From NCBI RefSeq assembly GCF_001619985.1, contig NW_017264193.1:2609726-2673725 (forward strand): a stretch of 64,000 bases of DNA. Direction: 5' to 3'. This stretch comes from Xylona heveae TC161 (taxonomy: Eukaryota > Ascomycota > Xylonomycetes > Xylonales > Xylonaceae). Below, piece by piece: positions 1-64,000 of this stretch. Position 1 is the first letter of the stretch; each line of letters opens with the position of its first letter. Position numbers and translations under genes: made by a program. The notes beneath the pieces are model-generated. The model saw only the letters and a program-made list of their open reading frames with translations, made no database searches and was not told where the DNA came from.

Positions 1-2919
1 GGCGCGGCTAGCGGCGGCGGGGGGCATCCCTGGTGCGGAGTTTCCGACGCCGCTGCCACGGTATTTCATTGCTTGGAGGCGAGCCAAGGCTGCGGCGATT
101 TGGGGATCGTCTCCGAGTCCGTCGGAACCGCGGAGTTCTTCTAAACGTGCAAGGGCCTTGTTGAGCTGGGTTTCGTCGGCACTGACTTTTTGCGAAGTCA
201 TTGCACCCCGATATTCGTCGCCGTCTTCGGAAAATGTGCCAAACGTCTTTTCATCCATGAAGCCGTGGACTTTGCCGAGAGAGCCGTTGACAAGTGTCTC
301 GTCAATGTTTTTGATCAGCATGACTTGGCTTCCCTTTTTGAGCTCAATGCGTGGAGGCGCCATGCAGTTTGCGAGAAGCTTGTCGCGCCGCTCTTTGTCA
401 TCAAGAGATCCACCGTCATGGGCATCAAAAGTCATGCTCGCGCCAGACAGTCTTTGCATCCGCATATTGTTGGCGTTGTCGACTTCAGTACGCGTAGGGA
501 ACCTGATGAAAGTCTGTCGTTAGCATAGGCATGGAGATATCAAATCGATGGGGTTGGAATTTGCGCTTACAGCTCTGTGGCCTCTAGACCGTCATCATAT
601 TCGATAGGGCGAGCGAGCTTTCTGAATGCATCGATCGAATCTTTGGATAATCTTCCTAGACGCATCTCATTGAGCATGCCGGCAAATACTGTGAGAAATC
701 AGATTAGTGGATTGCGATGAAATTATGATAACGGATATGGTTATACCTGGATCTTTCTGTCGGAACACTTGCGTCAATCCAATGGTGTGATTGATAGATG
801 TATTCCATGAGCCCGCTTCAAACGAAAATTTGGCCAACTTTCCACTTTCCGGTACAGGCGGCAGCTGAAAGAAATCGCCGGTCAGAATGAGTTGAATTCC
901 GCCAAATGGGCGACCATTGTTTCTGATTTTTCTGGCAATTGCCTCCAACTTGTCAAACAAATCCCCGTCGACCATCGAGATTTCATCCACAATGAGCACC
1001 TTGGTCCGCAGCCACCGATTCTTTGCTTTTATATTTCTTCGAATCTTCTTACAAAGAACTTCTGGAGTATCTTTTCCAAGAGCTATTCCGCCAAAGGAAT
1101 GAAGGGTTATTCCCCCAATATTACATGCGGCCAACCCAGTGGACGCTGTCACCGCAACGCGGTCCGGCTCACGAATATACTTTCGACGAAGCGCTGAAAT
1201 AATCTCTCTCAGCAAGACCGATTTTCCCGTTCCTGAATTCGTCAGTCAGCACATTGAGATATGCTCAATGAGCACCTAGCGGCTTACCTGCAGAGCCCGT
1301 GTAGAAAACGCTCTTGTTCTTATTTACAACCATGTCTAAGACCCGCTGTTGCTCGTCACTTAGGAAAATTGGGGCCGGCACAACGTTCTTGCCCCTTTTC
1401 TTTGGCATCTGTAAATTCTCATCCTGCTCAGGTGCGAACTCCTCATCAGCCTTGGTGGTGAGAGTCGACTTTCTGTTCGTCTGCCTCAACCGCTTCTGTT
1501 CCTCCTTGACTGCGCTTGCAGTCTTTTCCCAAGCATACACGGGGTCGGAATTCTTCTGTCTCATATGAGGTGTTTTGGTAAGGTCTTCATCGCGTGATTT
1601 ATTCAACGGCACTCTTTGATGTTTGGAAGTGTTCATGCTGTGTTCTGCTTCACCATCTGAATATTCCAATGTAAGCTCAAGACAATTTCATATAACATTG
1701 ACGTAATGAGAGACTTACCCATGTGCTCATTCTGATCCCCTGTCCCAAGCCAAGGTATTGTTCTCTTCTTTGGGGGCCGACCGGCAGCGTCCACCGAGGA
1801 GGTCTCCAGAGCCTCACGATGGCTCGATTCACGTGGCATAGATCTACCTGAGAGTAAATCCGAGTTGGACTCCTCAAGTGTTCCACTTCGTCTCTTGCTG
1901 GGCCGAGAGACTGAGTCGGACACTTCTTTACATCCCCACGGGCTGTCACTATCCGACGACTTCCGTGCCAGAGGTTTAGGACGCCTATCGGAAATCATCA
2001 TGTTTGAAACACTTGGTTGCGCTCCAGCATATCCTCGTTCAGGATTACCCATTGATAATGGTTTATTGGCTTGAGCCGTTAGATGCTCTAGCGGTGAGGA
2101 AGACCACGGTATTGGGATGCTGCTTGGAGGGGGAGGCGGCTCGTCGTCGTCAATGGTAATAACATTTTTGGATTGAGCAGCGGGCCTCGAGGGGTGTAAA
2201 GGGGCCTGTGAATTATGCACTGGGGGCAATGGTGGTTTCGACATGGGTTCCGCCGCCTTCTGTTGAGGCCTCAAATTATTAATCGAATCATCGTCATCTA
2301 AGTTTAACTCGTCATCGTCGACAAAGTCGTTCTCGTCAAAGTATACAGCCTCATGGAGTTGTGCTAGCGGATTAGTCTCCGTCTCCACTTTGGCTACCGG
2401 TCTGCTGGCGGGAACATCGTGAAAAGAATCTGATCGATCAAGGGTGTCTGCGAGTCGTGATGTCTGTATTGAACGGTGCGGGGCCTTATTCTGCACCATC
2501 GGTTGCGCAGTTGGCTGGCTCGAGAAATTCAGAACAGAGGAGTTTGTCGGGTTGAGGATGCTAATGGATCCAGTTATCGTCGGTTGCTTAGTCGGGCGTT
2601 TTGAATATTGTCCATTGCCAGCGTGTTGAGGGGAACTGGGACTACTTGAGGGAAACAATTGCTGCGAGAGAGACTGGGAGGGAGTACTTGCGGCCTTATG
2701 CCGGCTGACCTCTCTCGCCAGCATCCCGCAGCTTGGTGAAGGATTTCGAAGGGAATAAAATTGTCGAACGAACGTGACGGCTGATATTGGTGAGGGTTGG
2801 GCAAGACCTAACAGACGCGCAGGGTCATAACATGAAAACGAGCAAATAGAGGCCCGGCGAATCGTTGCGTGAATTGGTATGAATGGCATGCAAAGCTCTA
2901 AGTGGAGCTGAACGATCAA
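1..2919 (-). CDS. PIF1: PIF1-family 5'-3' DNA helicase, 3' end beyond the window
   Basis: Superfamily 1B helicase that unwinds DNA in mitochondria and nucleus (telomeres, G-quadruplexes, replication forks). Four introns are visible. Exon 1 is 2919-1719, exon 2 is 1656-1288, exon 3 begins near 1232 and ends near 748, and two further exons follow down to base 1, where the gene leaves the window. Walker A GSAGTGKS is built across the exon 2/3 junction; Walker B is [13 protein letters not shown], followed by the GDFFQLPPV motif typical of PIF1. The N-terminal ~400 residues are disordered, Ser/Pro/Asp-rich, with an Arg/Ser-rich start that could be a mitochondrial presequence. The start at 2919 is the furthest upstream ATG; a second at 2889 is possible. 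The C-terminal 2B region ([16 protein letters not shown]) is present. The call is firm; the start is less sure. Confidence 0.93.
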
Positions 2920-4053
2920 CTGGAGCCTACTAGCACCACTGATCGCTGTAACGTAAACACTCCCAAAGTCGTATATACCTAGGGTCGATATTTGAAGTGC
3001 ATTTAGTAGTTAATCGGTTTCGCGTCTTTTGGACGCGAAGTCTTATCGCGAGGGCGTGTACGGAGTTACAAAGTTATTAGCGCTAACGACTCAACATCAA
3101 GATCAATCTGATAAGTCGCGCAGATAAGATTACAGGATCTACAGCCTAATTTCGATTGGACTATTCCGTACACCCAAAGCTCAATTCCGCTTTCACAAGG
3201 TTGTTAAAGTTTTCCTGAACGAGTTCCCCCTTACAATGCTCATGGATTCTTCCTAGATAGCTTGTTCCTCTCCTCCACTCAAAGGGTTTCCCAAGAGAAG
3301 GGTAAAAAGAGGGGACTACAAGGGGCATTGATGACCAACCCAAACATGCTCGCAAGACTCAGACGACAGACGCGGCAAAGGTATATCGACAATTTTGCAG
3401 GAAAGAGATGCAGAGCGTAGCAGACACAAATGAACGCGAGGGTGGTATCGAAACGAAGGGATAATGAGAATGGGACGGGGAAAGATAAGAATGCTATTTA
3501 AACCAAAGAGAAGGATTGCATAGCAGGCACAAAGGAAATAATGCGAGGCGCGCACACGATTAAGTACCGACAAGACTAGTGCTTTCCAAATAGAAATTTG
3601 AAAATAAAGAGACCAGCAGCTTGCAGAAGAGAAGAAAAGTCAAATATATGGCAACTTTTTATTAAAAAAGAAAGGACGGGAAAAGGAAGATGACTTGGAA
3701 GAACAACCACTAACTGGGAGATGCACAAAGGAGATTCATTATGCTGTCAAAAAAAGAAGGGAATATGAAGCTGGCTGTCCAGGTGGAGACCTGAACAGGT
3801 TTTCAGCGAAAAGAGAAAGTAAGCGATTCGAACTCCAAATCTTCCATCTACCGTCCACCGGAAGCATCACAAACTTGATATGAATGCCTTTGCCATGACG
3901 CCCCTCTCAAAAATGCCAGAGACCCAGAGAGGACAGCAGCAGGTGTCGCCAATAATATGGGGGGAAGGCCCAAGTACTGTACACTTTCCGCAAAGGATTG
4001 GTTATCATAGCAAGACCTTCCCAGCTGCGCTTCCGTTCGAAAAGACGCAATGC
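2920..4053. other. Intergenic between PIF1 start and PUB1 3' end
   Basis: Holds the PIF1 promoter on the right side of its start and, from about 3600 to 4053, the probable 3' UTR of the PUB1 gene. Short open frames here show no fungal codon pattern or recognisable domain. I see no RNA gene or repeat. Confidence 0.5.
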
Positions 4054-5976
4054 TTAACCTTGGTAACCGGCAAAACCGTTGCCGACATTGCCAAAGGCGC
4101 CTGTATTCGGCTGAGCCCACTGGGAGCCTTGAGCTTGGTTACCGCGACCGTATCCACCCGCACCGCCGGGCATGCCACCATAAGCCTGGGTGGCCATGCC
4201 AGGGCCACCAAAAGCAGCCTGATCCTGTCCCCAACGCTGACCGGCAGGGCTCGGGCCTAGTGGATGAGCAAGAACGGGTTAATTGAAAACCATGACAGGG
4301 GAGGCAGAGAGAAAAGTGGGAGACAAAGATCTGCTGTGGGTTTTTGGGGCCACTTACCAGAAGCAGCCATTGGGCCACCAGGTCCGCCGTACTGAGGGAA
4401 GAAGGCGGAAGGGTTCTGGCCATATCCAGTAGCCTGCGCCTGCGCCTGTTGTGCGGCGGAGAATCCATCGAATTGTCCAGTCGGTGGGCGGTCCTTGCCC
4501 CACTAGAGTCGCGGTTAAAGCGTCAGCACGGTTTTCAAGCAAAGCATTTCTAGTCAGGGGATGACTTACGCTGCACTTCAGCGGCCGACCGTTCACATTG
4601 TAACTATTCAATTGGCAAATGGCCATGGCGGCATTCTCATGCGTGTCCATCTTGATGAAGGCAAAACCACGGTCGGCCTGCATCCTGGTCTCGACCACAA
4701 AACCAAAATTTTGGAAGAGGGGAACGAGATCGTTTTGGGTGGTGTAAGGAGTCAGATTACCAACATAACATGTCGTCTGCCATTGAGGGGTCTGTTGCAC
4801 AATCATGTCGTAGCTCTGCACCCCATGCGTGGGGAAGTGGTGGTGGCCGTACGGCGTCGAAGGAGTCATGCCCATGGCATGCATGGCTTGCTGCTGGGAA
4901 ATAGAGGGCTGACCCTTCTGATTCGCCCAGTTGCAGCGAATCGCGCGAGAGCCAAGCCATTCTCCGTCCATGGAGCTCAGCGCTTTCTCGGCATCTCCGC
5001 GCTCGCGGAAGGCGACGAAGCCATAGCCGCGGGAACGGCCCGTCTTCATATCCCACATAACGCGCGCCTCCGAAACAGAACCAAAGGCGGAAAAAGCCTG
5101 GAGGAGGACCTCGTCATTCACCTCGTTGGAGAGATCGCCGACGAAGATGTGGAAATGATTCGTGGTATCTTCCTTGTTGACACTGTTGGCCTGGTAGGCC
5201 CAGTTTACGCGGATTTCCTACATCGATAATGACGCATGAGCCTTCTAGCTACCCAATAGTAGCACGGGCGCGGTTCGACAAAACTCACGTTCTGATGGAT
5301 TCGGCGGCCATTGAGAGTTTGCATGGCGCGCTCAGCGGCGCCAGGGTCGTCGTACTCCACGAAGCCGTAATTGTACCCTTTGCTCTGAACCTATTCTCAC
5401 GGTTAGTCGCAAGCACCGGAAGCTAGGATGAAATGCATAGCAAGACAAGAGAGAACAAATTCAACCATGAAAGTTGACTGGAAAGCATGCAGTGCAAGCC
5501 AATCAAGCAACAAGGAAAGATAAGAATGATTGCCAGTGCAATTGCAGGTATTGAAAACAGACCGCTGTGCTGAATGAAGATCGCTTTCGACTCACATTCT
5601 TGTCAGGAATAATTTTGACATTCTGCACGTGCCCGCTGGTCTCGAAAATTTGCCTCAAGACATCTTCCGTCACTCGTGGGTCCAGTCCACCAATGTACAG
5701 AGCGCGCTTGTTCGGCTCAGGGGCCGCTCGACGAACGAAGCCACCTCCAGTGTTTCCAGGCGACATGACACCAGACATAGGAGAGGTGATTGCGGTCGGA
5801 ATTGGGTTCGTGTTTTGAGGAATGATGACAGGAGCCAGAGGAGGCGCCATATGGCCGGGGTTTCCTTGAGCTGCTGCGGCCTGGGAGGCATCATAGGGCT
5901 GCTGGCCCGGCGCGCCGGCCGCCTGAGGGGGGAGGGGGAGCGAAGCTGGGGCACCAGCAGTTTGGTTGTCGGCCAT
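4054..5976 (-). CDS. pub1: PUB1/TIA-1-type RNA-binding protein with three RRMs
   Basis: Binds poly(U)/AU-rich mRNA in nucleus and cytoplasm and is a stress-granule and mRNA-stability factor in yeast. Five exons fit: 5976-5596, 5390-5289, 5217-4570, 4502-4358 and 4256-4054, giving 492 residues with all phases consistent. RRM1 begins at ALYIGGLD (RNP2) and is split by two introns (RNP1 YNYGFVEY); RRM2 has HIFVGDLS and GYGFVAF; RRM3 has TCYVGNLT and GFAFIKMD. The start at 5976 gives MADNQ; an upstream in-frame ATG is less likely. The N-terminus is Ala/Gln/Pro-rich and the C-terminus Gly/Gln-rich, as in Pub1 and TIA-1. The upstream leader (6.0-6.7 kb) is long and purine-rich on the plus strand, so the mRNA leader is pyrimidine-rich. 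Confidence 0.93.
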
Positions 5977-8386
5977 GGTAAAAATCAAGTGTATGAGATG
6001 GGATTGGAAATAGATTAATAGTCGACTTTCAATTCAAGGGCGTATGATAAGTAAGAGAAGATATTAGGCAGGCTAAATCAAAAGCACTATACGCGGTCAG
6101 CCAAGGAACGTAGCATATGTTGATTGCTTGAGCAGGCGGCATAGAGCTGGGGAAGAGATAAAAGGCAGTTGATTTTGCCAAAAGGGGACGGACCTGGCAA
6201 CAGTGGATATTTGTGTGCTAAATTCAAGCTCACAAGATTTCAAAGGACTTGTGAAATGACCGAGGGGAGCTGCAGAATGCAAATCAAGAGCTTCCTCGAA
6301 CAGAATCGAAAGCACGGGCGTCAAGCTCAATGACACAAGACGCAGCGAAATAGGAAGGACGAATGAAAAGGAAATAAAGGAAAAAGAGATAGGGGAAGAT
6401 GAAGGAAAGAAGAGGAGAAGGAGATTTCCAACCAAGTTCTGAAGCTAGATGGCGAGAGGAAGAGAATAGATGTTTGTGGGAGGAGGAAGAAGATGGAGGA
6501 AAGAAGCTGCGAGCAAAAGTTAACAGCACAAGTGACAGTGAGTGGATGAACGAGCGAGCGAGAGGATAAGTGGTAGAGTGGTAGACGAGCCGCTCGTGGG
6601 TATCGGTAACAGTAGAGTAGTCGCGGCGGGCGGTACTACTGTAGTGGTAGGGGGGGGAGTAGTCAAAGTGACTACTGTAGGGAGTTAGTGGTTGGTCGCA
6701 GCGGAGCACACTAAACAGACAAAGGTGGAGGAGCAAATAACGCCGGCAGGGTTTAGGTTGGGTGTCACTTGTGCGAGGACGGAGGTTTCTCTTTAGTCGC
6801 CGCCAGGAAGTCTAGAGGGGACCATCTGCTTTTAGGTCCGGTCAAGGGTCCAACAGCCCGTACAGTAGTGGAAAGGCAGTGTGAACTTTAGTGATGGTGT
6901 CGCGGAGGGTTTACCCATAGTATGGGCTTTCTTGACTGGATCTCCAACCGAAGCCGGTACGTTGGAGCTCAGCCGAGGTCAAGAGCCGAAATCGTTCTAA
7001 AGAGCGATATCAAGAGGGGGGGAGGGAAATTAATTGAAATCATATAAAGATGACGAGAAAGAAAGTGACAATAAAGAAAGAGAGAGAGATGGAGACCAAA
7101 GAGATAAGTGGAATTGTGAGTATAAGGGCAAAAAACAGGGAAACGGAACCAATCAAGCCACCTGCTCCCACGCCTTCTGATACTTTACCGGGGGCAGAAG
7201 AGAGTCTCCTCCTCGTGCAGATGGACCAAGTGCGGGATGATGCAGGGAGCGCAAAGTGGAAAAAGCATGAGGAGAGCAAGAGCAAGGAGAGGGGCTATAT
7301 CATCTCCTGCATATTCCTCAGGCCCCGGTCATCAACCTCCAAGGCAAGACTAGCAAAAATAATGGATTAGTAGCAGCATCATTACTAGACGTGCAGATCA
7401 ATGAGCTGTCACGTTCAACAATACTTGGTATGGTCATGACATTTTCCTTTTCATACGAATAAGATGCTGGCAAGCTTGATGGTCCTGCAGCCTCGGACTC
7501 AATTGAATGTGTGCGTTTGCTTATACCTAAATTAGGTGAAAATCAATATTGATTAGTGGGCCGTGCCCGGGGGTTGCTTAACCTATTTTCCCCCGTTAAA
7601 CGAACCTACAGCAGGGTAAACTCTACCACGGCCTATTGCATATTTAAACCAACCGATTTAGCCTTCCCGGCTAAATCGTTCACTGAGCAGTAGAAGCGCC
7701 CAGCAGGAAGGATAACCAGTCCAGCCGCTCACCTCCTAGCCTCTCCCGCACCAGCGGGTAATTAGGAAAGATGCCACTTGTGTGCCTTGCACAGACCCCC
7801 GAGCCTCTCTCAAAGCTCACACTCAGCCGTTGGAGAAAGATCGAACCCTGGTCCACGGTAAATGCGTGTGACATATTCGCAGCGCCGATGATGGGTTTTG
7901 TCAGTACGATCCCCCCTGAGCCGGCCTGGGAACCAGACAGGCAGGGTCCATACATTTCCACTGTCGCGGAACTAGAAGCTCACCGCCTTATGGGTGCAGG
8001 TGGTTCCATACAATGATAGACTTGAGGATACTTGTGAGAAGAGCAAAACATCGACTGCATCAAAGTACTCTTTGGTAGCTGGTTGCTATGACCTTGCCGG
8101 TACTTGATTGGTGAAATATGCCTAAGCTGAACGGTTTATTCCGACGCTTGAACCTCCGCTTTCCGCACTTGTGCGAATAGCCATACTAGACCTAGTTTGA
8201 AGAGATGCTATGACCACACCTGGGGAAGGGCTCGAAGAATATCCACCAGAGCTCTTTATTACCTTGTCTTTTAATCTTTCCACTCACCCAAGAACACGCA
8301 TCCTAAATATCTTTTCCGGTACAATTGCATTCAATCCGTTTCTGCCACCTTTCTGGCCGCTGTCTATCCTACCGTTCTCTCTCACC
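5977..8386. other. 2.4-kb intergenic region between divergent genes
   Basis: Separates PUB1 from the divergent acidic-protein gene. 5977-6800 is probably PUB1 leader and promoter, with long CT-rich tracts on the minus strand. 7500-8030 differs in character: it contains a perfect hairpin (7654-7678) and a 93-codon minus-strand open frame (7680-7961) that I cannot assign. 8040-8386 is the promoter of the gene starting at 8387. No convincing gene was found. Confidence 0.45.
7654..7678. repeat. Perfect 10-bp inverted repeat with 5-nt spacer
   Basis: CGATTTAGCC, then TTCCC, then GGCTAAATCG. The arms are exactly complementary. It lies in non-coding DNA about 1.7 kb upstream of PUB1 and 0.7 kb upstream of the gene at 8387. 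It is not followed by a U-tract. It could be a DNA-binding palindrome, part of an RNA, or a relic of a terminal inverted repeat; nothing decides. Confidence 0.6.
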
Positions 8387-9810
8387 ATGGCGCAGCCAAC
8401 AGGCCCGTCGCCTTCCCAGCAGCAACAACAACAACAACCAACGGATCCTTACAGTAGCATGACGGGCATGCTAAATCTCGTGGTATGCATCGATGCCATG
8501 CGAAAACTAGAAACTGTCATAATAACATTTCATTGCTTATAGCTTATTTCCATTGGTCGTATCCTTCGAGATTCCTCCAAACTAGGCGCCAAAAACACCA
8601 CTTCAACAAATATCCGTGTACGGCACTTGATCCCTCGTGCATTGAACCGATTTCAAGACGCACTCGATGATGTCGAAATAGAGATTGTAAGCACACCCTG
8701 AGAAGATAGACGACACCATCCTAATTGCCGCAGGTTCGAGCCAAGGCAACGATAGAAAGAGATCTAGCCATCTGTCGAGCTCGACGAGCGGAGCGCGAGC
8801 GAGAAGCGGTGGCTGAAAAGGACCGCTTGGCTGCGGAAGAAACGATGGAACACGAAGATAAACCTATGACCAAACAGGAAGATGCCGTTATGGAAGACGC
8901 AGCTCTCAACGAGAACGCCAACACGCAATCTCAGCAACAAGAAGACACCGTAATGGCGGAAGCACCTGAACCTGAAACAAACGGGATCAAAAAGGAAGAC
9001 GCAACATCAGCGGATCAACCTGAAGCCAAACCGGCAGAGACCAAATATTCCGATCAAGTATCTACAACCGCTCCACCGGATGGTGCATCAAATTCTGCCA
9101 AAACCGAACCCCCCGTGAAAACCGAGGGTAAAGCAACTGAAAAGACAGAAGAACCTGTTTCAAAAGCCACATCGCAACCTGAACAACACCCCATTTCGAC
9201 CTCACAAGGAGACACGAACATTAAAGATCTCAATATTGGTGCCATGTTCGATGGCGGCGCAGATGAGCCGCCTCACAATGACGAACATGATCTTAATTTC
9301 GACATTGACTTCCCTACAGACGGACCTGACGACGACAATAATGACCTTTTCAATGACGACCTCTTTGGTCCGGATCTGAGTGTGTCGGGTGACAAATCAG
9401 GTGATAAGCCCGGCGAGACATCCAATGACGATGTCACGTCTTTGCTTCCCGGACTTGAAAACTACGCCAATGCCACGGAAAATTTCAATTTCCTAGATAC
9501 TACCAATACCGCTGAGAACGCTCAAGGCCAAAACCCAGGCGAAGCCCAGCAAAGCAACACGAATGCCGCTTCCGCCACCACGGCGCCGCCACAGAACTCT
9601 ACTTCGACGGCAACAGCAACAGCAGATCAATCCGGCGAAAATAACTTTTCCAATACCGGAGATCTTTCCGCCGATTTACTTCCCCCCGACTCGACATTTG
9701 ATGATTTATTCGCAAACTCGGACTTTAATTTTGATGGAAATGGAGACACCGGCAATGGTGAAGGAGGGGAGAATTTTGACGATGCGTTCTGGATGCTTGA
9801 AGGGTCATAG
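8387..9810 (+). CDS. Acidic coiled-coil protein, possible Mediator tail subunit Med2/Tlo-like
   Basis: Three exons: 8387-8482, 8543-8686 and 8734-9810, giving 438 residues with clean GTATGC/TAG and GTAAGC/CAG introns. After a poly-Gln start (residues 10-17), residues ~25-105 form a conserved-looking helical block (ISIGRILRDSSK, LIPRALNRFQDALDDVEIEI, then a charged Arg/Glu helix). The remaining 330 residues are disordered and acidic, with repeated activation-domain-like motifs (DLFNDDLFGPD, FDDLFANSDFNFD). A short N-terminal helical bundle followed by a charged helix and an acidic tail is how Med2 and the Candida Tlo proteins are built. The Med2 idea rests on architecture, not on a motif I can prove. 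It could be another nuclear regulator. Confidence 0.6.
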
Positions 9811-10439
9811 AGATTTGATTTTCCTCGTCACGTTTCCCCATCACATGTCGGTTTCGGAGTTTCTGGGTTGGAATCTCGGCCTCTTGCATAATATGATTTC
9901 AACGGCTGAGGCATATCACGACAATTGGACTTAATGACTGTTTTGATCGCTATGATACCATAAATACTGAGTTCCTCTCATTTTTTTTAATATTTTTAAT
10001 TTATCAGATGAAAATCTTTATTGCTCAGATACAAAAGAATAAAATGCAGTAACAAGGCACATCTAAATGGCTTTGTAATTTGTTATGCGAGTCGCACCGT
10101 GTAATGTTCTTCCCAGTTAAAAACAAATACCAGTTGAATGCAGTGGAAAGCAACATCTTAATCTCAACCCCCACTGTTGAAATCGTCATGTAGACAAATT
10201 TTATATCAATCTGAAACAGTCTGGAAATAACCTTCACCAACGAACTCTCTTGTTCGAGTAATGACAGAAGAACAAAACAACGAAACAAACGAAACAGACT
10301 CGGATCTTCACCACAATCCCCACCAGCAGGAGCGGTAAGAAAAACAGCAGCAACAACGACACCTCACCATGTCCCGTCACTTTTCTTTAGTCACAAGATC
10401 CCCGCCAGCCAGACTCCAACCTCCGTCGCGCCAACCATG
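9811..10439. other. Intergenic between convergent genes
   Basis: 3' flanks of the acidic-protein gene (plus) and the 2EXR gene (minus). AT-rich around 9970-10030. No gene or RNA seen. Confidence 0.5.
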
Positions 10440-12181
10440 TCATGAACTTCGCGGAGAACATGGATTGGCAAATTTCTCGTGACCGTAACCCTGCTCAGCT
10501 GGTGCTGTTCTCCTTCCCGTCCTCATGCTCCTCCTGCTGCTTGACCAGTTGTACGGACCGCCTTGACTACCAGCTTCATCATTGCTGGATTTAAGGAAAC
10601 TCAACGGCCAAAGAAGCTGCTCCAGGTCACTCTCGCGTCTGTTTCTCATCATCATCCTTTTCACTCGCAGCCTCATAAGCCGAGCGAGATCGGCCATTGT
10701 GCCGTTTGGATCATCACTCCATCTGCGAGTCCGAAACAGACTCCGCATGACAAGTCCGTTACCGGGGCCTGCTGCCACCCGATCTTCCTCGTCCCAAACA
10801 AGTCGCCATGTCAAAACGCCGTCCTGGTGAGGACACACGCATTTGCAGATGCCAATCTCGATCCGGAGCTCTCTGAGCTGAGGCAAATGGAGCGGCATAT
10901 GGACTTTCTTGCGCTCCGCCGCCTCGAACTCCAAGATGGCCTTGAGATAGGGAGACATCGACTCGTCCTCGGATGCCGGCTGGTCCTGGTCCTGGATCTG
11001 CAATTCAGTCACAGCCTGGGACAGATCACCGTCCCGAGATGCAGCTAGATTCAGGAGACGTTCGCCCTCAGCCTCGTCCTGGTTCAGCGCCTCGGGCCAC
11101 ACCTCCGGCCTGAAAAATGGCACCAACGCACTCAGCAAATCGAGGGAAGATTCATGGCTACGTTTCCACATACACACAGTAACAGAGAGACGCAGGCGGC
11201 GGATCCGCTGGGTGAATGACATGGGAGTGTCCGCGGGAATGCACACAGGTTCGGTCAGATAACGCTCGAAAAATTGAATCGCCATAGGGCGGGACACGAG
11301 TGAGAAAGTATTGTAATTGAAGAATATCCATGAGGCCTCGCCGTAGATGACCTTGTTCAAGCGGAAAAGCGGGAGGCGAGCTGCGGGGCGGCTGTCGTCG
11401 GACTTGGTCCTGGCGCGGGTGAATGCGTCAAGATGAACGGGCTCAGGAGAGACGAGGACCAGCTCGTAGATCTCATCACGGAGTTCTCGAGGGAGTTTGA
11501 GAAAAGGGAATGTTCCGCTGCGTTGGTCGCGTGCTGTGTGCTGTGGACGGGGAGAGCGAGGTTTCTGCCAACCGTACCTGTTGCTGTAGGTTTCGGCGCT
11601 AGGAGGGCGGAGGTTAGCTGCGGGTGGAAACTAGTTGGGAGGAGGATGTAACGAAGGAGATGGAGGTGGTGATGGGGGAAAGGTATGGGCGGAGAAAGAT
11701 ATAAGTTCTCTTGGACAGGGGGAGGAAGAGGTTTGGATGGAAATTTTGGAAGGTTGCGAGGTTACAGGAGATGATTGGCAAAAATAGGAGGAAGTATAAT
11801 TTGAGAAGTGAGGTGAGAAGGGTCGTGAGGAATTGGGAATGAAACATGCGGGGGGGGAGGGGATGGAGGAAAATAGAGAGGAATTCAGGGCATGGTTTGA
11901 GAGGGGCAGAACATTAAAGGTGAGTGAGAATGGGTGGGTATACAATGGTAGAAAGGGACACAAAAGTTAACATTCAAAGGTGGTTCGAAACACAACGAGG
12001 AAATGGAATAAAAGCAAAGATATGCATACAAGTGAGTAGTCCGAGCCAGATTGAAGGCCGCTGCCTGGGTCAGGTGTAGATCATTAGCCTGTCTAATAAA
12101 GACCTGCTCGCAGGTGAGACTTGACTGAGAGAGATATTCATCTGCGGGAACGGTGATGGTGACTCGCGTTGGGGTAGACAT
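10440..12181 (-). CDS. 2EXR/F-box-like fungal protein
   Basis: The diagnostic stretch is FPFLKLPRELRDEIYELVL, the N-terminal motif of the fungal 2EXR (formerly F-box-like) family, followed by the usual 'LFRLNKVIYGEASWIFF' strand-helix block. The main exon is 11583-10440. Its reading frame is open upstream to ~11630 without an ATG, so a first exon is required. The best candidate is 12181-12030 (MSTPTRVTI...), with donor GTATGC and acceptor CTACAG preceded by the branch site GCTAAC; phases match and give 431 residues. That intron would be 446 nt, unusually long here, so another small exon may be missing. The middle has a Gln/Asp-rich loop, the C-terminus is Arg-rich. Function is unknown for most of the family. 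Confidence 0.65.
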
Positions 12182-12508
12182 GATTAATGAAGACTCGGAA
12201 CGGGAAAAGATGTATTTTTGGTGTCTGAATGTGAAGAGCAGGCAGGAGCAGGCGTGGTCAAAGCTTAAGTCAAGATATTGGAGTTCAGAAGGAAATAAAA
12301 GATTGAGAGTGTCGTAGAAGTTGAAGTTGGACAGAGGGAAAGGGGGAAGAAGAGGAAGAGGAGGATGCGGAGAGGGAAACAACTCATCAACGGGACTGAT
12401 ATTCACTCTGCATGACAACAAGTGGCATCATCAGCTGCACAAACAAAAATGAGAAATGCATCCAAAAGAGTTTTGCTATCGCCTACAAGAATTCCCGAGT
12501 GTGCCTTT

Positions 12509-13660
12509 TCAAACATCTTCCCCGGAAATCTGTGCATGCTTGAAATACTTCATGCCCACCCAAGCTACTACCACCCATACCCAGGCCATTACCGCAGTCA
12601 GTATTATCAGAGCCGGATAGTATCCCACAACGGGTAGAGTTGGATCATCTTCCAATTCTGGAGGAGCATAAGGTGTCTCGCCGACGTCCCACGCCCAGCT
12701 CCATACACCTAAACAGCTTCCCATTCCTACCACAAATACAATCCAAGTCACGACCAGGACAATCCAGCCCCAGCGCTCCGTCTCTGTGTAGTCCCATTCT
12801 TCGAGAGAACTTGATGGATCAGGCACCAAAGCCGCTGCCTTTGACTTGTTCCCTGAACGACGCCGCTGCAGTGCACTGGGCTGGGAAGAAAAGTAGGAAT
12901 CTGATCCAGACGACGGACGACGCAGCGCTGATGGCGTCACATATCGATGCGGAAAAGTTAGCACTTCATCGTCGTCGGTAGTGGATAACGTTGGACTTGT
13001 AACGGGCGAGCCAAGAGCATGCGATGCATTCTGCGCCGAGGTGTTTATTTTCGTTATCTCGGATGATCCAGGATAGCCAATGGCATACGCAGTTCTTTGT
13101 CCCAGGTTGTCAGACGCGGGTTCATCAACCAGGCGAATCTCGGAGCCCTGCGAAGAGTGCGCATCCATTCTTTTCGAATCCGACATTGGTCCTTGCAATG
13201 ACTGACTGGAATGAAAGTCCGCAGGAAACTCAGAGGGCATCTGTCTGGCGGACGCCTTCACGGCGGTTTCTCCGCGGCGGCGGTCTTCATTATCCAGGTG
13301 CAGCTTGCCAGTGCCAAGCAAGGCAGTCTTTCTCAGCGACCCTTTTCTTCTCCTAGATCGTTGCTGTTGGACCACCCCTGCCATTGCTCCCCGTGGTTTA
13401 TTGATGTGGTCCGCTTCCCCCAGATCACGCCCGACTCCATCTTGTGTACCTTCAAGCTTTTCTTCCTCTTGTGTGTCATCTTCCTCTTGCCCATTTCTCA
13501 GGAAAGACAGCTTGGACAAGATACTCCCCGAAAGGCTTCGCTTATGCCCCAGTTTTGCTCTGCCATTGGCTTTCGATACATCTCCTAGAGTCTTCTTTTG
13601 ATCGAGTTGAGGCTGCACAACGGTTTCAGCGTCCAGCACTCGAATGGCTCCATCTTCCAT
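12509..13660 (-). CDS. Conserved-looking fungal membrane protein, two C-terminal helices
   Basis: Single exon, 383 residues. Residues 1-285 are disordered, basic and Ser-rich (HKRSLSGSILSKLSF, RRRKGSLRKTALLG), with possible phosphorylation sites. The folded part is C-terminal: a Trp-rich hydrophobic segment at ~296-320 (WGWIVLVVTWIVFVVGMG), a short loop with Pro/Glu/Asp, and a second segment at ~347-375 ending in KYFKHA. The very high Trp content and the PPELEDDPTLPVVGYYP loop between the helices suggest a conserved domain, but I do not recognise it by name. Probably anchored in ER or Golgi membrane with the long tail in the cytosol. No function is proposed. Confidence 0.75.
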   Translation of the reverse strand: MEDGAIRVLDAETVVQPQLDQKKTLGDVSKANGRAKLGHKRSLSGSILSKLSFLRNGQEEDDTQEEEKLEGTQDGVGRDLGEADHINKPRGAMAGVVQQQRSRRRKGSLRKTALLGTGKLHLDNEDRRRGETAVKASARQMPSEFPADFHSSQSLQGPMSDSKRMDAHSSQGSEIRLVDEPASDNLGQRTAYAIGYPGSSEITKINTSAQNASHALGSPVTSPTLSTTDDDEVLTFPHRYVTPSALRRPSSGSDSYFSSQPSALQRRRSGNKSKAAALVPDPSSSLEEWDYTETERWGWIVLVVTWIVFVVGMGSCLGVWSWAWDVGETPYAPPELEDDPTLPVVGYYPALIILTAVMAWVWVVVAWVGMKYFKHAQISGEDV

Positions 13661-14266
13661 TTTTCTCGAAAGTGGCGAGCCTTGCTGAGTCCAACACAGC
13701 TCTATTGCACGTCTCTATACAAGTCTCCCACTCAGAGTTCGAGTCACGTATCCCAGCGTCATGAAGCTGTGGCATGGAGCCAAGTGCAGCTCAGAGCTTC
13801 GTTTCGATTCAGGGTGTCGGTAGCAAATAGCGAGGTCATCCAAGGTCCATAGTGAAGCAGAAAAACTGAGCACAATTATTGCTCAGACGAATAAGGGAAA
13901 GATACGTAGGAAGATTGGAGGCTTCGCAGGGGTGGTGAATTGATGATAAAGAGTTCGGATTGTTGCTGAATGGCATGTGAGGTCGTTGATGGCGGTGCAC
14001 GGACATTTAACCTGCAGGGTGTCTATTCCTTTTCTGATGTTACGCGCTGTGGATACAGTTAACCCTATAACTATTGCGGAGAGACAGATACAACTCTCCC
14101 CAACTTAATATCACTATCACCCACGCCTCCACCGCACCCTGTTCCCTCTCAGTACGCACCTGATTTCACAGCAATCGCAGTGCTGTCTTGTGCATCCTGG
14201 ATGTAATTTGCATGCGATCGGGAGGCTCGATTTTATTGTGAATCCCACGCCCGACTGTTGGGCAAT
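13661..14266. other. Intergenic, divergent promoters
   Basis: Shared upstream region of the membrane-protein gene (minus) and ZRG17 (plus). CT-rich tracts near 14090-14150 precede the ZRG17 start. No open frame with support. Confidence 0.5.
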
Positions 14267-15828
14267 ATGGCGTCGAGCCTCCCAATACCCGTCCCTCCAA
14301 AGACGCCCACGCCGCCTCCTGACGAGGATGAGTTCCAGCAGCAGCAACAGGAGCAGCAGCAATCCCTGGGTCTAGGGCTTGAAGGCTTGCCTCCAAACTC
14401 TTCATCAACGGTCTCATATGACCCAAATACCTTATCGCCCATGAACTGGACATTTCCAGGCCGTCTTGGCTCCTTGCCCTCACCCGCCAACACCTTCAGT
14501 CCTGCTAGTACTGCAACAGCCTACAGTCCCATGACGGGCGAGAATGCTATATCTGTCAATGGATCCAATGGGATTCCCCGAAGTCCTTTCAACTTCCAGA
14601 CTACGACCTTGGCACGATCGCCGGTTGCGAAATCTGTATGGAAACCCCCACGCTTGTTCATGAGAGATAGTTACTGACATGACAACATTTAGAACATGGG
14701 CCAACGTCGAGGACACAAGTATAAGCACAGCAGTGTATCCCACCAGATATTCTTGGAGCCAGAGCCTCGAGCTCCTCTCCCGTTGCCGGCGTCATTAGAT
14801 ATCCCGACATTTCTGGAGTGCCGGAAGAGTATGTCCAAAGAACAGCGGTCCCGCATCATTTGGTGCTGCTGTCACATGTTTGTGGCCGCATACACGCTCT
14901 GGAGCGCGCAAGAGTCATTGGCGCTCACTGCCCTCTCCCATCTTATCTGCTTTGATGCGCTGGGCGCATTCTTGTGTGTGATGGTAGACGTGTTGGGCAA
15001 TTTCGAAGTTTGGAAGCGGTCGAGTATTCGACATCCATTTGGGTATGTGCATATCCTCTCTTTCTATTGGGCACGGAATAAAAATAATCTAATTTGCCAT
15101 GTAGCCTTGAGAGAGCAGAGGTCTTAGCCGGGTTTGCCATGTCGGTTTTCCTCGTCTTCATGGGACTCGACCTCATCTCTCACAATCTTCAGCATATGCT
15201 CGAGGGTCTCGGCCATGAACCTCACCATGAGCATAAGCATGCCCGGATCTCGCCCGGTAGCGTGGACCTCGCATCACTTCTTGCAATACTATCTACACTT
15301 GTTTCTGCTATCGGACTCAAGAACCATGCCAGAATCGGGAAAGCCATGCGCTTTGCTTACATTGAATCTCTCCCATCGGTGCTGAGCAACCCAGCCCATT
15401 TTCTCACCCTTTCGTGCTCATCTCTACTCCTTCTCCTTCCGCTCCTCTCTATCCAGATGTACGTTTGGCTTGATCGCGCTCTTTCCGGTACCATTGCCAT
15501 TTCCATGTGCACGCTTGGTGCCCGATTGAGCAAGACTCTTGGGTTCATGCTGCTCATGTCTTATTCTGGGGGAGGCGTGTCGGAGGCCATGCGGGAGATT
15601 GAAGATGATCCTTCCGTCACCTACGTTGAAGAGGCCAAGTTCTGGCAGGTACACTATGGACTTTGCATGGCCAATCTGAAGCTTCGAGTAAGAGGTGGTG
15701 AAGATGCAATGTTACGATTGAGGGATCGAGTAACCAGCATCGTGCGCAACCGGTTAGGAGGCGGATACGGTGGTGGTGGCGGCCAACGATGGGAAGTTTC
15801 CACTCAGATGAGCATGGAAAAGGATTAA
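14267..15828 (+). CDS. zrg17: Zrg17-type zinc transporter subunit (cation diffusion facilitator)
   Basis: CDF family member that in yeast forms a heteromer with Msc2 to bring zinc into the ER. Exons 14267-14635, 14693-15042 and 15105-15828 give 480 residues; the start at 14267 (MASSLPIPV) is the first ATG of the frame. Residues ~1-130 are Pro/Ser/Gln-rich. The first membrane helices include LICFDALGAFLCVMVDVLG, with the CDF metal-site Asp residues, and HPFGLERAEVLAGF, the CDF signature, which is rebuilt exactly across intron 2. A His-rich loop (EPHHEHKHA) follows, then four more hydrophobic segments and a cytosolic C-terminal domain ending in a Gly-rich stretch. The QIFLEPEPR block before the first helix is typical of Zrg17 orthologues. 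Confidence 0.88.
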
Positions 15829-16281
15829 AGGAAAAAAAAAAAAGGCTTTGCTAATAACGAAACCTCGTAAAAAAATTTTTTGCATCTGAAAACGAAGCAC
15901 ATCGATCGGCGCAGGCGTACAAGAGCTCTTACGCGGCGTTGAATAATAACCGACTTCAGCGGGATTTTGTATTTGAGCAATTTCGGCATCATTTCTTGTA
16001 CATTTGAAGACACAGCGGCATAGCAAAAGCTAGAAAGCAGTTGAATGTATAAATCTTTTGTTTTGTTTCATTTTATATATCTCTCAAAGTATAAATGTAG
16101 ACGGTGGTCTGTTCACTGAATGGATCAAACAGAGAACAATGGCCGAGTTCCCGTCGGGGTGAAACTCTCCCCACCTCCGATGACTGAGCTTTGGACCCTG
16201 AGCTAATCACACCAAGAACCATTCGAACACACAGAAGGGACGAGCAACGATGACAAGGTAATTACAGAGGAAATAGCGCTG
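15829..16281. other. Intergenic, ZRG17 3' flank and DSC1 promoter
   Basis: Begins with an A-rich 3' UTR (15831-15845). 16050-16281 is the likely DSC1 promoter. Nothing else seen. Confidence 0.5.
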
Positions 16282-18902
16282 ATGGACACTCCTCGCGCAG
16301 TTCTCCTGATTCTTATCCTTCTCTTTCTTTTTCTTTCTCCGGACCCCCAGCAGCCCAGTCCTACCCAAGGGCATGAGCTCGATGACCTCATTGTTGAAGA
16401 ACGTCGCCGTCTCGACCTGCTGAACAGGACACGATACGGCGACTTTGACGCACCGAATAACCGCTGGCTGAATATAACTGGGCTTCGGGAAGAGGATGGA
16501 TTTGCGTGGCAACTACTTCCCACGATCAAGGAGAGGGCCAGGGAACAGCTCAAGGGCGCGGTTGGCGAGCGTGGATTACGAGAACTCGAAGGAAATATTG
16601 AAGAACTTCCGCCAGCCGCCGAGCCCGAAGCCGGTCTCCCAGAAGCTCTCAAGCATTCTGTGATTCCCCTATACCAGAATCTTACCGGGTTTCTTCATGG
16701 GGAATGGGTTCGGTCAAAAGCAGTCCCGCAGATCCCAGTGCCGCATATCAACCTCACGGAGTCTGTGCCGCATCTGTTCTTTGCATCCGAGACCTTTGAA
16801 AGAAATGTGACGGGACCGAATGGAGATATTCAAATTGACTTGGATGAGAAAGTCAGCAGGACACTAAAGGGCGATGATGCTGGTTTGGTTCGAGAAGTCA
16901 CCGCACAGATGACGATCAAGGACGACGTGTCAGGCGGAGATGGCTGGATGGCAAGACTACACGGTGTGCATTATCCAACATTTGGTGCTGTTGTATTGAC
17001 AACGACGAGCGAAAGGTACTGGGTCTTTACCTCTCCCTCTCTCCAGCTTCGTACTCACAATTGTATGCTAGGTTCGCTGGCTTATTCGCACTGCCGCATT
17101 TCTCCCTCTCAGAACGGACCTACTCGCTATCTCAACGCCTCTTGAACCGAACCATATCCTCCTCGATCAATAGCCAAGTGTCCAAGGGTTGGCTGGCACC
17201 CCTAAATCCATGGTCATCGACGCCTGGCCATCCAGCAGATATACCATCCAAGCCTCGCTGCGAATACATTGTATACCTACAGCAACATGCGGCGGATTTC
17301 AGCGACAAAGATGGAGGCAATCAACAGGTGCTCAGGCAGATTGAGGACGAGCTTCGTTATCCAACGGGTGCATCGCTTCCCAGCGCGCCTCCACTCGTCA
17401 TGTCCGCCCTGATCTTCTCTCCTGACTGCGGGATACTACTCGAATCCAAGAGTCAGCCTGAAACTTCCGCCGCAGAAAGCCTGCATATCACGGGTCCCAA
17501 GATTGAATCGTACATATCTCAAGCGAGAAATTACAGTCTTTTATTTGCATGCATCATGATTATGCAAATTATCCTCCTGATGAGACAAATGAAAGACGCC
17601 TCAACTCCATCTACGCGGAGCCGAATAAGCTTCTACACTATCGCAATGATGTCCATGGGCGATGGATTCGCAACCATGGCCTTTTCTGCCATCGGTCTGT
17701 TCACAGACTCTGTTTTCCTTCCATTCATCGCTACTTCCTTTCTGTCTCTCTTCTGCGTCAGCTTCTTTGGCATGAAATTCCTCATGGAAATTTGGACCGT
17801 GCAAGCACCGGAACGACAAGAACGCGAGCGCGAGCGACAAGCCGCTGCTCAAGCTGCTAACAGCACAACCAATACCACGGCAACCTCAATGCCAATAATA
17901 ACGGCCTCTGGCGCAGACACTCTCCCTCTCCCTGTCACCGCCCGGCGTCCCAATGAGACCAGCGCAACGCCCATCATTATAGCGCCAGATCAAGACTCTC
18001 CGCCTGATACTCCAACACCCTCTCCTGCCCCTAACAACCCGACAACCACCAATACCACTACACCCGCTCAAACTCCTGGCTCCGCCCGCCGCGAATTCGG
18101 CGCCCTCTATTCTCGATTCTACTTTCTCCTTCTCATCCTCATCTTCCTTTCTCTCCACGCTATGTCCTGGCCACCCGGTCTACGCTCGGCATATACCAAC
18201 GGCCTCGCATTGACCTATCTCTCGTTCTGGGTCCCCCAAATATACCGCAACATTATGCGCAACTGCCGCAAGGCTCTGCGCTGGGAATACGTCGTGGGCC
18301 AATCAATCCTGCGTCTTGCGCCTTTTATGTATTTCTACACCGTCCCTGGTAACGTCCTCTTTGCCAAAACCGACCGCACTGCCGCCCTCGTGCTCATCGG
18401 ATGGGTCTGGATCCAAATTTGCGTGCTAGTCAGCCAGGAGGTCCTTGGGCCAAGATTCTTCGTGCCCCGCGGATGGGCCCCCGAGGCGTATGACTACCAT
18501 CCTGTCCTAAGAGAAGATGATTTGGAAAGCGGAGCGACCATGCCGATTGGGTTTTCCGCCGCAGAAGCTGAGGCTGAAGCTGGATCGCCTTCTTCTCCGT
18601 CGGCGGCCGTTCCAGGCTCGTCGTCCGGACGACAAGGCGGTAAACGCACGTTCGATTGTGCTATTTGTATGAACAACATCGAAGTCCCGATAATCCCAGC
18701 CGGTAGCGGGGCCGAAGGAGGAGGGCGAGATGAATCCGGTGGTGGTGGAATCACAGGTGGTGGTACCACCAGTACTCTCCTTGCCCGTCGTGCGTACATG
18801 GTTACCCCGTGTCGACATATTTTTCACAGTGATTGCCTTGAGGGCTGGATGCGGTTTCGTCTGCAGTGCCCGATATGCAGGGAGACGTTGCCGCCGCTTT
18901 GA
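16282..18902 (+). CDS. dsc1: DSC E3 ubiquitin ligase subunit 1 (Tul1-like RING-H2 membrane protein)
   Basis: Catalytic subunit of the Golgi/endosomal Dsc complex, which ubiquitylates membrane proteins and in many fungi starts cleavage of the SREBP sterol regulator. Exons 16282-17015 and 17072-18902 give 854 residues. The N-terminus is a signal/anchor (AVLLILILLFLFLS), followed by a lumenal domain with NxT/S sites (NRT, NIT, NLT). Six or more membrane segments lie between residues ~390 and ~680, interrupted by a Thr/Pro/Asn-rich loop. The C-terminal RING-H2 reads CAICMNN ... TPCRHIFHSDCLEGW ... CPICRETLPPL, with the Pro-Leu end shared by Tul1/Dsc1 proteins. A ~45-residue Gly-rich insert separates the first two cysteine pairs of the RING. 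Confidence 0.93.
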
Positions 18903-19462
18903 AAGAGCAGCAGGGTACATGAACGACTCTTCACGTCTGGCGTTGCTTGTTGGCTCTGTATATAGCCAGAAGAAAAAAAGGGCAATTGTTAATAGTGAAG
19001 TTTAGCATGTCATAGGAAGTAACAAACTTCAGTCATTTCCCTTTTTTGATTATGGAATATGAATGATTTGTACAAATATGTAATGTAGGCAAAACGGTAT
19101 GATGAATTTACTATATTACTATCACAGTTAAACCGCAAGTACGGTCATATGTAAGGTTTTTTTTGTGATTCAAATGGGTATTAATTAAGGTACAAAAGTC
19201 TCCGAAACTGAACCAAATAACGCCATTACATCCCCTGTCCAATTTTACCCCCCTGCTATCTCCTTAAAAACGATTGTTTCATAATGATGCTGAAAACTCC
19301 CTCGCTGATGCATCGGATGTTGTAAGTCTGTGTGTCGAAATGGATGGGGGGATGTGTGTGTATAGTGGCATCGGTGCCCGAGTCTCTGAATGATTTGAAT
19401 TCCTGCACCGGCTGCAGTAAGAGAAGGGAAAAAGAGAGAGCATATAGCGCCTAACATGCCGC
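18903..19462. other. Intergenic between convergent genes
   Basis: 3' flanks of DSC1 and DUG3. AT-rich at 19030-19200, with no further content seen. Confidence 0.5.
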
Positions 19463-20893
19463 TCAGGCACTTAGCGCTACGCTGGCACATTGGGCTTTAA
19501 GTTCTCGTATCTGCTCAGGCTCGGATGAGTCCATTACACCGCCTGCTCCTCCGCCTACTACGGGGACTGTGAATTGAAGGTTGCGCTCTGCAGTGGGAGA
19601 AGTGGACGATGATGAAACAGACTCGGGGGCTTGGTCGTCCTCAGTCACGGTACCCCCCGGCGCATTGCTCACAAGGCCCTTGGACACGGCGAAGCACGAG
19701 GAGCGCTGGTGCGAGGGGTTGTAGCTGTAGAATTCGTCGATGATGGGATGGACCAGGACGTTTTGCTTGTGGATGGTTAGAATCGAATTGGTTGGGACGG
19801 TGACCCAGTTGTCTGTGCGTTGCGGCCAGATGTTAGTTTTTTGTAAACTTGGGTACGGTTATGGAATGATTAAAAGGGGAAGAGCATACCTCTCTCAAAA
19901 GTCAAGGGCTCGCTGGCCACGAGGACAATATCAGCTCCCTTGTCCCGTCTCTCCATGGTATAGTTGCCCGGCTCGTCGTGTTGTTTCCAGTTGGTGCCAG
20001 AGGAGAAATACAAGCTCGCAGCTTCGTCCGTCTTGCTGCTGATGTAGCGCGTGCAGACCACGCTGTGTCCGTCGGTGACGGCAAAATTGAGCAAGCTCCG
20101 AGTATCCAGGTCTTTGCCCTTGATTTCGGCGGGGATAGCCCTGATTGCGGCGTTGATCCGCTCAATGACTTTGAGCATCGCTTTGCGCAGGACGGAATGC
20201 CCAAATCCGTCCGCAGGTTCTGAACTCGGGTCGTAGCCCATTTTTTCCAAGCTGTCGAGGAACAACGCAAATGCCCATTCGCTGTCCGTGCTGCCTTGGA
20301 CGCCCAGAAACCACCGGTCCGCAACGGAGTCGCAGAGCGGCCGCTTCACGTACTTGAATGCCCCGATACCGCCGTTATGCATCCACATCAGGCTCCGGTG
20401 GCGAAATGGGTGGCAGTTGCTGTCGGAAAGACTGCCTTCAGTGGTTGCCCGCACGTGCGCAAAGATGAGTGATGAGGTCGTCTTGCTGGCAAGTCGCTCC
20501 AGGTTGATGCAGTTCCACGCAGGGATAGTCGAGGTAAAGAGACATGGCTCAGGTCCAAGCTCAGGATGAGTGTAGTAGCCTACGCCGAAGCCATCGCCGT
20601 TGTGCGGTCGACGAGTGTCCTGGAGAGAGAGGGTTTGGGTTAGTACACCGTTCGGAGAAAGTGTAACGGGCGGATTAGGTCGAAAGCTTTTTGGGGACGG
20701 ACAAACGTACAAGACGCAATCGTGAGTCGTAGGACTGGGTCAAGATAGAGTGAGAAGGGTCCAAGATCAGCTTGGACAGAAGGATCTCGTTCTTGCCCTT
20801 GAAGACCTATAGAGATGTATTGTGTGATTAGCTATCTATAGTATGTAGCCGGAGATAATTCCTATCGCGCAGACTCACAAGAAATCTGCACAT
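19463..20893 (-). CDS. dug3: Dug3-type class II glutamine amidotransferase (glutathione degradation)
   Basis: Dug3 works with Dug2 to cleave the gamma-glutamyl bond of glutathione in the cytosol. Four exons fit in phase: 20893-20879, 20806-20711, 20619-19890 and 19812-19463, giving 396 residues. The 15-nt first exon encodes MCRFL, which places the nucleophile Cys2 right after the initiator, as class II amidotransferases require after Met removal. NGDGFGVGYY, FAHVRATTEGSLSDSNCHPF and WMHNGGIGAFK are the glutaminase-fold motifs. GSTDSEWAFALFL is the family's TDSE region. The C-terminal ~80 residues are Ser/Thr-rich and variable. Sequence and length agree with fungal DUG3. Confidence 0.93.
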
Positions 20894-21737
20894 GCTGGCA
20901 AAATATAAAACTGACACGAGTGCCTAGCGGATTGTTGAAATACGTCGAGGCAGTTGCAGAGAAGGTTGTGTTTGTTGTGAGCTAGAGAGGAGGAGGAGAG
21001 CTCAGATAGATGGAATGAGTGTATTTTATTTCGATACGAGTGTTCAGCTGAGTTCCGAGATGGCGCAATTGCCGCCTCAAGTGAAACCACCTGCGGTGTG
21101 ACAAACACAAAACCTAATAGCTCACTTCGCTACAGTGGAATCTGTTCTCAATTATTGAAGGCAAGAGAATTGATTTTTACTGAAATAACATGACTCATCT
21201 TATCATGAAGCTCGCTCTCTCAAACTGTCCTTTCACTCTGGGAGGTTGGACATAATATTGTGCTAGTGATTCTTTATTTATGCTCCGCTCAATCTTGCAT
21301 TTCCATGCTGCATTCTTTGCGGAATTACATGAATGGACTCAAATTGTTAGGATACCTTTGTGGTAAATGTTTTTATTATTACAATGTCACTGATAATGTG
21401 TGAACTCTCCTGACGCTTTTGGGATTCGGTATGATATGGTTTCTTTAACTGCATTCTTAACTGAATTTCAGTTAACATCAAAAGTTGCGGTGAAGCAAAA
21501 GTTGGGTACTTTGACTTCCTGGTAAAATGGCGGGATCACCAAGTACTGTGTTCTCGGCTGCCTGCCGACGTCAAAGGCGCCCGATTAGATCCTCATTCTT
21601 CCCCAGGGCATTGATTTCATCCATCTTACAACCACAACAACCCTTTCATGCGAAACCTCTTTCACCTCTGATGGCTTGATAATAGCCAGACAGAGGCAGC
21701 TGAAGCTTATGCTGATCCTTGACTGCTTTTGCACAGC
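20894..21737. other. Intergenic, divergent promoters of DUG3 and MGM1
   Basis: About 840 bp. AT-rich at 21160-21460; the MGM1-proximal part has short CT tracts. No supported gene. Confidence 0.5.
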
Positions 21738-24706
21738 ATGAGTGGCAGGTTATTTTCATCCCGGCTGCCGCCACTGGCCCGGAGGGCTCCCCTCCATATT
21801 ACTCGACGAGTGATGCATCATGCCAGTGCCAGAGCTGGTGGACTTCTAGGAGTGCAAAATAGTCTTTTACGAACTGTTCAACGTCGGCCTTGGCCCCAGG
21901 GTGCTTTCTCGGTTCATAATGTCCCCGCCGTGCGCACAATCTCCTTTGCGCGCGCACTTCCCAAGCTGGTCTTGAGGTTAGCCAGACTGCCGGCCCTGTT
22001 TGGCGGAGCGACAATTGCAGGTCTTGCATACGTCCAATACCAAGCCACGCGTAAGTGATTCGGAAAACCTACTGTCTCCAATGACTAGTGCTGATTTCTT
22101 GGGACTATAGAGGCAGGAAATTATGCCATGGACGCGCTTCGAAGAGCTGGTGACGTTACAGGCGAAACGGCTGGCAGCATATTTGGCGGTGCCATGGATA
22201 TAGTGGACCAGACACGGAGAGGGTGGGAGCGCACCAAAGATGACGTCGAACTACCAGAGTGGCTACGATTGATATTGAGAAAGGAAGCTGGGTCAGAGGG
22301 CGGAGAAGGTGGATCCTCTGGACCAGAAGGCTCCCCAAAGCAGAGCAGAGCAGCTGGAGCAGCGGCCGTGGGAGGCGCGACTGGAGCGGCTTTTGGGTAC
22401 AGCGAGTCATCTGAGGAAGACGATCGTTCTGGAGAGCAAACCGCAAGGGACGACCAAATGATGATGCTGACGAAGAAGATGATTGAGATTCGAAACATGC
22501 TGCAGACCATTGGCCAGTCCGACACTTTGACGCTGCCCTCGATCGTTGTCATTGGATCACAGTCGTCCGGAAAGAGCTCCGTTTTGGAAGCCATCGTCGG
22601 TCACGAATTTCTGCCCAAGGGCTCGAATATGGTAACCAGGAGACCCATTGAGCTTACACTTGTCAACACTCCCGATGCGCACGCCGAGTACGGAGAATTC
22701 CCGTCGTTGGGTCTTGGCAAGATGACAGACTTTTCTCAGATCCAGCGGACCTTGACCGATCTCAACCTCGCCGTCCCAGCTGAGAAATGTGTCTCCGACG
22801 ATCCAATCCAGCTCCACATTTACTCTCCTAATGTCCCAGACCTTTCTCTCATCGACCTCCCTGGATATATCCAGATTGCAGGACATGATCAACCAAAGGA
22901 GCTCAAGCAAAAGATCTCGGAGCTCTGTGACAAATATATCCAACCTCCGAACGTCATTCTCGCGATTTCCGCTGCGGATGTCGACCTTGCCAACTCGACT
23001 GCCTTGCGTGCTAGCCGCCGAGTTGACCCAAGAGGTGAACGTACAATTGGCGTCATTACCAAGATGGACTTGGTCGATGCCCAACGGGGCGCCAGCATTC
23101 TGGGGGATCGGAAATACCCCTTGCGATTGGGATATGTTGGAGTTGTCTGCCGCGTGCCACACAGCACTGGTCTCTTCTCCCGGGGCGGCGGAAATATTAC
23201 AAACGCCATCGTGAAGAACGAGAATGCCTACTTCTCTGCTCACCCTCTTGAGTTCGGCCCAGAGTCAGAGCTCTTCGTGGGTACGAGCACCCTGCGAAAG
23301 AAACTCATGCAGGTGCTTGAACAGACCATGGCATCTAGCCTCCAAGGAACAAGTGATGCAATTCACCAGGAGCTGGAAGAAGCTACTTATGAATTCAAGG
23401 TGCAGTACAACGACCGTCCGCTGAGCGCCGAATCCTATCTTGCCGAAAGCCTAGATGCATTCAAGCACTCCTTTAAGGAATTTGCCGAACACTTTGGCCG
23501 TCCCCAAGTACGAGAGCTCCTCAAGCGCGAGCTCGATCAGCGGGTCCTGGATATTCTTGCCCAGCGTTATTGGAACAAGCCCATCAGTGAGCTAGGTCCA
23601 GCGTCAGCTGAACCCGAGCCATTGAGTGGGCTTCCCAAGGCTGATCCAGAATCTCTCTTCTGGCACAGAAAGCTCGACGCGTCTGCATCTTCTCTCACAA
23701 AGCTGGGCGTAGGAAGACTTGCCACTACTGTCCTTGCGAACCAGCTACAGGCGCATGTTGATCATCTGATCTCTACCTCGACGTTTTCGGCGCACCCGTT
23801 TGCCCGCCAGGCCATCTCCGAGGCAGCCTCTGGCATTCTTAACGAGCGTTTCTACGGCACAAGCGACCAGGTTGAGAACTGCATCAAGCCGTACAAATTT
23901 GAGATTGAAGTGGAGGATAATGAGTGGTCCAAAGGTCGTGAGAACGTCACCGGCTCTCTCAAAGAGGAGCTGGTGGCCGTAGAGGCTGCTATGAAAGATG
24001 TCGAGGCCCGCATAGGCGGCAAACGGAAATTGAAGGACGTACTGGGCTTCGTGGAGCGTGTGAGGAAAGGAGATGTAGTACTAGAAGGAGATGGTGTTGG
24101 CGGTGCTGGAGGCTTCAGCTCTGCTCTTCTGGCAACAGGTACGGTCTTTGAATGACGTGAAATTGAAAACCATAGCTAAGTGAATACAGGTCGAGAGGCA
24201 GCCTTCCTTCGGGATCGCGCGGATATCATCAAGATGCGACTTTTGGCGGTCAAGTCAAAGCAATGCGCTACAAAAAAGAACAAGTATTACTGCCCAGAGG
24301 TCTTTTTGGATGTGGTTGCCGACAAATTGACTGCAACGGCTGTCTTATTCCTGAACGTTGAGCTCCTTTCGGAGTTTTATTACAACGTAGGTGTTGCAAT
24401 GTTATAGCCAGTCGTTCCGGTCTGAGTTTACTGACCTTTCATTTCAATCAAATACAGTTCCCCCGTGAGCTCGATTCCCGACTTGGCAAGCACCTCTCCG
24501 ACACGGAAGTCGAGCGGTTCGCGCGAGAAGATCCCAAAATCAGACGCCACCTTGATATTATCCGTCGCAAGGAAATGCTCGAGCTTGTGTTGGAAAAGAT
24601 GGAGAGTTTACGCCAGCTCGAGGGCCGCGAGAAGCGATCCAAGGCCGCACAACAGCAAGCAGCAGCCGCTGCCAAAGAGCGAGGACGAGGATGGAGTTTC
24701 TTCTGA
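21738..24706 (+). CDS. mgm1: Mgm1/OPA1 mitochondrial inner-membrane dynamin GTPase
   Basis: Drives inner-membrane fusion and crista shape. Exons 21738-22050, 22111-24138, 24190-24386 and 24458-24706 give 928 residues. The N-terminus is an Arg-rich presequence, followed by a membrane segment (ALFGGATIAGLAYVQYQ), the place where long and short forms diverge after rhomboid cleavage in yeast. Residues ~165-215 are acidic and low in complexity. GTPase motifs are complete: G1 GSQSSGKSS (~253), G2 threonine in RRPIELT, G3 DLPG, G4 TKMD. The helical stalk and a C-terminal assembly domain (FPRELDSRLGKHLSD ... LEKMESLRQLEG) close the protein. The last two introns are short and canonical. Confidence 0.96.
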
Positions 24707-25700
24707 TCAATTTCATTTCTTACGTCACCTAGCCTTGGATCAGGCTGGCTTTTTCAAAACATCTCTTTACCACAATACCCTCTGTATTGGGTCCGCCGCG
24801 AACTTTTTGTCTCGTTTTAGTCGGTGTTTACTTGCTTACTTCTCCGCTCGATTATTTACTGGTGGAACAGCACTTCCCTGCTCTTTTATAGTCCTATTCC
24901 TTTTCCTCTCTTCTCCCCTTCTTCCTCTCTGCGCTTACGTTATCATTCTCGCGCGCTCAATGGTATCTGCCAATATAGTTGTGGTGCCATGTCCTTTCTT
25001 TTGTCCTTTCCAAACCTGGACGGATCCTTTACTTGTCAGACTATCATGCATCAACTATACCATCCCATGTACCCAATATACTTCTTTCAATTAATCGGTC
25101 GGCGAGCGTCAAAGATGGTTTGGTCGGTCTTGGGCGTTTTATCGAGCAATGTGCTTTACTAGTAGTATGTACAGAGTAGTAATTTAAGAGTGAGCAATTC
25201 GTCTATCACGTCTCGATCAAAATTTAGACTCAACAAGTTGAATGAGTGTGAGAATGTCTGATAGTCGAACGATGAATGGTATTTTGAACAAAAATTAATT
25301 GTAGTAATACATTGTGTGAATCTACACACTATGGCCAGGGCAATAATAACAGGCCCATCGAAGAATAATCGTCTACCAAACTCGGAAAAAAAAGTAGTCC
25401 AAACCCATATACGCCACTCTATGCATGTTCTGTCCTGTACGGGTATAACCAACCCATTCGCTTTTCCCACCGACAATCAGTGGCACCCGTTCTTTTCGTC
25501 TTATGTCCGCCGAGGAGCACGGCTATGTATTTGTCCCTCATCGACCATCCCGAAATACCGACTACCTATCTGACCCGCCTCTTTCATTCCATTGCCATGA
25601 GATATTTTTTTCGCCGAGTTGAACTGGGGACCTCTTGACAGCCGCTCCCCCATTGCTTCCGGCTCAGCAGAGGGCCTCCCCCCCCTCTCAAACACAGAAT
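24707..25700. other. Intergenic between convergent genes
   Basis: 3' flank of MGM1 (CT-rich to ~25110) and of the bS6m gene. Several open frames here are low in complexity and lack domains, so I take them as untranslated DNA. Confidence 0.5.
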
Positions 25701-26288
25701 TTAAGACGCAAATCCACCAAGTCCATCAGCAAATCCTCTACGATCGCTGTCGTCGCTCTTCCACTCCGCTTTTCCAGGAACGTCCGCAATCTCCTCGAGC
25801 TTGCTGCCCATCTTGACCATACCGAAGCGGATCATGCGGGGATCGAGTTTCAGCGTGCGGCGGACCATGTGCTGCGTGTTGGCAGAGCTGTCGAAGCGCA
25901 TAATAAAGTAGTGGCCGCGGGAATGTGTCGCCTGGTGAACGTGCAGAGGCTTAGGAAGAAGAAAGGGACCCCAGTTGGTGAAACCGCGGACGACGCCGCC
26001 GTTGTTGAGTACCAGCGAGCCGGCTGTGCGAGCAATACTGTACAAACATTTTTTGTAAGCTTTTGTCAATTCGCCGTTGAGCAATAGATGAATATATGCG
26101 ACGGCTTCTGTTGTATTTGAAAACAGGGACGAAATGGACGACGCACTCTCTGACTTCGGCGAGATTGCCGGGACGGCACTGCGGTGAATGATTAGTAACT
26201 CTTCTATTTGTATAACTCTGAGCTTCCCCTAAAACAGAGAGAGCAGGAAGGAATTGAGACGTACAATTGCAATTAATTCGTACAGCAT
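25701..26288 (-). CDS. mrp17: Mitochondrial small-subunit ribosomal protein bS6m (Mrp17)
   Basis: Component of the mitochondrial 37S ribosomal subunit. Three exons in phase: a 24-nt exon from 26288 (MLYELIAI), a 32-nt exon near 26160, and 26037-25701, giving 130 residues. The S6 fold is recognisable: the first beta strand MLYELIAI, then DIARTAGSLVLNNGGVVRGF, FLLPKPLHVHQATHSRGHYFIMRFDSS and the final helix/strand RTLKLDPRMIRFGMVK. The short leading exons mean this gene is easily missed by ORF-based prediction. It is divergent from GCV3, 435 bp away, and both products are mitochondrial. Confidence 0.9.
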
Positions 26289-26723
26289 GATGGCAATGGC
26301 GGACAATGTCTGATACTATCGTGCTCAAGGACTTGTCCAATATCAAGTCCGCATGGAGTTTCTGGAATATATTGATGACTCAGGCCTTATGTAATGCTCT
26401 CAGCTCGATCGTACCGGGCCGGGGTGTCTTCAATGTAACCGTTTTCCGGGACTGGAGTAAAATCGCAGATGATTGGCTGATATTGTAGCTAAACTGGCAC
26501 TGACCTCAGACGACTTTCTTTACCGGGAGAAGCAAGCTCCACTACGTTAATACTAACCCGTAGCTAATCGACAACATTTCTCACCAAGAGTCACAAAACA
26601 CCTGATAAACTCTCCACTCAACTCAATTATTCTCGCCCGCTCCTGTATTGGACTCCTCTGTTCTCCCGCTCTCTTTTTATCCTCTTACCTTTCAGGTCGA
26701 CAAAGCCTTATTCTTCAGCTACA
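26289..26723. promoter_or_regulatory. Bidirectional promoter between MRP17 and GCV3
   Basis: The 435-bp gap separates two divergent genes for mitochondrial proteins, so the promoter is likely shared. No named element stands out. The GCV3-side 100 bp is CT-rich, a usual feature of fungal core promoters. Confidence 0.45.
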
Positions 26724-27628
26724 ATGGCCGCCGCAATTCTCCCTACCATTGCTCGTCCGCTTGCTTCCCGCGTTGCGGCGCCTGCTTTCCGGGCCTCCGC
26801 GCGCGCCTCGCTCGCCCGCCCTGCGCCCAAGTTCTGGGCTGTTCCTCGTGCGCGGTCCTTTGGCATCAGTGCTGCGCGTAAGTCTTTCAACGCTTCTGTG
26901 TTCGTTTGAAATTCTGTACAATATCCCTTTGTGGTTATTGTCTTGAAGCATTCGCGGGATGATCTGGTGCCATGGAATTGCTTTCCGCATGTCTTGGACT
27001 TATCATCCGGCGCGGTCCGGCCTGTTCTTATCTCGGCTTTATCCCAGCTTCCAGCAATCTCATTCTCTCTACGCTTTGAATCTCTAGTCCTAAATAACCT
27101 GGAAGAAACCCTTACTGATCAGAATTCAATCAATATAGTGCAAGAGAAAAAGTACAGCAACGACCACGAATGGATTGAAGTCTCCCAGGACGGAAAGACC
27201 GGTATGCTCCATCCACCCTTCCTTTCTCTTTCTCTTTCACATTTCCCCCCTTTCTTTCCAATTCCGTTTCCCCCTCCTTCCTTGGTATGCTCTAACAGAT
27301 TTATGAAGGCACCGTCGGCATTACCCACTACGCCGCCAAATCTCTCGGTGACGTCGTCTACGTCGAGCTGCCCTCTCCCGACATGGACGTCAACGTAGGC
27401 GACTCCATTGGTGCCGTCGAGTCCGTCAAGTCCGCGTCCGACATCATGACGCCCGTATCGGGCGTTGTGGTCGAGGCCAACAACGCGCTCGAGGAATCTC
27501 CCGCAACTATCAACAAGAGCCCCGAGGACGAGGGCTGGATCGCCAAGATCCAACTCACAGAGAAGGCGGAGGAGGAGATCAAGGATCTCTTGAATGCTGA
27601 GGAATACCTCAAGTTTATCGAGGAGTAA
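26724..27628 (+). CDS. gcv3: Glycine cleavage system H protein, mitochondrial
   Basis: Lipoyl carrier of the glycine decarboxylase complex. Exons 26724-26877, 27139-27201 and 27309-27628 give 178 residues. Exon 1 encodes an Ala/Arg-rich mitochondrial presequence (MAAAILPTIARPLASR...). The mature domain starts near KKYSNDHEWIEV; the lipoylated lysine lies in GAVESVKSASD, the classical H-protein motif. GTVGITHYAAKSLGDVVYVELP is the conserved first hammerhead. Intron 1 is 261 nt, long for this window. Length and motif spacing match fungal GCV3. Confidence 0.95.
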
Positions 27629-28372
27629 AATGGGAGATTCTATCAACCTTGACTTTCATTTATTCCTTGTTTCCCTTTTTCCCTTTGAGATTATCTGGTA
27701 TCAATGACCTTTTCCGTGTCACTTTTTCTTTTTTCTATTCCTTTATCATCTTTGAGGATATGCCCAGTAGACACTGGCGGCGAGGAGCAAAAAACTACTC
27801 GGAGGGAATATCTAGAGGGTTGTGCGTGTTGCCCGCGCGCCAACGTCTGGAGTGTGCAATTCAAGGCGCTTGCGATTAAGCAAAATATCTTAGCTTATCT
27901 TTTCGTTTTTAACATTATTTGGGCGGAACTAGGATTTAACTCTATGCCCCTTTATAAATATTTGGACTGGATGAATGCTATCAAGACTTCTTTCACCTTC
28001 TCTTTCCTCCTTCTCTTCCCTCCTGCTCCTTTCCCGAAGTCTTTGTGTTGTCTTCCAGTCGACATGTTCACTTCATTTGACTTGATTTTTCTATGAAACC
28101 CATATTCTCATCAATTCGATTTCCCAATAAAGAATAGATACACCTAAGCTTGTCTGTCTCGTAGCTTAGGATGAAACTCCCTCGCCACTTCCAACCAACC
28201 ATTCTCGAATATCAAAACAAAATGTCTTAGAGATATCCACCATCAACTGTTGATTTTGAAAAAGAAATTGTTACATGGTTTTCTTTGGATTATCTATCCA
28301 TGGGTGTCATGGAAAATTTAAAAAATAAATAATGGTTTGGAAATGAATCGAAATCTAGAAACACAAAAAGTG
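27629..28372. other. GCV3 3' flank
   Basis: T-rich 3' UTR followed by spacer; an AATAAA lies at 28126-28131. No gene seen before the tRNA. Confidence 0.5.
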
Positions 28373-28483
28373 AGGTCCTACCGAGATTCGAACTCAGGTC
28401 GTTGGAACATTCTGTTTTATAGGCCCAGACTTAACTGAAACCCCAGTCAAAATCCAAAGTGCTAACCGCTACACCATAGGACC
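28373..28483 (-). tRNA. tRNA-Gln (anticodon UUG) with a ~39-nt intron
   Basis: On the minus strand the acceptor begins GGTCCTA and ends TAGGACC(T), pairing over seven bases. The D arm is GTGTAGCGGTTAGCAC, which contains the A box; the T arm is GAGTTCGAATCTC, which contains the B box. The anticodon stem TTGGA/TCCAA closes a loop TTTTGA-T once a 39-nt insertion is removed at the normal intron site after position 37, giving anticodon TTG (UUG) and a 72-nt mature tRNA like fungal tRNA-Gln. The exact intron ends are inferred from the stem. Confidence 0.88.
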
Positions 28484-28917
28484 TCTCGCTTGTCTTGGCT
28501 GCGACATTTACGTTATATGTACCTCTGCCATATGACGAAGCTAAAATTCGCCTACAATACATGTGCAACGCTGCGACTATGCCAAAACTTACAGTTCAGT
28601 TCAAGAGCAAAGTTGAATTGTAGATGCAATATTTGAGCATGAAGTTAGAGAAGTAAAAAAAAAAAAGGGAACTTAAGGTAAGATTATGAGAACTACAGCC
28701 ATGACGTTTTCGGGGATGAAAAGATTGCGTAGGAAAACATGATGCTCATAAAATATATTTTTGTTTTGCACGGCGAAACCCTTATATATAATAACAAAAC
28801 GGAGGAGTTTCATTTTAGACAAGTACAGCGTATGCAATACCTTTTTTTCCCCCACGTCAGACAATTTCCCACTGGATCTCAGACTTCAGCTTTTAGCTGT
28901 TCTCAAGCTATAACGAT
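28484..28917. other. Intergenic, tRNA 5' flank and 3' flank of the 2OG oxygenase gene
   Basis: AT-rich spacer with an A-run at 28655-28665. No supported feature. It marks the change from housekeeping to accessory genes. Confidence 0.45.
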
Positions 28918-29947
28918 TCAGTTACTCTCCTCCTTTCTCTGGTTCAACCAGGCATGCTCTGGACGAAGATAGTACAGCACGCAGAAACGATTCTTTGCGC
29001 CAGGCACAGGCTGACTGACACGATGCAAGCAGGACAAGAGCTTTTTGTCGGACATGGCCTGCAAGGAGTCTGCCACGTTGACAATGGCATGGCCGGGCTT
29101 GGGATTGATAAAGGCCCACGTGTCCTCTGTGCCGGGGATGCGGAGCTGAGTCGTGTAATCGTCGCAGAAGAGCAGAGTTAGCGTGCCCATGTCGGTATGC
29201 TCAGACGGGGGAATGTCCTCGAGACGGTCCCACATGGGCGCCGACTCCATCTTCAGGGCGCAGTCGCTCGATTGACCATCGCGATGACGGTGCTCGAACC
29301 GTGCGTCGCCTTCGAGCCCCATGCTGTCGGAAAGATGAGAGAGCATGGTCATGGTGATGGTATGCGAGGATGAGATGAAGTCTTTGATGAGCCCTGAATG
29401 GGACCGCATGCTGGCTGGAAAGCTGGCAGAGCTGGTATTGAAAGCTTCTTCGCGGGCAATCTGCAGAAGTGTCAACGAAAATACAAGTCCAGGGCACAAC
29501 TGTAGAGGGATGAAGCTTGAAAGAAGATTGCGTCAACTTACCTCGAAAGTCTCCGCGTCAATATCGGATTTGTATCTGAATGATCAGTAAGATGTCATGA
29601 GATGTGAGAAAACACAGAGGAAATTGGAAACGCAAAGATTGTTGCATACCCTCTGTCTTGATCTTTTCGAAAGTCCTTCATCTTGACTTCCTTGGATTGC
29701 GAATAATATGATTCGCCGAGCTTGTACAAGCCCTTGAGATCCGTCAGGTACCCATCCTGTGGAGTCCCACGCTGAAGATCGAGATAGAAGAATCCCGGGG
29801 ACTGGGCGACCCTAAAGAGTTTCTGAATCTCTAAAGAGTCATTTTTGGTGAGACGCTCGTAATTGACAGTCTCCAACGGCGCCGTCTCAATGCCTCTGCC
29901 TTGGACGACGGTAACGGGCAAAGATGTGCCGTTAGCAACTCCGACCA
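28918..29947 (-). CDS. 2-oxoglutarate/Fe(II)-dependent oxygenase, isopenicillin-N-synthase-like
   Basis: Exons 29947-29649, 29576-29543 and 29460-28918 give 291 residues in phase. The N-terminal DIOX_N-type half includes VAQSPGFFYLDLQ. The iron site is HTDMGTLTLLF (HxD) with the distal histidine in CLHRVSQPVPG; the 2-oxoglutarate-binding Arg is probably in NRFCVLYYLRP. All facial-triad residues are present, so it should be active. The family hydroxylates, desaturates or cyclises small molecules, often in secondary metabolism. The substrate cannot be read from sequence. At ~291 residues it is slightly short. It is the first gene after the tRNA and 2.2 kb from the DHA2 transporter, so it may or may not belong with the genes to its right. 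Confidence 0.85.
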
Positions 29948-32113
29948 TTTTGGCAATGTACTGAAAGGGAGGTGATGAATAAGAATAAGACTTTTGGTTG
30001 GAAGATGGACGAGGAGGGGGACGGGTGTGACCCAAGCGTCTTCGTTTTCTGCCAATAATGTCAACAAGGTATTCCAAGCTCAACGGGGACATATAAAAAT
30101 GCAAATCCATAAGGTTGTACAGCTCACAAAGGGGCGAAAAAGAAAAGAAAAAAAAGAAAAACGAGGCTGATACGCGGCAACTTGGTAGTAGGAAGTAAAT
30201 ACCTTTTGATGATTAGAGATGCTTTGGTTCAGCGCACAGCATGAAACCCTTTTTCTACTGCTTCTTACAAAGAAGGTAGATATATCATCTGCTCATCTCT
30301 CAATGACAAGATCCATTGAAATAAATCAGGACGAACGCAATCGCGACCCCTCAGCTGTCCTCAACTTGAACGACTTCCCCTCCTTTGACCGGCGACCCCG
30401 CCCCAGCTTCCACATTGAACGAGAATAAAATGCAAGAGCCAGACTGCAGCTTGCAGTCTGCAGAAAGCTAAGGGCATGGAAAAGCATGGACAAACTAAGA
30501 ATTACGTGTTGCGTAACTCGTATTGCGTATAACCTCATGTGGCTTCACATTGATGTCGTACAACAATACAAATCATGGAAGGGGAAAAAAAGAAACAGGG
30601 GTATACATCAATGCAGCTGCATAACAGGGGCATGAAGCAAAAACTGACGGTCGAGCGGGAGTGGAGATTTGCATAGCTCCTTGCCCGGCGTCCAGATCTC
30701 AAGACTAGGATCGTCCACCAAACTAGCCACGGAATAACAAAACCCTTGTTTTGGTAGATCGTCGTGACCAAGGTCTATCCATCTTTCTCGCTCGGCTGGG
30801 GCCCCAGCTTTCCTTTGGCGCCTGCAGACTTAGTGAGCAAGCTGATGCAGGATGCAAGATGCAGAAGTCGTGTGTTCGGGGTCCCTGGCAACGTCCAAGC
30901 TTCCCTCGGGCACCCTCGTTATGCCGGATGTCGCCCCGTGCGCCCTAAAGTAGTGCTTTCCCATGGATCGATCAACTCCTAATAATCTTCCCCGCTGTAG
31001 ACTCGTGCCGATTTGGGTTACACTACCTTGTTGGAAGAAAACGTCAATTGTCACAATTTCTGGCTCCCCCACCGGTAGAGGAGAAGCATACGCTGTTACT
31101 GACGTTAGTTGGTCAAGCAGAGAATTCATCATCGACGATCTTCACCTGGCTTCAGCTGCATTGCTTCGGCATCTTTCACAGCTCAGGCTGTCGATCTGTG
31201 TTTAGTGAGGCGAGAATTGCCGCGGTAAGCAGCTCATGACATGCCGCAAACCTCCAATTAGACCCGACCAAAATTCCACGGGCAACGAAAATGACGATCA
31301 ACAAAAAAACCAGGATTAATATCAGCAACGTATGGACCAGGGGGCAAATGATCGATGAATAACTAATTTTTCTCTCTGTCCCTTTCCAGTGTCATGCCGC
31401 TTTTGCCCCCCCCCCCCCATGCGCATGCCACGAAGGAGCCCTGAACAACATTCCAAACCCAACTGAATGCTGCATCTCGTAACTGAGCATCGCCTATTTT
31501 CGCTCCCGGAATGCCTGGTGTCATAACTGTCTTGTACCCGCAAAGTAGCTAACCATACTTCAGTAAAAATTCTCCAGTTATAGAAGGTACTCACATGAAC
31601 TGACCAAATAAACTGAATCCCTGATCAACCCCTCATCCAATAGCACGTCTGAGGTTATTGACACAGACCATTTGGAATACATACCCCTTTTTAATTTTAT
31701 TTTAGTTTACTCTTCTTATTTTATTTTATTTATTTTATTTATTTTATTTATTGATTTTTTTTTTTTTTTTTTTTTTTTGGTTTCTTTGGATTTGCTGTTT
31801 TAACACCACGAAGCCAGTTCGTGAAATTCTACACAATGTCAAGCTCCAATAAAAAATCTATACGGATCCATAATATTCCAATCAATATTTCAGCATGTCG
31901 TTATCTTTATTTGCACAAAAGCTTCGTATAATATCAATCCATCCAGTAACCCGTCGTATACACAATCTATCTTGGCTAAGAATATTATGCCCGTCTAATA
32001 TGCAAAGTTGATACAGCTGAGACAAATCTCTACCTCGTAGCGAGTACGCAGGAGTATGGCACCATGCAGACGAAGAAGCGTGAGAATGTCTCTCAATGCA
32101 CACTGATACTTCT
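29948..32113. other. 2.2-kb gene-poor region with low-complexity tracts
   Basis: Promoter of the 2OG oxygenase gene on the left, 3' flank of the DHA2 transporter on the right. Contains a 13-nt C run (31406-31418), and TTTTATTTA-type repeats running into a long T run at about 31681-31780. Open frames at 30751-31205 lack domains on either strand. No transposon ends or duplicated target sites seen. Confidence 0.45.
31681..31780. repeat. TTTTA/TTTAT microsatellite and poly-T tract
   Basis: Imperfect tandem TTTTATTTA units followed by a run of more than 20 T. Simple-sequence DNA in the 3' flank of the DHA2 gene. Confidence 0.8.
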
Positions 32114-34298
32114 CTACCTCAATGGATGCTCCCTAAGCCACAATATCAGAGGTAAAGCTAAGGCGGTAGTGACAAGTGACATGACTGCAAGACATAATAA
32201 AATTAGCAACTTATCTGCAAATATGAAACGCTCGATCTGGCCATTTATACGCTACTCACTCGGAACTAATTGGAAACTTTGCAGATACTCTGTTCGCACT
32301 ACAGATTTCAGCTTGGCAGGCAGGGTTGCTGCGAACCTAGCATCATCAAGTATCCCCTGGATCAGCTTCAGAAAGGTGTTAGCAGCCTAGTAGCACGGGC
32401 AAGATAAAGATAAGGTGTATTAAAAACGTCAAAAGAGAAAGAAATCCGCGTATCATACCTGATCTCTTTCGGGAAAGCCGACAAGTCTCTCAAATAACCT
32501 GCTCCGGAAGTCTGCCCGTAAAAGAGTTGCCGCACTCCCAATTCCAATGACGGTCCCGACTTGCTGGCTCAAATAATACATACTTATAGCGATGGCCTTT
32601 TGGGCTGTTGGTGCACTTGCTGAGAGCCCAACGAACTGGGCAGACAAGACCATTCCAAAAGTGACACCGACGGGAAATATATAGAATGACTCGAAAATAT
32701 TGGCGCCATGGCGCCATCGCAAAACGACGAGAGTATAGCTGATGCAGGCCACTATTATTGTAATAGCAGATAGGGTCTTATAACGAAATGTCCTGTTCAG
32801 ATCGACAATTAATTGGTGTTATGAAGCTTTAGTAAATGAAAATCATGCAGACGTACCTACTGATGACTGCTCCGGAAAGCAGCGCTCCAACAGCATTACC
32901 CACACTTGAAGGGACAATGAAAGCAGCAGCGACAGTGTTGGTGGCATCCATTGTTCGTATGTAGAATGTTGCAAGATGTGATAAGGTCTGCACCAAATTT
33001 ATCAGCGAAGTTCGCATAATAAGACTTCAAACAGACTTACCGCGAGTCGACCCCAGAAAACGAGAATTTGAACCAAACAAGAGATCCCGACTCCATTTTC
33101 TCTGATCAACCACAAGGGGATTAGGGGCTTTACGGCCCAAAACTTCTCAATTAAGACGAATGCCAAGCTGCAAACACTGCAAGCAGCTATTAACGCAATA
33201 ACAACAGGATGGCTCCACGGTAGCTTTTGACCTCCAAGATCAAGAAAAAGGAGAAATGAAACCATGCTGATGACGAATGTTATCACACCAAGGAAATCAA
33301 CATCCTTCCACTTTGCCCTTTTGGAAGACCGACATGAATGCTCATTGTGAGACTGGGCAGGCCCAGAGGGAAGCGTGTATTTAGCAAGTACCAAACATAG
33401 TAATGCAATCGGTGCCTGTGCAAGAAAGGCCCTATTATCCCATCAGCCTCAGCTCACCACAGAAGCGAAGCTGCATGAAATTCTTCTCTCACCATCTCCA
33501 TCCAATCGTATCTGCCAAGAAGCCTCCGAGAGGAGGGCCAGCACTACGACCTGCGACAGCTGCAACATTGACATAGCTTCGAAGAACAGCCACCTGCTCC
33601 AAAGTTGCAATATCTAATTCATTTTCTATTAGCTTGTGAGAGATGAAATCGGAAGTACCGCACTTTACCGGTTATAATGACTGAAATGAGGGCTACCATT
33701 CCTGCCCCGCCGATACCATTCACAACCCTGCCGGCGATGGCCTGCCAAAGACCGACGGCGGTTCCCCTGGGGCAGCAATGAGTATTCTTCCATCTTTAAG
33801 AAAGGTCATATCCGAGTTGGGCAGCGGAGAGAAGCTTACGAAGTGAGGCAACCAATACAATACAGACAATAGGCCGCTAAGAGAGGTCTTTTACGGCCGT
33901 AGATATCACTCAACCTTCCGTACTACAACCCACGAGAACTCAGTTAGTATCGGCACACAAGCATCCGGGTAAAGAATTTACCAGAGGTAAGGCGACACAA
34001 TATCCCAAAGTATAGCCCGTCATAAGCCAAGGGCCGTCTGTCAGATTTTGGAATTCAGATGCCACTTCGCCATACATGGAGATGACCAACGACTCATCTC
34101 CGCCGGCCAAGAAGACGCCTACACGATCAATTACAACTTCAATTCTCCGTAGCAAGATGCCTCAGACTTACCAAATAGTGCCACCGCAATACTAAGCGGA
34201 CTGGCGCCGTGCAACCCTCGGCGCGAGCCATTCTCTCTGTCCTCTACCTCTTCTCCACCGGGCTTCTGGATAAGTGGTCTGCGCTCTGGCTGGTCCAT
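32114..34298 (-). CDS. MFS transporter, DHA2 / VBA-like (14-helix) family
   Basis: Many-exon gene starting at 34298 (MDQPERRPLIQKPGGEE). Exons can be followed through GDESLVISMYGEVASEF, the motif-A exon YGRLSDIYGRKRPLL, GRVVNGIGGAGMVALIS, the motif-C-like exon GRSAGPPLGGFLADTIGW, SFLAQAPIALLCLVLAKYTLP, and later helices to the last exon (SLVTTALALPLILWLREHPLR, stop 32114-32116). About ten exons with introns of 50-70 nt. This is the pattern of vacuolar basic-amino-acid transporters (Vba) and drug:H+ antiporters of the 14-TM type: proton-driven export of small molecules, or import into the vacuole. It lies head-to-head with the synthetase paralogue across 2.2 kb, which makes it a candidate exporter or self-protection protein for that cluster. 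Exact exon ends in the middle were not all checked. Confidence 0.87.
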
Positions 34299-36516
34299 AG
34301 TCTTGAGTAGCCTTCTCCGTCTTGTCAGATTAAGGGGAAAAAGCTCTTCAAATTACTCCCCAGTGATGTACAAGAAACGCGAATATTTGCAGCCATTTTC
34401 TCAGGGATGTGGACCATGGAAGTTTGAGCGAATCATTGCTCTTGCGAGGGCAAGCCGGAATCGGGACTACTCCGGTGTCATTGCTGTAATGACTGCAATT
34501 ATCCGCCCTGTCCGGCAGGTTTTCTCCGTCGGCCGGGATAATCGGAATAAACTGTAGTCTCGTACTGCGGTGAGACATAAAGAGACACATGGGCAGAGAC
34601 GGTGAGTGCTTGGGCAGTGTGGAGCTGTGTCACTTCGACTTGAAGATTCGCCAACCACACACATTACAGGTTGCTTCCTTCCATTCTTACCCCTTTTGGA
34701 AGGGAAACAAAGCATGGTTTTGAAGAGTAAAAATGAACCAACAATTGCACATTGCCACCTCGAGTAGACAGACCCACACCGCCGTGAGCTGATGTTGCGG
34801 TTGCAAAAGAGGGAAGCCAATCCGTGCATGAACCAGTTGCTGGGCTGTTGAAAGAGGTCAGATTCAAAGCAAGGATTTGAAAATTCCTCTCATTTGGCTC
34901 CGCCATAAACAACACAAGGATACCAGCTATAGGGGAAGCTGGCTCGCGAGGCTTGGGAAATAATTCGTGCAAGGTGTTAGCTGGATGAATGACGCCTCCA
35001 GCTACAAACCACCGAGTGACAGAGTTGTCGCCTGCCACACTTTTCTTGAGCTAACACCTCAATAGGCAACCCGGTGGCTATCCCGCCATGCGTGGTTGCT
35101 AAAAGATCCACTTTGATGGTTTCCTTTGGGACGTTTCTTAGCATCGAGCTACTCCTTCTCCCAAGGAGCTTTCGTAGAGGCCAACCATAAGCACAGAAAG
35201 CGACACGAGTTACTATCATGGGAACAAGCCATCTGTGATATCAACTGGTCAGTCGATGGCGTAAGACGATCTCTGCAGGATCAGCACGGTCCGTTCATGA
35301 TATTCGGAACCAGACGTTGACTTCCAGTTCAGGAGTAGATTCCTTTAGGATCTCATGCCGGCTTTCGGATCCAACGACACCAATGGATTGGATTCGCCGA
35401 GTTTTGCGGGTTCAGGCTAATCCCAAGTGGTGGCTTTCTATATTGAACGCCCGAATGCAGATCGCCCGGAGGGGACAGAATTTGAGCGCGAACACAAGGT
35501 CTCAAGCGCCATGTGTGTTCGCAGGGCAGGGCAATTTTGCTGGGACCAGCTTTCCCCGCATCTACAAAGGAATGCAAAGCCCTCAAAATTAGGGGTCCTG
35601 GGCGTACGCTTGTTCTGCATCGAGATCGGAGCGACCAGCGTCATCTTCATACTTGGATATGGCAAGCTGTAAAATAGTTAATCAGCCTCACGATCTAGCT
35701 CCAGCGGGTCGTCCCGCTGTTTGGCTGGAGTGTTACCCGAGTTAGCCTGTCTCCTTCCCTTTACCGCAGTGTCATTTTACCCTAGGAGTATTTCAGCGAC
35801 CCACTGTCAGCTTGGCGTGCGGAGGGGAGAAGCCAAAAGACCAACCCCCGGTCCGTACATGTCTTGGGACTACTAACCCTTTTCCACAGTTATGCGTATT
35901 TCGCTGGCCGACCACCAGAAAGGCGCACCCTTGACGAAAAGAATCTGCTTCAAGACCCTGGATAATAATACAGCCATCATGACCCTCTCTCAATCATTTC
36001 AACCAATGACTGATTATCCTTGTCAACATATGCAGTTACGTAAAATGCTCCTTGAAGAGTACGCAATTTCTCGGCGCACAAAGCGCGGACCAAGAGGCCA
36101 GGGTTCATTATGCAGACAAACACAGCATAACACGAGGGAGCTGGAACAGAAAGCCTTGCTCGGCGTTCTTCCATCAACTCTTGCTTCGGAATGTCTTCTG
36201 GTAATCAAACGCACGTTTGTCATCTCGACCAACTCTGACAGGGGTTTTCGAACGTCATGGGAAACAAGCTGCACATGTGAAAGCTAATATTGTTGGAGGC
36301 AGCGGCTGGGTATCTGATCGCTGCCTCCTCTTTTATACTTTTTCAGCGAGGAAGATAGGCTTCTCTTCGACGGAACTTCGAGACTGGAACGAAGATATCC
36401 TGTGCTTCATCCCCATTAGAAGCATATAGGACGCCTCTTCCTATTTCACGGCCGATTCAATTGGTGACATAAACTCATTCAGATAGGGAGCTTGGGTAGT
36501 ATTCTGCGCCACCAAT
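34299..36516. promoter_or_regulatory. 2.2-kb divergent intergenic region between DHA2 transporter and synthetase paralogue
   Basis: Separates two divergent accessory genes and should hold both promoters. It contains two pairs of ATTATCC/GGATAAT in inverted order (34498 with 34536; 35960 with 36014), which include GATA cores, and a nested hairpin at 35699-35730. Open frames of 80-130 codons exist on both strands (34664-35038 minus, 35892-36287 plus) but none shows a domain or convincing fungal coding character. A short unrecognised gene or decayed gene cannot be excluded. Confidence 0.4.
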
Positions 36517-38171
36517 ATGGCCTCTATTTCCGATGCAATTCTCCAACGCAAGCTCGATCTCATAACTAGAAGGTTAACTGAAGTGGATGGTTTGGAATTG
36601 GTGAAATCTATCCTAGCAGAAGGCCGGAGTCCGAAGACATTCTGGGGTATGTTCAAAAGAGAAAGCCTTACGGGATCATGCTGTAATTGACCAATTTTAA
36701 AATTTTTCAAAGCGACCGCGCCGACTGGAAAACGTAAGATTGTTTGATCAAAGAACTATCTCTACAATTTTTTTTTAACTTGTTCCAGCACATATCGCTT
36801 ACTTTGTCCCAATCACAAAATTTGCGGACTTTGCGAGGGCGGGAGTTGATGTACGTTTCTTCTGATTGTTCAATAGAGTTTCCCAAGGTTTGCTAACATA
36901 TGTCTTAACGAATATAGGTCACGGTGCTCATCTGCGGTATGATAATATCAACCGATCCCCCTTCGCAAAAAGATGTGTCACTAACGCATTGTAATTTCTT
37001 AGATCTGTACGCGTTCTTGATCAACTTCAAATATCCATATGAATTGGTTCGACTCCGGGCACAATGGTATCGCTTTATGATCAGCGCCGTGTTGGACGTG
37101 CTGGGAGTACCACGATCTAAAATACGTTTTGTCGAAGGGTCATCCTATGAGCTGTCGCCAAAGTTCACGTTGGAGCTCTATAAGCTCACAGCGTTGACTG
37201 AACAGGCCGACTTGAGGGCCATCGGAGATGAACTTCACGACACATCAAAGCTGAGTCCTCTGCTCACGCCCGGAATAACGGCGCTGGCGGAGGAGTATCT
37301 CAATATTGATTTCCAGTTCGGCGGCGAGGACCAGGTAAAAGTCCAACGCGGCTACACCAACACAAAGCATGGTAGCTAACACAGTGTTTTCTGAATGCAG
37401 CGTGGTTTATTCCGCTTCAATAAACAGTCCTTATCCCAGATGGGATATCGTACTCGGGGATTTATGATGAACCCAATGGTTCCTGGTCTTTCCGGCCCCA
37501 AGATGTCTTCCTCAATTCCGGACTCGAAAATCGAGTTTCTGGACCCGCCCGAAGAAGTCAGCCGCAAGATAGCAATCGCATCTTGCAACGAAGGGGATAT
37601 TATTGAGAACGGTGTCCTTGCTCTCTTGCGATTTGCCTTGATCCCAGTCAGCGAGTTGCGCTGGGAGACGAGAGAGACCCGCCATGAGAAGGTGGCCCAG
37701 ACGAATGACATTGGTTTTCCCAGCAATGGCTTTTCTTCGAATGGGATTGACCTGAATGGTTCGGGTTTCCATGATATTCATGTCAATGGTCATCACGCCA
37801 ACGACATCGAGACAAACGGATCCAACGTCAAACACGTGAATGCTGAAAGGGATATTAATGGATTTGGTATCCTCTACGGGCTACCGCTGAGACCATTTTG
37901 CAGTAAAGATGCTCCCGAAGGCACGGTCTTTACCGTCTCCGTTGGCGAGAATACTGGCGATGAGCCGAGTCAATTGAAGCACTACGGATGTTATCAGCAC
38001 ATTGAAGATGACTTCGCTCAGGGCATTATCAAGCCAGCAAATCTGCGAAGGGCGGTCGCTGCTGCAGTCAATGATCTGATTGCACCATTGCGACGGTCTT
38101 TTGAGGAAAACAAGGAATGGCAGAAAGTTGATCGGTTCGGGTACCCTGAGGAGTACGCTGCCAGGAAATAG
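36517..38171 (+). CDS. Tyrosyl-tRNA-synthetase paralogue with a changed amino-acid pocket
   Basis: Six exons in phase: 36517-36646, 36713-36733, 36789-36850, 36918-36936, 37003-37334 and 37401-38171, giving 444 residues. The class I fold of eukaryotic cytosolic TyrRS is clear. ATAPTGKPHIAY (44-55) is the HIGH-type motif, LICDLYAFL keeps the Asp that contacts substrate, FQFGGEDQ keeps the Gln (188), NPMVPGL leads to KMSSS at 222-226, and the C-terminal helical anticodon-binding region is present. The residues that bind tyrosine are not kept. Human Y39 aligns with F42, Y166 with T166, Q170 with T170 and D173 with A173 (bacterial Y34, Y169, Q173, D176). Residues ~295-333 are an Asn/Gly/His-rich insert absent from yeast and human TyrRS. 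It is probably still able to bind ATP, but should not use tyrosine well. An essential housekeeping TyrRS must lie elsewhere. Likely a cluster enzyme or a resistance-type paralogue. Confidence 0.9.
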
Positions 38172-39850
38172 CGATGCAGAATTGAGGAGTCGTTTCATTT
38201 GCGCAACATCAGTCATGCTCAGCGGAAGTGCACATTTTGTTTTAGTCAGTCATAAAGTATTACAATTGAGTATTTAAGTTTTGCATTACCAAATTCAGAT
38301 CAATGACAAAGCAGTGTACAGTAAAATGGAATTTATAGTTTGGATATGTTCATCTCTCTCTTACTCTATTTCATTATAATCCAGAGCTTCTCGATATCAC
38401 CAAGAGGATAGGGTCGAAGCGCATGAGATTCATCGATAGCCTCACCCATGAAGTTACAGAAGTATGCCAGATGGCAAAGAGGACCGTGGGTAACTTGGTT
38501 TCGTATGCAACTGGTTGATACCTGTTATTGTGATGGCGGAATATGATACGCCGGGCGGGGTTGGAGAATAGGAATGTTACGGTCACCGTTGATGATCCGA
38601 ATCATTTGGTAGGCCAAGGCTAGACGTCACGGCCGAGCTCGGATCCGTGGTATGGTTTGGCACGCAACTAATCAGCAGCTTTTTTTTTTGTGGAAACGAG
38701 CCGGACGTGCTCTTGCATCTTCACCGAGGTTGTGCTCGGACTCGACTCCGAACTACATCAGATACCTACTGAAAAAGGCTTGGCGAGAATTTCGGATCGC
38801 ATCATGCAGTTTATTCAACTCGAGGGAGCATCTGCGAATCAAGTGGGCCGACTCGTGCATCAAAACTAGCAAAAAAGGGGTTGCTGGCGTGCTGAAATAC
38901 AGTTGAGGGTGATGCAATTGTTGGCACCGCAAGGGCAAAAGGATAGCGGGGGACAATCCCTGAGTTCGAACCCTAGCGGGCCCAGCCGTGACAGCTTAGC
39001 GGACAGTCCCGCATCAACCCCAGCTGTTCATTCTTCCCCCTGCTACATGGGCTGTCGTGTAACAAAGCCCAGTACATCGAAGGGAACTTGCAGTTTCCAT
39101 ATAGTAATGCTTTGGCTTCCAGTTCTGCGAAAGCCGGAAATGATCCGCCGAACAACTTTATGCAATGTGTAGATACCTTACCATTCTGGAGACACGAGTG
39201 GCTGCACTCGCCATTGGCTCGATCGTCATCGGCTTTGGCGCTTCAGGGAAATGATGGCGAAAAAAAAAAAAAAAAGCTCATGCCTCTCATCAATGAGAGA
39301 TCGATGTCCAGGGGCCCTTGATGCGCCTTCATCCTCCCAAGAGCTGAGACCTGATCTCATTGTGAAGCCTGAGCAGGGATATTCAGCTAATAGTCTTGGA
39401 TCCACATTCTCAGTTCTGGCATGGATTTGTCCGATGATCCTGATGCAGCTGACAGTGATGCCAACATGCATCAAGCATTATTCATGTGAATACGAAATGC
39501 GAACAAGGCAAATAAGGGATCGTCACTCTACGATCTCACATAAGGCCCTATGAGATCGGACCAGCTTTTGCATCCCTAGACACCCATAACGAAGCAAAGT
39601 CAACGTTTCAACTGCGAGTCATCGATTGCCTCCTTTCAGGTTAGTTGACGACTGTTCTCTTTCTCCTATAGCCTCCTAATCGCACATTGCGAACAAGTTG
39701 AGTGTTGCCTCAGAGTTCTCAAAGGAGAAGAGGATCATGGAGACCGTGCAATGACAATTCAGATGAAGCATATAAGATTATTACTTGTTGGTGCTCTGCT
39801 AACCCATTGACGATCAGACTTGCCCGTCAATACGGAAGACTGCAGACACC
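38172..39850. other. 1.7-kb intergenic region between the synthetase paralogue and the HDO gene
   Basis: 3' flank of the synthetase paralogue and promoter of the HDO gene. Contains a T run (38681-38690) and an A run (39259-39274). A TTCGAA sequence at 38964 resembles a tRNA T loop but has no tRNA around it. No gene recognised. Confidence 0.45.
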
Positions 39851-42094
39851 ATGGATCTGTTCATTGAGAGGATTACCATCATATTCCCGGGCATAGCTTT
39901 CGTAGTAATCTTTGGTTACTTGACCACACTTTTGCGGAGTACGCTTCGACAGTCAAGAGGAAAGAGCCGTGAATGGTACCCCTCATTTTTCTTGCACCCA
40001 CTCTCGAATGCGTCCTCAGCAAAATCTACACACCAAGCTGAGAGACCCTCGCACGCCTCTTCCCCGGTCTCGCAGAGCTCGCAATGCGAGACAACAGACC
40101 TTTACAAGGAACTATACTACAAGTTACAAAATCTTGAAACTTTTCCGGACATACTTCCTAAGGCGAAAGATACGCTGGTTTCTATGTTCGCAGAGGCGCT
40201 AGCCAGTGCAAATCCGGACGACGGCATTTTGTCTGTCAAAGAATACTCCAGGGATGCGCTAGCATCTTTTCTCCAGGAAAAGGAAAATAGCATTACGGAG
40301 CGATGGCAGCAATACATCGCGAGAAGAAACGCTGGGGCTCCACGCGAGCTATTTGAGGACGCAGTGCAGGCGAGCTGGTGGCTAAAGCAGAGCTCGCCGG
40401 TCCGCTACGTCGACGGTGCCTGGCTAGGGCACATCAACAAGATATCAACTCCTTTCAACCTCCGTTCAATCACGAAGCACGCATGGCAAGTCTTATCCGA
40501 AGAACTCGGAGATGGCGACCAAGCAAAGAATCATGTTCATCTTTATCGTGAATTAATGAGAGAAATCGAGGCCGGTTTACCAGATGGAGACAGTGAAGAC
40601 TACATCCATCCCAAAACCGGACTTGATCAGCCTCGGGTTTGGAAAGCCGCAGTCTCTCAGTTGCTTATATCTCTATTTCCTCACGAGTTTTTGCCTGAAA
40701 TCTTAGGATTCAATCTGTCGTTCGAGGGAATCACAATGGAGACTCTTATGGCTTCCAAGGAGTTGGAGGAGCTGAAGATCAACCCATATTATTTTGTCTT
40801 ACATGTAACGATTGACAACGCTGATTCAGGCCACACTGCAATGGCACTACATGCAACTGCGGAATACGTAGAGCATATTCGACACACCCAGGGCGAAACA
40901 GCAGCACAGCAAGTCTGGAAGCGCGTCCAGACTGGGTTTGTCCTGTCTGAGAGCCTTCCTACTACACCAGTTTTACGGCCAGCTCAAGCGCAAGAGTCCA
41001 AGCTCGACAATCCTTGGGCTTACAGAGTGGCAAAGATATTCAAGGCAAAAGCTGTGGTCGCACATAAAATTCATTGCAACACGAGCTTCAAAATTGGTCG
41101 TCGAACTTTGGTCGATTGGTTAGAACCTGCTGCGTTTGAATCTCCGCAATGGCAAAAAGAATTCCTCGATGCTTTGAGCAATAGAAAACCATGGGTCTAT
41201 AAAGGGGACAGCAACAGAAGCAGACTAGTGCAAGAGCTGGGTTGGGGCGGAAAAATGTTCGGATCTTTCACCCGTGAAGAGATTGAAGTGGTGAAGCAAT
41301 GGATCGATTCCCTCGCCGCCCCTAACCCCCATAATTACTGGTCCTTTATAGGCTGCGCCCCGAACGCTTTGACAGAATCTCAAAAACTCGACATCTTTAT
41401 GGACTATCCAGTATTCTCACCTTCGACGTCTCCTGCTGGCCAGTTGCTGCCATTGAGCCATTTGATACTGGATCAGTCGCTTCAGGCCGAACTCCTAATG
41501 ACCAGCGAGATTGACATGCAAAAATTCTTACCGCTTTGGTTTGCGCATCCATGTCTTCTGGAATCATTCATTAGCGTTCCTTTCGAAGCTTCTGGCTCAG
41601 CAATGTCTTCAATCACGCGCCTTCTGCGAGCACAGTTTGGGTTTGGTATTGAAGGACCTTGGGTAGATGGCATGGACGAAATTCGACGATCGGGTAGCAT
41701 CGGTCTCGTCGAAATTGGCTTGGAAATAGTCAAAAGAGCGGACGAAATTCCCATTCCAGGGTCACTGAAAGATGTCATGGAAAATGGAGATGCCGAGTTT
41801 GCCACGACGATGTTAGACCTTTCAATGCGCCCCAAAGCTAATGCAGCAGTCCTACTGGGCCTTACCTCGTCATTCATTGATCTACATGCCGCAATTGCAG
41901 TTTCATCGCTAGACCTGCTCTCGCCGGAAAGCAAAGAGCTTCTTGGACAAATTTCATGTCGGGAGCGCGCAGCACTCGAGTCTTGCTGCGAGAGCTTGCT
42001 CAATTCTAAAAAGATAGCCGCAGAGGGCTTCAATGAGGGCTATATGCTGGGTAGGATGAAGATTAGGGAATGTTTTGAGATCCCGGAGGTTTAG
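39851..42094 (+). CDS. Membrane-anchored haem-oxygenase-like diiron oxidase/oxygenase (HDO, iron-containing redox enzyme)
   Basis: Single exon, 747 residues. Residues ~8-28 form an N-terminal membrane anchor (FPGIAFVVIFGYLTTLL), followed by a Ser/Gln-rich linker. The HDO domain covers ~150-360. YVDGAWLGHI (186-195) is a family landmark. Candidate metal ligands are E217/E218 and H228/H230 in SEELGDGDQAKNHVHLY, E283 and E292 in FLPEILGFNLSFE, and H318, D322 and H328 in HVTIDNADSGH. Family members (UndA, BesC, SznF and others) use a labile diiron centre and O2 to cleave, desaturate or N-oxygenate fatty acids and amino acids. The C-terminal ~370 residues, including GGKMFGSFTREEIE, are a second helical region I cannot name. 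The ER anchor is like that of fungal P450s. Substrate unknown. It lies 1.7 kb downstream of the synthetase paralogue on the same strand. Confidence 0.8.
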   Translation: MDLFIERITIIFPGIAFVVIFGYLTTLLRSTLRQSRGKSREWYPSFFLHPLSNASSAKSTHQAERPSHASSPVSQSSQCETTDLYKELYYKLQNLETFPDILPKAKDTLVSMFAEALASANPDDGILSVKEYSRDALASFLQEKENSITERWQQYIARRNAGAPRELFEDAVQASWWLKQSSPVRYVDGAWLGHINKISTPFNLRSITKHAWQVLSEELGDGDQAKNHVHLYRELMREIEAGLPDGDSEDYIHPKTGLDQPRVWKAAVSQLLISLFPHEFLPEILGFNLSFEGITMETLMASKELEELKINPYYFVLHVTIDNADSGHTAMALHATAEYVEHIRHTQGETAAQQVWKRVQTGFVLSESLPTTPVLRPAQAQESKLDNPWAYRVAKIFKAKAVVAHKIHCNTSFKIGRRTLVDWLEPAAFESPQWQKEFLDALSNRKPWVYKGDSNRSRLVQELGWGGKMFGSFTREEIEVVKQWIDSLAAPNPHNYWSFIGCAPNALTESQKLDIFMDYPVFSPSTSPAGQLLPLSHLILDQSLQAELLMTSEIDMQKFLPLWFAHPCLLESFISVPFEASGSAMSSITRLLRAQFGFGIEGPWVDGMDEIRRSGSIGLVEIGLEIVKRADEIPIPGSLKDVMENGDAEFATTMLDLSMRPKANAAVLLGLTSSFIDLHAAIAVSSLDLLSPESKELLGQISCRERAALESCCESLLNSKKIAAEGFNEGYMLGRMKIRECFEIPEV

Positions 42095-42955
42095 TCATAT
42101 GGAGCATGTGAGGGGGAAAAAAAAAATTTGAGACATTTGTATACTTGTTCTGGACATCCTTTGAGGTCACGGAGGTGCCGTTGAAGGAGATGAGAAAAGC
42201 GCGACAAAGTTCTTTTTCCGCAAATCATTTTGGTTTTCATGCAAATACGTTTGAACAAAATGCTTGAAGCAGCCTTTCAATCATTCCTTTCATTGTTTGT
42301 TGTGGGATCTATTTAACGTTGCATTGATAGGATGGCCAAATTGATCAAAATGCATGGGTTCCTTTCTGAGTGGAGCTTTAGAGTCGAACAATATGCCTTT
42401 AATACGAAGCTCCAGCTAGACAAATGGGCTCGTATGTAAAAGACAACCAACTTGAGTATTCTGGCATAAGTTGCTGGCGACCTAACTCATTCGAGAGGTG
42501 ACGTTGACAGTGAGTTAGCGGTTGATAGACTGTCGTCTGCCAAGTTGTTACTTTTATCGGAGTAGCGTCGCCCCGGTCCTGGCACTTGTCCACGTTACCC
42601 CCACGAAACCCCGCATTTCGCTAGCAGACAGGCGGAAGCGAGGTTCGGCAATTACTGTAGTTAATCACCGAGGACAAACAAAGTTACAGCGGGCTTGCTT
42701 GTGTCTGAAGGAAAGCAGCAACGAAGCTCGGAGACTTCACCCCGATCCGTGGAACGTCATTGAAGATGTTGACTGGCCGAATGAGCCGCCAACAGGTGAG
42801 GGAGAGGGGGTGGGAGGACTGGCGCGACCGTTCGTGACGAATCCCCTGCCGCTGATCCGAGGGTTGGAGTCACGGTCTTTTCTTGCAGTCGCCCTTGCGT
42901 GATACTCTTGCATTACAGATTATTTCATTCTTTGCTCAAGGCCAATAGTACCATA
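42095..42955. other. Intergenic, HDO 3' flank and permease promoter
   Basis: About 860 bp. A 126-codon plus-strand frame at 42522-42902 has no recognisable domain and ends just before the permease start, so I treat it as chance. Nothing else seen. Confidence 0.45.
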
Positions 42956-44751
42956 ATGAAGCTTAATATACTGCATTCTGAAGATTTCGAGAACGGGCGG
43001 GGGTCTTCGGAGAAGGAAAAGATTGAAGGCGCGACCCCTGGTCACATCGCTGACCAACGCTTTGAAGATCTCCCGCCAGATCCAGACGCTGGACTCAGTG
43101 AGGAAGAACGAAAACGCATTGTACGGAAATATTCTGGACAAAATATCTTTCGTGTATTGAATCTCAATTGACTTTGCTTGAAACTAAATACAGGATCGCA
43201 AGCTGCTTTGGAAGCTTGATATAAGATTGATTCCATGGGTTCGTCTTCTTCACGAATGTTGGGATTGCGCCCCCAAAGCTTACTTGTGGATTGACAGCTT
43301 TGCCTACTTTACCTCGCTTCCTTCCTTGACCGTACAAATATTGGCAATGCAAAAATTGCTGGCTTGCCTAAGGATCTGCACTTGACGAATGGACAGTATA
43401 GTGCAGCGCTTTCTGTCTTCTTCGTCTCGTACGCGCTCTTTGAGCCTCTGACCAATGTTTTGCTGAAGCGTTTGCGACCTCGCGTCTTCCTACCCATAAT
43501 TATGATTTTATGGGGAATCTGCATGACCACCATGGGCCTGACCCACAACTTTTCAGGCCTCGCTGCTGCGCGTTTCTTCCTTGGGCTTGCAGAAGCCGGC
43601 CTGTTCCCAGGAGTGAATTACTACCTATCGTGCTGGTATAAGCGTTGCGAATTCGGCATTCGATCTGCCATATTCTTCTCCGCTGCAGCCGTGGCAGGCT
43701 CCTTTGGTGGCTTGCTTGCCGCAGCCATTATCCAAATGGATGGTATTGGTGGAAAGCCTGGTTGGGCATGGATCTTTGTGAGTCCCCTTTCTCACCGTCT
43801 AATCTCCACAAAGAGATGAACACGACTAATATCCGCACCTTAAGATCCTCGAAGGACTGGCAACGGTGGTTATCGGAGTCCTTTCATTTTGGATGGTCCA
43901 TGATTTTCCCGACGAGGCTCGCTTTTTGTCTGTTGAAGATCGAGAGCGAGTCATTCGTCGACTCAAGGAAGACAAGCAATCCAGCGCAGAGCATGAAGAG
44001 TTCAAGATGAAATACTTCTGGGCTAGTGTAAAGGACTGGAAGACGTGGAACTCTGCGATTGTCTACATGGGTGCCGACGGCGCCCTGTACGCCTTTTCTC
44101 TCTTTTTGCCCTCGATCATCGATGAGCTCGGCTATACATCTATCAAGGCTCAATTACTTTCCGTCCCTCCCTACGCTGCGGCGTGCATTCTAACAATTCT
44201 TGTTGGATACATTGCTGATCGTACTCGTCAACGTGGATATTGCAACATGGCAACGTCTTTACTCGGCATTACCGGATTTTGTATGCTCTTAGGCGGCAAA
44301 TCCGCTGGCGTCAAATATGCCGGCACATTTCTAGGCGCCTTGGGAATCTATCCGTGTATTCCCAACACCATTTCCTGGTCCAGTAACAATACTGAAGGAG
44401 TTTACAAGAGAGGAGTCACCTTGGGATTCGTCATAGGCTGGGGCAACCTCAACGGTGTGGTCAGTAGCAATATATACCGGCAGTCAGATGCACCGAGGTA
44501 CATTCCTGGACATGCCGTTGTACTGGCATATTTGGTGCTCTTCTTGCTTTGCGGCTCAATCGTGCAGCATTTTCTTCTTGCTCGAGAGAATGCAAAGAGG
44601 CGTGCCGGTGAAAGAGACGGTTGGGTAGCTGGCAAGAGCCAGGAGGAGATTGAAATGCTTGGTGATAAGAGGTGAGTTGAACAAGTTTAGGCTTCCAAAG
44701 AATTGAGTATCTAATAAATTGCGCAGGCCAGATTTCCTATATACGCTCTAG
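42956..44751 (+). CDS. MFS permease, Dal5/Tna1-type anion:cation symporter family
   Basis: Five exons in phase: 42956-43120, 43194-43238, 43298-43777, 43845-44671 and 44727-44751, giving 513 residues. WKLDIRLIPW-LCLLYLASFLDRTNIGNAKIAGL is split between exons 2 and 3 and is the hallmark first helix of the Dal5 (allantoate/nicotinate/pantothenate) family. RFFLGLAEAGLFPG-type and NYYLSCWYKR motifs follow, then YIADRTRQRG and TISWSSNNTEGVYKRG. The 25-nt last exon restores the usual end RPDFLYTL, so the in-frame stop right after exon 4 is intronic. These proteins import carboxylated small molecules such as allantoate, nicotinate, pantothenate or amino-acid derivatives. On the right end of the accessory block it could supply a precursor. 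Confidence 0.9.
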
Positions 44752-45261
44752 TGTCCCAGAGATACCAAGGTGAGATGGAAAAGTCAGGGTCTTGGCGTTG
44801 CACATGGTGTCCAGTGCACGTGTGTGTCTATCTGGAACGCTGCCGTCTTCATATCTAATATGGGTCTTGCGCACCATGAATCGGTGATATTCAGTAATAA
44901 TTTGCAGCTATATAGCTTTTGCCTCTTCAAGTGCCCAATTCAGGATCAATTTCGTTTATATTTTGCGCCCACATTAGTAATCCTCCGAAGCTGTATCTAT
45001 TATCTGAACATTAAATTTATTGATTGCGTGAGAGAGTGCTTCGTGCAGAGCTGCATTACATTTGTTTGTATGCAGCGGTGCCTTGAGCCAAACAGGAACA
45101 AGTTTGCCCAGTGTGTAAGCGAGTCGGATACCGGCTACCCCAGACCCTCCCCGGATAAAGTACGAGAGTAAGCGCCGGGCAACTTTTTTCCTTTTTGGAG
45201 GGTTTCTTTCACAAAACAAACAAACCACCACCTCAGCCATCTCACGACGTCCACCCGAAAA
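44752..45261. other. Intergenic, permease 3' flank and promoter of the glycosylase gene
   Basis: Marks the return to housekeeping genes. No supported gene; AT-rich around 44880-45010. Confidence 0.45.
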
Positions 45262-48103
45262 ATGGGTCGAGCAGGTGCCAGTGGGAATGGTAGCGAGAAT
45301 GAGCTCTTCGGAGACGAATACGATCTCAATGGTCTCACCAAGGAAGATTTCTTAGAAATATTTCGTATGGCCCCGCCAGAAGAACAAGAGCGTTTGAGGA
45401 AAGCTGCGCCCCAGCTCATTGAGCAATCTGAGCGCAAAGGAAGCAGCTCCGGTCCTCGCACTGTACCTGAATCTATCATCGACCTCGATGCTGCCAGCGC
45501 CTCTCTGTCCATCGTTCCGGACACTGTCTCCTTTGCTGGCGATGCTGAAGAGCGAATCCAGGCCTTCGTCCTCCGGCACCCCTTCGTCGCGAACCCTCTT
45601 GCACCTCATACAAAGACCGAGAGACGGCGATTCACGGCAAATGTGTATGAATACGCTCGTGCGCTTCAGCTGAGCAGCGAACGAGCAGCAGACAGCGTTC
45701 GCTATGCACGCTCTGTCTTCATCAAGCGCTACAACGAGATGGCCAAGAAGACTCAACAGCTCGAGGCACCAGACCATTGGTATCGCCAGGGCAGCCCATT
45801 CGGCCTCGAGATTGATGACTCTGCGGATGTTCTCCAGTACATGGAAGCACTCATGAGACCCGAGCCCGTCCCTGCCACTTCCCAAGTAAAATCCACCACC
45901 AAAAAGAAGCGCCGTCGCTCGTCCTCGTCTTCGTCTTCGTCAAAATCAGATCGTCGTGCGGAAGCTGATGCGGCTGAAAATGAAGCGACCGGCTTCAGCA
46001 GTCCCGCGAAAGAAAAGTACCGGAACAAGCGACGACAGAAACGCGAGCGCAAACTCGAGATGGATAAGCTAGAAGCAGGGACTGGGCCGGGCAATAAATC
46101 GGATGAGAAGCGCTCGGAAACTCCTGTTGCTAAAGGGAAAGCTGATGACAAGCGAAATGCTAGTCTGAGTGCGACTCCTAGTAAGCCTGAGAAAGGAGAA
46201 AACGACAGTCCGAAGAAACGGAGGCATAGAAAGAAGAGAAAGTCTTCTTCTGCACAGCCGCAGGGCGATTCAACACCCTTGAAAGAGTCTTCCAACGGAG
46301 CCGAGTCTCAAGTCGAAAAGAAGAACGAGAAGAATAAGGAAAACATTAGAAAGCAAGCTGCGCAGGAGACGCCTCAGAAAAAGCAGGGTTTTCGCAGTCC
46401 GATGATTCACCGGCAAGCATAATTGGTGATGAGGTCACGTTAACATCAAGCCAGGCATCGGAGATTGAGCAAGAGCTCAGTAGTCCATCTGAAGGGGAGA
46501 AAGTCCGGCTTGATGATGTGCTTTCTCCCTTGACACTGGAGAGAAGTTCTCCTTGTCCTCCTTGTTCTCCTCCTTTTCGCTCTGATAGCCCGAAAATGCA
46601 AATAGAAGTTTCCTCCTACTCGTCCGAAAAAGGCAGTCGTGCGCCGTCACCATCAAAGGAACCAGACGAGGCAAAAGCAAAAGCAAAAGAATCACCAACC
46701 AAAAGACCCTCTAAGAAGTCTCCTTACTTTTCTTCTTCTACTCCGACAGAGCCTAGTCGTTCTTTCCCAGAACAGCCCGCGGACCCCACCACCACCACCA
46801 TCTCCTCGTCCAACACCGGCACCAAAACCGCCAAAAAATCACCATATTTCACTACTTCTCCACGCAAACCTGCTCCTCCGTCCTCTTTATCCCCTCCATC
46901 ATCCTCTGCGTCCCATGCATCCCCCAAGAAATCCAGAAAACCCAAAGAATCCAACAACCCCTGCTTGACCGCCGGCGACCCACTCTCCTGTATCCCCTTC
47001 CCACCCCTAACCTCCCCAACATTCGGCCTCATCCAAGAAAAATACGCGCACGATCCATTCAAGCTTCTCGTGGCCGTAACCTTACTCAACCGCACCAAAG
47101 GCATCCACGCCATCCCCGCCTTTTACGCACTCATGCAGCGGTACCCCACTCCCCACGCCCTCGCTGCCGCCGACGAAGCCGACGTCGCCAGCCTCATCCA
47201 GCATCTCGGTCTCCATAATACCCGCGCCAAACGATACGTCCAGCTGGCTAAAACGTGGGTTCAAGATCCTCCGTGCCCGGGAAGACGCCATCGTAAGCTC
47301 CATTACCCGAACCGAGGCGACGGTAGAGATATCAAACCCCGCGAGGTAGTCCCCGATGAAGATACGGATCCGCGTAATGGAGCGTGGGAGGTTGCCCATT
47401 TGCCTACCACGGGGCCATATGCGATTGATAGCTGGAGAATCTTTTGTAGGGATGCCTTACGCGGGAAAGCGCCAGATTGGAATGCTGGGAAGGTCGATGT
47501 CGGTGGTGGTGGTGGCGATGCTTCTTCTTCAGCAGCAGCAGATGATGGAGGAGGAGGAGGAGGAGGAGGAGGAGGATCTGCAGTCCCTCTCTCCTCTCCC
47601 CATGTCCCTGTCGTCCCAGACCACGACTCAAGGTCTTCGATGCCACGAGTGGACCTGAACCTGAACCTGAGCCCAGATTCGGTTCCAGACCTAGTTTCCA
47701 ATTCAGATCCACATCCACATCCACATCTACAACCTCCTCTTCCCACGCATGTTCCCGCAGCTGTCCTTGTCCCTCCACATTCTTTGACTCCCTCACATTC
47801 TCTCGCCGTTTCAACTCCTCCAGCACCTTTCGATCCTTTACCCCCTTCACTTCCCTCCGATCCCTTGGAACCCCCCGTAGCTCCGGCTCCGTCTCCAGCT
47901 TTCGAACCAGAATGGAAACGCGTCCTGCCCGCAGACAAAGAACTCTCTGCCTTTCTGCGCTGGATGTGGCTCAAGGAGGGAATTGAATGGGATCCGCGTA
48001 CTGGTAACAAAAGGCCTGCGTCTAGGGAGGTTATTGACCGGGCTACGAGAAGTGGTGGTCAGATTGTTCTTGACGAGATGGGTTTGGATGGGACGCGGAA
48101 GAT

Positions 48104-48140
<37 letters not shown>

Positions 48141-48257
48141 ATGTGGGAACAGAGAGGGGGTCAGGAGCAGGAGACTCAGCCGGAGAAGGGTGTCGGTGAA
48201 GACGTGGATCCGCTTGAGGGTGCGCCACGAGATGCGAAAGGTGATGTGAATGACTAG
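45262..48257 (+). CDS. MBD4-like HhH-GPD DNA glycosylase with long disordered regions
   Basis: Removes mismatched or deaminated bases (thymine or uracil opposite G) in base-excision repair. The glycosylase core lies at ~46995-47475: LIQEKYAHDPFKLLVAVTLLNRT, then the helix-hairpin-helix region IQHLGLHNTRAKRYVQLA and LPTTGPYAIDSWRIFCRD, in which the Asp of YAIDSWRIFC is the catalytic Asp of MBD4. A C-terminal block ADKELSAFLRWMWLKEG matches the end of the fold, but a ~130-residue insert of Gly, Pro, Ser and His runs separates them. The first 1161 nt form an open frame ending at 46422 (a disordered Lys/Ser-rich protein). The frame in use downstream opens at ~46394 and reads SDDSPASIIGDE. Either a weak intron (GTCGAA to TTTTCGCAG, phase-consistent) or a sequence shift joins them. 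Two separate genes are the alternative. Confidence 0.78.
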
Positions 48258-48913
48258 GAAGAAGGGGTTGAGAAAAGTGTAGAAGAGCCGCAGGGCAACG
48301 AGGTTGAAAAGAGTTGAAGAGTTGAAGAGTTGAAGACGTCGTAAAGAATAACCCTTGAAGAAATAGAAGAAAAGACGGGCCAGGGGGTATAGTTGATTGG
48401 AGTAGGAGTCTTTGTCATAGAAACATATTTTGTTTTCATGTGATATCCACTTGTTGCGGACTACAGCGAGATTTAGTATTACTAGAAGTAAAGTTTTAGA
48501 TTTCGAATTCAAATTCAATTGTCAGAATTAAGGCAGCTGAGTAACGTGCCGTAGAAGTAGTGCATGATAATGTAGCCAGCTAGAGAGAGAGAGAAGGGTC
48601 ATGCAAAGTAAAGTTAAATTAAAACTAAATATTAGTTAAAGCGCCCATATTCCGTAGTCGTGATGGTTATTTTTGATATATTCATGAAGAGAGTAAAACG
48701 GGTAGAAGCAAATGGCCAGCGATATGCTTCAAGGGGAATGAAGATTGCGATGAGTAGAGCAAAATAAAGATAACGTGAATGAAGAGGTATAGACATGTAA
48801 TAAGCAAAGATAAAAGGAGAAATAGAACTCCGTAAACCATCGTCATGCCTTAAATTTGCGTTACATTTGGAAAAGAGAAGCGGTGGCATTAATCATTACC
48901 GGTCAAAGTTGAG

Positions 48914-48947
<34 letters not shown>

Positions 48948-49009
48948 ATGCAACACAAAAGGGAGACGCTGGAAAAAAGATTATAACGTCATCATGCTTC
49001 AGTCATCGA
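48258..49009. other. Intergenic between convergent genes, with a 31-nt A run
   Basis: 3' flanks of the glycosylase gene and of the 878-residue protein gene. AT-rich; an uninterrupted A run covers 48914-48944. No gene seen. Confidence 0.5.
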
Positions 49010-51646
49010 CTACCGCCTCGCCATTTCCGCTTCGATATCGCTGCCCTCTTCCTCCACTGGGGCGGGGGTTCGTCTCTCGTTTCTTCGTTTCGGCCGACGG
49101 ATGCGCGAGCTGCTGACATTACTCGCCGAATCATCTGGCGCAAGTTCGCTGAGGCCGTCGTCGATCCATTCGTCATTTTCGCTTTCCCAGCCACCGATAC
49201 CACTTGCCGGCGTGCCAAGTCGGGCGTCGAGATTGGAAGCCATAGAACCCTTTCGAGCCTGCGAGGCGAGTGCTAAACCGGTACTTCGTTCTCTGATTGC
49301 GCTCCGTACGATTTCGGCTTTACTGTGGAGGGCCTCGAAAGCGTCTTCGAGCGCTTCCATGCCCATGTAGATTTCGCGTTCGACTTCTGCGAGCACGGCA
49401 ATTTCGGCTTCTTCATCCATTGGAAGAGGTGCGCCGGGCCCACCGGGAGCAGGGGTGGCGCCTCTAGAGATCGATGATCCAGCACCAGTATTGTTGTTAT
49501 AGAATGGCGTGGATGTGCGGAAGGGTGTTGCAGAGCTACCTCGTTCAGGGCTGTACGGTGTCGGGCCTCTACTGAGTGGCGTCGGACCTCGCGAAGGGCC
49601 GTTAGAGAGAATCGATGCCGTTGGGGGGTACTCGATGCCGCTCCAGAGGAAACCATCGAAGCGGCCTGATACGAGGACATCCCATTCTCCTTGGCTGATG
49701 GCGGCGAGCGTGGCAAGTACAACGTGCAGACTAGAGTTGTTGAGGAGATAAACTGCAGCTTCTGGTTCGCGTGGTGGGGTCGGTAGTCGGTATAATCGCT
49801 GCAAGGCCAGGCCCGTCTTGGATAATTGTTCCGAGTTGATAGATTTGACCGTTGGCGTTGGTGCGCGTGATCCTGAAAATGTTGATGATCGGCCCATGAG
49901 GCTCATGAAGCCCTGGCGCTGTTCTGGCTCAAGACGTGTAAGAATAGCAAAGGTAAGTGTATCGTCGTCAACCTCCTGCGGGGCGCTCGAGGGCTGCTCG
50001 GGCTGAGAGGCCAGCCATTTGTCAACTACATCCTTTGTCTTGCGACTTTGTCGAATGTAGTGCTCCCGAAATTCTTCCGGTACGTCAATGTCAAGCTGTT
50101 GCATTGGAGTGCGCCGTTCCGAGTTGTGAATGCCCAACCCAACGTCTTCATTAATAAGGGAGAATGGAGGCCATTGAGGCAATTCCCGACGACCTGACAC
50201 AAACTCGAGAACCTCTCCCCAACTGACCCATGTCTCTTCTCCTTGTTCTTTTGTATCATTCTTTGACTGGCAAAGGCTGCAGTGACAATGCTCGGATGAT
50301 ATGTTTCGCGCGAAAACAGCTTCGAGCCGGTCGAGTAGCCTTCGAGCAATGGATTTGTAGCCGGTCGCAACAGCAAGTGAGCCTTTCTTTGATAAAACGG
50401 TGGAGTAGTCTTCGAGCAAATCATTGAATGGAGAAAACACCTTTTCGACTTGAGCCCGAGGGGGAGACTGTAACCGCGCCGCGGGGAACTGTTGTGCTAC
50501 AGCGGGTTGCCCTGCTAACATAAAGTTCCTCGGAACCACGCTCGTCAGTCCCCCATTTTGTAATAGGTAGTCGACTCGCGGTACATCCTGCGGCACGACT
50601 GGTGGTGGCGGTGGCGGCGGCGGCGGAGGTGGAGCAGGATAGGCAGACGGATCTCCCGCTGAATATGTAGAATCATAGTCATAATTATTATTTGTTTCAA
50701 TGTGCACTTCGACAACTGGGGTAGCTTTTCGGGTAGGCTCAATGGGCGCAAAATGGGGCTCTCGGCCCGTGGGCGTCCTTGGAGATGAATCTTGACATGA
50801 TACAGGGGACGAACCTCCTCTTGATGAGCGACCAGAAGGCAGGGGTACTGCCTTGCGGTCTCGAGCCACTGAAGTCGCTTGAGAGTCGACCGACAGTGCT
50901 GAGCCAGCCTTTCGTATTCTTTCCACGTTGATCCCTGCTGAGGATGGGCGTTCATTGCGCGAGATGTCCGATTTTTCTTCGACAACCACAGCAGGCTTTG
51001 GCTTGCTTCCGCTTCCCGAAGAGTTCAACTTGGTTGCAGATGATCTTGACGAGAGCTTGCCGCTGCTTTCCTTTTCCTTTGACCGTTTCCGTAGGCTAGC
51101 ACTTGAGGATTTGGATTTTGGTCGTGCGGTCGTGCGTGAGCCGCTATCAACACTCCGCCGGCCCTGTTCCATTTCCTCCCTGACTGTCTCGGCCACTTTC
51201 CTCATGCTGCTCCTGCTTCCACTCCGTGGCCCATCCGGCTCCACAGCAGTAAGCGGTGGGCTGGGAGGAGCTTCATCTCTGGTGGCCTGTCTCGATTGTT
51301 CTTTTGACGAAGAAGTCCGCTTGATTTTGTCTCCAGTCTTTCCATCTAAGGCGGTCGATTCGGGTGTATATGGTGCTGCACCGGGCCGAACTGATTCTTT
51401 GCTGTGTGCTTTGGAGAATGATGGGTACGAAGAAGACGTCATCGAGGAACGCCTACCAAGCTCCGGAATTGACATGGCGGGGGTGTGAATGCTCGATTGC
51501 GTGTCCGAGGTGATTGATTTCTTGTGGGCAACTGATCGACGGTGAGAGTCTTTGATGGTGCTCGAAGATGGTCTTCGCGATGAATGAGAGGACTTTGGAC
51601 GGCTCTTCTCGCCGTTCATGTCCTTTTCTCGATATTTGGACGGCAT
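49010..51646 (-). CDS. Large Ser-rich protein of unknown function
   Basis: Single exon, 878 residues. Residues 1-390 are disordered, Ser/Arg/Lys-rich (SSHSSRRPSSS), with a poly-Pro run near 345 (PPPPPPPPPPP). A folded-looking region covers ~410-680: VEKVFSPFNDLLEDYSTVLSK, KSIARRLLDRLEAVFARNIS, then CHCSLCQ, a short cysteine cluster, and DDTLTFAILTRLEPEQRQGF. A final helix with AEVEREIYMGMEALEDAFEAL precedes an acidic and basic tail. The middle domain looks conserved, probably in filamentous ascomycetes only. I do not recognise it. Cytoskeletal or signalling scaffold roles would fit the composition, but nothing proves one. Confidence 0.75.
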   Translation of the reverse strand: MPSKYREKDMNGEKSRPKSSHSSRRPSSSTIKDSHRRSVAHKKSITSDTQSSIHTPAMSIPELGRRSSMTSSSYPSFSKAHSKESVRPGAAPYTPESTALDGKTGDKIKRTSSSKEQSRQATRDEAPPSPPLTAVEPDGPRSGSRSSMRKVAETVREEMEQGRRSVDSGSRTTARPKSKSSSASLRKRSKEKESSGKLSSRSSATKLNSSGSGSKPKPAVVVEEKSDISRNERPSSAGINVERIRKAGSALSVDSQATSVARDRKAVPLPSGRSSRGGSSPVSCQDSSPRTPTGREPHFAPIEPTRKATPVVEVHIETNNNYDYDSTYSAGDPSAYPAPPPPPPPPPPPVVPQDVPRVDYLLQNGGLTSVVPRNFMLAGQPAVAQQFPAARLQSPPRAQVEKVFSPFNDLLEDYSTVLSKKGSLAVATGYKSIARRLLDRLEAVFARNISSEHCHCSLCQSKNDTKEQGEETWVSWGEVLEFVSGRRELPQWPPFSLINEDVGLGIHNSERRTPMQQLDIDVPEEFREHYIRQSRKTKDVVDKWLASQPEQPSSAPQEVDDDTLTFAILTRLEPEQRQGFMSLMGRSSTFSGSRAPTPTVKSINSEQLSKTGLALQRLYRLPTPPREPEAAVYLLNNSSLHVVLATLAAISQGEWDVLVSGRFDGFLWSGIEYPPTASILSNGPSRGPTPLSRGPTPYSPERGSSATPFRTSTPFYNNNTGAGSSISRGATPAPGGPGAPLPMDEEAEIAVLAEVEREIYMGMEALEDAFEALHSKAEIVRSAIRERSTGLALASQARKGSMASNLDARLGTPASGIGGWESENDEWIDDGLSELAPDDSASNVSSSRIRRPKRRNERRTPAPVEEEGSDIEAEMARR

Positions 51647-53047
51647 TTCTTTATCGAAATGGGGCGTAGTCCTGGACGAAGGCGGTCGGTGGAGTGACTA
51701 GGTCACTGGGAAACTTGGCGGCTAGCTGGAGGTGGTTGGCCCCCGGCTATGACACTTCATTGGCCCCTGCGGCGTCTGTCAAGGGTGTGGGATAGCGCTT
51801 CGTATACAAGTTGCTCACTTATAGCCAAAAATTATTTTGGTCTCGACACTTGAATTTTGATTATTCAAGAGAAAAATTGCTTTTTGAGGATTCACGGAGT
51901 CAATTGTTTTTGAGGTCAGGAAGTGGGCCTTGGTCTCAAATTCATCTCGCTCGAGAAGTCTTTGCATCCTCTACCTATCTCGCCCATCTGTGGACCTGAC
52001 GTGGTCAACGGACAGAGGTAGAGATGAACCGCTTAAACGAGACGACAACAACCGCCCACGCGGCTGGAGTTCATGTCACCCATTCAATTCTTTTGAACTA
52101 ATAGCGACACAGTAATAAGCTCATCCTTCGCCAAAGCTAAGCCCCCTGGGGGATAATAATAACACAACCAACATCGGGCACACCCGCCTCGCTACCATTG
52201 CTGCCTTGCTCACCCCCAGTGGGGCGAGGAACGGCCAACTTCTTCGCTGTCATTGCATATCCAGTGCACCGATAAAAAGCACATGTGATGCTGCAGGATC
52301 CAGGGGAAGATCTATCTCCTCGTTAATAAGCTGATCAATCGGAACCTCGATTCAATTGCGAGCCTGCATTCGCGGCATTGTGCCTATTTGTGCCCGCTCA
52401 CTCAATGCTAACGTCTTATCCGTCACATGCTCACAGTATGCACTGTATATGCCACAGAACGGAACTGGACATCAAACCTAGTCGACCACGGCCAGTGAGA
52501 TTTGCGATCATGAGAGAGCTCCCAAGAAGTATTGATCGGAAATGTTTGGTGGCTTATAGCATTGAAAATGAGCAGCGCAAGTTGGTGTTACATATGTATG
52601 AATTGTCACTGTGAAGCTGCCATGTATGCCAACGAAAAATTTATTGCGGGGTGCATCCTCCAAAATTCTCCAATCGCCTGTATCGTTTTGCACGTCACAT
52701 TGTTATCTGCAGGAGTGGAATTTGAATATCATTCTTTTCTTACACTTCAGGCGCTCTGGCGCCAAGCTACGCTGCTGAGAGCCACGAGAGTCTCCTATCA
52801 AAGCCCTTGTCGACCCCGCAAATGCTCGTCCTATCAAGCTCTCCTACATGGATTCATGCTCTTTGTACAATGAGAGCTTAAAACAACTGAATAAAGAAAC
52901 AAGAGGGAAAAAACGCCATTAACTTGGACAAATCAAAATGATTCAACAATTGCTGACTGCTGCTCTCAACGCAAGGTGCAACACCTGACCCCGACCAAAC
53001 CATTGATCCTCCAAAACATTTCACAAGAATTGAAGTGCACTTCCAGT
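51647..53047. other. 1.4-kb intergenic region
   Basis: Promoter of the large Ser-rich protein gene (left) and 3' flank of PAM17 (right). Open frames of 60-113 codons at 52378-52873 have no domains. No RNA or repeat recognised. Confidence 0.45.
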
Positions 53048-53902
53048 TTACAAGAAAGACTGCTTCTTCTTGTTGTAGGCCCGCTGGTCCTTTAGCCATT
53101 GGCGGTAACCCTGAACGCTGCCAATCTTTTCACCGTAGTAGTCCGGCACCGGGTTGGAGAAGGACTGGGAAGAAGGATCAACCCGGTAACGCTTGATGCG
53201 GTTGTAGAATTCCTTTTCCTTCTGTTCGTGGCGGAAGAAGGGGAAGATTCCTGTTAGCACACACTCTCTCCGTTCCACAATATGTCTCGCCAGTCAAAAG
53301 AGATGCCGTTCAAAACTTACAATTGCAAACTGATTCGACTGCTTGCTCTTGGCGATCTTGAAGATGGCATTCCCCAAAAATGGGCCGGCAAGCCATCCAA
53401 GCGCTCCGAATCCAGCAGTCACCAATCCCAATATCACAAATGGATCCAGGCCAAAGTATTGCCCATTGAGGAGATCTAGATCCTGCTGAGAGAGGACCGA
53501 CATGCCGACAATCGTTGTAGTAATTGACGATCCGATAGATGCAGCAAGATTATACCGCCGACGGACCTTGCGCAGGTGCAGAAAGGTGTTCCAATCGAGC
53601 TTGCCCTCAGCAGGTTCAGTGGAGGCGGAAGACGTTGATCGCGCAGAGGTGGAGGTAGAAGACGAGGAAGCATATCTGGTCAAGATTCTGACTGGCGTGA
53701 CGTTGGCAGAAGAGGAGAACGACGTCGCCGTAGAGCACCATGGTTGGACGGTGATGGAAGCGGGTGACCGCTCAACGGGAAATTTCCGAGCAAACGGCCG
53801 TGAGGTTGTAGAGAAAGCGCTGGAAAACTGGAATGGTGCTGATTGAACTCTGCTTGAAAGCACCGCCGCACGCAGCGGAGATGCAGATGTCGTGCACAAC
53901 AT
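53048..53902 (-). CDS. pam17: PAM17, subunit of the mitochondrial import motor
   Basis: Part of the presequence-translocase-associated motor at TIM23. Exons 53902-53321 and 53221-53048 give 251 residues. The start at 53902 (MLCTTSASPLRAAVLSSR) gives a normal mitochondrial presequence; an in-frame ATG at 53998 would add 32 residues. LDWNTFLHLRKVRRRYNLAASI leads into two inner-membrane helices (SSITTTIVGMSVLS and ILGLVTAGFGALGWLAGPFLG). The second exon supplies KEKEFYNRIKRYRVDPSSQ and NPVPDYYGEKIGSV, the conserved matrix-side end of Pam17. The intron acceptor GAACAG keeps phase, with GCTAAC as branch site. Confidence 0.94.
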
Positions 53903-53998
53903 GGTTGATCGTTTGGATTGCGGAGAGTTGAAGTTGTCTATTAGATGCCTGATCCTCCCCGAGGCTTGACGGAGCTCTTTCGCCGTGGTTATCGTCAT

Positions 53999-54575
53999 AA
54001 TTGCCGAAAGTCTTAGCGAAGGTCGGCGCTTCTCGCTACGCTGGGCAACTTTAGCCGGAGCCGTATGGCATTTACTTTTCTGTGAATATCTGGCAATGTT
54101 ATGTCCATCACAAGAGAAGAGCAGAATCCTATATTATGAATAATTCATATGATTTTGAATTGTCTCCTGTATTCATTATGTGGTATTTCCAAGTTGTCCT
54201 TTGCAAATCATACCCCATATCTCATACATGACTTTGAAATCCTTGAAAAGATGCCAGAACAAATATGATTTCAGACCCTACAGTTGTCACCGATTCCTGT
54301 GGATTCAAAAATACGTCTTTCAAAAGTATCCATTACGATGAATTGTCCGACATGAAAGACAATCATCTATCACGTCTGTATATAAATAGGAAAAGTCCGA
54401 ACTAGCTTAAAAAAACAATCAACAAACTCCATTCATGACGCCTCAGAAATCATGCAATTCCCTCGTAACGCTCATCTCGAGCGTACTCCATTCCTTTCCC
54501 AAACATGCATCAGTCCAAGTGCTCTCTTTTGCCAGACCATGGTCGCTCTACCCAATCGCAGGCAGCTTGGACGCA
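53999..54575. other. Intergenic, PAM17 promoter and SLX9 3' flank
   Basis: AT-rich, no gene or RNA recognised. Confidence 0.5.
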
Positions 54576-55188
54576 TCATGCCGTCTTGAACTCCGGCTTC
54601 TGCTCCATCGTCTGGGAGATGAATCCACGCAACGCCGCCCATCTATCTGAGGTAGTAGATGGTGTCGGTGCAGCCTGGACGCTTGAAGCAGCATCATTAG
54701 ATGAAGGCTGGTTTGGCCGAGACTCCACCATCTGTGCCATATTCCTTGCGAACCGCTCCATTTCCATCTTCTCCAGCTTATCCTTGCGCTTCATAGCACC
54801 AGGTCTGGACTTCAAACTCTTGTGACGTATCCGCGCTGTCGCAGTCTCATCTTGCACCTCGTCATCGTCATTGTCGGGCAAGGCGCTGACGAGCGAGTCA
54901 AGGTCCGCCACCAGCTTCTTGGATGGCCGTCTGCGCTTCTTGGTGTTAGAGTTGGCTTTCTCAATCTTTGACAGAAAGGCAGAATGCTTGATCGTGCGCT
55001 TGTCTTTTTTGGTGTTTGCAAATCCCGTATCAAAAGCTGTCGCAACGGGTCTTGAGGCGGCCGCTGCATTGGTCTTCGCCGCTGCCCGGCTTCGGATGGA
55101 GGATCGCTTTCCAGCTGTGGGTGCCTATATGAATCTCAGTATCCAAATTACATGACGCTAGAATGTTTTGATTGAATAAACTTACCAT
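54576..55188 (-). CDS. slx9: Ribosome biogenesis protein SLX9
   Basis: Pre-40S factor needed for ITS1 processing and export. The initiator ATG (55188-55186) is alone on its exon, followed immediately by GTAAGT; exon 2 is 55124-54576 and opens APTAGKRSSIRSR, giving 183 residues. Exon 2 has no good upstream ATG, which supports the split. Landmarks are TKKDKRTIKHSAFLSKIE, KKRRRPSKKLVADLDSLVSALPD, and a C-terminal block KLEKMEMERFARNMAQMVE then RWAALRGFISQTME, all of the SLX9 family. It is divergent from UBA4 with only 189 bp between starts, so the promoter is shared. Confidence 0.88.
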
Positions 55189-55377
55189 TCTCAACAAAGG
55201 AGGGGTTTTGGCACAGCGAAGAATTGGAAATTGAGTGAAATGTGTTCTTGTGTTGAATGTGAGAGATCGAAAGATCGAAAATATCTTATCGCGTCTTATC
55301 GATAAGCACGCTTCACAGGCAAAAAGTAAACGCCAAGTCGTCCGACGTTTCTCCGCTACAAACAACAAATTCTCACG
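55189..55377. promoter_or_regulatory. Bidirectional promoter SLX9-UBA4
   Basis: Only 189 bp between two divergent starts. ATCGATAAG and CGATCTTTCGA-like short palindromes occur at 55262-55304, but no named element is certain. Confidence 0.45.
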
Positions 55378-57079
55378 ATGGCCAGCGCAGACACGACCCA
55401 GGAGAGTATTGACTCTCTTCAAGCAAGAGTCAAAGGCTTGGAGCGTGAATTATCCGAGCTCAAGTCTGATCTCGCCGCCGCAAATGCTCGTCCATCTCCG
55501 AGCCTCGAAACCCCCACGCACCCTGACTCAACCGACGGTCTCACGCCCGACGGATGGACATGGCCGCTCGCAGCAGACGAGTACAAGCGCTATGGAAGAC
55601 AAATGATTCTGCCTCAGATTGGTCTTGAGGGTTCGTTCAACTTCCACGTGCGACCTCACCACTACCTCCCATAAACTAACCCGTTTTCTTCCGAAACACA
55701 GGCCAGTTGAAACTCAAGTCCAGCTCAGTCCTGATCGTTGGCGCTGGAGGGCTTGGATGTCCCGCAGCAGCGTACCTGGCTGGCGCAGGGGTTGGCAAGC
55801 TCGGCCTCGTCGACGGCGATACCGTTGAGGTCTCGAACTTGCACAGGCAAATACTCCACGGGACGCACAAGGTGGATATGCGGAAAGTAGACAGCGCCAT
55901 ACAAAGTCTAAAAGGGTACGATCTCAACTCCTCCCTAAACACCCTCCCCGTTGCCTTTCGATATATATATACTCAAACATCTTATCATACAGACTCAACC
56001 CGACAATACAATACGTCGCCCACCGCGAGCACCTCACCCCACTTACCTCTCTCGACATCTTCGCACAATACGACGTGATTCTGGACTGCACCGACCACCC
56101 TACATCTCGTTACCTCATCTCCGACACGGCCGTGCTGCTGGGCAAGCCTCTCGTATCCGCATCTGCCTTGAAAACCGAAGGGCAACTCATGGTCCTCAAC
56201 GACCCACCTTTACCCCGGGGCGATCCCAGCGGGGGTCCATGTTACCGTTGCGTGTTTCCTCGACCTCCTCCCGCCGAAAGCCTCGTGAGCTGCGGCGAAG
56301 GCGGCATTCTCGGACCCGTAGTGGGCACAATGGGCGTGTTACAAGCGTTAGAGACTATTAAACTTATCACTCGCCGCGCTGCTTCTTCTTCTGCAAGCGG
56401 GTCTCCTGAAAAGCCCACGCCCAGTCTTCTTTTATTCTCAGCATACGGATCCCCTCCGTTCCGCAGCATCCGGCTTCGCTCCCGACGTGCCAACTGTCTT
56501 GCTTGTTCCGCACTTTCTCCAGAGTCAGGCTGTATTACCAAAGAGTCACTTTCCTCGGGCTCCCTTGACTACGTGCAATTCTGCGGCGTGACTAAACCCG
56601 TGAATATCTTAGCCGCAGACGAGAGAGTAACCGCAACAGAGTACAACAACGCTCGCAAGACCGGCAACACTGGCAAGGAACAGGGCGTTCTAATTGACGT
56701 GAGAGAAAAAGTACTGTATGATATCTGCCATATCGATAACAGCATCAACATCCCGTATTCGACTATCGTCGCAGAGTCTCGACGCATGCCTTCCCCTTCT
56801 CCTTCTCCTTCTACTCCTACTTCTTCTTCTGTTGAGGCGCAAAATACGCAGAATACGCAGAATCTGCAAGAGGCAGGTAACGATGCTACCTGGTTTCCAA
56901 ATGTCCCTTCAAACGCCCCAATCCACGTGATTTGCCGTCTTGGCAACGATTCGCAGCTGGCTGTGAGGCGGTTTCAGGAAATGGGCCTCGCACAGGGCGG
57001 GAACCGGTATATTGGCGACATCAAGGGCGGGCTTAAGGCTTGGAAAGATGAAGTGGATAAGTCCTGGCCAGAAGTCTGA
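55378..57079 (+). CDS. uba4: UBA4/MOCS3: E1-like adenylyltransferase and rhodanese sulfurtransferase
   Basis: Activates Urm1 for tRNA thiolation and, in molybdenum-cofactor users, the small subunit of molybdopterin synthase (the cnxF role in Aspergillus). Exons 55378-55630, 55702-55915 and 55993-57079 give 517 residues. An N-terminal coiled coil ([21 protein letters not shown]) precedes [14 protein letters not shown] and the ATP motif [11 protein letters not shown]. The zinc site has CYRC and CLAC pairs; [10 protein letters not shown] contains the E1-type Cys. The rhodanese domain starts at [10 protein letters not shown] and has its persulfide Cys in [11 protein letters not shown] Ser/Pro plus Gln/Asn repeat ([14 protein letters not shown]) is inserted in a rhodanese loop. 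All catalytic residues are present. Confidence 0.95.
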
Positions 57080-57699
57080 CTGTGTCGGTACTTGATATGA
57101 GTTAATGTGGCCGAGTTGGGCCTTGAGCGTGTAGAATTCCAATAGGTTTCAAAAATGGTTATTCTTCATTTTCGTCATTTTCATTCTGGGTTTTATTTAT
57201 TTATTTATTTATTTATTTCTTTATTTATTATTTTTGGTTTTCCCCTACATTTTATTCTCATTCTTTCCTTCCTTTTTTATTTTTTTTTTCTAAAATTTTT
57301 TGCTTTATACGTACACAGTATCAGAGCCTAGTTGGATAGCCACATTGCATTAGAATTAAAATTAGCATGAGATGAAAAGTTGGCGAATATACGGTAGATA
57401 CGTATAATTTTTTTTTTGAGTTTACTTTAATACATATAAAGGAGAGTTGCTCGATTCGCGAGCCATGAGCCCATGTCGCTGTTCTTATGACCAAGTGTCT
57501 GTTCCAATGGAAAGTAGATAGTATTGTAATGATACATCAGAGTAACAAAGTGAACAACTGTAAGCTATAATTCTTTCTCATATGTCGAAAAGTCCAAAAC
57601 ATATACTCAAATAGTCTGACCAAATACATTGAAATCAAATGATATATAAGACGAGAGAATTTAAAAGAAAAAGAAACAAATAAAAATAAAACATTCCGA
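57080..57699. other. Intergenic between convergent genes, with ATTT repeats
   Basis: 3' flanks of UBA4 and the acyl-CoA dehydrogenase gene. A run of ATTT units lies at about 57192-57230, followed by T-rich DNA. Nothing else seen. Confidence 0.5.
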
Positions 57700-59609
57700 T
57701 CATAACTTCATACCCATGAGTTTGTGCACACGCAGGGCCTGTCGAATACTAAGGTCGAGCATGATTTCCTCAGAACCGCCAGGGATGGCATACGCGCGAA
57801 CATCACGGTAGAGACGTTCAATCTTCGCGCCTTGGCCACCACGGGAGTAACTGAGGCCGCCGAAAATTTGGGAAGCTTCACGAGCACAGAACTCAAACGT
57901 GGTAGTCGATTGAGCTTTGAGGGCGGCAATAGCACCACCGAGCTTGAGCATGGCCTCTGTCTCATCCATGCGCTGGCACTGGTAAATGAGATTTTCCATC
58001 CAGTTGTACGAGGCTTCGATCTGGCGCGCCATGTGGGCGAGCTTGAGGCGAATGACGGGATGGTCGATGAGTCGCTTGCCAAAAGTGCGGCGCTTGTGCG
58101 CGTACTTCATGGACTCGGAGAAACAGACGCGCGAGAAGCGGATACATTGAATAATGATACCGATACGCTCGTGGTTGAAGTTTGTCATGATGACTGATTC
58201 GCAACACGTCAGTATATTTTCTACGTTTTGAGAAGGAGCGGGGAAGCTGACCTTTGAAACCCTTGTTCTCGCGCCCAATGAGATTTTCAACGGGAACTTT
58301 GACATCCTCAAAAGTAATATACGTAGTTCCACTGCTCCAGACACCCTGACAGTCCATACGACGAGTGCTTACACCCTCAAAGGCACGTTCAATGAGCAAA
58401 ACACTGACGCCGCCCATGCCTTCACCGCCGGTCCGAACAGCAGTGGTGAAGTAGTCGCACCAAATACCATTGGTGATCCATTTCTTCTCGCCATTTACGA
58501 TATAGTGTTTTCCATCTTCGGATAGCTTGGCCTCGCAGGTGAGATTGGCAACGTCACTTCCCGCATCGGGCTCGGTAATGGCCAAGCAAATGCGCTTGTC
58601 ACCGCTGAGGATACCGGGCACAATGCGCTCAATGAGCTCCTTTTTGCCATGCTTCACAAGAGGCGGACAGCCGATGCCAAAGCCGCCAATCAAGTTCCAT
58701 ACAAGACCTCCGCTACCAGCAGCCGAGAGCTCGTCTGTAAAAAGCATCTCATGGAAAAGATCCCATTTCTCTGGAGGCACGCTCTTCACACGACTCTTTG
58801 TGAGGTGCGTGGGATAGTGCACGCCCATAAGTCCGGCAAGGTAGCCGCGCTCACCCATTTGTTTGTAGATATGATCGGGGACCTTTTTCGCTTCATCCCA
58901 CTCGGTCACGTAGGGCTGGATCTCATTGTCGACCCATTCGCGAACTTCGGCACGAAGTGCGGCGTGTGTCTCATTGAAGTAGGGCGAGTAATACTGGGAA
59001 AAGATATTCTATTAGCAAGTGGAATTTAGACCGCTAGCGAGATGCGGAAACTCACGCTTTGATACCACGAAGGATCCGAATATGGGATCAGGTCGCCAAA
59101 AGGATCCAGAGCCTCTCCTACCTCCGCCACAGTCTGCGCCGGTTCGGGAGCAGCTGGTCCTGCGGACTCGGGGGAAACAGTGTCCTCCTTTGCTGGAGGC
59201 GTTGCTGGCGGAGTAGGCGGGGCTTCCACCTTGGGTTTGGAGTCGAGAGAGCCAATCTGAAGCTGTCCCTGGTATTTTTTCAAGATACCCTCATTGTGAT
59301 ACTTCCAAAATTGCTTGGAAGCGTCTTTTCCAGCGACTCGCTGCAAGACTAATTTAAGGGTTAGCCGGAATATAACCAGACTCCTATTTCGGAGTTTAAG
59401 CATATTCATAACGAACTCTTCTTTCCACCTGCCAGTCGCAAATTAGATATTTGTTCTTTCACGTTTACAAAGAGTAATGTGATTGCAGACATACCTGGAT
59501 GCTCATCCTGGAATTTACTCACATCATATACATCCTCGTCGACGATGATCCAGAGGCTGTCTGGCTTATTGTGCGACGAGACGTCGTCTTTGGAGAATGT
59601 CTGGGACAT
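57700..59609 (-). CDS. Cytochrome b5-acyl-CoA dehydrogenase fusion
   Basis: Starts at 59609 (MSQTFSKDDV). The N-terminal cytochrome b5 domain has haem ligands in EHPGGKK and YHNEGIL, joined correctly only after splicing two short introns. A Pro/Glu/Ala-rich linker follows, then FGDLIPYSDPSWYQS-YYSPYFNETHAAL. The dehydrogenase part has LAITEPDAGSDVANL (FAD/substrate motif), WITNG, GREN, then, after another intron, HERIG, RRTFGK, IFGGLSYSRGG and YAIPGGSEEIMLDL, with a Glu in the usual catalytic position. This b5-ACAD fusion is a fungal type; electrons may pass between FAD and haem instead of to ETF. It lacks a canonical SKL tail (it ends GMKL), so its location is open. Two CCTCGG motifs lie ~445-475 bp upstream. 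Confidence 0.92.
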
Positions 59610-60839
59610 TTTTCCAACAATGGAGGATAAATGGTGAGGGAACAATGACTGGTCGAACTAATGAGAGCAAGAATGAAGTCGAAAAGAAAGACAAGATCTA
59701 TGCGCTGCTGAAGAAGTAGCTTGCAAAATGTTTCGGCTTATGGGGCTGAGCAGAAACGGAATGGGAGCAACCGAGGGTTCATTTCACATGCTTCTCTATC
59801 GGAGTATACCTTGGGCGGAAAACAAGTGCCCGACATAGGTGATGACGGTCATGAGTCGTTTAGAGTCGGCAGTCGGCGTGCGTAAAAACGTGGGGCCCCG
59901 CAATTCCTAGCTAAAGAAAGCTGAATATTTCGGTCGCCCTAGTAATAAAAGACCATACATAACTTACAAGTTAACTTACCCGATGCCGCCTTCGTCGTCA
60001 CTCGGCCACTCACAGTTTCTGCAGTTCCTATGACCAATCCTGCACAACGTGCCTCGGCCCAAGAAAGCTACTCGGTACCTCGGCCCAGCTGAAACCATTC
60101 CACCCTCTAACTTACCTACCTTACCTTGTACTTTATCCAGCGTATTACTTTATGTACAGAGCATAATTCTCGATGCGAGGATCCGCTACCCCTTACTGGA
60201 CGGTGTTGTGCTTTGGCCCGGGCTCAGACTAAATTGACAGTATTAAGCGTAACTAACCTAACTTCCCGTTACTTTTTGAGAAACCGATCTAACCAAGAAA
60301 TCTGCTTTGACAGGCATAAATTTCAGTAAGCCTGAATATAGACAATGAAATGTTTGTGTAAAGCTTGTGATTGCCAATGCCCAATGAATGACCTTCATTC
60401 AAGATGATGAGGCAACAGCAGTAGATATTACCTATATGAAGTGAAGAAGACGAAGCAGTCAAGGCAACAGAAAGCTGGGTAGTCACTGTTACATTTGCAG
60501 ACTATATAAGCTCTGAATACGATAAGGCCATTGCTCTTCGTACCATTTCTTCTCAACATCCTCAGCTACTTGCCTTTGCACCAATGCAAATATCTTTGAA
60601 CCATCCATAAAAATGTGAACATGGATAAATGATTTCGAGCAAGGGTGTATTTGCTCACGTGTTTTTTCCCCCTCTCCGCTCCACTTATATATCCAACATT
60701 GCTTCGTCCTGCATCCACTTTGTTCATTATTTTAGATAGCCATCTATTTTACTTATTTTGAATCTCTAATTACTTGCAACTATTTTACATGTTGTAACTC
60801 TGATAAACCTTTATTATAATCAAACACGCACCATTCAAG
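59610..60839. promoter_or_regulatory. 1.2-kb divergent intergenic region
   Basis: Upstream DNA of the b5-ACAD fusion gene (minus) and the unknown gene at 60840 (plus). It contains the two CCTCGG motifs and, nearer to 60840, a TATA-like CTTATATATCC at ~60685 after a CT-rich run. No gene found inside. Confidence 0.5.
60052..60083. promoter_or_regulatory. Two direct CCTCGG motifs (FarA/FarB-type fatty-acid response core)
   Basis: CCTCGGCCCA occurs at 60052 and again at 60078, 26 bp apart on the same strand. CCTCGG is the known core for the Aspergillus FarA and FarB regulators of fatty-acid catabolism. It lies upstream of an acyl-CoA dehydrogenase gene, which fits. A 6-bp word is common by chance; the 10-bp tandem repeat is less so. 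Confidence 0.45.
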
Positions 60840-62064
60840 ATGAAATTCCAGCCAACAGCCGAGGAATTGGGCCACGCAATAACCCACCTCGATGATGAAC
60901 GGGACGATCAAAACATCTCCTTATCCAAGGGCTCGGGGTCGAAATGGAGGTCAGAACACCTTGAAGCACTTCGAGTGGCGTATTTAGACAACCTAGCTCT
61001 CGAAAGGTTGTTTCCGTCACAGTTTATCCCTTCCGACCACCACCAAGGTAAAGTCAATAGCTATAATGTATAATAGCAAGCTGACTCTTAGTCTAAGCAT
61101 ACTCGGAGCTGGTTCGAGCAATCAGGGCACCTTCCGAGGATGACCTAAAGGGATCTGTGGACCTGCTGGACCCGTACAGTGATAACAGATTCTTCGGTCT
61201 CTTCAGTCTAATTTCAGAGGCAATCGCGACACGCCCAGCACACATTCCCGGAACACAGGGTGCGATGAGAAACCCCAGTCCCGAGAGTGATCTATCATCT
61301 TCCAGCGCCGAAGACAAGGACGAAGAGGCCTCAAGGCAGATGTTTTTCGGACTTTTCAACCCGATTACCGCGTCTCTGAAACATAAACCCATGGAGTATA
61401 ATAGTATCAACTATCGAATTAGACCGTACGTTTCCTTGTCCTTCAATGTGGTATAAATAACTAATGGCAGCAGAAACGTAACTAGCACAGATATGAAATT
61501 GCAGCGTGGGGAGAACACTGTGACAGTAAGGAATGACGGAGGCCTTTATCTCATCCGATCGGGTCAATATACAGGCTCCAACAGATACGGAACAGTTCCA
61601 CTAGTATCATTCGAGGTAAGTAGATATTCCAGGTGGAGCCATGTATCAGTTCTAACCTCCGCCAGGCTAAGCGACGTCACGCGGGCAACATTCGTCGTCC
61701 TGGAGGAGAGAATGAGAAGTATTCAGCAACTGTCCTGGCTCAGGAAGTCGCGGAGCTTTTGGCCCAAGCCATCAACCACAACGAGCAACTCGGTAAAACA
61801 AATGACCAAGAGTCATTTGTTATTAGTATTCACGGAGCCGTTCTCAGACTGTCAGCCGCTCGTTTCGATGCCGCTTATCTGTCGCATGTCAAGAGCGGAC
61901 TGGTGCCAGCGGAAGAAACGGCTTGGGTGAGGCGTTCCTCTCCCTTCAATCTAAGGGAGAGGGATGGAAGAGAGGGTGCTCTGAAACTTTGCATTGGCCT
62001 CCTCGAGTACCTCCGAAGTGGCGAAGCAGAAGTAGGGCTCTTGCAGCAAATATTTAAGAAGTGA
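60840..62064 (+). CDS. Unknown protein, paralogue of the convergent neighbour
   Basis: Exons 60840-61047, 61098-61425, 61471-61615 and 61666-62064 give 359 residues with all phases matching. No domain is recognised. Landmarks are APSEDDLKGSVDLLDPYSDNRFF, an acidic Ser-rich loop, TVTVRNDGGLYLIRSG, then a helical C-terminal part VAELLAQAINHNEQL, ESFVISIHGAVLRLSAARFDAAYL and GREGALKLCIGLLEYL. The same order of motifs appears in the gene on the opposite strand at 62054-63046 (EDELKNF, KTDGYIFRSS, FVLRIAGTHLSLTTAQF, DRREALKLI), so the two are paralogues. The small mixed alpha/beta layout is compatible with several folds; I do not name one. Confidence 0.75.
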
Positions 62065-63046
62065 TCTGGGAAGGAACGCTAGTGGGAAAAGAACACAAGA
62101 CTGCCGAAATGAGCTTCAAAGCTTCCCTTCTGTCATTGACATTTATAAGTTCATATGAATGTGAATGGGAAATCAGAAGATGCGATGCCAATGGTGTATC
62201 TCGCAATAAAGACTCTATGTAAGGGCGAGAGAATTGTGCAGTGGTGAGAGACAGATGTGTTCCTGCTATGCGTAAAACAAATGCTCTGTAGCTCTGGAGA
62301 TTCGGCGCATCTACGTAAGCGAGATATGCTTGTATGAGAATCTGGGAGATCTCAGTAGCGGAGAGTGGCGCATCTTTGCTTTCTTGGGCCTGCAATTCTC
62401 TGTTAGCATTTATTTGTAATATGAAGCTGTTCAAACCCACCAGAAGTGTGAGAGGAAGTGGTGGTGGTGAAATTGCCCCCGTTGGTACTGTGCTTGACCG
62501 AAATATGTACCCATCCGTTTTGACGGCGCAATGTGTCTTGAGTGACTCAATGTAACAACGTACTTTTGACTGGACCGATTTTCTTTTCTTTTATCAGCGA
62601 AGAACTATGTGAGATTATTCTTGTGCTCACTTTGAAAGATGACTCAGTCCAAGACCGGCCATGACTATGCTAAGGAAGCTTGAGACGGCAAATCTTGACT
62701 CTATAGGATCACTATCCTCTCTTGTTGCATTTTCCAAATGCGTGAAAGTCACAAGGAAGTTGTTTTCCGCAAAGGAGTCGCAATACGAGGAAAAGTTTTT
62801 TAATTCATCCTCCCCGGGTTGAGTAAATCTTTCGGAAAGACGCTGAAAGCCTACACGCCATCAGAACAGGTCATCAAATGAATGGAGACATAGAGACATA
62901 TGGAGCTTACGTTCTTCCTTGTCTTTGGGCAACGCGACGTCAAATATCTTCTCGAAAGGAACAAAAGTGACATTGAACGTTTCACTGTCTTCTGCCGTCC
63001 ATGTTTTGTTTTTCTGACGAAGAAGTGATTTCAGGGCCGACATCAC
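62054..63046 (-). CDS. Unknown protein, paralogue of the convergent neighbour
   Basis: Starts at 63046 or 63043 (MSALKSLLRQKNKTWTAEDSE). Exon 1 ends in DKEE at a GTAAGC donor. Exon 2 encodes FQRLSERFTQPGEDELKNF and FLVTFTHLENATRE. A third exon carries ESLKTHCAVKTDGYIFRSS, and the last (62401-62054) carries SATEISQILIQAYLAY, AFVLRIAGTHLSLTTAQFSRPYIES and DRREALKLISAVL. The exon 2/3 junction is unsure: the obvious GTGAGC donor gives the wrong phase, while an earlier weak GTCTTG donor keeps it. Motif order and intron positions parallel the plus-strand neighbour. The two coding regions overlap tail-to-tail by 11 bp. Confidence 0.65.
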
Positions 63047-63625
63047 GATAGCACCTCCAGTTCGGCAGATGTGGCGAGAGATGATCGCGTGAGAAGAGCG
63101 TTTGGTGGTTGTAAGTTGATAGAAAGGAGGAAGGAGATGTTCGACGTAAAACCGTCATTCCAAGCAAGCTGTCTCATTCATTCTTCGAGCTGGATAAGAA
63201 ATGTCGTATTGTACTGAGGATTGCGAGCGACCGGTACTCGTATGCCCATGACAAATCCGATTACTTGCATCAATCTGGGGTTTTCGCGAGGTTGATAAAG
63301 AGAGCGGATAACGGGTCGTCGTTTCAACTTCCGCCGGGACTTTAGTGGATGGGGGGGACGCTAACTCCGGATTTTACCTGGTTTAGCTCCGTCTAGCTTT
63401 CTCGCTACAATAGCAACTCAATGGGCTAAAACAGCTGCTGGGTAGTCTTTCATTATTGCAGTTCCTGATAGGATTCAGAGACAGCTAAAATTAATATGTG
63501 GCGATGAAGAAACTCTTAAGCTTTTACGTTTCTACGATTTTAAAATCTATGTGAGTAGAGAGTTCAAAGGAAGGAAAAGAGAGGAGAGAATATAAAAAAT
63601 GTTTCCGCACCCGATAGAGATACCT
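63047..63625. other. Intergenic, upstream of the unknown paralogue and 3' flank of the kinase
   Basis: No supported gene. It carries the paralogue's promoter and the kinase 3' UTR. Confidence 0.45.
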
Positions 63626-64000
63626 TCACTTATCCCATGCCTTTTCCAGCTTTGAGGAACGGGTGAGGAACGGGTCTTCCATCAACTCACGAGCCGTCTT
63701 CCTTTCCTCTGGGAGCCACGTAAGCATCTTCTTGACAAAGGATAATAGCTCTTCCCTATCCTTTTTCTCCAAAGACGGAAGCGTATCTTTGAGTTGTCGG
63801 GCCGGTATCAAATCTGGATAGAGAAATTTCCCTGTAAGCAGCCGTCAATAAATCTGCGGCTTCATTTGTACCCTCTGAGTAATACGTGCCTTCTCCACTG
63901 AAAAATGGCCCACCAAATAACTGCTGCGCATTCCTGCAGAGCTTGCCTCCCTCGCCTTGGATAGCATCAGGCCATTCGACCCGGAGCATTGCATCAGCTT
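63626..64000 (-). CDS. C-terminal end of an SRPK-like protein kinase, 5' part beyond the window
   Basis: The last exon encodes GKFLYPDLIPARQLKDTLPS and ELLSFVKKMLTWLPEERKTARELMEDPFL, the kinase C-lobe end of fungal SRPK-like kinases (MLxWLPEERxTAxEL). The previous exon carries WPDAIQGEGGKLCRNAQQLF and GGPFFSGEGTYYSEG, the usual spacer with GGPFF before that helix, and joins in phase through a ~40-nt intron near 63835-63880. The catalytic lobes lie outside the window, so activity cannot be judged. Such kinases are highly duplicated in filamentous fungi. Confidence 0.75.

What the first reader, a model, noticed from the sequence alone, without database searches (positions are those of the whole stretch)
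36517..38171. Tyrosyl-tRNA-synthetase paralogue whose tyrosine-binding residues are all replaced
Seen: HIAY and KMSSS are intact, and Q188 and the Asp of LICDLYAFL are kept, but the positions of human Y39, Y166, Q170 and D173 are Phe, Thr, Thr and Ala. Known: Y39 and D173 bind the phenol OH, Y166 and Q170 the alpha-amino group. Inference: the enzyme still makes an acyl-adenylate but with another acid, perhaps one without a free alpha-amino group or without a hydroxyl; or it is a drug-resistant or regulatory copy. A synthetase rewired at the amino-acid pocket inside an accessory block is rarely described in fungi.
Basis: partly seen in the sequence, partly recalled or inferred. Interest (0 to 1): 0.93.

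Follow-up and report, generated by a model that had tools for sequence, protein, structure and literature searches.

The report
Rewired fungal tyrosyl-tRNA synthetase relative
A fungal gene descended from the enzyme that loads tyrosine onto its tRNA keeps the ATP-using motifs but has lost most of the residues that grip tyrosine, so it probably activates some other acid, perhaps for a small-molecule pathway.

Summary
A clean six-exon model (36517-38171 +, five GT-AG introns, 444 aa) gives a eukaryotic cytosolic-type TyrRS core, 111 of 221 residues identical to human. HIGH, KMSSS and GG-DQR are kept. Y39, Y166, Q170 and D173 are F, T, T and A. The change is wider than reported: of 14 published residues within 5 A of the tyrosine site of M. 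jannaschii TyrRS, 9 are replaced, each invariant in human, yeast and 25 archaeal enzymes wherever present. Control: M. jannaschii TyrRS, a normal enzyme less like human, changes 15 of 55 invariant columns (window 19) but only 1 of the 11 invariant pocket columns (window 9). Two anticodon-contact positions are also lost. Neighbours: a TRI12-type pump and a haem-oxygenase-like iron enzyme; no NRPS or PKS in the parts scanned. Best reading: an adenylate-forming enzyme of changed specificity that no longer makes Tyr-tRNA. Regulatory pseudoenzyme, early pseudogene and resistance copy remain. Substrate, pathway and a normal TyrRS elsewhere are untested: no genome of this fungus and no collection of fungal genomes was available.

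The parts
36517..36646 (+). exon 1 of the TyrRS-like gene (start codon; F42 = human Y39)
   Evidence: gene model; alignment
36713..36733 (+). exon 2, 21-nt micro-exon coding TAPTGK; the codon split across the exon 1/2 junction gives A44 (human G41)
36789..36850 (+). exon 3, HIGH-like motif HIAY
36918..36936 (+). exon 4, VTVLIC; C77 = human A74
37003..37334 (+). exon 5: DLYAFL (Y80 = human H77), E127 (Q124), T166, T170, A173, GGEDQ with Q188 kept
37401..38171 (+). exon 6: KMSSS loop, linker with about 90 residues more than human, helical anticodon-binding domain with anticodon-contact positions changed (W283T, D308N in human numbering), stop codon
32114..34298 (-). neighbour: TRI12-type MFS efflux pump gene (approximate span, multi-exon, not modelled in full)
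   Evidence: PF06609 E 1.7e-6; start and stop read
39851..42094 (+). neighbour: single-exon 747-aa haem-oxygenase-like iron-containing redox enzyme
   Evidence: ORF; PF14518 E 1.4e-33
28921..29948 (-). possible outer neighbour: 2OG-Fe(II) oxygenase (approximate span, multi-exon)
   Evidence: PF03171 E 3.8e-12; DIOX_N weak and below its cut-off; start read

Best explanation
The gene encodes a neofunctionalised descendant of the eukaryotic cytosolic TyrRS. Shown from sequence: intact spliceable gene, TyrRS core, ATP-side motifs kept, amino-acid pocket rebuilt, anticodon-contact residues lost. Inferred: it still binds ATP and forms an acyl-adenylate through HIGH/KMSSS, but with a carboxylic acid other than L-tyrosine, with no phenol to be held by Y39/D173 and with an absent, blocked or differently placed amino group (two of three amine ligands gone, Q188 kept). 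Inferred more weakly: it hands the acyl group to a small-molecule or carrier acceptor instead of tRNA-Tyr, as a stand-alone ligase in a small-molecule pathway with the neighbouring haem-oxygenase-like iron enzyme and efflux pump.
For: Intact 444-codon model with canonical introns. Changes sit in the pocket: 9 of 11 strictly invariant first-shell columns changed against 10 of 44 other invariant columns, one-sided Fisher p = 5e-4, the same with the contact list of PMC6207623 and the 5 A list of PMC11723616. The diverged but normal M. jannaschii TyrRS (79 of 210 core residues identical to human; window 111 of 221) changes 15 of the 55 columns yet only 1 of these 11 by the 5 A list. Leave-one-out: 0-6 changes in each of the 27 homologues, 19 of 55 here. 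G46, H49, G184, G185, D187, Q188, R189, K222, M223, S224, S226 kept. W283 -> T and D308 (Mj D286) -> N. Groups with human and yeast in the tree (98/98). Neighbours: TRI12 pump and haem-oxygenase-like enzyme.
Against: No biochemical or comparative fungal data; no second copy of this variant was found to show that the changes are conserved. The total number of changed invariant columns (19) is little above that of a normal diverged enzyme (15 in M. jannaschii, two of them gaps); only their place is unusual. The branch of 1.99 is likewise no longer than that of M. jannaschii, 2.12. Neighbours lie 2.2 and 1.7 kb away and may be unrelated. The identity drop in the anticodon domain is modest (31% to human, 39% for human-yeast). 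Relaxed constraint is not excluded.
Confidence: 0.5

Rival explanations
1. Regulatory or partner pseudoenzyme: it no longer activates an acid usefully, but dimerises with the normal TyrRS or senses ATP or a metabolite.
For: Class Ic synthetases act as homodimers, and double-length TyrRS pseudo-dimers with one inactive half are known in trypanosomes (passages of PMC9437257 and PMC5370408). Most invariant pocket columns changed.
Against: HIGH, KMSSS and GG-DQR are kept, which a non-catalytic partner would not obviously need.
Confidence: 0.2
2. Recently disabled, drifting duplicate (early pseudogene).
For: Long branch; 19 of 55 invariant columns changed.
Against: Intact reading frame and five canonical introns; changes are concentrated in the pocket while ATP-side invariants are kept, which drift would not favour.
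Confidence: 0.12
3. Self-resistance (target-duplicate) TyrRS that charges tRNA-Tyr in the presence of a local TyrRS inhibitor.
For: Fungal clusters can carry resistant synthetase copies: cladosporin with Lys-tRNA synthetase (table passage of PMC10320164). An efflux pump lies next door. A phenolic natural product, resveratrol, binds this same pocket in human TyrRS (passage of PMC6207623).
Against: The protein loses four of the five polar tyrosine ligands and two anticodon-contact positions, so it could hardly charge tRNA-Tyr. No inhibitor-making backbone domain in the parts scanned.
Confidence: 0.1
4. tRNA-dependent aminoacyl transferase like SbzA: takes an acyl group from a tRNA charged by another synthetase, or charges a different tRNA.
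For: SbzA, an IleRS relative with slightly modified HIGH and KMSKS, does this in SB-203207 synthesis (passages of PMC6331615). R189 and the helical C-terminal domain are kept.
Against: Anticodon-contact positions W283 and D308, and K190, are changed.
Confidence: 0.08

Closest known systems
Eukaryotic/archaeal cytosolic-type tyrosyl-tRNA synthetase (class Ic; human YARS1, yeast TYS1)
   Same: About 50% identity over the catalytic core, HIGH-like motif, KMSSS, GG-DQR, helical C-terminal domain
   Different: 9 of 14 first-shell tyrosine residues replaced; two anticodon-contact positions replaced; about 90 extra residues in a linker; three-residue deletion before the SPLLTPG segment
Synthetase-derived natural-product enzymes (SbzA from IleRS, AcmF, AlaRS-like)
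   Same: Synthetase reused outside translation; SbzA keeps HIGH and KMSKS with slight changes (PMC6331615 and PMC12945691 passages)
   Different: Those are from Streptomyces and related to IleRS or AlaRS, not TyrRS; no function has been shown here
Cyclodipeptide synthases (also in fungi)
   Same: TyrRS/TrpRS-like Rossmann domain used outside translation (PMC12945691 and PMC2922099 passages)
   Different: Described there as highly derived relatives found by profile or structure; this protein keeps the ATP-side motifs and about 50% core identity to TyrRS
Cladosporin-type fungal resistance synthetase (LysRS; gene name Cla4 recalled)
   Same: Synthetase relative in a fungal genome (cladosporin entry: PMC10320164 passage)
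   Different: A resistance copy must stay active on the cognate substrate; here the cognate pocket is dismantled

Membership tests
Tyrosyl-tRNA synthetase (functional, Tyr-specific) | Class I catalytic motifs HIGH and KMSKS | tested here: met
   HIAY and KMSSS
Tyrosyl-tRNA synthetase (functional, Tyr-specific) | Tyrosine phenol ligands Y39 and D173 | tested here: not met
   F and A; Y in 25 of 25 and D in 27 of 27 homologues that cover the site; kept in M. jannaschii too
Tyrosyl-tRNA synthetase (functional, Tyr-specific) | Alpha-amine ligands Y166, Q170, Q188 | tested here: not met
   T, T, Q; two of three lost
Tyrosyl-tRNA synthetase (functional, Tyr-specific) | Anticodon contacts (human W283 and D308; Mj F261 and D286) | tested here: not met
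   T and N; D286 role from a passage of PMC11723616; F261/W283 role recalled
Tyrosyl-tRNA synthetase (functional, Tyr-specific) | Curated NCBIfam cut-offs | tested here: inconclusive
   below both: NF006330 165.6 bits against 220; TIGR00234 74.9 against 113.8; models serve prokaryotes and no eukaryotic control was run
Tyrosyl-tRNA synthetase (functional, Tyr-specific) | Activates L-tyrosine and charges tRNA-Tyr | not testable with these tools
   needs ATP-PPi exchange and aminoacylation assays
Class Ic synthetase superfamily by descent | Sequence homology over the catalytic domain and place in the tree | tested here: met
Self-resistance target duplicate | Retains the essential activity of the target | tested here: inconclusive
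   pocket and anticodon-contact residues lost; activity not measured
Self-resistance target duplicate | Second, sensitive copy elsewhere in the genome | not testable with these tools
   no genome held
Natural-product biosynthetic cluster | Canonical backbone enzyme (NRPS, PKS, terpene cyclase) nearby | tested here: inconclusive
   none seen in a six-frame Pfam scan of 29500-39400 or in 20 selected ORFs; other ORFs were not scanned and introns can hide domains

The most novel reading that the evidence does not exclude
A TyrRS has been converted in a fungus into the acid-activating backbone enzyme of an otherwise backbone-less pathway: it adenylates an acid lacking the tyrosine phenol and the usual alpha-amine (possibly a product of the adjacent haem-oxygenase-like iron enzyme) and ligates it without tRNA.
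Probability: 0.25. Interest if true: 0.85.

Novelty: new variant of a known kind. Interest (0 to 1): 0.62.

Why it matters
Synthetase relatives reused outside translation are known; those in the passages I saw come mostly from bacteria, with fungal ErdS (AspRS) and fungal cyclodipeptide synthases as exceptions. I saw no close TyrRS relative of this kind in a fungus in those passages or in the capped listings of eight full-text searches aimed at it. If it activates another acid, genome mining that looks only for NRPS and PKS would miss such pathways. It would also be a natural counterpart of the pocket rewiring that genetic-code engineers build into TyrRS (Y32 and D158 changes, PMC11723616 passage), extended to the alpha-amine site.

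Tried and rejected
Own-genome search for a normal TyrRS: no genome held. Viral contigs for relatives: nothing. The one genome-contig scan reaches prokaryotes only; it gave 25 archaeal TyrRS loci, used as a conservation baseline. AlphaFold model of the haem-oxygenase-like neighbour from one sequence: mean pLDDT 36.5, unusable, so no fold search. PDB gave nothing significant for that neighbour (best E 0.22) and NCBIfam nothing. Direct or inverted repeats of 25 bases or more in 31500-44900: none reported. tRNA genes: none found by ARAGORN with the bacterial code. Literature: 10 of 10 searches used; two of them were for residue roles.

Considered and rejected: bacterial or mitochondrial-type TyrRS (best matches are cytosolic eukaryotic); TrpRS (NCBIfam TrpRS models far below cut-off); total loss of invariant residues as evidence on its own (M. 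jannaschii TyrRS changes 15 of 55).

Full report
What is there. The window looks fungal (short introns; fungal families such as TRI12 and Pam17); no whole genome is held for it. The locus 36517-38171 (+) splices into a 444-aa protein from six exons. All five introns start GT and end AG, the frame closes, and one exon is only 21 nt, coding TAPTGK. The protein matches human cytosolic TyrRS at 6.4e-83 and yeast TyrRS at 6.5e-81, with Pfam tRNA-synt_1b at 1.4e-29. It falls below two NCBIfam TyrRS cut-offs, made for prokaryotes.

Observation. Aligned to human and yeast, the stated substitutions are right: Y39F, Y166T, Q170T and D173A, with Q188, HIAY and KMSSS kept. As a baseline I fetched 25 archaeal loci encoding cytosolic-type TyrRS. 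They were found by motifs from the three-sequence alignment, so they lean towards the eukaryote-like form; L018, L021 and L023 are incomplete. The four positions are invariant wherever present: 25 of 25 sequences for Y39 and 27 of 27 for Y166, Q170 and D173, human and yeast included.

How broad the change is. Across human, yeast and the 25 archaeal sequences there are 55 strictly invariant columns (at least 20 sequences covering); the window protein keeps 36 and changes 19. In a leave-one-out count the 27 others change 0 to 6 (6 of 61 in L019 and 6 of 60 in L025 are the most). A published list of residues within 5 A of the tyrosine position in an engineered variant of M. jannaschii TyrRS (passage of PMC11723616) maps to human 39, 40, 41, 42, 43, 72, 74, 77, 152, 166, 170, 173, 188 and 191. 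Nine of these 14 are replaced (39F, 41A, 74C, 77Y, 152L, 166T, 170T, 173A, 191L), and all nine are invariant in the homologues that cover them. A separate list, the resveratrol contacts in the human tyrosine pocket (passage of PMC6207623), has 13 residues and gives the same nine. Among strictly invariant columns, 9 of 11 pocket columns changed against 10 of 44 others, one-sided Fisher p = 5e-4 with either list. With only the five polar ligands the enrichment is weaker (4 of 5 changed, p = 0.043); with my own nine-residue set p = 4.4e-4. I191L and V152L are conservative. G41A rests on the splice junction between exons 1 and 2.

Control that cuts both ways. M. jannaschii TyrRS, a normal enzyme not used to define the 55 columns, is less like human (79 of 210 core residues identical, against 111 of 221 for the window). 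It changes 15 of the 55 columns, two of them gaps, so the window's 19 is not remarkable as a total. But it changes 1 of the 11 pocket columns by the 5 A list and 2 of 11 by the resveratrol list, where the window changes 9. The place of the changes, not their number, is the finding.

What is kept. H49, G46, G184, G185, D187, Q188, R189 and K222, M223, S224, S226. So the ATP side looks functional while the amino-acid side is rebuilt. Q124E (Mj Q109) and an E at human I186 put two acidic residues in or near the pocket; they might hold an amine in another place, which is speculation.

tRNA side. Human W283, aromatic in the 26 of 27 homologues that cover it, is T; D308 (Mj D286), D in the same number, is N; K190 is G. 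An engineered D286R change is described as enhancing anticodon recognition in Mj TyrRS (passage of PMC11723616); the role of F261/W283 is recalled. Overall identity in this domain falls only modestly: 31% to human against 39% for human-yeast. A three-residue deletion lies before the SPLLTPG segment, and the linker after the KMSSS region, rich in N and G, has about 90 residues more than human.

Descent. A maximum-likelihood tree of 26 rows (22 archaeal loci, human, yeast, M. jannaschii and the window; L018, L021 and L023 left out as incomplete) puts the protein with human and yeast at 98/98 support, on a branch of 1.99 against 0.33 and 0.54; M. jannaschii has 2.12. The tool warns that the place of long rows is unsure.

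Neighbourhood. On the left, a TRI12-type efflux pump gene (minus strand; PF06609); on the right, a single-exon 747-aa iron-containing redox enzyme (PF14518, 1.4e-33). Farther out lie a 2OG-Fe(II) oxygenase and an MFS transporter. Gaps are 2.2 and 1.7 kb. No NRPS, PKS or other backbone domain appeared in six frames of 29500-39400 or in 20 selected ORFs; other ORFs were not scanned, and introns can hide domains. Beyond these the window has housekeeping genes (glycine cleavage H protein, Mgm1-like dynamin, Pam17, ThiF family, acyl-CoA dehydrogenase). Whether the block is one pathway is unproven.

Mechanism. Most likely the enzyme binds ATP, adenylates an acid other than tyrosine and passes it to an acceptor that is not tRNA-Tyr. 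Shown: sequence features only. Inferred: adenylation, substrate class, acceptor and pathway. I put about 0.5 on 'adenylating enzyme of changed specificity' and about 0.25 on the tRNA-free pathway version. A resistance copy is less likely, because it would need the very residues that are lost. A regulatory pseudoenzyme or an early pseudogene cannot be excluded without orthologues.

Known context. Synthetase-derived enzymes outside translation are known: SbzA, related to IleRS (PMC6331615 passages), AcmF, AlaRS-like (PMC12945691 passages), cyclodipeptide synthases with TyrRS/TrpRS-like folds, some in fungi, and the fungal AspRS fusion ErdS (PMC9437257 passage). Fungal resistance synthetase: LysRS for cladosporin (PMC10320164 passage). 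TyrRS duplicates named in the PMC9437257 passages are TyrZ and the double-length enzymes. I saw passages of these papers, not whole texts. Eight searches aimed at a fungal TyrRS relative of this kind listed none by title and abstract start; several listings were capped (for example 25 of 463 papers), and the library lacks most subscription journals.

Noticed in passing
39851-42094 +: Single-exon 747-aa protein with a haem-oxygenase-like iron-enzyme domain (PF14518, residues 192-378 of the scanned ORF, which starts at 39803) and a hydrophobic N-terminus; no significant PDB or NCBIfam relative by sequence.
   Followed up: partly
28921-29948 -: 2OG-Fe(II) oxygenase-like gene next to the block, with a weak DIOX_N match.
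   Followed up: no
36713-36733 +: 21-nt micro-exon encoding TAPTGK of the synthetase.
   Followed up: yes
37680-37870 +: N/G-rich low-complexity linker inside exon 6, absent from human and yeast TyrRS; it could not be compared with filamentous-fungal TyrRS.
   Followed up: partly
34300-36500: About 2.2 kb between the efflux pump and the synthetase with no Pfam domain in six frames.
   Followed up: partly
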